From assembly GCA_026770025.1 (NCBI GenBank), contig JAMXDE010000035.1, forward strand, positions 434,001-498,000: a stretch of DNA of 64,000 nt, written 5' to 3'. Position numbers and translations under genes: made by a program. The DNA comes from Craspedostauros australis. Taxonomy: Eukaryota > Bacillariophyta > Bacillariophyceae > Mastogloiales > Achnanthaceae. A model generated the notes under the pieces. The model ran no database searches and was not told the DNA's origin. It was given only the letters and a program-made list of their open reading frames with translations. Shown piece after piece: positions 1 through 64,000 of this stretch; position 1 is the first letter of the stretch, and each line of letters opens with the position of its first letter.

Positions 1-710
1 AGGTCGGACCGGAAGAACATGCCGAATACCGCCGAGGCGTCGGTATGCTACTCTTCCTCATCAAGCACTCGCGACCAGACATCGCGAACCCTGTGAGGGA
101 ACTCTCCAAGGTATTGATCGGGCCCACCAAGGCCGCAATGAAGGAGATGTATCGGATCATCAAGTATGTGATCGATACAAAGGACTATGGATTGAAGATC
201 CATCCAGCGCGTCCAGATGACGACGGCTGGGACATGGAGCTCTTCTGCGATAGCGAATATGCAGGAGACAAGAATACAAGAATCAGCGTAGGGGGATTCA
301 TCCTATACCTGTGCAAGGTACCAATCCTTTGGCGATCCAAGGCACAGAAGGCCGTCACACTCAGCTCATCCGAAGCAGAATACGTTGCCCTTTCCGAAGC
401 GGCAAAGGAGATCTTCTTCGTCATGCAGCTACTCGAAAGTGTGGGCGTCCCAGTGAAGACACCGATCAAGGTCCGCGTGGACAACATCGGGGCGATCTTC
501 ATCGCCAAGAACCCATCAACATCCCAACGATCGCGGCACATCGACGTGCGCCATCACTACGTGAGGAACATGGTAATCAACAAAACCATCGAAATCATTT
601 TCGTCAAATCCGAGCAGAACACAAGCGACGGATTCACCAAGAACATCAAGGCCGACTTGCAACGTGAACATGAGAAGTCGTACCTTGACACATCGAGAAC
701 ATTCGAATGA
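1..710 (+). CDS. Ty1/copia Pol, C-terminal RT/RNase H part (5' end outside window)
   Basis: The frame is open from position 3 without a start codon, so this is the 3' end of a polyprotein that begins upstream of the window. Visible copia RNase H landmarks are the first acidic motif CDSEYAGD, the block SSSEAEYVALSEAAKE, the motif VDNIGAI and the closing SRHIDVRHHYVR. The preceding part (RPDIANPVRELS) is the usual link from the reverse transcriptase thumb. In this family RNase H removes the RNA strand during reverse transcription in virus-like particles. No frameshift or internal stop is present, so the sampled part looks recent. A copia element of the diatom CoDi type is most likely. The matching LTR could not be delimited downstream. 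Confidence 0.9.
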   Translation, partial: VGPEEHAEYRRGVGMLLFLIKHSRPDIANPVRELSKVLIGPTKAAMKEMYRIIKYVIDTKDYGLKIHPARPDDDGWDMELFCDSEYAGDKNTRISVGGFILYLCKVPILWRSKAQKAVTLSSSEAEYVALSEAAKEIFFVMQLLESVGVPVKTPIKVRVDNIGAIFIAKNPSTSQRSRHIDVRHHYVRNMVINKTIEIIFVKSEQNTSDGFTKNIKADLQREHEKSYLDTSRTFE

Positions 711-1490
711 CCGAATGCACACAGGAAGGGTGTCGAGATGTACATGTGAGTATATATCAAGATGTACGTGTATATGTGCATCGTTCACCCGCTATTCTCT
801 CATACGCACTTGGACGGTATAACTATACTCGTGTCGATAGTATGCTGTGATTCGTCAGAATTACAGGGGAAATGGAACACACAAAAAGGGGCAAGATTTC
901 TGGAGGAAATTTGCAAATAACGATTTCTGGAAGAATCAGAAAATCGTCCGTCCATGCATCAATGGTACCAAGAGAATCTCGAGGTACTTCCCAACTAAAC
1001 CTCAGATGACGATATCATCTGACAGACTACTGCATCACCAATGGAACGTGACATCTGGAGAGCAGAAGGACGCCTACTGACGTCGACAGGATGTCAACAT
1101 GTCACCACGTCGACAGCTGTCTCCAAGTCAGAGCAGGAGGCGAAGATACGATGACCCATGAAGATCATGGATACTGAAGGTGAACTTCAAATGGTAAGTA
1201 CTCATGGAGTAGAAGCCAGTACTGAATGAACAGAGTGTCGAATGCGGAGTACGCATCGAACACGAAGCATCGTGTAGCACGAGCACACGATGTTGAGAGA
1301 GAGAGAGAGAATACAGAGAGGAGCGAGAGAGGATCTCGCGTACCGACTCATAGTCGGAGACCGAATCTACGAAACAGATTGAAGCGCCGAGAGCATCGGG
1401 CAAGAGAACGAACGGACACCGAGAGTATCGGAGTGCCAACGTAATGAAATAGCAAACAAACGACTATCAACCAACACCATCTTCCACGAT
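711..1490. other. Non-coding tail and probable LTR of the copia element, boundaries unresolved
   Basis: About 780 bases follow the Pol stop with no credible gene. They contain purine-rich runs near 865-890 and 1130-1145 that could serve as a polypurine tract, and a GA-rich tract at 1290-1335. A TG...CA bounded LTR could not be fixed because only one LTR lies in the window. The join to the next retroelement fragment falls around 1450-1500, where its reading frame becomes open. Confidence 0.4.
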
Positions 1491-1491
1491 C

Positions 1492-2346
1492 GTAGGTTAC
1501 CGTGAGCGGAACTTGCCAACAACCATACAGAAACTTATGACGGGCACCAGTGCCAGTGGCAAGAACATGGCGCGACGGCAGCAAGAACGCACAGACAGGT
1601 GCCCCCGGTGCGGCCAGCCTGAGGACAACCAGCATATCCTCATGTGCCCCAGCACCGCCAGCCAAGCCATATGGGCCAAGGCGATCCAAAAGGTACGGTC
1701 AATCGTGCGACCGCCTACGACGCCGCCAGCAGTCGCCCAACTCGTGTGCACAGCCATCCGACGCATCACCACAGGGGGCCTTCCACCATCTGGCATCCGG
1801 GACTCTCCAACCAAATCCATACAGCTCCAGCAGTCCAAGGTTGGATGGACGGCCATGCTCTGGGGAGGATGGGCGCGACAATGGCGGGAGCAAGCGCCCC
1901 CCATGGCGCCGCATCGCCGCCGACGCAGCCCACGGCTGCTGCACGACTGGCAGGCCAGCGTCACCAATCTGATGTGGCACACTGCCCTTTCACAATGGCA
2001 GGACCGGAACGACGCCAAGGCATCCCTAACGTCGGCCGACGTGATGCCTGAGCTCTGTCAATACTTTCAAGCGATGACGGCGCGGCCAGCCGCCTCCATC
2101 CCTGCAGTCCTCCGCCCGCTATGGGAACAGCCCCCGCAGCAAGCACGCACCACGCAGCTCATTCAGTGGGTCCAGGCGATGCGTCAGGGGCTTGGCACCG
2201 ACGCACCGCCAGCAGACCCAGTGCTGGTGAACTGGATGCGAAACCACAGCCGCAAAGACCGCCCCGGTGACACTCCCGCTGACAACGCACCGCCCGCCGA
2301 CCCCGCCGGCAACCCAGCACGGCAAGCTCTGATCACGCCACACTAA
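1492..2346 (+). pseudogene. 5'-truncated non-LTR retroelement ORF, C-terminal zinc-knuckle tail
   Basis: The frame opens after a stop at 1450-1452. The part resembling the family starts near PTTIQKLMTG and runs to a stop at 2344-2346. The first in-frame ATG is at 1537. The motif CPRCGQPEDNQHILMCP matches the CxxC-H-C zinc knuckle found after the reverse transcriptase in LINE ORF2 proteins, followed by Trp-rich helical sequence and a Pro/Ala-rich end. No RT catalytic motif is present, so only the 3' tail was retained, as expected from 5' truncation during insertion. An AATAAA lies at 2388-2393, 42 bases past the stop. The knuckle differs from that of the LINE near 39.8 kb (CPWCGGEESTQHVVQC), so this is a different family. 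Confidence 0.7.
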
Positions 2347-3474
2347 GACCACCCATACATCCGTTCCCGCTGCGTGCCCACACGTAGAATAAACGAGGCG
2401 GAATCAAAGCGCCCCCGGCGCATGACCTAACAGTTATAGTCCGTGTGATATATATATGTGCCTTTCAGGGACACACTCCCTGAGATGGCCTGTTCTCAAC
2501 TGGCTTGGAAACTGCTTGCTGTTGAGAGCCAGGCAGGGCAAAGTAAATTAATTGGTCAATGTGAACTGAAGAGTAATTGCAATAGGTTGTGAATTACAAT
2601 CGAAGTGAATTATGATGAAAGGTTGTCCAACTTGAGGAGTCATAGAAAAGTCAAGCATGCAAAGCCATGGGATAAGCCGTCCTTTGGTAGAACCAAACAG
2701 GACACCACCTACTCCTGTGGAGCAGTTGATGCAGATCCTTTCTTTGGAGATCTCACCCAAATCTTCCGATCCGGAGCAAGGAAGAGCCAATTCGGTCTTG
2801 TTGAGAGCTACAATCTGATTGGTTGCAGCAACAGATGACAGAAGGAAGCAATGCGCTTGCAGACGGAGTGTTGCTTGCGTCAGAGCAGATGGTGACAAGC
2901 AGGATGCAAGATCAGATCGTCATGAGAGCATGGCGAGTGTCTGATTTTGCGCCCCGTCTTGCTTGGTTATCCACTGTGTCCTTGTTGCACGTTTTGTGCA
3001 TGTCAGTAAGTCCTGGTTTCGAGTGAGCGAATCAATTTTGCTCACATAACGACTTACTTGCTTGGACGCACGGCTCTAACGCGGTTGTGGGTCTAGTGTG
3101 TCCCAACTCAACACGTGAATCCTAACTGAGCCGTTTCATGTTCTTTCTCGTCAGGCGGACATGCGGACGGACGTTACACGTGCTGAATATTTCCCGCACT
3201 TTGATTTGAAGATGGTATCTTTCGGAGGAGTTGATGTGACACCCCCTGGATCTGACAGACACGAACATCAACACGTTTTCCACATCTCTGTTGCGTTGGT
3301 TGCTGCTGCCTGCTCCGTTTGACATCGCTGTGGCTGATGTTTCTTCTCTTCGCACACTTGTGCAATGCTGGGTGCGCGCAGTGTCTCCACAACAACAAGA
3401 GAGCACAAGAAGCACAACACCAAGCACCATAACGCTATTCAACACAACGCATCCCTTTCCACTACTCCAGCATC
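2347..3474. other. Gene-poor stretch upstream of the plastid-protein gene
   Basis: Nothing recognisable was found. An AATAAA at 2388-2393 probably belongs to the retroelement fragment. A 116-codon minus-strand ORF (2548-2898) has no family features and looks like chance or old repeat. The last 150 bases are presumably the 5' flank and leader of the gene starting at 3475. Confidence 0.4.
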
Positions 3475-4170
3475 ATGACCTTCCATTCCATCTCCGTCCT
3501 CCTGATCCTCGCAGCATCCGCGAGCGCGTTCCAAACGCCGCGCATGCACCACACGCGCAATACTGCCACCATGCTCGGCGCCGGCACGTTGCTGCCCGAG
3601 ACGTTCCTCATCGCCGACGACGCCGTCGTGACCGCCGCGCCGGATCCATCCATGCTGCAGCAAGCCGGCGGTGTTCTGCAGACCGTGGCGGCCGTCATCA
3701 CGGGCCTCATCTTCTTCTTCGCCGCCGTCGCCTTTCTCTATGCCAGCTTCATCATCCCGGCCGCGGCCGAGCAGCTCGAGAAGGAATGCAAGGAGCTGCA
3801 GCCGGGATTGTGGGAAGAGTACGTGGCGCAATTGAACGAAGGCGAGACGATGGCGCAGCGACCCGATCTCATGCAGGAGCTGGGCACCAAGCTGCAGCCG
3901 TTTTTGGAAGACAAACTGAAGAAGATGGACGACAACGGAGAGCTCTCGGCCTTGCAGAGCACTCTCAATCCCATGCCGCGATCAACGCCGGCGCAGCAGG
4001 AGGAGCCACCGGTGCAGTCCACTGTCATTCCGACGATGAACCAATGGGACGATGATGGTCCTGCAGGAACCGGGGTTGTGGATGCCACCATTGTGTCGAA
4101 GAAGGATGTTCCGGAGACCGGCGGCGGTAGTGGTGGTGGCGGTGGCGCTGTCAGTAGTGAGAAGCAGTAG
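3475..4170 (+). CDS. Putative plastid-targeted single-pass membrane protein
   Basis: A 231-residue protein of unknown function. It opens with a signal peptide (residues 1-18, hydrophobic core SVLLILAASASA) followed directly by FQTPR. ASA-F at the cleavage site is the diatom bipartite presequence pattern, in which an aromatic residue after cleavage directs the protein across the complex-plastid envelopes. A transit-like region rich in His, Arg and Thr follows. One hydrophobic helix lies at about residues 68-93. Next comes an amphipathic acidic/lysine segment (about 98-165), a Pro/Gln-rich stretch and a Gly-rich tail near residues 217-225. Plastid, probably thylakoid or inner-envelope, location is inferred from the presequence alone. 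It is convergent with the M6 peptidase gene, with 311 bases between their stops. Confidence 0.7.
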   Translation: MTFHSISVLLILAASASAFQTPRMHHTRNTATMLGAGTLLPETFLIADDAVVTAAPDPSMLQQAGGVLQTVAAVITGLIFFFAAVAFLYASFIIPAAAEQLEKECKELQPGLWEEYVAQLNEGETMAQRPDLMQELGTKLQPFLEDKLKKMDDNGELSALQSTLNPMPRSTPAQQEEPPVQSTVIPTMNQWDDDGPAGTGVVDATIVSKKDVPETGGGSGGGGGAVSSEKQ

Positions 4171-4481
4171 AGCAGAGAGTGTATTCTCGTATGTACTGCG
4201 ATCTGCCACGCTTTGCAGGCCCAAAACACCGCAGAGCACTGATTCGGCTTCGGATTTTCGCTTGCGCGCCCATTCATGGAGCCTTCCACCGGCGCACCAT
4301 AGTTGAATCATCATGTAATACGTATTATTATTCACCATAGCTGACGAGTGGTGTTGTACAGTTTCATTGCTGATCTTGGATGGTAAGTATATACCAGAAT
4401 ATTATATAATATGATGCACTTATGTTGGTTCCTGCTGTGACAGCTGTCCCCCTTTTTCTATGGCAGGCTCCGCCATGGGGT

Positions 4482-7400
4482 CTATGCATTGCGTGGCTTG
4501 GTCGCTCTCTTCTTCTCTTTGCGTGCTGGCTTGGCTTTCTGCCTACTGCCGTTGGCTCGTAGCCCCCTTCGGGTGCCACACTGCCCGAAGGTGGAGGTCT
4601 CGACCGAATCGAACTCCCCTCCGGACGCTACGACGGCTCCGCCCATGGTGACGGTGTAAGAGCCTTGGCCCTCGCTGCAGCAGATACCATCGCCGTACGA
4701 ATCCTCGATGATGAACTCGAGGCAGGCCCCGTTGTTGACGCACTCGTCAATGATCAGCTCTATGCCGTTCTCGAAGACAGAATTCAAATAGACGTCCTCC
4801 CCATCCTGCTTCAAGTTGATCAGGGTCTCGTCGCCGAAGTTGTCAGTCTTGAGAGTGATCTGGACCGGGGTCTGTCCGGTTGGGCATGAGTTGTTTCCGC
4901 CTCCACTGCTGACTGGGGACGCCGTGGGCGGAGTCACCGGGGATGCTGTGGGCGGAGTCACCGGGGATGCTGTGGGCGGAGTCACCGGAGCAGTCGTTGG
5001 TTCCGGGCCCTGACAATTTCCGATCGGGGTCGTCTCGGATGATTCGAATTCTCCTCCAGACTTCTGCTCGACGCCATCGACGAAGATCTTGTATGATCCC
5101 GAACCTTCACTGCAGCAGATGCCGTCACCGAATGAGTCAGAAATCGTCATACTCAAGCAGGCAGACTCGGAGACGCACATCTCCTTGGTGTGGACCTGGA
5201 TGGTGTCGTCGGTAAACGGGCCATCTTCGAGGAGGACGCTGTCTCCATTCTTCAGCTCCCAGGTGGTTTCGGATCCGTAGTTATCTGTCAGTATTTGTAC
5301 GCGGACCATGGACTCATTGGATGCACAGCCATTCGAGTTGCTTCCAACTGTAGGTGCCGAAGTGGGCTTGCTTGTGGGTGCGCTTGTTGGGTTGCCGATT
5401 GGCTTGCTTGTGGGTGCGCTTGTTGGGTTGCTTGTTGGACTGCTGACTGGCGCGGCGGTGACTGGTGCGGCGGTGGGCGGAGTCACCGGAGCAGTTGTTG
5501 GTTCCGGGCCCTGACAATTTCCGATTGGGGTCGTCTCGGATGATTCGAATTCTCCTCCAGACTTCTGCTCGACGCCATCGACGAAGATCTTGTATGATCC
5601 CGAACCTTCACTGCAGCAGATGCCGTCACCGAATGAGTCAGAAATCGTCATGCTCAAGCAGGCAGACTCGGAGACGCACATCTCCTTGGTGTGGACCTGG
5701 ATGGTGTCGTCGGTAAACGGGCCATCTTGGAGGAGGACGCTGTCTCCATTCTTCAGCTCCCAGGTGGTTTCGGATCCGTAGTTATCTGTCAGTATTTGTA
5801 CGCGGACCATGGACTCATTGGATGCACAGCCATTCGAGTTGCTTCCAACTGTAGGTGCCGAAGTGGGCTTGCTTGTAGGTGCGCTTGTTGGGTTGCCGAT
5901 TGGCTTGCTTGTGGGTGCGCTTGTTGGGTTGCTTGTTGGGCTGCTGACTGGTGCGGCAGTGACTGGTGCTGCGGTGGGGGCAGGAACTGGAGCGGCTGTC
6001 GTTGTGGGACCGCCGCCACCGCAGGTTCCAACGTCGAACTCTTCACTGTTCTGGAACGTTCCGCCGGACTTGATCTTCACTCCTGCACGGGAAACCTCGT
6101 ACATTCCCTGGCCCCACCCACAGCACATGCCGTCGCCTTCCACATCTGCAATCTCAAACTTCACGCAGCTGTTGGGAGACACGCACAGCTTGGACTCGAA
6201 CGATGTCAGCTTCTCATCGGCACCGTATGGTCCACCAGTCTGGGCAACCTGCGAGTCCACAGTCAGCTTCCATGTTGTTTCGGCTGGGTAGTTGTCTGTC
6301 CTCACGAAGACCTCAACTAGTTCCAATCCATTCTCGCAATCTGGGACAGGCGCTGGTGTCGGAGACAGCCCCCCGCTGCATCCAGCACCTTCGCAACGGA
6401 ATGTCATGTACTCACCCGAGTTGCTGATCTCCGTAATCTTGAGGCCCGTTGGGTTGATGTTTCCATTCTGGTAACTGTCCGTGTTGGGGTGCTTGTTGGC
6501 CCCGATGTTGGGATCGTTGGACGGCAGGAGTTTGGTGACGCCGCGGCCGTGGAAGACATCGTTGGCATCGCCGTTGTTCTTCTCTTGCTCGAGATCGTAT
6601 TGGCCATCTGCCTGCACCATCGCGATTCGGTAATGTTTGTTGTTTGTTGGCCAACCGGCCTGTCCTGGCCAGCCCTGGTCGTGCGGTTCCGCCTTCTTCT
6701 CGTCGATATGCCAGATGCAGAGACCGGCCTGTGGCATATTCTTGTCAGACTCGAGCTGTTGGCGGTTCTCAATCAGGAGGTACCTGCATCAAGGAGAGTT
6801 CGAAGGCATGTGGAGAATTGTACAAAAGTGTGAATGTGATTGAGGCTGTGAGCGTGCATGTACTTGAGCATCGACAGACCACAATTTGGGGAGGACAATT
6901 CGAAATATGAATCATAGCATGACATGGCAGTGCAATGAGGCGCACTTACTCTCCGGCTGGGTAGCCACCCTCGCCGTCTCCGATCTTGTAGATATCTCTG
7001 TTGGTTTGAACCGCCGTGATGGGGTTGACACCCTCACCGGGACGCTTGGGCGTGACCCAGTTCAGCGTGACCTTCGACCAAGCGGATGGGTGTGGCGGAT
7101 GATACTGGTCGCCTTCGAATCCCCAGCTGTTCGCCATGAGACCGAACGACCCGATGCCGCTGCCGTCGTCGCCGTAATCATACAGATCTGGCAAGCCAAG
7201 GAAGTGCGCCATCTCGTGCGTGATCACGCCAACACGTCCGATCGCAGTTCCGGACGTGCTCCACAAACCAGGATTCGCGTGGTAGTCCTGGATCTCCACG
7301 TTGTCCCAGCTCGTGAACTTGTTGGTGAGGCTCCATTGGTGTGACCAGATGCGGTCCTTCTGGGCAGCGCCGAATCCATCCGGGTCCGAATCCGATTCGG

Positions 7401-8431
7401 CGCCGTATCCCGAATGGATGATGGTGAAACCGTCGATCCAGCCATCACCGTCAGCATCAAACTGCTTGAAGTCGAGGTTCTGGCCATTCAATATGTTCAG
7501 CGCATCTGTGATGCAGTCATGAATCACGGAGGTACCGCCGCTGCTGTTGTCAGCGCATGTCTTTTCCGTCTTAGGGATGGTGATCCACTCTGTCACAGTG
7601 GATTCGACTGTGAGGAGGTCGTATGAGAACTGATGGTAGAAGTGCTTCATGGAGCCGGTCGGGGCAGATGCTGGCTTCTCTCCCTTCTCGGCATTCATCA
7701 AATCTACGTACTCCTGACGTGTTGGCAGGGAACGGTTAGCGTGGTCCTGGAAACGAAGCAGGATGACCAAATTCTTGAGCGTGCCAGTGGTCGACGCAAG
7801 CCGACGCTGGCGATGTTCCCGCAATTCGCGATAATCTGGATGATCCTCGATCAAGTGACGGCCGGAGATGTGATGGATGTTGGTCTCCTTCGTCGGTTCC
7901 GTAAGATGGAGTGGCCATCCAGCTTCTTTGGGGTTGAAAGATCCCCCGACCTTGTGCTTGGAAGGCACGAGTGTGGTACCATCAGAGCACAGCTCGGCGT
8001 ACACGTACTCATCGAGCTCATTCAGCATGATGGTGTAGCCTGAAACAAAGGGGGGGGGGGGGAACAAGTATCGAGTGGAGAGATAAGCGAACGCATGGAG
8101 GTGAGTTATCGTGTACTCGTAGCGTGTGTATTTGGACGGGTGAGCGACATCAACCACCAATCACCGACATCGCCAATAATGGAGGAGATACGATAGATTT
8201 GGCGACACAGAAGACATCCATGCGTGCTGGTGACTCACCGTCTATGTCCGTAACGTCGTGATAGACCTCGTTACCGTGCATCCGAGCAGTGAAGGTGGAG
8301 CCATCGGCTTGCTTGAGTTGGATGGGGTTGGGATTGGCCATCATGGCGAGTGTTGGAGCTGTCATCCATGAGGAGGCAACGGCGGCAGCCGCCCACCCAA
8401 GCAATGCGCTCTTGGCGACGTTGAATCTCAT
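4482..8431 (-). CDS. Secreted M6-family (immune inhibitor A-like) metallopeptidase, three exons
   Basis: Exons join 8431-8239, 8039-6950 and 6783-4482. All introns are GT-AG with GTGAGT or GTAAGT donors and the frame is kept, giving 1194 residues. A hydrophobic N-terminus (about 8-30) is a signal peptide or anchor. The catalytic zinc motif HEMAHFLGLPD (His339, His343, Asp349) and the M6 sequence around it identify a peptidase of the InhA type. Its substrate is unknown. After residue 560 come four related domains of about 100 residues, each with a TDN-xxxET start, paired cysteines and GDG(I/M)CC. They are joined by Pro/Thr/Ser-rich linkers that look like glycosylated stalks. The C-terminus is strongly basic. 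Domains two and three are nearly identical because of a DNA tandem duplication. The repeat domains are probably adhesive or wall-binding, but that is inference. Confidence 0.9.
4924..4994. repeat. 24-bp minisatellite in the M6 peptidase gene
   Basis: Three starts of the same 24-bp unit lie at 4924, 4948 and 4972. They encode repeats of SPVTPPTA in the linker before the last C-terminal domain. The third unit runs straight into the 501-bp duplication. Confidence 0.85.
4972..5973. repeat. 501-bp tandem duplication inside the M6 peptidase exon 3
   Basis: The segment 4972-5472 is repeated almost exactly at 5473-5973, with an offset of 501 bases. Each copy encodes 167 residues: one GDGICC domain plus its Pro/Thr/Ser linker. 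The domain parts differ by a single residue (Glu versus Gln before DGPF). A length that is a multiple of three keeps the reading frame. Confidence 0.95.
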
Positions 8432-11400
8432 CGTTGCTCTCTGTTTCTTATCTCTGCTTCTACTTGTTGATGCTGTTGTTGTGATTGTGATTGCACTTGT
8501 GTTTGTGGGGCTATCCTTGTGATTGTATTATAGCTGGTGCGTCTCGAGTTTTGTGAGCTTCCCAATTGCGATGGAGCCTTGTCCTAATCGCCTCGTCAGG
8601 TACAGCGACGCTTGGGGGCGGAAGTCCTCTGACAGTGCTTTTGGGCGTGACAGAACGTGACGTGATGCAACGCGATGTTCCAACCGTTGCTTTCCTCTCT
8701 TTTTCAGTCTTGGCGACTTTGTGATCTTGTTTCACATCAATACCATCGTCGGCTGCCAATCACTTCACCTTTGTTTCTGTCGTTCGCGCTAACAATTAGG
8801 AGTACATTGATAAACTCTATCCCACGAGAGGTAGATAAACGAACGATATAATTAACGAATCGTGCACTTAGTCGTGTCACAAACGACATCGATCATGTCA
8901 CATCCGATGCCAGTACCACCCAAAGCGTTGTTGTTTCTTGTGTTTGCTTCTTGTTGTCTTGGTGTTGTCTTGCGAACACGCGAAGTTTGCGACTCACAAG
9001 AAGCTTCATTGCTACCGCACAGGCATAGCACATACACACGCTCTTAAGTATTCACACGAATATGACAACGGCCTTTTCGAACTATGACCGTTACAATTTT
9101 ATCACAGGAACAAGTGCCTTGAATTGCTTATGGTACGATCCATCAATTCAAATGACCTCCAGTCACTTGGTACTGGTCGCAAGTCGCACTATTTCTCCGC
9201 TCTTTCGAGTTCTCTGTGCGACATGAGATCGGACTGTATTTAACGTTAAACGGCTATACTGAAAGCTGCGGTAAAATATGCTACTGTTTTTCCCAATATG
9301 TCTGACGAGTGCCGCACGCTCGCAACCGCGTCATCAAGAGACTGTTGCTGTCTGGACGGTGTCGCAACAATACGTCATCATTGGAGTCATTGCACCAAGT
9401 GGAGCAGTTAGATACCCCAATTTTGGTGTCATATATTCGTTCAATTTGTCTCGTTTCTGTTCGTGGCGATCATGTGGGCTGATGCGAACTTCGTGAGTCG
9501 ACTACGGGCTAGGTCGTCACGGTCTACAAGCCATCATTTTGGGAGTGCCCTGCTGCACCTCATGATCGCAATTACAGCATCATTATCCGCATTGAATTAG
9601 AATACACGACTACCTACCGCCACCATCAAGGTCTCGATCTTCCATGGCTGGCCACATTCTGCTTGCGTTCATTCAACGCTCTTGTATGTATCCAATTAGT
9701 GCATGCTGTGCGTTGCGCGCTGGAACTTGCTCGTTCCGTTCCGATTTGTTGTCGTCGACGTCTCCACGATGTACCTTGCCACTTCCTCAGTGTGTAGCTT
9801 CGGACGAGAGCCCTTTGTGTATGCCCTTGACTATTTGTTAGATAGACTATTTGCGACACGAAACCAATCCAGTCTTGCGCACAACGTGTATTAGTCACGA
9901 AATAAGTCACGACTCTGAGTCGTGTTACCGATCCATCCAGTCGAATCAATCAAGACTCGAACTGTAGGGAAGAATTGCACGTGAAAGGACACGTCGTCAC
10001 CCACACACTTGCCTCCGTCCAGGGTTTGGTGAAACGCAGACGTTGGTCTCGAAATGCAGGCGTGGGTGCGATCGAGGAACAAGTCCAGGCTGCAGAAGAG
10101 AGAGGCAGGTCGAGATATCACAATCTACTTTACACCAATATCTGCAATCGTCCGCTGGCATAAGACACTGTGCGAACTGCGTTCTTGGATTCACGTAAAA
10201 CGGAAACCCAACACCGAAATGCGGTATCGAGAACGCTGCAGAAGACTGTCCCCTGTCGCCATGCGTTCCTTGGATTGGTTTCTAGACTGATGGCGGTGCA
10301 AGCAAGGATCCTGGCATCATTCATATCTCCGTGGCTACGATACTTGAAATAGAGAGAATTGGATAGAAGCTTTCCATCACTGCACCAACCACAAATAGAG
10401 TTGAGTAGATCAAAAGAAACTTCTGGAGTCCGCTGTCGTTGCTTCTCTTGGAATCGTTGTTGGTGCTTGCTCGATTGTTCAGGCGCCGGATGCTGGCGAT
10501 GATTTGGGATCGCGATCATTCAAGCTTCACGCTGCCCACTCATGACGAATCTGGTTCTATAGTTGCTGCGGGTCGGTTCACTTAGGTGCCAGCGCCGCTG
10601 CCGCTGCCTTCCATGTGCCCATCCGCCTATCGTCTTTGATTGTTCCGTTTGCTCCATTGATTGCGTTTTCTGTGGTTTCTCTGTCACAGATCTTCCGAGC
10701 TGTCCGTGCAACTTGTTGTGACCGTGTTGTATGTGCAACATGAGGACGCTGGCTGCGACACTCGTTGTTTTTGCGTGTTGACACCAACTGTGGTGTTCAC
10801 CCCGCGCTCGATATTCATAGTAATTTCGTGTGTCTCATGTCGTTCCTGTCACGCGAACATACAACTTATTAAAGTCTGATTATAATAATAATTGACAGTT
10901 GCCATCGCCATTTCCTCACGTTTTCGCCATCTCTTTCTCTTCCTCTTCAGGCACCATTTTGCGAACAAAACGAGAGCAACTGCGAGTCGAGCGTGTGAAC
11001 AACAGCGACATCTGCGCAATTCAGCCTGCAATAGTCGTACTAATGCATGTCACTGTATCGTGTTGCTGTCTCTTTTTGTTTGCAGCACAGGTTCTGAAAG
11101 AGATTGACATACGCGTCACAACTGCTCCCATCTTGTGCGAGAAAGATAACGCTGGAGACAAAGCACCAAGCGGCCAAGTGACCACGCAGCATCAGCATTG
11201 GCACAGAACGCACATCGTCACCTCAGTTGCCATTGTTGCCACAGACCACAGTCGCAAGGGTGAAAGCAAGTTGAAGCACAGCTATAAACAGCACATCACA
11301 GACATTGCAACATCATTGACGACAGTTGGATCGATCAAGCAAGAGAGGAAGCAAGCCAAAGCTCAACCGCAAGTATCGTCGGCTGCGAAGGAACCGGAGG

Positions 11401-11468
11401 AGGTGCTGGACGTGGTTCTGCCCACTTTCGTGCATTCTACGTTGGATTGATCCGTCTTTGAGAGCACT
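8432..11468. other. 3-kb intergenic region between divergent genes
   Basis: This lies between the start of the M6 peptidase (minus strand) and the start of the low-complexity protein gene (plus strand), so it holds both promoters. All ORFs are short and lack conserved features. The longest are a 129-codon minus-strand frame at 10130-10519 and a 183-codon plus-strand frame at 10899-11450. I saw no RNA gene, transposase remnant or long repeat. Confidence 0.45.
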
Positions 11469-13139
11469 ATGACGGCGTACGAGCTCAGGACGGGCACGTT
11501 GGACAGCGACATCAGCGATCCCGTTCAGCTCGCCTTCGACAACTCCTTGGATCCCACAGACAGCGGATTCCCGAACGGTGGTGCAGACCATGGCGTGATC
11601 GAGAAGAAGGCGACCGCCTCCACCTACTCCGGCAGCTACTCCTCCGAAGAGGATCAACGCACTGGCCTCCATGATCAGGAGGGACAGCAGCAGCAACGAA
11701 GGCATCAGGATGGAGGGGACGCCAATTCTCGCGTCTTCTACGATGACCAAGGCAACCACTTTTACTCCAACGAGAGCACGTTCTTCGAGGAGGATACCCA
11801 CTTCTACGAGCTGAGCCAAGCGAGCGGCCAGCAGCACGGCAGCGGCTCCCATCAGTACAGCAGCCAGGACGACACGCGTGACGACACCCACACAACGAAC
11901 GAATCCAGCTATGGCACAACCACCAACTACAGCAGCACGAATGGAAGCACGGAATACAGCACCAGCCACGGCACAGAGTTCAGCAGCAGTCAGCAACGCA
12001 CGCAAGCAAGCAGCCACCAGCACAGCGCTTCCCACACCTCCGGATCGCGAACCAACGACGACTGGGCGACGTCCTCGGTCGGGTCCGCAACCTACGGTTC
12101 CCGCACGCACCAGACCGACCTGGACGGGCTCAGCTTCTTGGAGGAGGAGGAGGAGGAGCACGACGACGATCGTCACGCGGAACGTTCGCGAATGTCTCAC
12201 ACGACGCACACTTACACCACCGCCACGCAGACAACGGGCGATACCACCACAACGTCAGCATCCCACCAGCAGTACAGCGCATCGCAACCTGATAGTGCAG
12301 TCTACACAACGCAGCTTCAATCACGCGCCAGCAACCATAGCGCCAGCAACCACCATCGACCGACCGTCGGCTTTCATACGAATTCGTCATCTCCGTTGCA
12401 GTCCGTTGCATCCAACGGCAGCGTCTCATCGTGGGAGCCAGAAACCACACGCAACGCGTCCTTGTTGGATGATGATGATACCGACGACGGCGAAACGTAC
12501 GCGGACGGCACAACTCTCGGCGGTGACGACCAAACCTACTTCTCGTACGATTCCGATGACAGCACGGAGATGAACGTCCGCGAAACCTTCCGCGAAGTCG
12601 TCAAGAGCTTCAAGAATGGCGATTGCAACTTCGGCGGCGTCATCGGAAGCAACGGCTACGACGATGACGAAGACGACGACGAAGAAACGTACGTGGACTT
12701 TCCGTACACACCTTCCGGCGGCTTGCGCAGCGTGCGATCCACCACATCGTACCGGAGCTCGAGATCGCGACGCAGCATGAGCGGCAACCGCAGCACGACG
12801 AGCAGAACCAGCCGGCGCAGCACGAGCAGTCGACGACGCCGCGGCGGAGAAGCCAGCACGACGCAGGCCTTGTTCGACAAGGTGTCGGCGCTGGGTGAAG
12901 AGTTCATGCAGCTGCAGCTGAGCGGTTCGTCACGGTCGTCGCGAGACAACGAAAGCCGTCACAGCAGTTCGCGTGGCAGCCGCGGTGGTAGTAGCAGGCG
13001 AAGCTCCGGAGGAGGACGCAGCAAAGAACGACCAATGAATATCATGGAATCATTCGTAAGTGACATGGGTGTGCTGATGAATGCATCATGTGAATATGGT
13101 TGGGTTTCTTTGCCCATGCTTTGCAACGATAGCATCTGA
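11469..13139 (+). CDS. Low-complexity Ser/Asp/His/Thr-rich protein, unknown function
   Basis: It starts at an ATG at 11469 and reads 556 residues if unspliced. Composition is dominated by Ser, Thr, Gln, His and Asp, with an acidic run near residues 223-230, a second Asp/Glu-rich run near 397-408 and Arg/Ser-rich basic patches at about 420-530. No fold or catalytic motif is visible, and most of the chain is probably disordered. A good donor (GTAAGT) at 13056 lies exactly at the end of codon 529. An acceptor at 13274-13275 would join in frame to sequence ending at 13407 with a Gln/Arg-rich tail, so the true C-terminus may be that one and the intron would include the CT repeat. The polypyrimidine tract sits far from that acceptor, so the splice is uncertain. 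Confidence 0.7.
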   Translation: MTAYELRTGTLDSDISDPVQLAFDNSLDPTDSGFPNGGADHGVIEKKATASTYSGSYSSEEDQRTGLHDQEGQQQQRRHQDGGDANSRVFYDDQGNHFYSNESTFFEEDTHFYELSQASGQQHGSGSHQYSSQDDTRDDTHTTNESSYGTTTNYSSTNGSTEYSTSHGTEFSSSQQRTQASSHQHSASHTSGSRTNDDWATSSVGSATYGSRTHQTDLDGLSFLEEEEEEHDDDRHAERSRMSHTTHTYTTATQTTGDTTTTSASHQQYSASQPDSAVYTTQLQSRASNHSASNHHRPTVGFHTNSSSPLQSVASNGSVSSWEPETTRNASLLDDDDTDDGETYADGTTLGGDDQTYFSYDSDDSTEMNVRETFREVVKSFKNGDCNFGGVIGSNGYDDDEDDDEETYVDFPYTPSGGLRSVRSTTSYRSSRSRRSMSGNRSTTSRTSRRSTSSRRRRGGEASTTQALFDKVSALGEEFMQLQLSGSSRSSRDNESRHSSSRGSRGGSSRRSSGGGRSKERPMNIMESFVSDMGVLMNASCEYGWVSLPMLCNDSI

Positions 13140-14499
13140 CTCTCTCTCTCTCTCTCTCTCTTTGTCCCTCTGTATCGTTTTCTTTATTTGTCCCTCCATC
13201 CTTCCATGCTTGCATCATCAAACAATTCGCTCAACCCAAACCCTGCCACGCAACGAAACGGAAACGAGCAGCAAGACATCTTCAGCTGCGGCACCCGGAA
13301 CTATTAAAGCGCAGAGGCTGGCACGACGAGAAGAGGAAGCGCATTCACACCGCAGGCAGCAGCAACAGCAGCAGCGACAGCGACAACCCAAAACGCAATT
13401 GGACTGATTGACTCCGTCCAATTACAAGGGGCTGACGCCCGCTCATCACTTGATGCATGCTGACCTCCCTTGTTCAGATCACAAACAAAACCACAGACAC
13501 AGACACAGACACAGACACAAACGCACATGCATATGGAAATGCATATGGAAGTCCAGCACACACTACGATTAGACGGAGGACAACGGCGCTCCATTCATGC
13601 CATACCACACACGCATTTGGTGGGAGAGAAGGCACGTTCCCCCATCATACATATCTTCCTGCAAGTATCAAACCCTTCATGCGGATTTGCCGAAGACGAC
13701 TCAGCACCACAACAACATGTTGCTGCGTCTCTTCGAGCCAAACCTTGTTCCTCCCCACCATCGTCACCCTCCGTCACACCATGTCACTCTCAAACTTCTA
13801 CCAACAACATCACTGTGCAGTCACCGCTTGTAAAAGTACAGAATAAATGTAATGCTTCGTAAGATGTGAATGTGAGATCATTTGAGTTTCGAGTCGAGCA
13901 GAGAAGAGAAGAGGAGAACTGTGTTGAAAGCTGAACAACTCTTCAGTGTTTGAGTGAGTGATCTAGTCTCAATGTAGCCTTTCGTGTGAACACGTGATTG
14001 ACGATCGGTGAAAGTGGCGAAACGCCCACATTTTCGTCGCCACATTTTGGCCCACGAACCTTCGAACAGAACGAAAAAAGATGCACGGCGCACCTCCGTG
14101 ACAACCCAACGCATTCTTTTGGTAGATGTTCTTTCGCCATTTGATTCTGCATCACAGAAACGTCAACAAAAGCATACGCTGTGGCGCCGATGATTCTAAA
14201 CCGACCAGAGTGACCGGCACGAACAAGGGCTTCAACTCATAGTACCAACCAACACTCTACACGCATTCCAAAGCATCAGTGCCGGTGCCAGTGCCAAATA
14301 CAAGGAGTAGCTCGTACTCTCCCAAGCCAGGACTTGTCACTGCCACATTTGCGAACTTCATCTCACCAGCAACGTCGTCATCAACATCAAAGCGTCACTT
14401 CCAGTGGAGTCCTCGACGACAGCTCACGACACCCAGCATACCATCGAACAACGAATACTCGCACACTTCGCCGTGGAAACGAAGAGAGATTTGCATACC
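13140..14499. other. Possible last exon, microsatellites and intergenic DNA
   Basis: A CT dinucleotide run covers about 13139-13161. A possible final exon of the upstream gene lies at 13276-13407. An ACAGAC-type repeat lies near 13492-13525. From 13410 to the ATG at 14500 I see only low-complexity frames and no gene. Confidence 0.5.
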
Positions 14500-15570
14500 A
14501 TGTCCCCATGGTCCAATATGAACCACATGGCCCCGACCAACCACCAACAGTTTTCCGAGCTGCAGAAGGATGCAAATCGACGTAGGCAAGCCAATGGCCG
14601 ACGTGTCACGAGCATTCTCACGCTGGTGGGGCTGACGTCGCTCTTTCTGGCCGACCGCGTCAACTTCACTGTTTTCGATGCGCGGCGCAGCCTGTCTGTG
14701 CAGAGCAGCAACGACATGACGTACCTGCGACACCAGCGACCCTCGAATCTGCCACCCAAGTACGAAACGTACACTGAGGAATGGCATGGCCCTTCGATGA
14801 GCAGCAACCGTGATCGTAGCGGCAACGACGGCACCACGCACGATCTCCTTTGGAACTGGAGCCGGTATTCTCAGAACAAACCATTCCGTAGTCGACGGTT
14901 GTTGATCGCCGCATTCGTCGATACCACCAACGACGTTCCATCTCGTGAGATTGCCGCCACCATCAACAAAGCCTACGCTTACGAATGGAATGTGGATTAC
15001 GTGACGCTGCAGTACAGCAGCGCAACCTCGGATGACATGATGTACTTCCGGAAAGCCATCATGCGTTTGCGACTGCTGTTCGCTGCGGTGGAAGCACAAT
15101 ACGACAACATCCTGCTCTTGGACGGCACGAGCATGATGATGGACATGCAGAAGGACGTTGTGGAGCTCATGCCATCGTCATCGTCGTCCAAGAACGCCAC
15201 TATGGTCGTGGCGCCCAAGTTGTTTGCGGCATCTCGAACGCACACCTTCCGCATCCATTCCCATTGTCAACTGTGGAATGTGCAGCAAGCTCGCACAATC
15301 CTCAAAGATTGGTACGAGGTCGTCATAGATGTCGATTCGGAGATCAATCGAAACTACAAGACGAGGTACCTGCAGTACGTCTTGCGCCACCACACGCAGC
15401 ACGTGCAAGCGGTGGACACCTCCATCTTGGGCAGCCCCAATTTGGAGACGTCGTATGTTGGGCGGTACGACAAGGACATTGGCATCGCGCAAATGAAGAA
15501 GGATGCCACATCCATTTGCAAATCGCACGCAACCCGCTGCAAGTTGGAAAATGTCGCTATGCAATTTTAA
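14500..15570 (+). CDS. Type II membrane protein, glycosyltransferase-like
   Basis: A 356-residue protein starting at the ATG at 14500; the frame is open further upstream but without an earlier ATG. A short basic cytoplasmic tail precedes one membrane helix at about residues 35-53, giving the type II topology typical of Golgi enzymes. The lumenal part begins a Rossmann-like segment at RRLLIAAF and continues with an AAVEAQYDNILLLDG stretch. That stretch has the position and pattern of the GT-A 'D-x-D' strand, although the second acidic residue is missing (DGT). Cysteines near the C-terminus may pair. The family is not certain: GT-A nucleotide-sugar transferase is the best reading, and a non-catalytic relative is possible. 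It is convergent with the amine oxidase gene, with only 79 bases between stops. Confidence 0.55.
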   Translation: MSPWSNMNHMAPTNHQQFSELQKDANRRRQANGRRVTSILTLVGLTSLFLADRVNFTVFDARRSLSVQSSNDMTYLRHQRPSNLPPKYETYTEEWHGPSMSSNRDRSGNDGTTHDLLWNWSRYSQNKPFRSRRLLIAAFVDTTNDVPSREIAATINKAYAYEWNVDYVTLQYSSATSDDMMYFRKAIMRLRLLFAAVEAQYDNILLLDGTSMMMDMQKDVVELMPSSSSSKNATMVVAPKLFAASRTHTFRIHSHCQLWNVQQARTILKDWYEVVIDVDSEINRNYKTRYLQYVLRHHTQHVQAVDTSILGSPNLETSYVGRYDKDIGIAQMKKDATSICKSHATRCKLENVAMQF

Positions 15571-15649
15571 CCCTTATATAGTCTTACATGAGGATGTACC
15601 CGTAAATAAGTGTGGAGCACTCGTTGAGGACTCCAATTTAACTTTGCAG

Positions 15650-18600
15650 TTACAATGCTGCTGCGAGATCATTGGCCGCCCGAATCCCGCTGTCGTACGC
15701 GCCGCTGGTGGTGCCATAATCCTCCACATTCGTGGCTTCCCCCGCGAAGTAGAGAACCTCCTCCAATGGCTTCCTCAGTAGTTCGCGATATTCTGCATCA
15801 TTTGGTTGCATCGCAAAGGAATGGGTGCCTCTTGCGTATTCGTCTTCGTCCCAGCGTGTGACATGGACGCTGGTGGGACGAGGTAGAACGGTATCATCTT
15901 CATACGGCAGGAATGCCTGCTGCAATCGTTTCATGATGAGATCTACAATGGCGTCTTCAGATTGATTCTCGAGACTGTCCGCCACATGCGCAACCAAGAT
16001 GGCAGGCGCATCATCGTCTTTCCGCGCCGCCCGGGCATTGAAGAAGAGGGTGAAAAGTCCGAAGGTTGCTGTGGATTGCTGCTGCACCATGCTGAGCCAG
16101 ATGTCCTCATCTTTGGGCCACCAATCATCTGCAGTATCCCATTGCAGTATGCATTTATTGATGGACGCAAATCCGATGGCATCGATGGCCTGCTGCTTCG
16201 TGGACGGCAGCGGCGGTGTGAATCGGATGGCGCTGCGATCTTTCAAGACACCCAATGGGACGGTCACTATCACCTTTGGTGCATCGGCCTTGTAGAGCTG
16301 CCCATCCCGTTGAAAGATGACCTCGGCAAAAGGTTTGCCGTCGGCATCGAATCGTTGATAGTGGATATCCGAGACGACCGCTCCCAGCTCCGTCTTTGCG
16401 TCAGGCGCGAGACTCTGAATGAGGCTTTGGAATCCCGTATCGACCCACAGCTGCGCATCGACATCGGCATCATCGCCGAGTGATGCGAGCGTGCTGGCGA
16501 CCGAGATCTGCTCGACCGGGCCGCCACCCAGACGAGTGAGGATTTCGGTATTGAGCATGCTGCGCAGGAATGCCCTGCCTTCTTCATCCTTGTCATTCAA
16601 GTACAATTCTTCGTACAGCGCCAAATAGTCGAAGTAGCTGAGATCGTCGTCGATGCCCCCGTTGTGATCGCGCTCGTATTGCAGGTAGGTGACGAATCCG
16701 TCCTTGCCATTCCAGTACCATCGCAGCATGTTTCGCTCGTGGGGTGTGGACCATTTGCCGAGATCTCGCGTCGGCCAGGCGTCGGGATCGAGCGGGTCAT
16801 CGGATTCGATCTGGTAGAATTCGAGGTTGTCGTAGTTGTAGGACACGTCTGCAGCTTTGCCGCGATCCTCCGAGGACGATGTGGTGTTGTTGGCCACATC
16901 CATCCAGAGCTGCGCGAGTGGTGTGTTGGCCGGGATGAAGGCGCTGCCAGTTTCCACGGCAGTGCTTGTGGCGGTGATCAATCTGCGATTCGTTTGGGTG
17001 AGATCGGTCGTCTGGCAGCGACCTCCGAGTTTTGAATTGGCCTCGAGGATGACGAAGTTGTTGATGCCGTGCGTCTCCTCCAGCTGCTTTGCCGCGGCCA
17101 ATCCCGCCAGTCCACCTCCGATGATGATGACTTCGAATGAACCGAAGAGCTCGACGGGAGTCGGTGTTGGAGAAGATGTCGGTGGGATGGTGTCAGCTGG
17201 TTCATCGACGACGGATGGAGCGGATGATGGTGTTTGGGTCTCTGGTGTGCTGGTGGGTGGTGTGCTGGTGGGTGCTGCGCTTGTGGGTGCTGCGCTTGTG
17301 GGTGTTGCACTTGCGTCACTGTTGTCCCCATTGTCCCCGTTGTCCCCGCCATTATCCCCACCACCATCGCCACCACCACCATTGTCGCCACCCATAGCCG
17401 TGGGCGTGCTGCTGGGCGTACCACCCATGGTGGGCATGGGCGTGACATCGACGGATCGACCGACGGATTGGTCGGCATTGCTGTCGTCGTTCTCCAACGT
17501 GAGGAGGAAGTAGACCGGGACCGACACGATGCACATGAAGCAGCAGCACAGAATGCAGAGCAAGCACAAGAGCCGTTTGCGACGACTGTCGGCACGCTTG
17601 TGGAGTTCGGCGGAATGGACGACGTCGTCATCAAGTGGCTTGACACATTGATCACCATATTCCACGGCCAATTCGTCGTTGGGACATTCTCCCAGAACCT
17701 TCATGGTCTCGGCGTGAACGCCGCTCGTGTCGGTGTGCTTCGTGGAATCCATGGAATCGTCGTTGGCGGTGATGAGGGTGTGATCGGCGGGCGATTTCGG
17801 TGTGGCGTTGGAGATGGCCGGGGTGGGGGCCCGATGCGGACTGTCGGCAGCGAGCAGCGGCGATTGTTCGATCGACGTGAGGAGGTTCGCGAGATTGGAA
17901 CCACGTTCGGAGGTGGAATCGTCGCTGGTCATGCTGGTGTTGTAATCCTCAGTGTGGACGAGTGCCGGCTGACGCAATGCGTGGAGCATGGGCTTCGTGG
18001 AGGACGTGAGGTCGCTGATGCCGCTGTCGTTGAGTTGGGCTCGGCGGGCGCTGCCAAAGGACCTGCTGCTGGACAAGGAGGCGTTGTCGGAGAAGAGGAC
18101 GTTCTCTCCATCGATCGATGCATTCAGCGGCTCCAGCAGGCTGTTGGAGACGGCCGAGAGCGCGATCTGATCCTCGGATCGGTGGGCGATGGGCGAGACG
18201 GTGGGCGTGCCGCCATGGCGTGCGGGCGTCAGTGGCAGCTGCGCGTCGGGCGTCGGCGATGAGGAGGGCGTGGCCAGGATGGCGGCCGGCAGCATGATCG
18301 GGACGGAGCCCTGGTCCGCTGCATGCGCTTGGAAGCCGGTGGACAGCTTGGAACGGATGCGCTGGCGTCGCTGGGCCTCTTCCAGCAGCAGCTCCTTGCG
18401 GCTGTCGGCCGAGGAGATGGAGGCGTGCGATTGCGATGTCACGGAAGACACCGGAGATGGCAATCTGAGGAAGGGAGATGTTCGGACATCGTCCTTGTCA
18501 TCGTTGTCATCATTGATGTCCTTGTCATCCTTGTCATCATTGATGTCCTTGATGTCCTTGTTGGATGCAACTTCTTCTTCATCTCCGTTGGTGAAGCGAG

Positions 18601-18856
18601 AACGCAGCCGACGGCGACGTTCCTGTTCCTGTGCGAGCTTGTCCCAGATGGCACCTGATTCTGCTGATGCTGTTGCAGGCAACGGCATCTCTGGTGATGG
18701 CATCTCTGATTCCGTGGATGGAGGCATCTCTGGTGATGGAGATGGCCTCGTGAGCTCCCCTTGCTCTTCGGAAGGTGGTGTCATGGTCATCGTCATCGTC
18801 ATAGTCGCACTACTATTCACAGTGCTCTCCTCTTGTGCATTGCTTGCGAGATTCAT
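15650..18856 (-). CDS. Membrane-tethered flavin amine oxidase (polyamine/monoamine oxidase type)
   Basis: A 1068-residue protein from the ATG at 18856; the frame is open a little further upstream without ATG. Residues 1-420 are a long, probably disordered Ser/Pro/Asp-rich cytoplasmic region containing a (T-M)n run and a KDI/NDDKDD repeat. A Cys-rich membrane helix lies at about 427-450. A Gly/Asn/Asp- and Pro/Thr/Ser-rich stalk follows (451-565). The catalytic module begins at about 572 with the FAD dinucleotide motif VIIIGGGLAGLAAA, then ILEA and GGR. It ends with LYFAGEAT and YGTTSGAYDSGIRAA, the closing FAD-binding signature of the family. Family enzymes oxidise amines with release of hydrogen peroxide and an aldehyde. 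The topology puts the oxidase outside the cytosol. The substrate is unknown. Confidence 0.88.
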   Translation of the reverse strand: MNLASNAQEESTVNSSATMTMTMTMTPPSEEQGELTRPSPSPEMPPSTESEMPSPEMPLPATASAESGAIWDKLAQEQERRRRLRSRFTNGDEEEVASNKDIKDINDDKDDKDINDDNDDKDDVRTSPFLRLPSPVSSVTSQSHASISSADSRKELLLEEAQRRQRIRSKLSTGFQAHAADQGSVPIMLPAAILATPSSSPTPDAQLPLTPARHGGTPTVSPIAHRSEDQIALSAVSNSLLEPLNASIDGENVLFSDNASLSSSRSFGSARRAQLNDSGISDLTSSTKPMLHALRQPALVHTEDYNTSMTSDDSTSERGSNLANLLTSIEQSPLLAADSPHRAPTPAISNATPKSPADHTLITANDDSMDSTKHTDTSGVHAETMKVLGECPNDELAVEYGDQCVKPLDDDVVHSAELHKRADSRRKRLLCLLCILCCCFMCIVSVPVYFLLTLENDDSNADQSVGRSVDVTPMPTMGGTPSSTPTAMGGDNGGGGDGGGDNGGDNGDNGDNSDASATPTSAAPTSAAPTSTPPTSTPETQTPSSAPSVVDEPADTIPPTSSPTPTPVELFGSFEVIIIGGGLAGLAAAKQLEETHGINNFVILEANSKLGGRCQTTDLTQTNRRLITATSTAVETGSAFIPANTPLAQLWMDVANNTTSSSEDRGKAADVSYNYDNLEFYQIESDDPLDPDAWPTRDLGKWSTPHERNMLRWYWNGKDGFVTYLQYERDHNGGIDDDLSYFDYLALYEELYLNDKDEEGRAFLRSMLNTEILTRLGGGPVEQISVASTLASLGDDADVDAQLWVDTGFQSLIQSLAPDAKTELGAVVSDIHYQRFDADGKPFAEVIFQRDGQLYKADAPKVIVTVPLGVLKDRSAIRFTPPLPSTKQQAIDAIGFASINKCILQWDTADDWWPKDEDIWLSMVQQQSTATFGLFTLFFNARAARKDDDAPAILVAHVADSLENQSEDAIVDLIMKRLQQAFLPYEDDTVLPRPTSVHVTRWDEDEYARGTHSFAMQPNDAEYRELLRKPLEEVLYFAGEATNVEDYGTTSGAYDSGIRAANDLAAAL

Positions 18857-19507
18857 TCTCTTTGGATAATGACAATGACGACCAAGTGTGATGATGCGGT
18901 GTGGCAGTTCTTTGGAAGCTGTCGCTGCAACAACAACAGCACCATACAATATAGTAGAATACTATACTATTATAAGCCACAAGCCACAAGCCACCAGTAC
19001 GAATGCAATTATGATGCAATTATGATGGCTCCAGCTCCTCTCATCAGGAATTCCGATGGCGGATTTTGCCTTCCGCCAAATCAAGGCGACTGTTCAAATC
19101 GTTGGCGCCAAACCACGAACAGCGTCTGGAGGGAGCTTTTTGTGACCCCAAATTTTGCTTCAACATTTCTCCGTTGCACGTCCGACCGTTACGCCTGCAT
19201 GACATACCTCCAGCGGCAACGTGGCAACGGATAAATCATCGGATCATGGGATCACAAAATGAAGTTTTGACCGCCATCGTGGGGGAATCTTCAGCATGAT
19301 GCAGCGTCCATTCGGATGGTGTCATGCAGTACTGCAGGTATACAATACTCTCTCAACAATCTACTATACTATTCCTGTTGCTCTATCGTGCTCTACCACT
19401 CACTCTTTGTGAGTACAAGATGCATGTTGCTTTTGCGAAAAATGAATAATACTGAAATATAATGGATGATATCGACATGTAACATTCTCATACTAGTCCA
19501 GAGCTTC
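18857..19507. other. Intergenic region between two minus-strand genes
   Basis: This 651-base stretch separates the receptor stop (19508) from the amine oxidase start (18856), both on the minus strand. It must contain the receptor terminator and the amine oxidase promoter. No gene or repeat is recognised. Confidence 0.45.
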
Positions 19508-22500
19508 TCAGAACCGCTCCATCGTCACAAATTGACCGGACCGCTCCGAGATCGACCATCGCTTGTTGGATTTGGTGCTGTTGCTAATACCACCACCACC
19601 ATCCACACCACCATGAAGCGACGCGTTCAAACCGACGGTGCTGTGCGTGCTGTTGCCTTGGCTGTTGCGTGCATCGTACTTGCGATAATCCTGCAGGCTC
19701 CTCAGCGAATGATCGCCCGACGAGAGCCGCGCACCGCTCGTCCCCATCATCCCTGCGACCTGATTGTGCTCCAACGACGACAGGATCGTCATGCTGTCGC
19801 TGGATTGCAACACGCGCTCCGACTGAATCTCGTAGCACAGCGCCTCGTTCAGCTCCTCCAGCTTGCGGCCCAGCCGGATTCTAGCGTATTCGCCGCCCAG
19901 CGCGGTCGTCTGCTCCGTGTACAGCTGCAGCGTCTTCATCACCTGCAGCTGCGCGTCCACGAAGATGAATTCGTCCTCGAACAGCATGCGGATGGCGATC
20001 GAGGCGGACTTCTCCAGCTCGCCCTTGATCAGGAAGTACTTGGCATGCTCCGCCTCCACCTGCTGCAGCCGCCCCGTGGATCCCACCTCGGCGAACAGCT
20101 CCGACGTGCCTCGTGGTTGCAGCAGCTTGCGTTTCTCGGACTCGTACAGTTCCTGAATCTCCTTCAGGTGCTCCATGGCCTGCCCGTCGTCGGGGAATCC
20201 CATCTCCAGCAGAAGCAGGTACCCGCGGATGCGCACCAAGTACACATTGAACAGCTTCTCCTCGCGCTTCAGACTGCCCCATCCCGTCTCGATGCCTTGG
20301 TCGACGATCTCCACGTCCATGTCGCGGGAGATCTGCAAGTCGCGGTTACCCAGCTCCATGATCTTATCCGGCTGATCATGGTCATCCTTGATCGTCAGCA
20401 GGAACATGCCGCGGTTGAAGTAACGGTTCGACAGATGCTGCATGAAGTCAAGGCAGTTCGGCGTCCAGCCTTCCGCGGCGTAGAATTCGTCGTACAGGTC
20501 TTCACCCACGCGGATGGCATCGTGGTAGTACGAAGTGCCTCTCTTGATCAGCTGCTTCTTCGTGATGCCGTACATCACGTCCACACCGCTCTGCTGCATC
20601 TCGCGGTAGATCGCGAGCAACGTGTTGCCCAGGTTGTTGCACACCACGCCGATGGCCTTCTTGTTATTCAGGCCCCGGAAGACGCCCAGCGAATCTACCA
20701 GCACGTGATACGCCGTACCCAACTCTCCCGCGTAGAACGCTTCATTCGCCAGCTTGATCACGCGGTACAGCGTGTCCATGGTGTTCGAGACGTTGATGAT
20801 CTCTTTCGAGCCCTTGTTCTGGTCGACGGTGGGAGGGTCGTGGCTCGTGTCATTCTTGTTCAGACAACGGATCAGATCCAGCAGGTACAGCATGGGTTCC
20901 GTGATCGACTGGGTGACAACATAGGAGGTGTAGATGGTGGCGACGATGGATATGGCGATAGCGATGCACACAATCACGATGCCGATCGTCGTCTCCCTCC
21001 GCAGTTCATCTTCGGCAGTCTCGAATGGTTGCAATATCTCTTCGATCGATTGACCCAGCGCCAACGAGTAAATGATGTGCTTTGAATTGACGTTGATCCC
21101 GCTGGTGAAATCGGATGCGTTGACAAACTTGATGGAGTTGACATATACCGGTTCGTATGCAATGTATGAATCCACCACTGTATCAACGTCCACAAACAAA
21201 CCAATTCGGACGGTGGACGCCTTGCCAGCGTTCATGTCACTCGAGATTTTCGCCGCTTCCCGCGCTTGCTTTTGGCATTTTGGCGTGGAGGTGTCGCATG
21301 CGTAGTGGGATCCTGAGAACAAGTCGAATTCGACTTGGATGTCATCGCTGTTTTGAGAGGACGACCCGAGCACAATCTGCGGAGCTGACGAGTTGGTGCC
21401 GGGCGTTAGCAGCGCACGGACTCCATTCTTCAACAGCGGCGTCCGACGTTCGTTCATGATGTCAAAAATATTGTCCGTGGTGAAATCGAGGAGCACTTGG
21501 CCGACGTACTCTTCGGTGTTTGGGTTCACCAAGGAGAATGTCGCGCTTTGGGCTGTGCTGCCATCGACGAACTCGTATGGCGCTGTCAGATGAAATGACC
21601 TCGGCTCTACACCCGGTGGGGGATTTGCCAGCATCTTTCCAGTGTGATACCATACTCGACATCTGCGAGTGGAAATCGAGTAGAGCATAGTTTTTACGGT
21701 GTCATGCGAATGAATGAGCATGTGATGGGAGAGGCAATGGATTGGATGGGTGAATCAATTGGTGGATGTGCGACGAAATGGGTAAATGCATGTCTTTATC
21801 CAGTGATGCAGAAAGTCACAGCAAGGTGCAAGCGAAGAGCGCCATGCACGAAGTCTCAGCAGAAGCAACAGCCAATCTGTTGCACGCACAGTGCACAGGC
21901 ACAAGAGACAGGCGCGCACTCACCTTACGTCAAGCCCATGCTTTCCAATTGGACAAAGATCGGGTCGGTACACGTTTCCTTGATTTTCCTCCGTTGACTC
22001 CCAGTACGCCACCATGCCCTGCAGAGAGTTGTCGCAACCCTGGTCGGCAATGCTCAACCCATCTGCTTCGAATCCGACAAAACGCCCAATGCCATTCTCA
22101 TTCGTAGGATCGTAATTTTGGAGCGCTGCGAAAATCGGAATTGCGGAAATGGCCCGCAGCCGATCGTACATCGTGCTGTGCATATTGAGCGCTGCGTACG
22201 GATCGTCCGCATCCAGCAATGTTTCGTTGGGCACATCTTGAATGTTTTCGTACCACACGGTGCTCGCTGGTGTCACTCCGACGTTCGGGTAACTCGTGTC
22301 CTGGCGTTCTCCATCCTTGCCGTTTCTGTCTTTTTCGACGAAGTAGTATGGTAGTTGCTTGCGCCGTTGAGACACTTCGTAATCCTGGCAGCCCGGGTAA
22401 CCCTCATGCCACGCGCAGTCGCAGACAAAGTTCTCCTTCGCCCACGGGCATTCGTCCACGAAATTGTAGACGCTGCACTGCGAGATCGTCGACGATATCT

Positions 22501-25500
22501 CTTGGAAGGAATCTTCGGCCGCGAGCTTCAAACCGCCAAAGAGCAACCAGCTGGCGTAGCGTCTCAGGATGTAGGCATCGTGGATCGATCGGCTGGTCTG
22601 CGTCGCGATGTAATCTGCCCGCAACCGCGTGTTGATGCGCAGCACGTCCAGTTTGACGCGCAGGAAGTTATCTCGCGCATCGTCGATGCTTTCTTGAAAT
22701 TCATTGGACGCGATCCAAACGACGACGATGGAGAGCGTGACAGTCGTCACCAACAACGGGGTGATGATCAGTATCACCACCCAAAGGAACAGCGGCGATC
22801 TCAACGGGTGTCGTCGATGCTCCAGGGATATCCTTGCGGCGCTGGAGGACACGAGGGTGCTTGTGGACTTGGAGCTTTGCGGGATGTTGTTATCGTTCTC
22901 CTCGCTGATGGTGTTGGGACCAGGATGCAGAAATTCGTAGTTGACTTCCACTTGCTGCTGCTGGTAACCTGCTGCGATATCGTCGAGACTGCTGTTACTG
23001 TTGTTGTTGTTGTTCTTGCGATTGTACAGACCGACGAATTGTTCGCGCAGAAAGAAGCGGTTCGGGGTTTCGACGAGCTTGTTCTTATCGGATTGGGCCA
23101 TCAGCGACCCGCTGAAGTTGCACACCATCTTATTGAATTCCTTGACGACCAGTTCGATTTCGGTCGTCGGCGTGCACAGCAGCCGCGCGCCCGTCGTTTT
23201 GGGCTGGACCTGCTGGAAAATCGATTTTCCATTCGCGATGGATGCCGTGGTGGATGCGTCGCCGGATTGTGCGGCACCGCCGATGGTGTAGGTGGTTCCT
23301 GACGTGGTGACTGGTTCATCCTGATCGCGTTCTTCGCCGAAGCTGTTGACGATGTTGTCGGCCGTCGTGTTCATGTCCTGCAACGGCGCCGTGATGATGC
23401 GCGCCACCAGGAGGATGATAATTGCCGCGAGACAGAGACTACCAACACCAGCGCCGACCGCGATCTTGATGACATGATGGAGGTTGTCGTCGACGCTTTC
23501 GTTGAGGTTCTCGACGGGTTCCAATATATCTTCCTTGGCATTGGATACGATGGCCAAATACGCCGGAACGTACTTCGGATCGTACTCATCCGGGATGGGC
23601 GGGATGGGATATCCCGAGACGCTGAAGTCGTCCGTATCCAAGATGGTGTTCTCGAACCGTTCCTGCATCGTTACCGGATCCCACGTCTGACCATCTTTCG
23701 GAATGAGATTGTAAAGTTCCTCGTAGAATTCCGTCGTCACACCGATATTGATCTGCGACGCCGTGACGCTGCTGCCCGTGTTGGCGATGCTGAGGGCCGA
23801 CGACGCCACGACGGTGCCCATCGCATCCCATCGCAACACGGAGACTTCCGAATTGTCCGTGAGTCGCGCCGCCTTGAGGATATCCTCGAGGAATTCGATC
23901 GCGATACTGACGAAGGTGCATCCGATGAAGTCGTTGGTGCGTCGATCGTAGATGGCGCGTCCCAACGAGAGGAGCCACGAATTGGGAATCCACGCGTCGA
24001 GGTAGGGCCCGTCGACGACGACCTGTTCCGGTTTGAGTGCCATATCACGGAACCAACCGCGCTCGATGGGATTGTAATGAGCCCGCGATTGCAGTTGCGT
24101 GCCTTTCTTGTTGCAGAATTGATCGAGCTTCATGCCGTGACCGATGGTGCGCGATGAGTCGTAGGGATTGGGAGCGCTGAGCCATTCGCAACCGGTGGAG
24201 GTGAAATTGGCGCGCGCGTTGATGGCGTACTTGGGATAGTTGATGGTGGCGCCCGCGCCTTGGCTGGCGAAGTAGAGACCGATGTCGCGCACGTTGCGGT
24301 TGAATTCGAACATGGCCTTCATGAGGGGGATGATGTCCTTGCCCTTGCGGTGGATGTGCTGCGTGTAGGGTGTCGGAAGCATGACGCCGCCGGTGGTAAT
24401 GTCGTTGTTGGCGGCTGTGCAGTTGGGCATGTAGGTGCGCATGTTGGGATTTGTTTCGTCGGGATCGCAGGTGCCCGTTATGAAGAAGGAGGCCGTGGAC
24501 GTGCTGACGATCGGTTTGATATCGAATTGCGAGGCCGCGTTGCGTGAGGAGCTGTACCTGTCCAACCGCTCCTGCAAATAGTCGTCGCGGTTGTCTTCTG
24601 TCGCCAAGACGACGTCGGTGAAATCCCAATCCAACGGCAGAGGCGGCGTCTGGATGGGATACCGATTGGTTTTTGCATTCATATCCCAGAAGGGAACGTA
24701 GGCATCCGTGGCCGTGCCTTCGTCGAGCTCCGCCGCGTTGTAACCTTCGAATCGATCCAACGTGGCATGATAGAGAATCTCCACGATATCCTTGGGATAG
24801 ATGTGTTCCTGCAGGGACTCCGCGAGGTAGCGCGCCGTGCGTCCTTGAATCCTGTTGTTGAGATCGTGGAAGGTGTTCGTGTTGATGTCCTTGACGTCCT
24901 GACCGATGATGTAGACCATGAGGATGCACGTGAGCATGACGAAGAGCGTGGCGATGGTGTGGACGGAGCCGAAGGACAGCATGAGCTGGGCCTGCAACGT
25001 GGCTCTGGGTCTTAGACACAGCCATTGGATGCATCGCATGCCGCACAACGTGCCGGCGATATGTTCATCGTCGTCGTTGTCGAGGTTATCATCGTCGTCG
25101 TCATCATAACTCGTGCGAGGCAGAATAAGTTCGCGATTGGTGTGAATATCAGCATCGCCCTTGTGCACCATATGGCTGCCGTCCTCGCTGTTGTCATGAT
25201 CGTGGACGTTGTCGCTGTCCGTGCCGCTCGTTTCGAGGACGGGCATGAGCAAGGCTGGCGTGGGTTGACGACGGATCTCCATGGAGGAGGACTTGCGATG
25301 CATGGTGAGACTGGAATCGGAGGAGGCCTTGTGATCGGCCGCGGAATCGTCGCTGCTGGCGGCCGAGTTGCAGCGCACGACTCTGCCCTGTGATGTGCTG
25401 GTGGTTGGTTTGTTGTTGGTGTTTGCAGTATTGGCAGACTGAAGTGGTGATCGCAGTGGTGCCTGTTCCGGCTGAAGCTGCGGAGCGTCCACTTCGAGCT

Positions 25501-25813
25501 GCCTCGAACTGCTCTGCGCGAAGCTGGCCGATGATGCCGTGCTCAATCTATCCATCTCCACCTGTTGCTGCTGCTGCTGCTGCTGCTGCTGAGAGTGTCG
25601 TTGCTGCCTCGTGCCTTCTTCCACAGCCATGATGGCGAGAGTGTAGGCATCATGCGAGGACAGGGACTGTTCCGTGAAGGCGTCATCGTTCGTAGTAGTA
25701 TTGGTGCTCATGGCAGGGCTCACAGTAGGGCTCACATTGGTGCTCCGCTGTCTCGAATTGCGGGATTGCTGCTGTCCTTGCTGACAAGGCTGACCCTGGT
25801 GGTTGGAATCCAT
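19508..25813 (-). CDS. Large double-Cache membrane receptor with TPR-like cytoplasmic tail
   Basis: Two exons, 25813-21924 and 21662-19508, joined by a 261-base GT-AG intron in phase 2, give 2014 residues. The N-terminus (1-270) is disordered and includes a poly-Gln run of ten coded by a CTG/CAG repeat near 25566-25591. Four hydrophobic helices lie at about 280-305, 784-807, 1009-1035 and 1522-1546. The two extracytoplasmic regions between helices 1-2 and 3-4 look like dCache sensor domains; the first has the strand block SLGRAIYDRRTNDFIGCTFV. The cytoplasmic tail after 1547 is helical, with TPR-like repeats around VVCNNLGNTLLAIY. No kinase, cyclase or histidine-kinase domain follows, so the signal output must go through partners. 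Ligand is unknown; amino acids or small organic molecules are typical for Cache domains. Confidence 0.85.
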
Positions 25814-27617
25814 GTTATTGCTTCTTCTGCTTCTTCTGCTCCTGCTGATGGACCTCCTTGGCCTGCGGAGAGAGCGGCAGATGGGTTGTCACCTTGAGAG
25901 TACTGCTATACTGCTATACTGCAATGCAATAGATGCAGGAATGCACGTGTGTATTGATATGTATACTCTGATATGTATCTTCCGCAAGTGTTGACTGCTC
26001 TGTGAAGGACGCAGAAGAGGGTTGTGGTAGGTCGTTTTGTATTATACAGTCCAATGCACTCTTGGCTCCTTGGGTCGCCCGACCACAACAACTCGATGAT
26101 GAGAAATGGAAAGTCGCTTGCTTGCTTCGCCTGCTTGCTTCGCTTGGATCAACTTGGACCGACTCTTCTGCCTCTCTTTGTGTCTGTTTGAGGATGGCGA
26201 CTCTCTTTGCGATCTGTTATCTGACGACCAACTAATGGCCTTATCGATTTGGAGCCTCCTCTTGTCACAGGACAACACCCTCACACACACACTCTCTCTC
26301 TCTCTTCCACACCAAGACAAGGGCAGGGTTGTGCTTCTGGCTTGCGACGAAGAGGTGAGCATCCAAAGAGAGAAGATGGAGGTGGGTCCATCTCCCCAAA
26401 GAGAGCTGCTGTTGCGACAACACGAGCCGTTCCCAAACTGGCGGCTCCACTCCTCGTTCGATTTCTTGCTCTGTGCGCGTTTCTCCTCTTTCGCTGTCTT
26501 TTCCTTCTTGCCACCACCTCATACGCAGCGTGGCGCGGAGCTCAATTCTCGCTTCTGCGACAGCCTGTTTCGAATCGAACAGTACGCTTTGGTCCTGTTT
26601 TGATGTCGCAAGCTACCATTTGCGAGCGCGTTTCTGTCTATGGATACACCTCAATGGAATCCCCAATGCGGAACGTGACAGAAAGCGTTCACTTGTGCAT
26701 AACAGTGTTCACAAACAACGATATCAGTTTCCTTTGACACGATTAATGTCGGTGTCCACCATTCCTAAATAATAACAAAAAGTCACTAGGACCAACGCGA
26801 ACGGGGACATCCTGCTTGCAGCAGTTCGGCCCGAGGCATAAAGGACACGGTTCCGTTCCGTTCACGCCACCCAAATCTTGTCAGCCGCCTGCAAACTTCG
26901 CGTGATGTTTCGCAAAAAGTGTTGAGATGTTTGGGAGGCTTCGCGCTGCCTCTCTCTCTAGACTGCGCGTTGTAGTGTTGGGCGCCAACGACAGGGACCT
27001 GTTTTGCCTTCGTCTCTGCAAAGGTACGCATCCATGGAGACGGTAGCGGTCATTGCTTCGGAGTGGAGCGGAACGAAGTGGACCCAAAGATCAGGACTGC
27101 CACAGAGCCAGCACATCTCGATGGAAATGCAAGTCATTGCCTCGTCTATCGTCCCTTGAGGTTCATTCGGTTGGCCCTTGTTTCTGTCCAAGTCCACCCA
27201 AAACGCCTCCACACTTCTCGAAGAATGGAACGCCACTCGATGCGCCGACTTTTCATGCCATCCAGAGGCTGTCGAATCTATTCCACGAGTAGAGAGGAGG
27301 CGCCAGAGAGAACATGCGCCTTGCGATGCAACTCGTGCGATCGTCCACGTGGGCATCATTTCGACGTCCAAATTTGGCGCCTCTTCATTCGTGTATGTTG
27401 CGATGGTACTGACATAGGCTCATTCCGACAGGATCGTTTTGGCGCCATCTTCTTCTCACTTTGGAGACCATGTCCACAAAGATCCAACATCGCCATGCCG
27501 GCGCCGAATGGATCGTAACCATCTCAAAGAGCGAGAGAGGCAACAACCACCAGCGTGAATGGGTCTCAACCAACCAAGCAACCAACTGACTTGTACAATA
27601 CAATAGAAGTGCGCACA
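25814..27617. other. Intergenic region between divergent receptor and glucosidase genes
   Basis: This 1.8-kb stretch holds the promoters of both flanking genes. A CA then CT dinucleotide run lies at about 26279-26310. The ORFs inside (for example 26106-26603) show biased composition and no conserved feature. Nothing else is supported. Confidence 0.45.
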
Positions 27618-30062
27618 ATGCCGCCGTGCAGCAGAATGCACCCAACGAATACGACGTCGCGTTGCGCTTCAGTTCTGGCGACAGCGATCACGTGCTTCCA
27701 GCTGCTTCTTCATCTTCCTTTGCTGCCAACGCGCATTGCGGATCGCTTCCATCTGCTCATCCACAGCGATGATGATGAGGTCCAGCGCGACATCTGCCAA
27801 TGGGGCACGTACCGGCCGTTTCCGTACGTGGGGCTGCGATGCCGATCGCCGCATAGCCCGTTGGTGGGCATGATGTGGTACAAGCCATCGCTGTTGCGAC
27901 AAACGACACCACGAACCTGCGACAATGCATGGCAGGACATCTTGCGACATGAATGCTCGTATGCGGATGGCCTTTCCAACTTTGGTTGGACGCGGCATGA
28001 TGGTCACGCGTACGCCACGCAATTCATCAACGATCCCGTCAATCAATTCAAGCTCACAACGACGTGGGTTCAGATCAATGCAACATGGTGGACGTTGCGT
28101 ATAGACGGTCAGCCTCTTGCGGCAGAGACCGATGGCAACTCGGATTTGAGCATCGTCTTTTACTTGTCCACGCCAGGTGATGCGACTGCGACATTCCAAG
28201 ATGGCATCGTCAAAGGTGCGCAGCAATCGGAACAGGACGAACAGCAGTCTCTCAAGTACAGGCTCTTCCTCAACGAGACCACCGCCAATCGACACGCAAC
28301 CTACTGGAACCCAAATACCCGTTCTGTAACGACCTACAACGCCACGCCCTACTTCGTCGTTCTTCAAACTGCGACCCACGACGACTCTGCCGTCTTCAAT
28401 CCCAAGCCCCATCTCATTTCGGAGCTGCAAGACACGACCGCTGCCGTACCATCTCGTCTGTTCGATCCGCGGTCGTTGTATCGTGCGGACACTGTGATGC
28501 AAGGCAATCTGATCTTGCTGCAGCTGTTTTACGATGGCGCATTTCGTTCGGTCGATTTGCACTTTCAATACATCGCTGGCGATGGCGAGAGCGATAGCAT
28601 TGCCAATGATATGGACGACGATCGCGATGGTAACCATGGTAACGACGACGGCGACAACAGCGTTAATCACATGATCCAACGTCGTGCCAAGGAATTCGAG
28701 CAACGGTTCCAGCGCACGTTCGAGACCAACCATTGGACGGCCGAGCAACTAACTACGGCTCAGTACGCACTCAGCAATATGCTCGGCAGCACGGCATACA
28801 TGCACGGGGATCGACAGATCGTCAACACGACCACGCACGCGGTGCAATCGCAGCCCGTGTCAACCGCGTTGCTGGCCATCGTTCCCGACCGCCCTAGCCA
28901 CGCACAAGGGTACCTGTGGGATGAAGGGTTTCAGCAGCATCTGTTGCAGCACTGGGACCGTGCTCTGAGCATGTCCATTGTGGAATCGTGGATGGCGCAG
29001 CAAGACACGACGCTGGATTTTGGCTGGATTGCCCGGCAGCAGATCATCGGCGACGAAGTACGATGGAGCGCGCGACCCAGCTCGTGGCCGCAGATTGTAG
29101 GCACGGCCAATCCACCAAGTCTGCATCTATTCTTGGAGCAGTTCATGATGCATCAGGCAAGCGGTGTCGCGCGTGGTACCGATTCGGATAGCGATGATCA
29201 ACTGATTGCCTTCCTCAAACGGATTTGGCAACCGTTCCATTCTCACGTCGATTGGTACCTGCGAACGCAGCAGGCAATGCACAATCCTTACCTCTTCCGT
29301 TGGCAAGGGCGCACGAAGTCGTACTGCCTACCATCCGGAATGGATGACTATCCCAGAGCACCGATACGGACCACGCAAGAAGCACATCTGGATTTACAGG
29401 TATGGATGATCGTCAGCACGCGAACGGCGAGCCGCATGGCCAGCATGTTGGGGAGAGCACAGGATGCAAATCATTACGAGGATCTGAGTCGTCAGATCCA
29501 ACAAGCAATGGAGGCTGAGTTCTGGAATGCGGATCTTCAAATCTATGATGAATTCTATTTTGACGTGGACACCAATTCCACGACGAAGCGATGGAATGGT
29601 CACTTCGGATACCTTAATTTTTGGCCCATCTTCTTGTGCGCAACGGCGGATACCACATCGCAACGATTCCGAGTAATGACGAAGAAGCTGCTGGACAAGA
29701 CGAACGGAGTGTGGTCCGATCACGGCCTCCGATCTTTGTCCACGTTCGATCCGTACTACGAACACGGAGACAATTACTGGACGGGGCCGATATGGATCAA
29801 CATCAACTACCTCGTGCTGTCGGCATTTCACAAGTACACCGCGCACCCGCAACGATATCCCATGGATGATGATCTTCGACATGAGATCCGCGTCGGCTAC
29901 AACGAGCTGAGACGGAACGTCATCGATCTGGTGGTGTCCAACTACATTCGTACCGGATTCATCTGGGAGGTGTATTCGGGACAGACTGGCCAAGGCTTCA
30001 ACAACCACCCATTCACGGGATGGTCTGCCCTCATCGTCAACGTTCTTGGTGAGCTGTACTGA
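27618..30062 (+). CDS. MOGS: Mannosyl-oligosaccharide glucosidase (ER glucosidase I, GH63)
   Basis: An 814-residue protein from the ATG at 27618. An N-terminal hydrophobic segment at about residues 16-38 fits the signal-anchor of this type II ER enzyme. GH63 landmarks appear in order: WGTYRPFPYVGLRCRSP near the start of the lumenal part, a Trp-rich beta domain, LWDEGFQQHL near residue 433, the DEVRW block, GMDDYPRA, and WSDHGLRSLS with DNYWTGPIWININYL. The closing signature is EVYSGQTGQGFNNHPFTGW. The family removes the outermost alpha-1,2-glucose from the Glc3Man9GlcNAc2 glycan just transferred to nascent proteins, the first trimming step of N-glycosylation. An Asp/Asn-rich insertion at about residues 330-350 is unusual. 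Length is normal for the family and no frame damage is seen. Confidence 0.95.
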   Translation: MPPCSRMHPTNTTSRCASVLATAITCFQLLLHLPLLPTRIADRFHLLIHSDDDEVQRDICQWGTYRPFPYVGLRCRSPHSPLVGMMWYKPSLLRQTTPRTCDNAWQDILRHECSYADGLSNFGWTRHDGHAYATQFINDPVNQFKLTTTWVQINATWWTLRIDGQPLAAETDGNSDLSIVFYLSTPGDATATFQDGIVKGAQQSEQDEQQSLKYRLFLNETTANRHATYWNPNTRSVTTYNATPYFVVLQTATHDDSAVFNPKPHLISELQDTTAAVPSRLFDPRSLYRADTVMQGNLILLQLFYDGAFRSVDLHFQYIAGDGESDSIANDMDDDRDGNHGNDDGDNSVNHMIQRRAKEFEQRFQRTFETNHWTAEQLTTAQYALSNMLGSTAYMHGDRQIVNTTTHAVQSQPVSTALLAIVPDRPSHAQGYLWDEGFQQHLLQHWDRALSMSIVESWMAQQDTTLDFGWIARQQIIGDEVRWSARPSSWPQIVGTANPPSLHLFLEQFMMHQASGVARGTDSDSDDQLIAFLKRIWQPFHSHVDWYLRTQQAMHNPYLFRWQGRTKSYCLPSGMDDYPRAPIRTTQEAHLDLQVWMIVSTRTASRMASMLGRAQDANHYEDLSRQIQQAMEAEFWNADLQIYDEFYFDVDTNSTTKRWNGHFGYLNFWPIFLCATADTTSQRFRVMTKKLLDKTNGVWSDHGLRSLSTFDPYYEHGDNYWTGPIWININYLVLSAFHKYTAHPQRYPMDDDLRHEIRVGYNELRRNVIDLVVSNYIRTGFIWEVYSGQTGQGFNNHPFTGWSALIVNVLGELY

Positions 30063-30793
30063 TGTTACGTACGTAGCATGGCATTGGTTCAAATGTACTC
30101 GACAGGCATTCGTGGAGTGGCAACCTCGACCTTCACCCAAAATGACGACGAACTTTAGTCGTCACGGGATTGGGACAGCTTCACATTTTCAAATCGTGGA
30201 TATTCCATCGTTGGAGCAAAACCCACAAAACCAGAATCGACACGATGTTTGGTTTTCGCAGGCACACGGACATGGGAGAACGAGGGTACTCTCTTTCTCT
30301 CTCTAGAGTATCAATGGAAATGGTTGGTCGGAGCGGGAGGAAGCTTTGCGATACGCGTAGGAGTTGCAAGATGCACGGTGGGATCCATGGTGGGATCCAT
30401 GGTGGTGTCGCCACGATGGTCTTCACTGCGAGAGCACGGCGTATTGTGCCATACTCGTACGAGGATGCGAAAAGAAAAGTGGAAGATGGTGAAGGAAACA
30501 AGGCAACTACCATAGAGCATGAACCTTGGCATGGAGTGCAGCACTATGTGGCATGCAATGTCAAGCGAAAACAACGGGGGCATCATAAATCGTGCCTCAC
30601 GTTTCATGAGATTCCTACCTTTCCCATAATATTTGCAACCATCGATGGCAACACGACCATGAGACACACCGAAGCCAAAAGACACTGCAGAAGAAGACTC
30701 ATTTTCGCGCATTTACGTCAAACCAAGGTGTGCATCGAGACGGGGGACAAAAGCCAAAACGATGGGAGGAGCAGTTGCAGCACCAATCGTGAC
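30063..30793. other. Intergenic region and leader of the LRR-like gene
   Basis: The frame of the next gene is open through part of this stretch from 30170, with in-frame ATGs at 30245 and 30314. The encoded sequence there looks non-coding, with a repeated GGIHGGIHGG patch. I therefore treat it as 5' untranslated or intergenic. Confidence 0.4.
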
Positions 30794-32449
30794 ATGGACG
30801 GCATCGATGAGAATAGTGGCGATGCCCACAACATCCACACCATCCACAACCAAATCTCTTCCGCCAGCAACAGCTTGCCCTTTCAGCAGAACGACCCCAT
30901 CAAGGCAGAGGACAACATACCTGCTGAGTGCGAGTACGTGAGCAATGACGGTTGGGTTGATTGTGAACGCATCGAGAATGTGACGACCCAAGAAAATAGT
31001 ATGACCAACGACGATGGCATCTACAACGGAAACGGTAACGGAGACGAAAAAGATGGCACAGTCCGACAAGAAAATGAGCCTGACAGCGTCCAGAACCTGC
31101 TCGCGTACATTCAACACCACGAGCGCCTTTTCCAGCTTGAGTATCGACGTATTGAACAGCAGCTGGTGGAACAGAATGTGATCCAGTTCATCCAACTTCG
31201 CGGCATGCCCATCCCAGCGTTGCAGGTAACAAGTCAGGATGTGGAACTTCTGATTGGATACGGATTGGAATGGGAGATGGTGCAGCGTGCGGTGGAGGTA
31301 TCAGACGGAGGACTTTGCATTGGTCCATTGTACTTCAAGAGCGCCTTTGGTGGGCAGTCGCTGCTGTCCGCCAACGCTGAAGACGGTGACCTCTTGGACC
31401 GCAACCATGCGATGCTTGGATCCGTGCGTGTTCACACAATTCCTCACCATGGGACGAAGGGAGAGAGAACAGATGCCTGGCGTGCGGTTGGCATGCTGCT
31501 TTGCAATTCCGACAAACCTGTTCCATTCGTAGAAATGGCATCAACGTCTCGATTCATGCAATACTTTGTGACAGCGAGCGTGGGAATGGCATGGCCTGCT
31601 GTTTCCATCAGCGGTCATCAAATCAAACCTAGACACCTTCGGCATTTGGTGTCTAGTTGCCACAGTCTTCGTTTGACAGCAATTCGATTCAGAGACGATG
31701 GAGCGGCGCTCTGCGAAGCGTTGGCTGACGAAGCTGCCGCAATCCAACGGCTGGAGTTGAATGGGACAAACGTGGGTATTGAGATGCTGGCAGAATCCCT
31801 TCCACAGTGTCATTCGTTGACGGGATTGTCGGTAATCCAACATGACGACATTCCAAGAGCAGAATGGCACAACCTCGTGTGTGCCGTCTGCAGTGGAGAC
31901 TGTCCGAATTTGCATTCGGTTGCATTGCGTGGCATTGTGTCATGTAGCACTGATTTGTGCACCCGCTGGTTGCGTGGCCTCACGGAAGCCGATCATCTCG
32001 ATGAAATCGATTTCTGCTTGTGGCCGTCGGGGTCCTACCAGCGCTGGGGGATGGAAGGCTTCATTACAAATAGACTTCAGAAGGTCCTCAACGAGAACAA
32101 GGACAAACGCGGCAAATTGAAGAAAGTGACGACAGGGCATGACCTATACGATGGCCCGGAGCTTGACGAGATCCTTCTCAAGTCACGACGGTACGAAGTT
32201 CTATCAAGTCCGGCTGAAGCGACAACGAACGACTGCCCAGTTGCCCTGGCCCTGACCAAAAACCGCGGTGTCCTGGATGACATCATGCACTTCAAGAGCG
32301 ACGAGAGTCACAGACGGTTGCGTTGGGATGTGACGAGCCAGATGGTCATCCATCAACCCGACAAAGTGAAGAAGCACAAATATACTCTAGATCTTGGCAA
32401 GTTGTTCCGTTGGTTATGGAAAGTCGCAAGCTGCGAACTGATGGCATAA
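30794..32449 (+). CDS. Leucine-rich-repeat-like protein, unknown function
   Basis: A 551-residue protein from the ATG at 30794. This start was chosen because the acidic, coding-like composition begins there; upstream in-frame ATGs exist. Residues 1-100 are Asn/Asp-rich and disordered. A helical region around 100-150 precedes the main domain. From about residue 270 to 420 short units such as CHSLRLTAIRF, IQRLELNGTNVGIEMLAESL and CPNLHSVALRG show the leucine spacing of a ribonuclease-inhibitor-type LRR. The last 130 residues are a Lys-rich globular or helical end. No membrane segment or signal peptide is visible, so it is probably intracellular and binds proteins. The assignment rests on repeat pattern only. 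Confidence 0.6.
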   Translation: MDGIDENSGDAHNIHTIHNQISSASNSLPFQQNDPIKAEDNIPAECEYVSNDGWVDCERIENVTTQENSMTNDDGIYNGNGNGDEKDGTVRQENEPDSVQNLLAYIQHHERLFQLEYRRIEQQLVEQNVIQFIQLRGMPIPALQVTSQDVELLIGYGLEWEMVQRAVEVSDGGLCIGPLYFKSAFGGQSLLSANAEDGDLLDRNHAMLGSVRVHTIPHHGTKGERTDAWRAVGMLLCNSDKPVPFVEMASTSRFMQYFVTASVGMAWPAVSISGHQIKPRHLRHLVSSCHSLRLTAIRFRDDGAALCEALADEAAAIQRLELNGTNVGIEMLAESLPQCHSLTGLSVIQHDDIPRAEWHNLVCAVCSGDCPNLHSVALRGIVSCSTDLCTRWLRGLTEADHLDEIDFCLWPSGSYQRWGMEGFITNRLQKVLNENKDKRGKLKKVTTGHDLYDGPELDEILLKSRRYEVLSSPAEATTNDCPVALALTKNRGVLDDIMHFKSDESHRRLRWDVTSQMVIHQPDKVKKHKYTLDLGKLFRWLWKVASCELMA

Positions 32450-32870
32450 ATCGGAACAAAGAGGTCTCAAGGTCCATTTGGGGTGCGAGTACGAGGATGC
32501 AAGATACAGCCAAAATGGCTTCAGCGAGACCCCCCGTCGCTGCAGCCTGGCTCGTTGCAACTATCTGAGAGTAGTGTTGCGTTTTTTCGTTCAAGTACTC
32601 CCGCCGAGCCATTCCAACTCTGTGCGATGGATGAGCGGGGTACCATGTATTATATGATACTCCATTCATTTGTGAGTGTTTGCAGCTGTTGTTGCGGAGG
32701 GGGGTCGTCCACCACTCTCAGCGGATTTCTAAACGATGATTCTCTCTAAAGCATTACATGGATCGTAGCATCAGCAATACTTCAACTGAGGGGACTGCCA
32801 GCGTCTTCCGCTATCCTGTGGAGTACTTTCAGCGCAGCTCTCTCCGTGATCTTATGCATCATCCTCCACT
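32450..32870. other. Short intergenic region between convergent genes
   Basis: It separates the stops of the LRR-like gene and receptor copy A. No feature is recognised. Confidence 0.4.
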
Positions 32871-34199
32871 TCATACATGATCTGTGCTGTTGTCGCTGCT
32901 GCTCTCACCCCAGCTGCCCCGGCTTGTCGTTCTCACATTCAACGCCGTTGGCGACTTGCTTCGTTTCGATCGGGTTTTGGATGCTCGTGAGTCTTCATTT
33001 GACGCATGGCGCGATTCTTGAGACGACGATCGCGGGTTCTCGGAGAATGTTGTCGCCACCAAGGCTTCGTAATTGAAGATCGCGGACACGACAGCGCGTG
33101 TGTACGTCAAGTGTGGGTACTTGCGTCGCAGCAGCGCGATGCGAGGTCGCAAGAAGACGAGGACGTTACCCAATCCCTGCATCGGCCACAGGAAGACGTA
33201 CACCACCGTCACCACGAATGGCACCTTGATTCCCAGAATGTATAGGTTGAATGGGATGAAACCAGGGGCGTGCGTCAGCATGAAAATGCCGACGTACCAG
33301 TACGCCTGCGTGGCAACCTCTTGAACGCGATCGACGACGCCGCTGGTTGTGGATTGATCGGCTGGAGTTTGCCTTTCCTCAGTCGTCCGCTCGCTCTTTG
33401 TTGCCACGGTTTTGGGCGTCACGACAGATCCATCCATCGCGATTCGTCGCCCGCCAGCCAATCGCTGCTGCACGGAGGCGTCTTTGGCGGCCTTTGCCTT
33501 GATTCGTTTTTGCCGTTCCTGTTGCTGCTGTTCATGAGCCACTTTGACGACAGCTGCAACCTCTTTGTTGATCTTCCACATGTAGAATGTGATGAGAGAC
33601 ACGAGGGCGAGGCATGGCGCACCGATGAAAGCCCAACCTAGGATGAATGCGCTCTCACCTCTTTCGCATTCCACATCCTCATCTGTCAGACAGTTGGGCG
33701 GTGACGGAGCAAACCAACAACCGTTGCTGCCGAAATTCATCGTCCCCATCGCGACGCTGACCAGACCAGATATGCATGGGAACCCCGTTGCAAGGAGATG
33801 CCAGAAGTGCTCCCACCCATCGTTGTAGTAAGCCTCGTCGTCGTAGCCTTGGCACACGGACTTGTAGAAGAAATGAGCCAGCGCGCCGTTGTAGAACATG
33901 CTGATGAGGCAGCTCTGGTAGAGGAAGCCCTGGACGCCGCAAGTGGTGTCGTTGCCCATGGCGCCCCACAGATTGGGAGTGTCGGACGGCGCCGGCAGAT
34001 TCCATGCCATGTACGCCAAGGAGTTGACGATATCGCCGATGCTGAGCGCGAAGAGGAATCGGTATTTGACCTGGCCGAATTTGCCGTTCCAGTCGCAGAT
34101 GATGAGCCCGAGGATGACGACGGATCCGCAGAGCGAGACGAACCCGCTGGTGCTGGCTGCGACCTGCAACGCGATGAACTCGGGTGTGCTGTAGTCCAT
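32871..34199 (-). CDS. Seven-helix receptor, cAMP-receptor-like GPCR, copy A
   Basis: A 442-residue protein from the ATG at 34199. Seven hydrophobic helices are visible, starting with SLCGSVVILGLIICDW and ending with VVYVFLWPMQGLGNVLVFL. A conserved pair of cysteines sits before helix 3 (TCGVQGF) and in the second outer loop (NGCWFAP). The pattern fits the Dictyostelium cAMP receptor/secretin-related clade of GPCRs. The third inner loop is long, Gln/Lys-rich and charged, as expected for G-protein coupling or arrestin contact. The C-tail is Ser/Arg-rich. The ligand is unknown. Copy B at 58384-59733 is its close paralogue; most differences lie in the inner loop and tail, while the helices are nearly the same. 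Confidence 0.85.
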   Translation of the reverse strand: MDYSTPEFIALQVAASTSGFVSLCGSVVILGLIICDWNGKFGQVKYRFLFALSIGDIVNSLAYMAWNLPAPSDTPNLWGAMGNDTTCGVQGFLYQSCLISMFYNGALAHFFYKSVCQGYDDEAYYNDGWEHFWHLLATGFPCISGLVSVAMGTMNFGSNGCWFAPSPPNCLTDEDVECERGESAFILGWAFIGAPCLALVSLITFYMWKINKEVAAVVKVAHEQQQQERQKRIKAKAAKDASVQQRLAGGRRIAMDGSVVTPKTVATKSERTTEERQTPADQSTTSGVVDRVQEVATQAYWYVGIFMLTHAPGFIPFNLYILGIKVPFVVTVVYVFLWPMQGLGNVLVFLRPRIALLRRKYPHLTYTRAVVSAIFNYEALVATTFSENPRSSSQESRHASNEDSRASKTRSKRSKSPTALNVRTTSRGSWGESSSDNSTDHV

Positions 34200-37100
34200 G
34201 CTGTTGTGGTGTGTGGTGTATTGTGGTATGGTGTGGCGTATTCGTATTGTGTGCGACAGTGTTGTGATGAATACTGAGGTGGTTGCAAGCGGAGTCAAGT
34301 TGAGTCAGGTAGAGTTGAGTTGGAGTTTGTTGGATGCTGTCAAACGCAATGTGACTGTGCCGCAAAGCGGGCAAGCCTGTGAGTGACGAGCCTCAGATGC
34401 TTGCCCTCGTGAAACGAGCTATCAGCAGAACCGACAATTGGGCGAAGTGATTGCCGAGTGAAGGAGGAAGAATGATGGGATCGAGAGAAAAACAAATGAA
34501 TGTCGGACAAGGATCGTTTTCCGACCAAAAGCGAAATGTCGCGGCTTTTACACCTCCCACACGAGCCGATGACGTCCAACGTCCAAGAGTACGCGAACAA
34601 GCCCAATTCCGTGTTCTGTATTTAGCAACTGTCGACAACATGATGTGCGAAGTTGACCAAGGAGGTTGCGGTATTGTCGGAAATCGCACCGCAGACTTCG
34701 GTGCGCACAAAAATCCGACGTATGCACGACAGACGACCAAAGTCTACCCAAAGTCGACACAAGGGTAGACTTCTGAAAATGTAGTCTCGAGTTTGATTAG
34801 CACAAAAGTGTACATCGTACTTAGGCACGCACTCGGTTGCACTGCTCCATGTCAAAAGCATACTTCCATCGCATGTTCGTCCACCATAAAATCACCTGAA
34901 CTTCTTATCGTAGCGTATACTGGATGGCAAAGAACATCAATGGCCTCCTTCTCATTGCTACATCCGCACTTCTTCCAACAATTGACATCGTTGAATGGAA
35001 TAAAAAGCATGTCAGTCATTGTGAGATGCCTGCTTCAAGGTTGGCTATTCGTCGGAAACAAGTAATCGAGACATCTATGTGATTCATGGTATTGATAGCG
35101 TTGAAGATGTTTGCAATCAGAGTTCTATCTTCAAATGCTGGACACGTAAGGCACCACCCGGATCGGTCAGCATTGACCATGGTATTCAAGCTACTACACA
35201 TATGGAAAACCTTGAGCTGCATTCGCTTCATGGCATTTGACAAGTGAGCTGTTTCGAATGTTGGTCACAGATATTCTGTACATGTTTCCTCTTTGTTGCA
35301 ACATGGACGAGATACCAGATTCCCCATACTATACGAACTATGGAGAGAGATGCTGTGACAGAAATGCAATATCCTTGCTGCATGCACCCAGTGATGCATT
35401 GTATTCAAAATCACAAGATACACGAAGCACAGCGGGTTCCTCTCTATCCCGATACCCCTTTTGTCACGTATAATAGCTGGCTGTGGTCGCAACAGTTCGC
35501 GGCAGTCACCAATTCACAGGCACACTATATGTTCGTGGATTCCCTGTGGCTTCGACATTGCCGATGTGAGATTGCATGATTACACGACCACATGACCACA
35601 TGGGAAAGTGCGTCTGAGCAGGTCTTGTTGCTAACACACACCACATCACACGTAACAGGCAAAACAAGCGCATCACGTTGTAGTGCCGAACAAACATGTC
35701 CGTCACAGAATTTGTTCCTTGCTGATGGTCATTATGTGTGGGCATTGATGGTAGCGGAGATACACGCAATGAAAATAAGTGTTGTCACAAGCACCTGTTG
35801 TGACCATGACAAATGTCTCGTAGTCGTACATCTGCGAACAAAATTCCAACTTAGTACGTCAATGTACAGAAAGACGGTCATTCTTTGCCAACAGAAGTTC
35901 GCACAGCGACCACCACTTCTGTCCGTTACCATCGAACCAGTGTCAAGTTCATGCACGCGTTGTTGGATAATGGCTGTCTGCTACTTCGTGTTTCTTGGAC
36001 GCGTGGAATGTCAGTGTGCCGCGCCTTTCCAACACGCTGCGTGGGGAAGACGATGTCGTTGCAACATCCGACCAAAGTCGTACCTCCGTCGGATCATGTC
36101 ATCTCGACAACCAACCTACGTCATCTGATGTCTGATCAATGTTTGACCAATGTAAGACCAATGTTACCGTAAAGTATGACATTGCGGCGGCAGGTTTTTT
36201 CCATGTTTCGAAGGCGCAACTTGCCACCCCCCTCTGCGATCACTCAGAATGATTAGTTCGCAACTATACACATAGAATGACCAAAGGAGGCCTCCCCTAT
36301 CACGTAATGGCACTTTTGTTGCCATTAATATTATAATGATCTCTACAGAGGGTGTCTAAATTTGCGTGATTAGCCTTACTTCTAGCAAAAATGTCAATTA
36401 CGTCATTCACATGTCAGACATACATCATACCAATGTATGATGTTTGTCAGCTGATTGCATACTGACGTCGGATGTTGATCAGCTTGCTGTGCATGCTGGT
36501 CCGACCAACGTCGTACGACGTCGAGTGGACCTCATAGCGACGTGACTGTTTGCCACAACAACGCACTTGTGTCTGTCTAGCGCGGAAACATGCCTGCATA
36601 CACAACATCAACGAAGCGGCGATGTTCATCATCCTCGCGGTAGCAAACGGGTTGTTCTTGCGTGACACATGTCCGTTCTGTTGCTCACCAAAGAAGCACA
36701 ACAATTAATCATTCACATCTCGCCACCACCGCAGCGGAGGATTCGCTACTCACAAGGTCGAGCAGAAACTGGCATTCTCTTGCGGTTTGACATTCGACGG
36801 CAGTCACGGCAAACCAACAGAAGTAAAAATGCTTTATCTTTACGACCAGGTAGTTTGCATTGTTTTCTGTCAATAGTCATAGGTCAGCAGTGGTGGGTGA
36901 TGCCTGTTTTGTGCATGTCATCTTGGTGCGGAACGGGGGCAGCTCAGGAAGACCTGAACTGCGCACGTGTCAACGAACTGGGCGCTATCATACCGATACC
37001 AGAAAGGGGGATGTGCGCAAGATCTATCATCCACGACATCACAAGCAACATCGATTTCCAGACAGATGTATCACCAGACAGCTACGTTTACGGCACGACT

Positions 37101-38165
37101 GCGGACGTCCACGAGCAACACTCCACTCTCCAACAATGCTGTACTCTTGACGTGATCCATAGTATTCTGGTGAAATGATAGTATCGGATGACACTCATGC
37201 GACGAGACACCGCGATGAACACGACAGCAGGCTGGTTCCTTCGCAACCACTTTTGTGTGCTTTGCAGCTCTCAGTCGCACAAGATGGTTCGTTCGCATGT
37301 GTTGTTGCCACCTGTTTACGCAGACAACTCCGCTTCCGCAGGTGATGGTGCCGTGGCGGTCACAGTGACATTCCCCCAACTACTGGTGCAATGGCTGTTG
37401 TGTGGTTCACTCAAACATCATACAAGCATTGTGCGGGTACGGTTTGACTTGACATTTCCTCTGTGTTGTGTCAAGACATTTTTGGTCCGGCAAAACCACG
37501 GTCCGATTGCATGACGTTTTGCGTTTCGCTCGATTTGCTTCCTCGATGGATTGTGGCACAGCATCATTCTACGCAATCATTGGTGCGGTGGCAATGTGCG
37601 TTCCCTCAGACATAGTACAGTTGGCCACACAGAGAGCTCCTATCAATCAACACATCGGATGATGATGGTGCTGTTGATGTTGTGGTGGAAATCATGAAAC
37701 ACATCCTACTTTGGCCAGCAGTTCGAAACCAGGAATCTCGGCTAAAACTGATATTCATTGAACGGACAAACGAACATGATGTAGGACCAACGTTGGATAA
37801 CGTGCTATTTCACAATGTCCAATATGCGCACAACTGTTAACTAAAGTACGATCAATGTGTATTCAAAATCGGACAATACGGCATAATGTCCGAAATACGG
37901 TGCGATATCCCAACAATACCGCAACCTCCAAGATCGCAACGTCCCAATGTTCGAAAGTGTTGCGGAACTCCGTGTTGTTAACTATGCTTCACATACATTG
38001 GACATCTTGTGAGCACTCGCTGGGTGTGTGTCCACGATTAGAACGTGCTTGTGTTGGTGGAGACAGTTCCTGTTTCTTGTTGATGTCCTTCGATTCTGTG
38101 GAGATTTCCAAGGTTTCCCTCCAAGAGATGCGTTTTGTGGGTACGCGACAAACTTCGCACCTGTA
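32885..38165. repeat. Segmental duplication, copy A (interrupted)
   Basis: The receptor gene, its 5' flank up to about 34656, and then 37935-38165 match 58419-60430 in the same orientation. The middle part, 34659-37933, has no counterpart in copy B and is an insertion with inverted ends. Flank identity is high but not perfect; for example copy B has an extra 12 bases near 60155. Confidence 0.9.
34659..37933. mobile_element. 3.3-kb element with terminal inverted repeats inside duplication copy A
   Basis: The left end (34659-34700) and the reverse complement of the right end (37891-37933) share GGAGGTTGCGGTATTGT and continue with ATCGCACCG, about 35-40 bases with a few mismatches. The segment is absent from the otherwise collinear copy B. 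Inside are only short ORFs (169 codons at 36669-37178, 178 codons at 35592-36128) without transposase motifs, so it is probably a non-autonomous or decayed DNA transposon. A strong hairpin (GTCTACCC...GGGTAGAC) lies at 34742-34769. A clean target-site duplication could not be found. Confidence 0.6.
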
Positions 38166-38714
38166 CGTCTGGATGGAGTGGACGCTTACCACCAGCGGCA
38201 AAGGTGAGGGAACGACTGTGTTCTTCACCCCGTTTCTTTTAGGCTGATTGGCCGTTGTTCCCCGCGAACACTGAAAGGAATGTGGTGAAGGGTGACGACA
38301 AGGATCATCCGCTTTGATCAGCAACACTTATCCTCCGAGTGGCTTTGTTTTGTCGTTTGTGGAATTGGCAACCCAGCAGGTTTGTGTTCAAAGCATGTGA
38401 TTTTGCGTTGGGCCATCGCGATCACCAGTTTAATTGTACTGGTTGACGACATCCTATACTCCAGTACTGTGGCCGAGCATAACAAACTCAAAGCGGCATG
38501 AAATTGCAGAACAACAATTGCCAGTTCTGTTTCCGTTTCGAAACCGCCTCAAAGGAAGAAGCCGTCCCACAAAGGTACTCCAAAACCATGGTTCCCTTGT
38601 TGATACTAGCACAATTGCAATATTAATGTAATATTACCGCCAACTTCCAAAGATTCATACCACAAACAACAACGATGACGACGGCGACGAAAAGAATCAA
38701 ACCATGAACAACAC
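37934..38714. other. Tail of duplication copy A and spacer before the LINE
   Basis: Bases up to about 38165 match 60218-60430. The rest is unassigned. An ATG at 38705 opens a frame that, before the LINE insertion, continued at 53387 (see findings). Confidence 0.45.
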
Positions 38715-38732
38715 CCTCGCAGCGTCCAGTCA
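38715..38732. repeat. LINE target-site duplication, 3' side
   Basis: The 18 bases CCTCGCAGCGTCCAGTCA are repeated exactly at 53369-53386. They flank the LINE directly next to its (TAA)6 tail at 38733-38750. Confidence 0.95.
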
Positions 38733-39186
38733 TAATAATAATAATAATAACTCACAATGATTAAGTCCAAACCGGACCTGCCCCGTGGGCTTTAGACTCG
38801 CCCGCACTCGCCACAAGGGGCACTGGCTGGGTCGAGTATGCTACAAACAAATCCACCGCCATCCGCCAAACGGTCTCACCGACCCGGGCACGCAAACCAT
38901 GCGCATGAGACCCGAAGGCCCCGCCACACACCGCCGCAGACCGCATCCCGCGAATATCCGTAGGAGCCAATGCCATCACTCTGGCACACGGCCGCCAGCG
39001 GCAGCTGTGTGCCAGAGTGATGGCATTGGCGAAGGCACCTGTTCTCCTCCATCACCCTACTGTCCTGATCGTCCCTTCGGCGTCGAGTTGGCCACCATGT
39101 ACTTTCCGTCATCACTGCGTGCACCGCACGAGGCCGGTGCTTGCGCCCTTCCTCTTCCACCTGTCCTGTCACGCCCCACCGTCAAC

Positions 39187-42100
39187 TCAGTCCTCCTGTT
39201 CTGCGTCACCGGTCTCGTGGTCTGGGCCTGCCGCCCTCACTGCCCTGACGAAACTCAGCCATGCCGTGCGCGTTTCCACCCCCATACCCTGGCCAGGCCC
39301 GCCGCCTTCCCTAGCCACCGCCATGTCCTGTCGGAGCCATCCGTCGAACCCTGTCGCTCTCTCCTCATGCTCTCTCGCGCGATCCAATCCTGCCTCAACC
39401 CTTGCTTGGGCTGCCGCCGCTTGACTTTTGGCCTTGTTGCGCGCACGCCATAGACCATGCACCAACCGCCACCCAGCCAGCACCGCATCCCGGGACCAGC
39501 ACTCCACCGTGTAGTATGGTCTGCCTGTACCATACTCCTCGAACCATTGACTCTGCCGTTCCCCCCACTCTACCGGCATCCAGCCCATTAGCACCTGCCA
39601 CCAACACGGCGCCTCGGCTTCGCTGAAATCCGGCCTCACCGACCTGCCGCAATGCGCACGGAGACTAGCGTAAATGTAGCTCGTCAGGGGCCCACTGGTG
39701 CCAATAGCCTCCAGCTCCTCAATGTACTGTTGGAAACACCGTTCCCACGACTCCCCGGATCTCGGGCACTGGACCACATGTTGCGTGGACTCCTCCCCCC
39801 CGCACCATGGGCACCTTTCCTCGCAACCGTACTGTCGCAACTTCCGGCCCACGCCGATGAACCCCGTCGTCATCTTAGCCACAAAGAGACGCTGCGACCA
39901 CGAGGCCCGCCCGAACGCCTTGCGCCGCCCGCACTCCACAATGGAACTAGCCGCTGGTAACGTCATGCTCATCTTCGCACCCCAGTACGCATCGACCGCG
40001 GCCCCTACAATGGCATCGTGGGTATCGGCCGCTGCCCATGATGACCGCGTGTCCCCGACCCGTAGTTGCCACCCGAAAGAACCCTCGCCCCTCCAGACCG
40101 GCCGCGGCTTCCCCCTTTTGGAGGCCCAGTACCACTTGGCCTCAGCGTCACAATGCACGTTCAGAACGGCCCACCGGTCGAGGCCTCCTGGCCCGTCATC
40201 TTGGTGTCCTCTCACCCACCTGAATCGCACTGCCAACGACAGGCGGCTGCGCAATGCCCGAATGTGATCCAACAGATCGAACGACGGCTGGTGCACCCCA
40301 GCGACCCCGTCCCTACAGTTCTCCATGGCCTTCATGCCGTCCAGCCCTATCACCAGGGGCCCTGCCCCCAGATCGCCACCCTGCTGCAACAGCAACAGCT
40401 CTCGCAAGATTCCGGCCACACCCGCTAGCTCGCTTCGGTAGGCCGACTGCACCGCTGTGGCACCTGGCACCACATTACACCCCGTTCTCTGGAGTCCTGA
40501 GTCCATGACGGATAGCACATATGCGGACGCGCCGAAACCCATCTTGAACGAACCATCGCTTACCGCCATAACGTCGCCCCGTCGGATCGCTGCGCGTAGC
40601 TCTCGGTCCGAGATGTCCCCTCGAACGCTGCGTCTCTCCCAATACGTCTCCTCGCCGTGGCCTGGGATGGTAGAGCTCGGCTCCAAGGTCTCCCCGATGC
40701 GTTCCGGCCTTGTCTCACCCAGCACCACCCCTCCTAACGTCTCTCGCTTAACTGACGCCCTGCTGGCTGCAGGTGGTAATCGGTTCTCCACTTGCCGCGT
40801 CGCGCGGAACACGGGCCCTCGAGCCTGCCGCCCTCTGTCTGGGCGCCACACTTGAAACCCACGCCCGGTTCGTCGCCATACGGTCTCCCTGGACTCGTCG
40901 GGCCACCACCAGATCCATGCACGGTCGCTGCGCAGCCACGCCTTCAGCCGCCTCCGCAGCCGCAGATGGCGATCCTCCGTAAGGCCCTCAATCCACTCCT
41001 GCCATACCAACCAGTGACGCCGGGAGAGTTTCTCAGGTGTTCGAGGCCATCCCGGGGACGCCTGCACACCCGCTCCCACCCCGTCGTATGCCCTCTTCAT
41101 GACGCTGGTGCCATCTGCCGTCACCATGTCGGCCAACGTGGTGATCCCCAACTGCAGTCGGCACTCGTTGAGGAGTGCTTTCTTCGTCTTGCTGTACCCC
41201 TGGTTGCGCCAGCTGTCCAGCAAGAACACGTTTCCAACCTGCTGCCGTCGTACGGACGGACCCTTGTCCGTGATGGATACTCCGAACCGCTGGGCTGCTG
41301 CCCACACTTGCGTGACCCACGTGTGCGTCACATGCCCTGCGCAGTCGGCGAAGCTTTGCAGGAAGAGTGGTCCACCCCCTGCTGTCTCCAGCTTGGTCTG
41401 TTCGATGGACAGCTCGATCAATCTGCCCGTTACTGTGCCCTCCTTCACCTCGTGCGCCATCGTTTGTAGTTGCTGCGCCAACTGCCACGCCCACGGGTTG
41501 CACATTCCAATGCCTCCTCGGCGTCGTGGCCCATACAGCACCGCTCTCGGGAACGATCGTGACACTCCCCCTCGCGGTAGCGCTTTTGTCCAGACCGGCG
41601 CGTACACAAATTCCCATTGCTTCTGGCTCAGGGTGACCGCCTCCATGGGGTACTCCAGCGTCTTGGTGATGCGGGTAGTGATTGCCATCCACACCTGTTC
41701 CTGGCTGAGTCCCCCTGATACCACTTTGTCGGCGAAGTCATCGGCTTTCTTTCGCAGATATCTTACTTGTGCCTCTGAAGTGCCTTTCATGTTCATGAAC
41801 ACTCCCAGCATTTGTTCTGACTCCCCCAGTTCCAGCCTTCGCAGGGTGGTGCGGGTCCCTTGCGCATCCCTCACTTCGAGCTGTGCTTCCACGTCTCGCC
41901 CTTGTAGCATCCGCCATCGGCCTGCTTTGTAGGCAAACGCCACACCCCACCAAAAGCTCTTTGCTGGCACCAAAGCGCCTCCGGTCGCCCGAAGCACCCC
42001 TTCCCAGTCCTCTAGTGCTTGCTGCGCACCGCCATGGACCTCCCCAAACGTCTGGCCCGGTTGCGAGATCATGAGGTCCGCGTCGTCCACAAAGCTGAGG

Positions 42101-44631
42101 CCCACAAGGCCCACATCCTTACCACTGAGGACCGATATGAAGCGCGCTCCGTGTTGGCGTGCTCTCATGACGTCAAAGATTGGTGAGCTGATGGCTGCCC
42201 ATGCTGCCGGTCCGCATCCATTCCCCTGAGCCAGGCCCTGCATGGGCTGCCAGCCGGTATTCCCATATGAGCGGGTCGAGACCCCATATGCCGTGCGGAC
42301 CCGGTGCTGGGCCTGTTGCAGCGTTCCAAACATTGACTTGATCGCCGTACGTCGCCCACCCGCATGTACCATAGCCATTGACGCCACGCTGTGCACCACT
42401 CTGTCGTAGCACGACTTGGCATCATTAGAGCAGATGGCCCCGTCCTGCCGCTTCTGTCTCATCACGTCCACCACCACTCGTTTGCATAGTGCTGCTGTGG
42501 ACGCCTTATGGCCTTTCCTGCTCCCAAACTGTTCCTTAGCCATTCTGCCCTGCCTCTCCGCCACCGCCATGAGGTCCTTTCCCAGCTTCTTATTGTTCAT
42601 ATTGAAGGCCGGATGAAACAATTGTATCGTCCTCATTTTTGCAACGTCGAAGATGCCTGCTTTCTTCAGAATCTGGAAGTCAGTCATGACCGTCCATGAC
42701 TGAGGGGTGAACCCGGTTTCATAGGGGATGCGCCTCAGTCTTCCGTCTATCTCTGCCAGCTCATCATGTCTCGCCGAGGCCTTGAAGTGGCCAAAGTGCG
42801 GGGCCGACGGTTCTGATGCCGTTCTCTCTTTCTGCTTCGCCCATCCGTCCACATGGTCTTTTATGGTGAACTTGGTGTTGGGCACCGCTGACTCCGCCTG
42901 CCCGACCTGGGTTAGCAGCAACCGTGGGTATAGTCGCTCCTCCTCCTGGGGCTCCCAGTTGCCTTGGCAGATCGCATCCGCCTCCTTTGTCGTTGCAAGA
43001 AACCCAAACCGTCGGCGCAGTCCCCCCGTCATGAACGGGGTGTTAGACGCCTGATTGAACCTCTGTTTGTTTTCGTCGATGCACGCCTTTTCTATCGCGC
43101 TTTTCGTGTCGCACACCTCGACGCTACCATCGGCCTTGGTCACTGTCACCTTGGTGGCTAGCGTTTGGCTTGGCTTCAGGCACGCCTTCAGTCTTCTGTT
43201 GTTTTTGATTTGGCGCTCCCGAGCTCGTCTTTGATGGCTGTTGGTGTTCTCGATCGCAGTCCCCCACCTCAACGCCTCCTGTTCGCTTTTGGCAGCCATG
43301 TATTCGTCCCTCAACTGGGCGGCCCGAGGCTTGATGGACTGGTAGGTCTGCCTGGCCTTGTTCATCCTGTTGACCACTTCCTGCGGGCCCAACTGTCGTG
43401 GCCGTTTCACTCCCAGCCTTTGGCTAACCGCTTGAATAACGATGAGCTGATATGGACGTTGCTCTGCTTCTTCCACACCGCGGTCCACAGTCTGACTTCG
43501 TCTCGCGACCGCTTCAAGATGGGTGACCAATCAAGCGCTCCCATTTTGAGTTTTCGGCACCCGCGTTCGGCCTCCATCCGAAGCTGGTCCATGCCGGCGT
43601 CAATGAGGTTGTACTCCTTCGCTAGGTGCGGCGTCACGGCACCCTGCGTGCGCACTGCCTCTTCCAGCTCTCGTATTTGCCAGTGGAACCCTTGTTGCTG
43701 GGCTTGTTGCCACAGGCGCTCGTTGTATTCTTGCACGGCACGTTGGTCCCCCCATCCTTAGCCGTCTTGGCTCTACACCCGCCAAAGGATGAGTTCTTCC
43801 GATTGTTGCTGCCTCGTCAATGTCTATCCAGATCATGCAGTGATCCGAACTAATTGCCTCCCCAAATCCTGTGTAACCTGCTGCTGACACTACAACCTCA
43901 CCAGTCACATATATGCCGTCAATGGGTGTGTGGCGTTTGTTTCTCTGTTGAGTGGCTTGTCGTGGGAGCATGTTGTGGAGGTGGGTCACTGCTTCTCGCA
44001 TCCCGAGCTCCTGGAACACATCCGCACACCTGCCCTTCAGGACGTCTTGGTTCGCGTCGATGCCCACTACTACCGCGTCACCTTCTTGCTTCCATTGTCT
44101 GACGGATAGTGCTAGGTCTAGCAGCATCGCCTCCCTTGGTTCTCGAACATCGTCATGTTCGAGCAGGTGGGTACGTTGCTGGACCCACGTTGATGTAGGT
44201 CGGGCGGAAATGCACGCGCGGTACGCCGATACCATTCTCACATGTTTTCCCCCCTTCCCCTCGATGCGCTGCCATACCCACCGACCCAGGCCGGACGGGT
44301 CCCCGCCTTCATCCACCACTCTCTGAGACAGCGAGGCCGTTGTAGCGATTCCGGTGCCCCCGAATTGTACTTTGCTGGTCGACTTGCTGTTACGGTTGTA
44401 GGCCGCTGTCGCTCTTGCTCTTGCCCTCCACCTCCCCACTCTATGCTTCCAGGAGTCCTCCTTGTGTAGGGTGCTCCATTTGAGTCCTACCTCAGCCACC
44501 ATCATGACGCTGATCTTCTTGCCTGAAACTTCCTTCTCGATTTGCTTGTTTTTGTGCTTCCACGGTTCGATTGGCAGTCGTGCAATGTTTTGGAACGCCA
44601 CCCTGATCGTTCCCGTTTTGGGTATATCCAT
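39187..44631 (-). pseudogene. LINE ORF2: endonuclease, reverse transcriptase, RNase H (two frameshifts)
   Basis: Three overlapping frames together encode one ORF2. Frame one (44631 to about 43750) is an endonuclease/exonuclease/phosphatase domain with VVGIDANQD, IDGIYV and SSDHCMIWID. Frame two (about 43750-43410) and frame three (about 43410-39187) carry the rest: RT with SFVDDADLM as the YxDD-type box near 42090, RNase H with VMAVSDGSF, SELAGV, LDGMKAM and VRGHQDD (about 40580-40180), and the knuckle CPWCGGEESTQHVVQC near 39790. The first shift lies in a run of six C (43748-43753, G on the coding strand), where five would keep frame. The second lies near 43405-43420. The first two residues before IPKT derive from the inserted transposon end. 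Confidence 0.88.
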
Positions 44632-44636
44632 GAGGA
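44624..44636. repeat. Left ATAT duplication and terminal inverted repeat of the piggyBac-like element
   Basis: ATAT (44624-44627) is followed by CCATGAGGA, the inverted match of TCCTCATGG at 49881-49889. Confidence 0.85.
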
Positions 44637-44664
44637 AATTCGTCCACGATAAAAGTCCAAAATT

Positions 44665-44717
44665 GTCTCAGGAGACCAAGCGGATTCGAGGGGTGCCAAA
44701 ATCGGTCTCCTCAGACC
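44665..44717. repeat. Subterminal motif cluster, left end of the piggyBac-like element
   Basis: Two copies of a partly palindromic 12-14 base motif (GTCTCAGGAGAC and GGTCTCCTCAGACC) lie 37-90 bases inside the left end. Confidence 0.6.
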
Positions 44718-45082
44718 AAAATCAAGTAACGCGATGTTTTATCGCGATGGCATTTTCTTCGACCACCTCGACTAAGACTATTTGTTCGTGCTCACTTTTT
44801 CCCCCCCCTCATATCGTTTTTTCCGATTTCTCAATGTCCTGGCATGCCCTCCTGTTTCTATGGCTCAATGCTTCTCTGGATGCATTGAGCCACTTGCATC
44901 TCATCACAGTTCTTCGTATACATCCGTTCATTGCATGCTTATCCATGTCCTCCACGCTCTTTACAGGACATGATCGTTCCGCAGCGTTCTTCCTCTTGCA
45001 TCACAATGATTTGTGACCACGCCTCTTCACAGGAACGATACACCACCCCGTATTTGATGGATGTTTGTGTGCTATTACTTTG

Positions 45083-48000
45083 CTATATGTTACATCTTGA
45101 CCCATTCCCATGGCTGTACTTTCCTTGTTGAGCTGCTGCACGCGTTCGCGGTCGTTGTGGAGTTGTCTCCGAGCGCGTCCGCCGTCTCTGTGGTGCTGGT
45201 GAAGTCTCAGCAGGAGTCTGGGATGAGGGTTTCGCTCGTTTCCTTCCTTGGCTCGATTGGATATCTTTGCTTGTTTGCACTGCTGACGGAGTCTTGCGCT
45301 TCCCTCCCTTCCTGTCCGGTTGCTTCGCACTCCACTCAGTGTAATCCGCCTTGGTCTTCCTTGTCCATGATCTGTTGCTTCCGTGGAGCATTCGGAAACA
45401 TGTGTTGCTTGCAATGATTTTTTCGTTCGCCTTCTTTCGTAGATTTGACATTGCGATGCTGGTATGCACTCCATTTGCAACTCCCCATCTCTTGTGATTT
45501 GCAGTGGGAGGCACGCAGGCAAAAAAGTGACACTGCATGCACATCCATTTCGTTACAACCCCACATACAACGCAGGGTTTCTTCACGTTTTCACAAAAGA
45601 TGGGCTCATGGCTGCCCGTGCGGAGACGTCGTTCGAGCGCAACCATGGCGGGCGTTGGGGCAGCTGGATTCCCAGACAGCAGGTTCCGGATGCTCTTTCC
45701 GTCCCTCTCCTCGCCTTCAACAGTTGGTCTACCATCGTAGATTTGATTGTCTGTATCCGAATCTGTGTCTTCTGTGTTGTTGATTGCTCCCTGAATAAAC
45801 CAGTTTGCGCGTTCGCCGTCATCAGCTGCTTCTCTGTTGCTGCCAGCAGCTTGGGCGACGATGACTCCAAATGCCCCTCGCAATGTTTCCAACGAAACCG
45901 AAACACTGCTGCGATGATTCAGCATGTTACGGTAGGTCTGCAGCACCGTTGCGTTGTCCAGGTCTCTATTCGTGTGAACATCGTCTGTGCAACAGTAGTG
46001 CATTAGCTTGTGCAGAAACAGAAGGATGACTTCCAAAATCCGTACCACTGCTTGGCATTGGAAGGTTGCGAATGGCGGCTGCACCTTGTGCTGCCTCATC
46101 ATCCTGGTCATCAAATCAGAGCCGCCCTTGAATGAATTCCAACGGGCTACAAACGATGGAACCAAGGTGTGGACCTTTGGCACCGGCATTGGTAGTTCCT
46201 GGCATGCCTTCCATATCATCAATTGGTGGAATACATCCTCTTCTGTCAATGCCGCAATGTGTCGCCCCCCGGTTGAGCCCCTGTGGGGGTTGCGTTTCGA
46301 ATTCAGATACTTTCGCAGCGTCTTGCCTGACGCTGCCTCGCGGGACGCGGCAGTGGAGTGCGCATATGCAAACTCCAACTTCAGCTTGTACAGATTTTGT
46401 AGCACGATTCCGTATGATTGAAGTACATTGGGTTGGAAGTGTGTGGACATTGATCTTATGGTGTTAGCAGTTGCATCACCTGGTGGTAGGAGGAGGTTGG
46501 TTCGAGAGCATCAGTGGAGAAAAGCAAGAACAGTTGGAGTGAGCACCGCGTATCGACTTTTGAAATTCATGACAGGAGCTCCATCCATTACATACAAGGA
46601 CGTACCAATTACAATCATCGCCCCTGTCACCCCAAAGACGAAGGCATGATGAAGCAGTTGAATCATCTCTGATTTCTTTTCGAATAATGTCCTCCACTTG
46701 TCGTCTTGGAGATCCACGAACACATGGCTCTTTCCCTCTGTCCCATGCTCCCAATCGGCCTTCCGCTGGTGCCGTCTTTCGAGGTCTTCTGTGTCTGTCG
46801 TTGCCCGAGTCTTGATCTCCACAACAAAGACTTCATCGTTGCTGTCGTCCTCTGGATCACCGATGATTGCAAGGAAGTCGACGGAGGCGCGGGCGTACGG
46901 TGCATCGGTGTTTCGCACCACCCCCACTTGGTACGTCGCCTTCACTTGCCTTCCCTCGCCGCCCACTCCAACACAGCGGAGGGCCTGCTTCATGAGGGGA
47001 GCTTCGTTTTTGTGGCCCAGCTTGGCGAGCTTTCCAGCCTTGCCCCGAACCGACTTCATGAACCACGATTGTAACATGAGAGTCGTGAGGTCGTGGTCAA
47101 GCTTGTGCATCCACTCTGAAGTGGTGCTTCCTGCCTGGAAACTGGATGGATGGCCAGGCTCCTGCTCGATCTCCTTCATCACCAGGGCAACCAATCTCTC
47201 CACAACCTTCTCTCGTGGCATTTTTGTTATGTTGGTCTTGGGGAGACGAGCTTTAAGGTCTTTCTTGAGGGAGGCGTCGCTGATGGCCAGGAATCGCCGA
47301 CGAACCTTGTCGTCATCAGCAAGAATGGTGCGGAGCATTTTGCATCGTGTGGCTTTGCTCCGCTGGGCCTTGCTGCGGTAAAAAATAGCCATGAGTTCGA
47401 TGAAGTCTTTGTCAGGGAAGGCATCCTCTTCAGGGGCATCGTCGCGGAGAGAGGAGAGAAGTGCAATTTCAACATGACGGGAATCGAAGGTGGGAGATGT
47501 GAGTTTGGAGTATAAATCAAGTGCTCGCAATCTCGCCTTTTCTGCTTGCAATGCTTGGAGGTACTTCGCCTTCCGGCCAAGCACGTCATATCCCAAGTAG
47601 CAGCCAATGCACTCCCATGCAGGTTGATTGAATATTGTGGCGTTGTCAGCATTGCACCACTCTCCGCTTTCAAGCACCTTCTGTATCATGCTGTAGGTGG
47701 AGGTGCTCGTGAACGCGAAGCGGCGGTGGACGAACCACAGATGGTCACCCTGGCCACAGGTGAGTCCATCCACAGGTAGATCCCACACCATGTCTGCCCA
47801 ACGCTGTTTCACATTCTTGGATGCGGCAGCCACAATGCCGGTTGCGCCAAGGGGAGTTTGGGATATGGCAGCTCTGACTGCCGACGAGCGTGTTGGATTG
47901 ACAGTGCATGTTTGGAAGAAGTGTGGGTAGTGTGGGGATCTTCGATTGTTCCCATGCTTGTCCTCCACCATGTCTTGGTACTTTTTCTGGTCACTGGCGT

Positions 48001-49497
48001 TGGTGAGGGTGAGGTCCCACTCAAAGCCACTCGATCTTGTGGAGAGTGCAAGTACAGTTTGTTCGTTGAGACGGTATCCATAGCATGTCAATTGTCGTTT
48101 GCCGATGCTGTTGGTGACAGCGCTATGCACCATCCTTGGCCCCTTCCTCCCAATATTCATCTGGAGTGCACCCTTGCCAATGGATGGGCCGAAGGTGAAT
48201 GGTAGGTATCCAGCTCGCATGTGTGTACCCTCCAGATTGGCACCCCTGGTAGTGAGGAAGACGGTAGTGCTGTGGCAGTTGTATCCTCGATCTGTCATGA
48301 GGGTTAGATTTCGAAAAGAACCATCTGGTTCTTTTAGTTGGGTGAACAACCGATAGGTGTCGTCATCCAACCCATCTCGGCAAGCAGCCAACCCCACAAC
48401 AAGTCCAGAAGCAGACTGGACAAGAGTGTTCAGGGTTAATCTGAAGGAACGCAGAAGACGGAAACGAGACGGAGACCTGAGGTGAGGAATTGAAATATGC
48501 AATGGAGATGCCACCCCTCTGCAACAAAACACACAATGCTGTTCGTCACTTACCCATTACGATTTGCATGAGTATGTCTCATGCCAAGCAGATAGCTGCT
48601 CTCCGCACGGCTGCTGCAATGGACCTTGTCATCATCCAATGTGACAATCCGATTCGGGCAACGATGCCGAAGACAAAGAATCTCAAGCGTCAAGTTGAAA
48701 GCACTTTCCAATTCGGTCCAAACAAAGCGATGACCATTCCGAGAGACAGGGTTTCCATTGCGTCGAATACGATCCCAGAGATTGACGTAGTGCTGTCTGG
48801 CAGGAAAGCTGGGAAGCGTGGTAGTGTTGCCGCCATCGTAGAGCCGACGAACGGTGCAGCCTTCCACCATCTGTGATGTGATGGCATAGAGGAACTCCAT
48901 GTACTCAGCATATGAGAAACCCAGCCCGCTTGGGCCAAATGCACGGATGAAAATGGGAGATGTGGGGCCCAGCACATCGTGGATCAAGTCATGGGGTGTT
49001 GGCACGTATGGTGGAGACCCAGGAGGACTCTTGGGGAAGCGTTGCAAGACGGCTGTTCGCAGTGAACGAATCTCTTCCTTTGCATGGAGGAGAGCGAGCT
49101 TGTGGGCTTCTCCAACAGTCACTTTTGTTGCATGCTCATAGGCCGAGAGCACCTTCCACTCCACAGAGATCTCCCTACTCCCCTTCTTCGGAGGGAGGAC
49201 GATGCGATGGCTGTAGCCAGGAAGCGAGCACGGTTGGACTCCAAAATCGCTAACAGGATCTGGAGGCACCACTGTAGGCACCGCACCCTCGCCATCACTG
49301 TTGACACAGATGCCATCTCCTTCTTCTTCATGGGTGTGTTTGCCTGCATCACCCATTCCATCATCCAAAACTTGTCCAAAGGGATGAAGCTGCTCGGATG
49401 GAGAGACGTTGCCATGGCCGATTGTTGCAACTGGAGTGGAAGCTGTGGGCAAGTCATCATTGGCATTGGGAGCATTGGGCGGACGAGAAGATGCCAT
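45083..49497 (-). CDS. PiggyBac-like transposase with an inserted PD-(D/E)XK (YqaJ/lambda-exonuclease-like) domain
   Basis: The exon model is 49497-48554, 48518-46606 and 46479-45083 with GT-AG introns (donors GTAAGT and GTACGT) and kept frame, about 1417 residues. A disordered N-terminus leads to a helical region and the first catalytic block TLDDDKV (Asp288-290). The second is MTDRGYN (Asp391) and the third FKGGSDLM (Asp1074), matching the DDE order of piggyBac transposases. A Cys-rich end with PCVVCG and CMQCHFFAC resembles their C-terminal zinc domain. The spacing from the second to the third Asp is about 683 residues, against about 100 in the classical enzyme. The extra stretch holds GHKNEAPLMKQ (Glu820), ASVDFLA (Asp862) and VVEIKTR (Glu882, Lys884), the E-D-ExK order of YqaJ/lambda-exonuclease nucleases. 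Intron 2 placement is less certain than intron 1. Confidence 0.82.
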
Positions 49498-49790
49498 GAT
49501 GAAGGTGATGTATCGAAGAAGGCAAGCTGGAAGAAGAAGGCAGTATGGGGGATGCTGCGAATGACAAGCAAGGAGGTGCGAGGTTGGTGATGGAATGAAA
49601 TGAACCACAGCAGGCAAGGAGGTTGGAGGGGGAGGGTTGTTGCCATGCGGAGGAAAGCGAAGAAACAATGACGATGAAGAAAATCTTGGAGGAGGAGATG
49701 TCAGAACAAAAAGCTGGCAGAATTTCTTTTAGTCGAAGTATTCGACCGAAAAATCCTATCGTGGAGATTTATCACGTGGACTTGAAAATT

Positions 49791-49872
49791 GTCTCCTCAG
49801 ACCGGATTTTGGCGAACCTCCGGGTAACTTTGTCTCCTGAGCCCAAAATGGCCATTTTTGGTCTCCCCAGAC
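49791..49872. repeat. Subterminal motif cluster, right end of the piggyBac-like element
   Basis: Three copies of GTCTCC(T/C)(C/G)AG-type sequence lie at 49791, 49832 and 49861, mirroring the left end. Confidence 0.6.
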
Positions 49873-49880
49873 AGAATCTG

Positions 49881-49893
49881 TCCTCATGGATAT
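49881..49893. repeat. Right terminal inverted repeat and ATAT duplication of the piggyBac-like element
   Basis: TCCTCATGG (49881-49889) is followed by ATAT (49890-49893). Confidence 0.85.
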
Positions 49894-50356
49894 TCATCTT
49901 GTGCCCGAAGATTCCCGATTCCGCCTGTTCGTCTCAGTGTTCTGTGGTTGTGGCGTTATTTCCTGTGGGGTTCTCATTGCTTATTCCTGCCTGGTTATTT
50001 CTTGCGTCTGTCCGCCTGTCCGCCTGTCCGCCTGTCGTGTTTTCCTTGTTGCCCCGTACTCGTCTGTACCTCCGTCCCTTCATGATCTTTGCACTGCCTG
50101 TTGCCTGCTGAGAGACCTGGCTGACTGTCTTGTAAGCCGATCGCCTGTGCTCCTTCCTCCTTCTGTGCCTGCTGTGTGAGCCTGGCTGCATTCGGCATGT
50201 TAGTTCTGTTACGCGTAGCCTCCTCTTCTACTTTGGTGTGCCCTCTTAGTTCGGCGGTTGCCGCTGGTGCCGTCGGACGCTGTGTCGCCCGTCCTCTGAC
50301 CAGTTGGGTGGAATCCTTGTCAGGTCTTCCGCCCTTGCGATGCTCGTAGGGAACCC

Positions 50357-53239
50357 TCATTCTTGGCCTGCGGCCCTCTCGCCGCTGGCTGCTGAACCTG
50401 GTTTACTTGCAGCCGGTTCTTGCTGATCTTGTGGCCTCACGTTTGGCCCTTCTGTCCCACTAGGCGATAACCCGTCTTTCGCTCTGATTTTCTTCATGGG
50501 GCTTACCGCCCTGGTTGTTCCCTTTGCTGGCTCGTGGTGTGCCTTGTCATTTGCTCGGCAGGATTCTGTGCCCTGTTTTCTGGCTTGTCTTCTTGTCGTC
50601 ATGCGGGTGATTCCCGTACTCGCCGGGGGCCCCTCTGAACTGTCGTCTGACGACAAATCGACCAGGTTGACCACCTCGTCGTTGATGTCGTTTGCTCCAT
50701 TGTTACCGACGCCTACTGATCCCATGGAGACGTCTGACATAGAATCCTCGTCGGGTGCATGCTTGAAGTCGTCGTCCTTGTTGTGCTGGCTAAGCTCGCG
50801 AAGCGTCAACACGGGCTGGTCGACGTCCCTTCCTTCTGGAGCGAGGGTGTCTTCCTGACTGCCTGGGCTTGGCTTGGTTGTTCCCCCCTCGGCTTGCGGT
50901 TGCTGTTGGCCAGCCCCGGGTCCTAGGATCGCTTCCATCCACTGGGCTCGGGCTCCCGGGTCGATTACCTCCAATTTCTTCATTGCCTCCCCTACCACTC
51001 TCATAGTCTCCTTTTTTGCTTCCGGGCATTGCGATTTCATCGAAGTAATGGCGGATCTCAACAAGGCATCATTGCAGTTGTGCCAGCGATGCATTACTCC
51101 TACGGACCCGTGGTCCCTGTCCATTGTCTTAGGGATGGTGCCAAAGTCAATGGCAAATGTCATCTTTGCCTTGCCATCCTCTTGCTCCTGGCTGTCCTCA
51201 CTGTCTGGTTTCTGTAACCCCATGCTTGCGTACCACTCGTCATCCACTTGTTTCTTTCTTTTATCTCGCTCCGCGCCGGCTCTGACCACTTCACTGTGCA
51301 TGGTCATCTCGTAGCTTGTGTTTGCGTCCCAGATATAGTCTGTAAACCAGGTTGCTGCCTTGCCTCCACAGTACTTGTATAGGACGGTTGGCAGCAGTGG
51401 GATGATCAAGCTTGCCTCGTCTGCCACGTCCTGACTGTACACGAACACCGTGTCGCCCCAGTTCCTTCCATTTTCGACTGCCAGGAACAGGGCCGACCCA
51501 TCTTTGTCCCCTGAGGTGGACATGAGCTTGGAGAGCATGTTGCGTAGTGAGACCTTGTTCTTGGGCTCGACATAGTCTAGTCTGTGGATGAACGACACGA
51601 TGGTGGTCTTCGTGTTGGCCAGGAACTCCTTCTGTTTCTTTTTGTACATCATGGCGTTTCGGCGGTCTTCGTGAGTCGCCGGACGTTGTTCGTCGGTCAG
51701 ATCTGAAATGAATCGGAGCCGTTTGCCTAGGATCCTATTCTTCCCGGCAGCGAACAGCTTTCCCATCAGTTGTTCACACTTGATGGAATCTTCTTTGCTT
51801 GCCAGTATGTGCGCGGCGTAGACTTGGTCCTCCTTTTTCACTTTCTCATATTTGTCGAGCTTGATGGCTTGCATTCGGATGCCTACCTTTACCTTGGCTT
51901 TTGTCATCTCCTCTAGGCCATTGATGGCTTCTGTGAGGTCGCTGCAGTTGGTGGATCTGTGGCTGGCACAGAACCATCCTACTGGTACTTCCTCGCGCGC
52001 CTGGACTGTACATTTGGAGAACATGATGTCATTGTCCAGCAAGTGTCCGCCGTCCTGCAGTTCTGCCCACTCCTTGTTGTGGGAGAAGTAGAACCTGCAC
52101 CAGGTCTGCTTCCCTGCCTTCGTGTATATTTTGTTCACGTAGTTCCTGGCTTTGGAGATGGATGTCACTTTGTCGCTGCTGGCCGTTAAGCCTGGGCCTT
52201 TCCCGTCCCATCGATGAATGACCAACTCCGGGTCTTGCGAGAATAGGTGCTCCATCATCATTGCTAGTGCTTCGGTGACCTCTTTCTCAACTGCCTTGTC
52301 TTTCCCTTTCAGGGTTGGGCTTCGGAATGTACAGTACGTACTGAAAGCTTTTCCCAGTGCCTCATTGACATTGTGCTTATACTCTCGTTTCACCAAAGGC
52401 TTGCTCAGGAAAAATTGGTCTGCTGGCATGAGGGTGTCTTCCTTGTCTGCCGATTTTGGAGTTGTCTTCAGTGCTTCTGCAAAGGTGAGCTTGCCGGTCT
52501 TGTACGGGTTGCTGGTTGGGTTGGCTTGCTTCTTCTTTTCGTCTTTGGTGGTGTTCTTTTGGCTGGGTGTTTTGGTTGCCTGGTTGGTATTGTGTTTCTG
52601 TGCTGTTTGCTGCTTCATTTTGATGGTGGCCTTCTTCTCTGGTGTTGTTGTTGTTTGGCTGGGTGATTCGACCTTTCTTTGTTTCTCTGGTGACTCCTGC
52701 TGTTCGGTCGTGTTGACTATCCTTGCTGCTATCCACAGGTTGGTCAGGATGCTGCCGATGATGCTACCTTCATTCCAAAAGGATGGTGGAAACACTTCTG
52801 CTCGTGTGGCTAGCAACCTTGCCTCCGTCTGTTGCACCTTCTGGTTTGTTGCTGCGTCCCAGTGGCATGCCCTTCCTTTAGTAAACACGGTAATCCACTC
52901 TTCCAACGTCTCCAGATCGCCTCTTTTGCTGTCCAGGTATTGGCGGATCGTGTTCCATGCCATGTTGATTGAGTCGCCTCCTCCGACACATTCCTGGTAC
53001 AGCTTGGCGCTGCTCACCGCCATTTTTCGTTTGGCTTCCCGTTCTTCCTCCGCTGTCCACACCGCCTGTTTTTCAGCGATGCCATCTTCGGGCGCCTTCA
53101 GCGCCGTAACTCCACCAAAATTCACTTGTTTCTTGCGCGGTTTTCCGCTTGGCAACCCTACTTGCTTGCCTTGCTTGGTTGGCGTCATGATACTCTTGGA
53201 CCACTTCGTCTGCTTTTTAAATTTTATGTTTTCTGTCAT
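50357..53239 (-). CDS. LINE ORF1 protein (960 aa)
   Basis: It starts at an ATG at 53239, about 130 bases inside the 5' end of the LINE. The first 270 residues are basic and low-complexity (Lys/Thr/Gln-rich), fitting nucleic-acid binding. Residues about 280-740 form a globular part with no motif I can name. It includes a conserved-looking AIDFGTIPKTMDRDHGSVGV and RWHNCNDALLRSAITS. The C-terminus is Asp/Ser then Pro/Gly-rich. There is no zinc knuckle. ORF1 proteins of LINEs bind the element RNA and act as chaperones in the RNP; that role is assumed from position. No stop or frameshift interrupts it. ORF2 originally began about 460 bases downstream, at the spot where the DNA transposon inserted. 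Confidence 0.82.
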   Translation of the reverse strand: MTENIKFKKQTKWSKSIMTPTKQGKQVGLPSGKPRKKQVNFGGVTALKAPEDGIAEKQAVWTAEEEREAKRKMAVSSAKLYQECVGGGDSINMAWNTIRQYLDSKRGDLETLEEWITVFTKGRACHWDAATNQKVQQTEARLLATRAEVFPPSFWNEGSIIGSILTNLWIAARIVNTTEQQESPEKQRKVESPSQTTTTPEKKATIKMKQQTAQKHNTNQATKTPSQKNTTKDEKKKQANPTSNPYKTGKLTFAEALKTTPKSADKEDTLMPADQFFLSKPLVKREYKHNVNEALGKAFSTYCTFRSPTLKGKDKAVEKEVTEALAMMMEHLFSQDPELVIHRWDGKGPGLTASSDKVTSISKARNYVNKIYTKAGKQTWCRFYFSHNKEWAELQDGGHLLDNDIMFSKCTVQAREEVPVGWFCASHRSTNCSDLTEAINGLEEMTKAKVKVGIRMQAIKLDKYEKVKKEDQVYAAHILASKEDSIKCEQLMGKLFAAGKNRILGKRLRFISDLTDEQRPATHEDRRNAMMYKKKQKEFLANTKTTIVSFIHRLDYVEPKNKVSLRNMLSKLMSTSGDKDGSALFLAVENGRNWGDTVFVYSQDVADEASLIIPLLPTVLYKYCGGKAATWFTDYIWDANTSYEMTMHSEVVRAGAERDKRKKQVDDEWYASMGLQKPDSEDSQEQEDGKAKMTFAIDFGTIPKTMDRDHGSVGVMHRWHNCNDALLRSAITSMKSQCPEAKKETMRVVGEAMKKLEVIDPGARAQWMEAILGPGAGQQQPQAEGGTTKPSPGSQEDTLAPEGRDVDQPVLTLRELSQHNKDDDFKHAPDEDSMSDVSMGSVGVGNNGANDINDEVVNLVDLSSDDSSEGPPASTGITRMTTRRQARKQGTESCRANDKAHHEPAKGTTRAVSPMKKIRAKDGLSPSGTEGPNVRPQDQQEPAASKPGSAASGERAAGQE

Positions 53240-53368
53240 TGGTGAATGCGTACGTCCGCGAGTTCCAAAACCGTTGGCGATAACCGTAGGTTTCAGTACT
53301 GACTCTTACGCGGATTCAAAACCTACTGGGTCTACACACGCCTTTTTAATTCAGCGATTCCAGAAGAG

Positions 53369-53386
53369 CCTCGCAGCGTCCAGTCA
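53369..53386. repeat. LINE target-site duplication, 5' side
   Basis: Exact 18-bp copy of 38715-38732, next to the LINE 5' end. Confidence 0.95.
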
Positions 53387-53524
53387 AGCACCTCCGCATT
53401 TGCCATACTCCCGTACGAGCAACAACACATGGGATAAATCTTGCGATCCAGAAATGGAGTAGCCAAGCAAGCGTGCGCGATCGCCACAGAGTAACAGCCA
53501 CATTGGTGTGATACCATATAGTAG

Positions 53525-53967
53525 TTGCAGGGGCATCGCCGATGTTCGGCATCCTGTTCTGCGAGCCATGAGTGTCTTGCGCGCGGCGAGATGCTTCGTG
53601 GGATCCGTCAGCGAAGGAGAGAGGCAGCGGGTGGCCAGTGGTGGGAATGCCCATTCATTTGCTACATCATGCCACGAATGGCGAGCGGTTTGGCCACCAT
53701 CTCTTCCGATTCCCGCAAGATTCTTCTTTCCGCGTTGGATGAATTGCGGTCGACTCCCCCAGCCTCACCGGACTTCAAATCCAAAGAAGTGCTGTGATAC
53801 TCTACTCAGCGACCACCGAGTACTGGGTCATGCTAGTACAGGATCCTGTCTCAGTCTTTCCGTACGCGTGGACGACACACAGTGAGACGGCGCGATTCTC
53901 AGCATTCATGACGGCGATGAAATATTTGGAGAAGACGCTGCCAGTCTTCCCTCCGGCGCGGCAGTAG
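53525..53967 (+). pseudogene. Frame-broken coding remnant, unknown family
   Basis: Two plus-strand frames have coding-like sequence that joins only with a frame change. 53525-53797 ends in SALDELRSTPPASPDFKSKE. After about 53790 another frame reads ILYSATTEYWVMLVQDP through FSAFMTAMKYLEKTLPVFP to a stop near 53967. They may be exons of a small gene or a decayed copy. I do not recognise the family. The remaining bases of 53387-54424 show nothing else. Confidence 0.3.
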
Positions 53968-54424
53968 GAGTATCGGCGTGAATACGGGTGGAGTATCAGT
54001 GCAACGGAAGACGAGCCCAAGAATGATCCGTTCATTCCGTCATTCAATCATTCAATGATTGATTGATTGAATGAAAACAATTGTATTCACAGACCCAACG
54101 ACAGCCTGAACACAACTTGTATGGTACATTCCCCAGGAGTATCAGCGGAGAATCACCGCGAAGTTGATCGTGCTGAACCACGAGCACATCCCAATAATCG
54201 TACAGACAACACATCGTGCCAAGGTGATGACAAAGACAACACAGTCGCATTGGCACGCCGTGGCGTGAAGGAACAGCACAACTTCCATTCCTTTTGGCCG
54301 GATCACGCTCATCCACCGCCACATCTCGTCTCATAAACACAGCGTCCTGCTCTGCAACCTCTTCCAACATCACACTGTCCTCCATCACGCCCTCGCTTCT
54401 TGCGTTCTTCACATCAATTATACG

Positions 54425-56110
54425 ATGGACGACATCCATCACCACCACCACCACCACGATGTCACCCCTCCTCTCCAAGAACCAACGCCGAGACATGCCG
54501 ACAATCCAAATGCTCTCAATCAAGATCTCTTTCGTGCCGTCCAACAGGGCGATTCGGATGCTGTAGACGCACTGACAATGCAGCTCCGCAACGCTTCCAT
54601 CAGTACCATCAAGGACGGATCTGGAAGGAGTCTCCTTCATCTCGCATGCCTTGAAGGGCATCTGGACATCGTCAAGAGTCTCATGACATCTTCCTCGGCA
54701 GATACCACCATCAATGCTCAGGATGCTCTCGGCAACACCGCACTGCACGCTGCATGCTTGCAGGGTCATCTCGAGATTGTGAGACACTGGATGGGAGCTG
54801 CTGGCGTGGATACCAGCATCCGAAACAACGACGGTAACTCCGCATTCCAGCTTGCGTACGAAAATGGTCACACTGAGGTCGCCGAGTGCATGGTGGAGTT
54901 ATGTGAGCCGTACGCAGGTCGAGCCAACCCTGCCATTGTGGATGCGTTCCATCTTGCATCCTCAAAGGGGGATCTACAGATGGTGGAGAGATTGGTGGAA
55001 GCACACAAGCGGACCGTCCACACCAAAGACGAGAATGGCGAAACACCCCTCCATTGCGCGTGCTCAAATGGCCATCTGGATGTTGTGAAGCTTTTGGTGG
55101 AATCAGGCAAAGCAAACGTCGATGCCAGAAGCAACCATCGTCACACTCCGCTGCATTGTGCAGGTTTCAACGGGCACATCGAGGTTGTCAGATACATCGT
55201 GAAGTACACCAAAGCAAATCTCCATGCCAAAAGTCAGAGTGGCCACACTCTGCTTCATTGGGCTTGTATCGGGGGCCACTTAGAGATTGTGAAGAGTTTG
55301 GCGGAGGCGTGCAAGACAGACAAGGCGAATGCCTACATGCTAGCTGAGAATGGTCCCACTCCACTTCATCACGCAACTCTTCATGGTCATTTGGACATTG
55401 TGAAATACCTGGTGGAATCGGGGAACGCTGATACCAATGCACAAACCAACGACGGTGGCACTGCGCTCCATGATGCATGTTCCACCGGCCATTTGGACAT
55501 TGTGAAATACTTGGTGAAATCGGGAAATGCAAACGTCAACGTGAAAAGGGCCAACGGCTTCATAAGCGACACTCCGCTTGACCTCTCGCTTGCCAACAAC
55601 CACTTCGAAATTGCAAAGTATCTCGTGGAAGCTACCGATGCTGATATCAACAGCAAATCCGGACGTTTTCAACGCGAGACCCTACTTCACCGAGCATGTT
55701 CAGCAGGAAGTTTGGAAGTGGTCAAGTCGTTGGTGGTATCGGGCAAGGCTGACTTCACAGTACGGTGCCCCTCTGGTGACACTGCTCTTCACAAGGCGTG
55801 CTCCAAAAACCACATAGAGATCGTCGATTTCATCTTGGGATCAGCCAACTCAAATGCCCAGGTCGAGTTGAAGACCGAGTTTGGTCTCACTCCGCTTCTC
55901 TCTGCAATTCAACGTGACTACTTGGTGATGGTGAAGCATTTGGTTGAAAGATGGAATGCAGATGTCAATGTTCAGAGTCGTGGATATTGCTCTGCACTAT
56001 CCATGGCATGCGACAAATGCCGTTGGGATATTGCCATGTACATCTGTCAGGAATCGGGGGTACGACTTTGCAAAGATACCTTGTTCTACCGCAGCTCCCA
56101 TGGGGACTGA
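54425..56110 (+). CDS. Ankyrin-repeat protein, 14 repeats
   Basis: A 561-residue protein from the ATG at 54425. It opens with MDDI and a run of seven histidines, followed by about 35 unordered residues. From about residue 60 to the end, fourteen ankyrin units of 33-38 residues follow one another, with TPLHxAC at the first helix and HLDIVKYLVESG at the second. The later units (TPLDLSL, TPLLSAI, SALSMAC) are more divergent. No other domain, signal or membrane segment is present, so it is a pure protein-binding solenoid in the cytosol or nucleus. A truncated relative lies 0.7 kb downstream on the same strand. Confidence 0.85.
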   Translation: MDDIHHHHHHHDVTPPLQEPTPRHADNPNALNQDLFRAVQQGDSDAVDALTMQLRNASISTIKDGSGRSLLHLACLEGHLDIVKSLMTSSSADTTINAQDALGNTALHAACLQGHLEIVRHWMGAAGVDTSIRNNDGNSAFQLAYENGHTEVAECMVELCEPYAGRANPAIVDAFHLASSKGDLQMVERLVEAHKRTVHTKDENGETPLHCACSNGHLDVVKLLVESGKANVDARSNHRHTPLHCAGFNGHIEVVRYIVKYTKANLHAKSQSGHTLLHWACIGGHLEIVKSLAEACKTDKANAYMLAENGPTPLHHATLHGHLDIVKYLVESGNADTNAQTNDGGTALHDACSTGHLDIVKYLVKSGNANVNVKRANGFISDTPLDLSLANNHFEIAKYLVEATDADINSKSGRFQRETLLHRACSAGSLEVVKSLVVSGKADFTVRCPSGDTALHKACSKNHIEIVDFILGSANSNAQVELKTEFGLTPLLSAIQRDYLVMVKHLVERWNADVNVQSRGYCSALSMACDKCRWDIAMYICQESGVRLCKDTLFYRSSHGD

Positions 56111-56828
56111 CTGGAACCATGATGGTATAATATTCAAAGATACCCATGATTGCCGCAACCCCCAATAGCATCCTCCAGACAAACCGTAACGCAACAATCG
56201 AGCAGCTGCACTCAGACAGCCCAATGGCCTTACCTGTCTTATGCGACATCCAAGCATCCTCATCCAGTGGCCTACCCGGCCATGTCCCGATAACGGTCGG
56301 GAACAGCGAGATCTATGGCAACAACAATACATCAGCCCATGAGTGAATCGAGTGAACGCGACTACCAATATATCTGAACAAGTCAACGTGTCCCTGAGAA
56401 CCTAATGTGAGAAAGCGAAACAGAGGCGATCCCTATTCACCCAAGACCACGATTGAGACGACAATAAGTTCCAAAGATTCAAAGGCAACCATCGAGATGA
56501 CCGAAAAGAAGGAATTGAAATGACACGAACCGAAGTGGGACCAGTGAGGTGACATGAGACCGAAGGTGAGGTACCTACAGGTCTACGAGTATGAACTTGA
56601 TGAATGTAGGTGCTCACCAATATCTAGCCAAGCAGGCGATGAATCACCATGGACGGATGATGCAGATGCAGATGCAAGGAGCCATGCCCGAGAGTGTAAC
56701 CATGGGCAGCCACCGCGGATCATGCTTGCTATGGAATTGGAATCGAAAGGAGATGAGCAGATTGTGCTCACAGTTCTAAAACGGTACAGACTGATAACAG
56801 ATTAGTCTACTACTATAACCCCGGATTT
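56111..56828. other. Spacer between two ankyrin ORFs
   Basis: No gene is supported. The frame of the downstream ankyrin copy is open only from 56757. The residues before about 56829 do not fit an ankyrin repeat, so the repeat similarity begins near there. Confidence 0.4.
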
Positions 56829-57890
56829 CCAACATACATCTTGAAATCAACAAGTGTAACCATCAATGCCAAAACCCGGAATGGTGAAAATGCACTTCAT
56901 CATGCGTGCAAGCGTGGTCATTTGGCAACAGTGAAAGGTTTGCTGGGATCAGGCAAGATCAATATCAATGATTGTGTCGATCGCTCTGGCACTGCCCTCC
57001 ACATGGCATGCTCGGGGGGTCATACAGATGTTGTGAAGTACATCTTGGAATGCACCGACGTGGACGTCAACCTCCGAGACCACGATGGCAAATCTCCACT
57101 TCATGTTGCATGCGACATGGGTCAGTATTGCATCGTGAAGGTGCTGGTGGAATCATGCGAGGCAGACATCGAGGCAATAGACTCGGAATATTGGACTCCA
57201 CTTCATCATGCATGTTCCAAAGGCAATCTTGAGATCGTGAAGTATCTCTTGGAATCCTGCAACGCGAGCTTGAAGATCAGAGGTTGCTTCAGTTGCAATA
57301 CTCCATTTCTTCGCCCAGGTTTTTCCAATAGCACGGAGGTTTGGAGGTACCTACTCGAATCAACCAACGCAAACATCAACGTACAAGACGAAACAGGCAA
57401 TACCCAGCTTCATCATGCTTGCATGAGCGGCAACATCGACATTGTCAAATACATCTTGGAATCAACAGATGCAATTCCTGACGCCCGAAACGCAGCCGGT
57501 GATACTCCACTTCATCTCGCAAGTTATCATGGCAACAAAAGCACGGTGAAGTACTTGATTGAGTCCGAATTCGCAGATATCCACGCCAGAAATCGGAACG
57601 GAGACACCGCCCTTCATCATGCGTGCTCATGTTTGCGCGAGTCTGACACCATAGAGGTTGTCAAATACATTGTGAAGTTCACAAGCGCGAACGTCAACTG
57701 CCAGAACGAGATAGGCGATACCCCATTGCACATGGCAGCTTCGTGTGGGCAGTTGGAGACCGTCTGGTACCTAGTGGAATCGTGCGATGCAGATCTTGAT
57801 ATTCCCAACGACGACGGTGATACTCCAGCGAAGCTCTCTCTACGCAGAGGCCATTCGGGAATTCACTCCTACTTGGTAGACCGCTCATGA
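56829..57890 (+). pseudogene. N-terminally truncated ankyrin-repeat copy, 10 repeats
   Basis: The frame begins in the middle of a repeat (TYILKSTSVTINAKTRNG) after a stop at 56754-56756 and has no ATG before the second full unit near 57003. About ten ankyrin units follow (ALHHACKRGHL, TALHMACSGGH, TPLHHACSKGN and so on), one of them degraded (CNTPFLRPGF). It ends in a normal stop at 57888-57890. It is probably the 3' part of a duplicated ankyrin gene. A missing upstream exon is the alternative; a possible donor sits at 56606 but I could not build a convincing join. Confidence 0.6.
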
Positions 57891-58383
57891 ACATGATCCA
57901 CGCAGAACAGCTACCGGGCCTTCCGTTTTCATAGCATGAGCCAGGAAGATGTACACCTCACACGGGTTGACCGCTGGTGAGGGGTCTCGCGAGCAATTGA
58001 TGCAAGAGCAGAGACACGAATTGAGTTTCCTCTATCCCCACGCAATAAATCTATCTGAGTGCGTTCTGGTACTACCTCGCATGGAGCATCTCGCCTACGA
58101 GGACATCCACCATTTCCAAGAGAAAGTGATCACGAACAAAGCCAATTCATTCGATTGTGTTGACACAGCATGGATCTTGATGGGTTGGCTTTACTGGAGA
58201 GAGGAGAGTTATGATCTCCTCAATTCAAATTCCAAAATAATAGAAGACACCTTGAAATCATTTTGAAAGCACTCCGTGTTCTCTCCCACTCTATTAATCA
58301 CATAACTGCTTTGTGCAAGCACCAAAACCTATGTCACAAATGCTCTTCCTTTCATGCTGTCCCGATTCTTCTGTTGCGGTCTC
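57891..58383. other. Spacer with a short dispersed repeat
   Basis: It holds the first copy of the repeat at 58014-58155. Nothing else is recognised. Confidence 0.4.
58014..58155. repeat. Dispersed 140-bp repeat, copy 1
   Basis: It matches 61451-61595 in the same orientation at roughly 90 percent by eye. Both copies keep an open plus-strand frame reading HELSFLYPHA and LVLPRMEHLA, so it may be a coding remnant. Confidence 0.8.
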
Positions 58384-59733
58384 TCATGCGCGATCCGTGG
58401 TGCTGCTGTTGTCGCTGTTGCTGTTGTCGCTGCTGCTCTCACCCCAGCTGCCCCGGCTTGTCGTTCTCACATTCGACGTGGCTTGCGATATCCGCCGTTT
58501 CGATTTGTCCTTGGATGGTTCCGGATCCTCCTGCAATGCCATGCGTGATTCCTTGGAGCATGACCGTGGGTTCTCAGAGAATGTTGTCGCCACCAAGGTT
58601 TCGTAGTTGAATATCGCGGACACCACAGCGCGCGCGTACGTCAAGTGTGGGTACTTACGACGCAGCAGCGCGATGCGAGGCCGCAAGAAGACGAGGACGT
58701 TACCGAATCCCTGCAGCGGGCATATGAAGGCGTACACCAACGTCACCACGAATGGCACCTTGTATCCCAGAATGGAAAGGTTGAATGGGACGAAACCGGG
58801 GGCGTAGGACAGGAAGAAAATGCCGACGTACCAGTAGGCCTGCGTGGCAACTTCCTGGACGCGATCGACGACGCCGCTGGTTGTGGATTGGTCCGCTGGA
58901 GTTTGCCTTTCCTCAGTCGTCCGCCCGCTCTTCGTTGCCACAGCTTTGGGCATCACGACGGATCCATCCATCCCCATGCGTCGCGCGCTGGTCAATCGCT
59001 GCTGCATGGAGGCATCTTTGGCGGCCTTTGATTTGATTCGTTTTTGCCGTTCCTGTTCCTGCTGTTCACGAGCCACTTTGACGACAGCTGTAACCTCCTT
59101 GTTGATCTTCCACATGTAGAATATGATGAGGGAGACGATGGTCATGCATGGCACACCGATGAAAGCCCAACCTAGGATGAATGCGCTCTCGCCTCTTTCG
59201 CACTCCACATCCTCCTCCGTCAAACAGTTGGGCGGTGACGGAGCAAGCCAACAACCGTTGGTGCCAAAATTCATCGTCCCCAACGCGACGCTCACCAGAC
59301 CAGAGATACACGGGAACCCCGTCGCAAGGAGATGCCAGAAGTGCTCCCACCCATCGTTGTAGTAAGCCTCGTCGTTGTAGCCTTGGCACACGGACTTGTA
59401 GAAGAAATGAGCCAGCGCGCCATTGTAGAACATGCTGCTGAGGCCGCTCTGGTAGAGGAAGCCCTGGACGCCGCAAGTGGTGTCGTTGCCCATGGCGCCC
59501 CACAGGTTGGGAGTGTCGGACGGTGCTGGCAGATTCCATGCCATGAACATCAAGGAGCTGACGATATCGCCGATGCTGAGCGCGAAGAGGAATCGGTATT
59601 TGATCTGGCCGAATTTGCCGTTCCAGTCGCAGATGATGAGCCCGAGGATGACGGCGGATCCGCAGAGCGAGACGAATCCGCTGGTGCTGGCTGTGACCTG
59701 CAGCGCGATGAACTCGGGTGTGCTGTAGTCCAT
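58384..59733 (-). CDS. Seven-helix receptor, cAMP-receptor-like GPCR, copy B
   Basis: A 449-residue protein from the ATG at 59733 and paralogue of the gene at 32871-34199. The seven helices and the cysteine pair (TCGVQGF, NGCWLAP) are kept. Changes include SGLSSMFYN for SCLISMFYN before helix 3 and EQQEQERQKRIKSKAAKD in the inner loop. The start of helix 7 reads VPFVVTLVYAFICPLQGFG. The C-tail differs after SENPRS, and copy B has an extra Asn/Ser run near the end. Both copies are open and intact, so both could be functional receptors with the same coupling. The inner-loop changes are mostly conservative. Confidence 0.85.
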   Translation of the reverse strand: MDYSTPEFIALQVTASTSGFVSLCGSAVILGLIICDWNGKFGQIKYRFLFALSIGDIVSSLMFMAWNLPAPSDTPNLWGAMGNDTTCGVQGFLYQSGLSSMFYNGALAHFFYKSVCQGYNDEAYYNDGWEHFWHLLATGFPCISGLVSVALGTMNFGTNGCWLAPSPPNCLTEEDVECERGESAFILGWAFIGVPCMTIVSLIIFYMWKINKEVTAVVKVAREQQEQERQKRIKSKAAKDASMQQRLTSARRMGMDGSVVMPKAVATKSGRTTEERQTPADQSTTSGVVDRVQEVATQAYWYVGIFFLSYAPGFVPFNLSILGYKVPFVVTLVYAFICPLQGFGNVLVFLRPRIALLRRKYPHLTYARAVVSAIFNYETLVATTFSENPRSCSKESRMALQEDPEPSKDKSKRRISQATSNVRTTSRGSWGESSSDNSNSDNSSTTDRA

Positions 59734-60430
59734 GGTTTGCGATGTGATGTATTGTGGTTTGTTGTGGCGTATTCGTATTGTGTGCGACAGTGTTGTGATG
59801 AATACTGAGGTGGTTACAAGCAGAGTCAGAGTTGAGTTGAGTTGTGTCAAGTCGAGTTGGAGTTCATCGGATGCTGTCAAACTCAATGTGACTGTGCCGC
59901 AAAGCGGACAAGCCTGTGAGTGACGAGCCACAGATACCGGTCCTCATGATACGAGCTATCAGCAGAACCGACAATTGGACGAAGTGATTGTCGAGTGAAG
60001 GAGGAAGAATGATGGGATCGAGAGAAAAACAAACGCTTGTCAGACAAGGGGTTGTTTCCCGATCAAAAGCGAAACGCCGCGGCTTTTACACCACCTACGG
60101 GAGCCGATGACGTCCAACCTCCGAGGGTACGCGAACAAGTCCAATTCCGTGTATAATAGAATACTATTTAGCAACTGTTGACAACATGATTTGCGGAGTT
60201 GGGAACGGTTGCGGTGTCCCAATGTTCGAAAGTGTTGCGAAACTCCGTTTTGCTACCACTCTACTTCACAAACATTGGACATCTTGTGAGCACTCGCTGA
60301 GTGTGTGTCCACGATTAGAACGTGCTTGTGTTGGTGGAGACGGTTCCTGTTTCTTGTTGATGTCCTTCGATTCTGTGAAGATTTGCAAGGGTTGCCTCCG
60401 AGAGATGCGTTTTGTGGGTACGTGACAAAC
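58419..60430. repeat. Segmental duplication, copy B
   Basis: Collinear with 32885-34656 plus 37935-38165. The join corresponding to the insertion in copy A lies at about 60200-60218. Confidence 0.9.
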
Positions 60431-60601
60431 TTCGCGCTTGGATGTCTGGTTGGGACTCTCGGCAGAAAGTCGGGATTCCATCAACCAGCCACACGTTAAG
60501 TAAAATAGCATTGTGACATTATTCAACGGTCACGCAGTGTTGTCGTGTTTGGCGCCAATTACTCCCTTCAGAAAACCTTGAGTCGCAACAGAGAAACTCC
60601 T

Positions 60602-60715
60602 GACATTCCCGACAAAGCGTTCGACATTCTCGACAAAACGCCCGGCATTCCCGGCATGGGCGGCAAAGCGCTTGGCATTCCTCGCGAGACAGGTGACATT
60701 CTCGATCAACATTGT
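60602..60715. repeat. Imperfect 21-bp tandem array
   Basis: Units start with GACATTCCCGACAAAGCGTTC and related 21-mers; one unit is 30 bases long. On the plus strand one frame gives heptads such as DIPDKAF and DILDKTP. Confidence 0.7.
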
Positions 60716-61450
60716 CGACCTGAGCTTAAGTCCACTTGAGGACAGACGACTTTCCATCATAGTGTGTCCCATGTCGTTACCTGAAATTCACTGTTGGCGC
60801 GAAATCTTCCCACCCCGACAACAGCAAAATCATCTTTTCTCTTTTCCCTCTTTTTCCATTCACGGATCATCGCTGACTCAAAAAGGCACGATTGACTCGA
60901 TCCAAGCTGTCCTGGGAACAATAGGTATGCTCCCCTGGATCCTTGTATTGCAACTTGTCTTGATTCCTTTATCAGGCATGACACATGCTTTCACTACATG
61001 GCCACAGCAAGGAGATTCAACCTGCTTCAACACAAGCAGGGAATCCAACCGTAATTCCGATCACCAACCTGTGGTATCTTCAATTGCAACCTCAACAAGA
61101 TGTCAAGCACTTGTACTTGAATGCTGGAAGACTACTGCAGACGGTGAGAGCAACAAAGAGCAAGGAGTCTTGTCCGTCCTCAAAACCGGACCCCAGAGGA
61201 TCAGTGCAGAGCTGCACCAACTGTGTGAACATTGTTTCTTCATCCTATCTGAATCAACTGATCAACTCATTCCACCCAAACGCAATAGCACAAGACAAGA
61301 TTAGTACAAACAGCACTACTCTACTCATCATGAATACAATTACTTCCCCAGGCACTCACCCCTCGTGAACTGCATCAAATGGCCTCCTCGAAACTGGCAG
61401 TCAGCAAGGTCTTCCCTTCCGGATCGTGTCGCAACAGCACACGAAATCCA

Positions 61451-61595
61451 ACACGAATTGAGTTTCCTCTATCCCCACGCAATGAATCTATCTGGGCGCG
61501 TTCTGGTACTCCCTCGCATGGAGCATCTCGCCGACGAGGACATCCCCCATTTCCAAGAGAAAGCGATCACGAACAAAAAGCCAATTCATTCCATT
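61451..61595. repeat. Dispersed 140-bp repeat, copy 2
   Basis: Partner of 58014-58155. Confidence 0.8.
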
Positions 61596-62676
61596 AGAGA
61601 ATTCTCGCAAGTAGCCACTTCCCGATTTCAAGCACCCACGAAGACAGAGATGTGACACGGGTCTGCCTGGTCTTGAAATCGGGAAAAGTTGCTCATTGGA
61701 GTCAATTTCAGAGCGCTTCGTGAACAAATAAGTACTTGAACAGTTCCCCCATGGCACTGCATCAGTTCTCCTACAATAGTTCTTCTATCTTTTTCAGTCT
61801 ACTCCTGCCTATCCGCTGTTTTGCCAAAAAGGGGCGCAAAGGGGCTACAATCTTCCCGGATAAAAACAACCAACCCTTATCACCAACAACAATGTGTAAT
61901 AATGGTATCAATTGAAAGCCAAGAGTGAGATCTATCTGATGATGTTGTCAAACTTGCTGTGTGTTGATCGCTTGGATTCCATTTTATTGCTTGTGTTGAC
62001 CCCATTTTGGAGGTTTTCCCCAAACCGACCGCGAAAAAAAAACGGTGGGAAACGCAGGGGCTACACAGGGGCTACACGTACAATTCTACTGGGCCCTGGT
62101 ACAAAATAATTTTCGGAACCCGTTCAAAACAGGCGCGCAAGCCTCTTCCATCCCCGGTTGGCACTTTGTTTCGTCTGTTGGACTTGTTCGTGGCATCGAT
62201 GGAATCGCGAGTCTCTTCCGGTTGCGGTGGTGTGGTGGTTGCCTACTGTGTGTTGTTCGTCGGCCCCTTGTGTGCCGTTGAAGTTGGTGCTCTCGGCTCG
62301 TGATTCGAAATTCTTTGTCATGTCGGTTGGTGCCAATCTCCATTCATTTTCTGCGCTCTGGACCGCGTGTGTCGTGTCGGCGACTTCAAACACACCAACA
62401 ACTGTATTTGAATCCAATGTTCACATGCAGCAATGAACATGAGGCCGTTCCAAGATGTTGCCACCATCTATCAATGATCGTTGCTGGCGACAATGGTTTC
62501 AGAGCAGTGCAACGGATCCATAACAGTCGGCGATCGCTCGATTTGTTGGGGTGTGACGCTATATCACTTCTTGCACATCAACATGCACACAACATTTGAT
62601 TGAGACATCAACACTTTCATTGCACACATTCTGATCATCCCCCTCCCAACATCTCCGCAACACGAACAACATCAAC

Positions 62677-64000
62677 ATGAGGATCACTCTCGGAGCCAAG
62701 GTCACTGGCAGATGCGGGCCTCGTCGGTCCAACACACCTCGCAAACAGCGTGACTACATCGTGGGACGCACGATCAAGGTTCTTCCCAAACACAACTGGA
62801 TCGTCCACTGGGAATCCTTGGGTGTCGTATGCCAACACAGTTCCCAAACCCTCATTCGCCTGGAAGGCGATGAAAGTCCACTTCCCGACACCAAGGTCGA
62901 AGAATACATTCAAACCATCTTTGTCGGAAAAGGAGTTGCGGCGTTGGATGCTTTCACGAAGAGCCACAGATTCCTCCTGCCACCAGAGGCGATCACTGGG
63001 CCGGCGGATGCGCCTGCAGTCAGCCAAGACTTGGGTGTTGGGACGAACTCTCTGTCCAGCAACATTCTCCCGAGCAACGGTCCGGCTGCGACTTCTCTAC
63101 CACTGAACTCTCCTCCCATCAACATTCACCCAACCAACGTTCCGGCCGCGACTTCCCAACCAACAAACTCTTCGCGCACATTCCCAACCAACAAAGTCAG
63201 TATTGACAGCAGATCCGAAGAGCCAGAGGATGATGCATCTATGGATTGCAACATCGACAACAACATCGACAACGACGTGTTGAATTATGCAATTGAGATG
63301 GAGGAACAAACCCTCCACTACGAACCACATCACGCAGAGAAGGCCACACTGATCTCTGCCAACACCTCCATCAGCATGGGATCTCGAGCCGACGTAATGA
63401 CGTGGAAGGTTGTACCAGATGACCACATTGGCAGCCCCAAAGATGGATCTTCACGGGAGTGGGTGGGGGTTGCAAACTTCGACTTCACCAACCTAACTGT
63501 CGCGGGCAGGGGCAGGGACAGCAGGTACCAATGTATCAACATGCTGCATCTCCTACAGCACATGTGGCCTGGCGACTGGAAGGCCCAGGTTGACAAGCTC
63601 AATCAAAGGATCATCACAAGGCAACTTCCCACGAGAATATTGGAGGATCAGATCAACAATCACCTCATATCTCATCACGAGTTTTGGGTGTTCTTTGGAT
63701 TGCTCCTTCTGGGCACTATCGAAGGCACATCCTGCCTGTGGGGCGACAGAGACACTGAAGGATTCAAACAGCCAATGAACGTCACCGACCACATGAAGAA
63801 TTATCGGTTTCGTGCCATCCGAGAATCACTGATTCCACACATCTCCACGGATGCATCCAAGCAATTCTTGGATCCATGGTGGCAAATTCAACCAGGTGTG
63901 GATGCTTTCAACGCAAAGCGGGCGGAGATCATGTGCGCGAGCACACTGAAGGTGATGGATGAATCCATGAGTGCCTTCAAGACACGAACAACCAAGAATG
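62677..64000 (+). CDS. PiggyBac-like transposase, N-terminal 441 codons (runs off the window)
   Basis: It starts at an ATG at 62677 and stays open to the last base, so the 3' end lies outside. The first 130 residues have a Lys/His-rich start and a compact region (NWIVHWESLG). A Pro/Asn/Ser-rich linker with NIDNNIDND follows. From about residue 270 the sequence follows piggyBac transposases: a helical block with HEFWVFFGLLLLGTIEG, then DAFNAKRAEI, then the first catalytic block LKVMDESMSAFKTRT just before the edge. The DESMSA motif is typical of the DDE_Tnp_1_7 family, and more typical than the TLDDDKV of the element at 45-49.5 kb. Whether this one also carries a nuclease insert cannot be seen. 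Confidence 0.85.
   Translation, partial: MRITLGAKVTGRCGPRRSNTPRKQRDYIVGRTIKVLPKHNWIVHWESLGVVCQHSSQTLIRLEGDESPLPDTKVEEYIQTIFVGKGVAALDAFTKSHRFLLPPEAITGPADAPAVSQDLGVGTNSLSSNILPSNGPAATSLPLNSPPINIHPTNVPAATSQPTNSSRTFPTNKVSIDSRSEEPEDDASMDCNIDNNIDNDVLNYAIEMEEQTLHYEPHHAEKATLISANTSISMGSRADVMTWKVVPDDHIGSPKDGSSREWVGVANFDFTNLTVAGRGRDSRYQCINMLHLLQHMWPGDWKAQVDKLNQRIITRQLPTRILEDQINNHLISHHEFWVFFGLLLLGTIEGTSCLWGDRDTEGFKQPMNVTDHMKNYRFRAIRESLIPHISTDASKQFLDPWWQIQPGVDAFNAKRAEIMCASTLKVMDESMSAFKTRTTKN

Follow-up and report, generated by a model that had tools for sequence, protein, structure and literature searches.

We find that the window analysed here, a stretch of 64,000 nucleotides from the gliding diatom Craspedostauros australis, carries an element that, judged from its sequence, is a recently mobile cut-and-paste DNA transposon. 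Its gene probably encodes a piggyBac-type transposase with a lambda-exonuclease/YqaJ-type domain located between the second and third catalytic aspartates. Taken as a whole, we somewhat favour a reading in which a transposase of piggyBac ancestry contains an inserted nuclease, for which we infer a role in donor-end trimming.

The original prediction had described the ends of the element as intact, and we find the same 13-bp terminal repeat, ATATCCATGAGGA, at both of them (Table 1). The 5' end reads ATATCC in the window copy and in all ten full copies listed, and the 3' end reads GGATAT in the window copy and in seven of seven copies listed. All eight copies that were read on both sides are flanked at both ends by the 4-bp target duplication ATAT, in place of the TTAA of piggyBac. 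The element interrupts a LINE, the frame of which is continuous with a single ATAT, and two uninterrupted relatives of this LINE (L056 and L058) have a spacing identical to that of the interrupted one with one ATAT. Only one site separates the element from another copy (L009/L047), so it moved recently, and the near-identical copies suggest that it is active now or was until very recently.

Table 1 Features of the element and its gene, as positions in the window
Feature	Position	Strand	Remarks
Whole element, ATAT to ATAT	44624..49893	-	5,270 bp
5' terminal inverted repeat	49881..49893	-	ATATCCATGAGGA; first 4 bases are the ATAT target duplication
3' terminal inverted repeat	44624..44636	-	last 4 bases are the ATAT target duplication
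Coding span	45083..49497	-	three exons, 1,391 residues
Exon 1: N-terminal region and D1	48554..49497	-	
Intron 1 (GTAAGT..CAG)	48441..48553	-	
Exon 2: D2, strand after D2, linker region, nuclease domain	46606..48440	-	610 residues
Intron 2 (GTACGT..CCAG)	46480..46605	-	
Exon 3: D3 region, C-terminal cysteine-rich region, stop	45083..46479	-	
D288-D290 (TLDDDK), first catalytic Asp block	48628..48636	-	invariant 11/11; aligned with piggyBac IDE motif
D365 (LMTDRGY), second catalytic Asp	48290..48292	-	invariant 11/11; aligned with piggyBac MDN
Lambda-exonuclease/YqaJ-like nuclease domain (putative)	46607..47089	-	residues 766-926; G927 codon spans intron 2
E794 of G-x3-E	47003..47005	-	invariant 11/11
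D836 of SVDFL	46877..46879	-	invariant 11/11
E856-x-K858	46811..46819	-	invariant 11/11
Q909 (EMIQLLHH)	46658..46660	-	outside the scored alignments
D1048 (WNSFKGGSD), proposed third catalytic Asp	46115..46117	-	invariant 10/10 (all proteins that extend this far); profile support weak
C-terminal Cys/His-rich stretch like piggyBac CRD	45365..45574	-	invariant Cys/His; alignment P 0.27, not significant alone

We hypothesize that the DDD core, like piggyBac with TTAA, would excise the element with self-complementary overhangs of 4 nt, here ATAT, and would integrate it at ATAT. After excision the tethered nuclease would trim the ends of the donor site, taking away the overhang that otherwise allows seamless rejoining; repair from a sister or homologue still carrying the element would therefore be favoured, and excision would become copy gain. 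This role of the nuclease in donor-end trimming, templated repair and copy gain is a tentative suggestion. Lambda exonuclease is trimeric, and the need for a dimeric transposase to accommodate a trimeric lambda-type exonuclease counts against the favoured reading. Alternatively, an active nuclease could work on the transposon or the target, where it might open hairpins, trim the ends of the transposon or prepare ATAT sites. The covalent placement of the domain near the core would suit such a role, and for Dada its authors proposed processing of cleaved 3' ends as the task of the internal exonucleases (PMC3706591). However, piggyBac hairpins are described as being opened by piggyBac itself (PMC7351741), and the eight copies read on both sides show no erosion at their ends; we regard this alternative as unlikely.

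The coding span of the original prediction is correct, and its three exons give the open spliced frame that had been claimed, but the acceptor of intron 1 fits better at 48441 than at 48519. This drops 26 residues, and the numbering used here (D288-290, D365 and D1048 for the core; E794, D836, E856, K858 and Q909 for the nuclease) follows from it, so that the numbers first given in exon 1 stand and those in exons 2 and 3 were 26 too high. With this acceptor about 76 residues separate D1 from D2, and the corresponding D268-D346 spacing of piggyBac is 78. In 9 of 11 relatives CAG directly precedes the homologous start of exon 2, and in the other two (L032 and L040) it is AAG.

Relationship to piggyBac was assessed with a profile of 11 spliced family proteins, chosen as readable copies. 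Aligned with the ordinary piggyBac elements of the same genome, this profile scored 48.1 (P = 2e-4), compared to 32.9 for the reversed control and 32.1 for the best of 97 column shuffles. The alignment is colinear and in register across D1, D2, GTxxRxxxxP and the ST strand after D2, which bears out the predicted piggyBac order for the first two aspartates. Pfam matched no family, PF13843 (DDE_Tnp_1_7) included, to the 1,391-residue protein or to its separate exons. Between the strand after D2 and the piggyBac-like WNxxKGGSD motif lie about 570 residues, close to the 580 extra residues originally proposed, whereas the ordinary piggyBac elements of this genome have a few tens. The linker region, which is conserved and in which a known domain was sought in four family members and none found, and the nuclease would sit just after the part that matches the piggyBac insertion domain and before D3. 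Insertion domains of DDE/D transposases are described as occupying one topological position, after the fifth strand (PMC7351741). The C-terminal stretch has invariant residues at C1229, C1232, C1240, C1243, C1248, C1287 and H1292. A further locus, L046, was considered as a link between piggyBac and the nuclease, as about 2 kb separate a Pfam piggyBac match there from a match to the nuclease; it was rejected, the former match lying within a fragment of an ordinary piggyBac resembling L006, beside the nuclease match.

The third aspartate is proposed mainly from its motif, WNxxKGGSD, which resembles the YNxxxGGxD of piggyBac, since a profile of the D3 region alone was matched or exceeded by 8 of 150 shuffles and is not significant. 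This leaves room for a third catalytic acid upstream of the nuclease, at E575 (in an invariant EW motif), D457 or D547, all invariant in 11 of 11 proteins; the nuclease would then follow a complete DDE core, as in KolobokE. However, WNxxKGGSD has the P-x13-D spacing of piggyBac and gives the best local alignment at the expected place, and the piggyBac alignment extends as far as a strand that D3 follows closely in ordinary piggyBac. Furthermore, the element has 5'-CC after ATAT where Kolobok has 5'-RR (PMC9587614), and a search of the 11 proteins for the C/DxxH motif of KolobokE showed that no His from D365 to the nuclease is invariant. An upstream third acid is therefore improbable.

Within the nuclease, the predicted E-D-ExK layout of the YqaJ/lambda-exonuclease type holds in order and in residues among the 11 chosen readable proteins, in which Q909 is likewise invariant and which have 151 invariant columns in all. 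Some other copies depart from it: E794 is Lys in L012, L031, L046 and 6 of 13 deletion derivatives, and D836 is Asn in 6 of the 26 nuclease stretches compared. By its substitution pattern the domain is under purifying selection, with dN/dS values of 0.07 (L014), 0.13 (L016) and 0.16 (L017), and of 0.48 for L011, where dS is merely 0.03. In all eight diverged subfamilies its identity is higher than that of the D1 and D2 core stretches. A nuclease fold could also dispense with catalysis and serve as an insertion that binds DNA or acts as a scaffold, for instance on the ends or the target; the piggyBac insertion domain is described as touching TTAA without itself being the catalytic site (PMC7351741), and one derivative group has the change of D to N. 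The invariance of E, D, ExK and Q in the chosen readable proteins argues against this, as does the only Asn copy examined with its surroundings, L090, from which the D1-D2 core is missing too, and such a scaffold seems to us distinctly improbable.

The original prediction also placed the domain among PD-(D/E)XK nucleases. In profile searches TIGR03033, a lambda-exonuclease family, was matched by 5 of the 11 members (best E 0.0051; consensus E 0.0035) and was the only family matched by more than one, at 14.5 bits for the nuclease, below the cut-off of 68, and the match was lost when the 610-residue exon 2 was the query. Against a profile of 15 YqaJ/lambda-exonuclease proteins the domain aligned with D and ExK in register (score 25.7, P 0.0029); one of 150 shuffles was as high (28.8, above the true score), the reversed control gave 18.9, and HHalign probabilities were low (2.5 to 10.8%). 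A single pattern fits 8 of the 15 YqaJ proteins, and these have the order GxxxE, D, ExK, Q that is conserved in the family, although the spacing from K to Q is 51 in the family and 21-26 in those eight; Q909 is likely the counterpart of the conserved Gln of YqaJ proteins. Searches of Pfam, PHROGs and the PDB with the domain gave no specific relative, and PF09588 was absent from the matches. The PDB returned three matches only, all at E 0.65 or worse, and Pfam nine one-off matches, of which two, PF10107 and PF02021, are PD-(D/E)XK families but too weak to use. A PF09588 search of the genome gave two places, neither in this transposon family, and a single-sequence structure prediction (pLDDT 36) was unusable. 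Every score is under its curated cut-off, as a chance likeness in a domain that is not a nuclease would have it, but the recurrence of a single NCBIfam family, the shared motif register and the invariant motif residues make this very unlikely.

That two or three separate genes were wrongly joined is hardly credible: no transcript was found across the exon 2/3 junction, and the sole transcript-derived protein comes from a deletion derivative, but one exon encodes both D2 and the nuclease, a GT comes straight after exon 1 in all 11 relatives listed, intron 2 donors and AG acceptors keep their places (9/9 each), exon 3 of the window copy has no in-frame ATG upstream of its first conserved block, and all ten close copies, seven of which contain internal stops, keep the frame of all three exons.

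Searches of protein databases, viral contigs and genome contigs, which need shared exact words or patterns, gave no relative outside C. australis; one of the protein searches reached only proteins 0.55-1.75 times 162 residues long. The only protein-database relative, P0004 (uniref and mmetsp), is the C. australis protein of the deletion derivative.

The original prediction knew of no described piggyBac family with this layout. Joinings of transposase and exonuclease are already known in Dada, KolobokE and ISL2EU, but in other superfamilies. With the piggyBac superfamily, represented by Trichoplusia ni piggyBac (PMC7351741), the element shares the proposed DDD order, the D1-D2 spacing, the motif after D2 and a palindromic AT-only 4-bp duplication and, less surely, the GG-x-D third motif and a cysteine-rich C-terminus. 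Dada of Laccaria bicolor and Ectocarpus siliculosus also has an exonuclease inserted after the second catalytic D, between D2 and DxxH, but this is a DEDDy DnaQ-like 3'-5' exonuclease in a different transposase superfamily (PMC3706591). KolobokE likewise encodes a PD-(D/E)XK lambda-exonuclease-like nuclease with its transposase, and Kolobok also makes 4-bp duplications, but these are TTAA (PMC9587614). ISL2EU, a cut-and-paste transposon, encodes a YqaJ nuclease too, but as a separate ORF, with an AT dinucleotide duplication and a Harbinger-like transposase (PMC4482050 and PMC9179366). The phage lambda exonuclease/YqaJ enzymes (PF09588, TIGR03033), in contrast to the domain described here, are free-standing.

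The element probably is, or was very recently, active and is therefore open to assay. PiggyBac owes its wide use to excision without a footprint. A piggyBac relative that has a nuclease beside its active site and uses ATAT, not TTAA, would reveal the extent to which such chemistry can be altered, and would test whether transposases steer repair of the donor site. We think it unlikely, on present evidence, that this is a piggyBac lineage without footprint-free excision, in which the nuclease resects its own donor break, with templated repair and a net gain of copies after every jump; were this true, the transposase itself would choose the host repair pathway. Dada, the Kolobok lineages and ISL2EU already join exonucleases to cut-and-paste transposases, and this probable further case suggests repeated selection for end processing.

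The original prediction placed a YqaJ/lambda-exonuclease-like nuclease inside the catalytic core of a piggyBac-like transposase, with the three catalytic Asp blocks in piggyBac order. We compared a family profile of 11 spliced proteins (relatives' exon limits approximate and set by motifs; 9 retained by HHalign) with 14 piggyBac-type proteins of the same genome plus piggyBat. HHalign aligned 236 columns with a score of 48.1 (P 2e-4); no column shuffle out of 97 exceeded 32.1, and reversing the profile gave 32.9. In this alignment TLDDDK falls on IDE, MTDRGY on MDN, GTHMRAGYLP on GTARRRNGFP and VLALST on VLMVST. The proposed third-Asp motif, VPxxHTxVPxxxxxWNxxKGGSD, lined up with its piggyBac counterpart, but below significance (score 16.5, P 0.09, 8 of 150 shuffles as high), and the nuclease might instead lie downstream of the true catalytic core.

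The exon limits were compared with those of 11 relatives. Exon 1 is followed by GT in all 11, and the start of exon 2 is preceded by CAG in nine and by AAG in L032 and L040. The exon 2 end and the exon 3 start could each be located in nine, always with GT next and AG before, respectively. The intron 1 acceptor first proposed was replaced by one at 48441, making the protein 26 residues shorter.

Features of the element and related loci (window positions unless a contig is named)
Feature	Position	Strand	Remark
Element	44624-49893	minus	5,270 bp; both ends carry ATATCCATGAGGA
Exon 1	48554-49497	minus	
Exon 2	46606-48440	minus	
Exon 3	45083-46479	minus	
Linker motif	within 45083-48440		residues about 529-576
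Subterminal repeats	44660-44720 and 49800-49880		around GTCTCCTGAGAC and GTCTGAGGAGAC, near both element ends
LINE-like retrotransposon	39187-44623 and 49894-53305	minus	split by element
Another piggyBac-type match	63661-64000		begins here (C33:497661-498758); includes TAG stop
L062, separate YqaJ-type gene	C25:34000-35500		

Both the intact ends and the open spliced frame of the prediction were borne out. The element interrupts a LINE-like retrotransposon near the start of a downstream ORF; a 982-aa ORF lies upstream and a reverse transcriptase ORF downstream. Because the LINE ORF reads MNIPKTGTIRVAFQN when a single ATAT is retained, and two relatives without the element (L056 and L058) have identical spacing and frame, ATAT represents a 4-bp duplication. 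The 5' end is ATATCC in the window copy and 10 full copies (11/11), and the 3' end is GGATAT in the window copy and the 7 copies examined (8/8); the genome holds 24 exact matches to a 5' end pattern. The subterminal repeats are possible transposase binding sites. The L009/L047 copy differs from the window copy at one site across its entire length, and four other close copies diverge by ~4%. The 1,391-aa frame is open in the window copy and in three of 10 other close copies (L009, L014 and L016); internal stops occur in seven, including L019, which has an additional small gap in exon 1, and all 10 retain the frame of all three exons.

Deletion derivatives are also present. In L020-L030 the exon 2 match stops at residue 515-516 of 642, and in L024, which was fully read, a deletion joins mid-nuclease to the end of exon 3 (NTDAP|APQR), removing half of the nuclease and the third Asp. 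The sole protein-database relative found, P0004 of C. australis, shares this junction. These derivatives retain their ends (exact 5' pattern in 8/11, 3' pattern in 9/11) and were presumably mobilised in trans. Among the ordinary piggyBac-type loci L001-L008, termini are TATCCCTT..AAGGGATA where ends were read; only L001 and L002 were read at both ends, and neither shows an evident TTAA duplication. The element itself showed neither a TTAA duplication nor a PF13843 match, and we therefore class it as a piggyBac-related lineage rather than a canonical piggyBac member.

The predicted long insert (~580 residues) agrees with the ~570 residues that separate the end of the piggyBac alignment from the WNxxKGGSD motif, compared to ~60 from the VLMVST strand to the third Asp in L001. 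This stretch is made up of a linker region, the nuclease and about a hundred residues from the start of exon 3. According to PMC7351741, the piggyBac insertion domain (372-433) comes after the fifth strand, and other DDE/D transposases carry insertion domains at the same topological place; the additional residues thus appear to expand an insertion site that is already known. Searched against Pfam, the linker region gave nothing beyond weak one-off scores. It contains a conserved motif, LTCxQxDxLWF..R..TS..EW, which may mark an additional domain. In L042 and L044 several hundred Ser/Thr-rich residues separate it from the nuclease.

Residues 766-927 retain GxxxE, SVDFL, VExK and EMIQLLHH. NCBIfam TIGR03033, a lambda-exonuclease family, matched five of the 11 members, with a best E of 0.0051, and also a consensus (0.0035), but far under its cut-off, and the match disappears with whole exon 2 as the query; phage lambda exonuclease and a diatom YqaJ gene both match as controls. 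Four further NCBIfam families gave one match apiece (E at least 0.09). Against a profile of 15 YqaJ-type proteins the nuclease scored 25.7 (P 0.0029), and its D and ExK motifs lined up with theirs; one of 150 shuffles was higher (28.8), the reversed profile reached 18.9 and HHalign probabilities were low (2.5 to 10.8%). Pfam, PHROGs, PDB and a PF09588 search of the genome did not identify the domain. The best PF09588 match in the genome is L062 (E 1.6e-17).

The catalytic positions are invariant across 11 aligned sequences selected from readable copies (the others 44-98% identical to the first), whereas the Glu of GxxxE is changed to Lys in L012, L031, L046 and 6 of 13 deletion derivatives. 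Among 26 stretches of >120 residues, shorter pieces being left out, Asp is present in 18, replaced by Asn in six (L074, L075, L076, L079, L087 and L090) and disrupted in two; L090, the sole Asn-group copy read in context, has also lost the D1-D2 core. It might be that the domain only binds. Nuclease dN/dS was 0.07, 0.13 and 0.16 against L014, L016 and L017 (dS 0.07-0.12), and 0.48 against L011 at dS 0.03. Across eight diverged subfamilies, where dS is mostly saturated, nuclease identity is 44-66%, exceeding that of the exon 1 and D2 cores in all eight and of the exon 3 core in four. Were the nuclease a useless passenger, one would not expect it to rank among the best-kept parts.

PMC7351741 describes piggyBac hairpins on 4-nt TTAA ends that are reopened, with complementary overhangs rejoining seamlessly. 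Since ATAT is likewise a self-complementary tetranucleotide, this chemistry would fit the element. Seamless rejoining would cost one element copy at the donor site. We infer that a lambda-type 5'-3' exonuclease held at the donor break could strip off the overhangs and leave exposed 3' tails, from which templated repair would restore the element. A related idea, 3'-end processing by their internal exonuclease, was put forward for Dada by its authors (PMC3706591). Alternatively, the nuclease might trim the transposon ends.

Literature on piggyBac with YqaJ, lambda exonuclease or nuclease domains, on piggyBac in diatoms and on YqaJ in DNA transposons, covered outside Repbase and most subscription papers, yielded, among the papers listed, no piggyBac with such a domain. 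Teratorn is reportedly a fusion between a piggyBac element and a herpesvirus. Exonucleases joined to transposases are already known: in Dada a DnaQ exonuclease lies between D2 and the DxxH motif, in KolobokE a lambda-exonuclease-like nuclease has a downstream position, and in ISL2EU a second ORF encodes a YqaJ protein.
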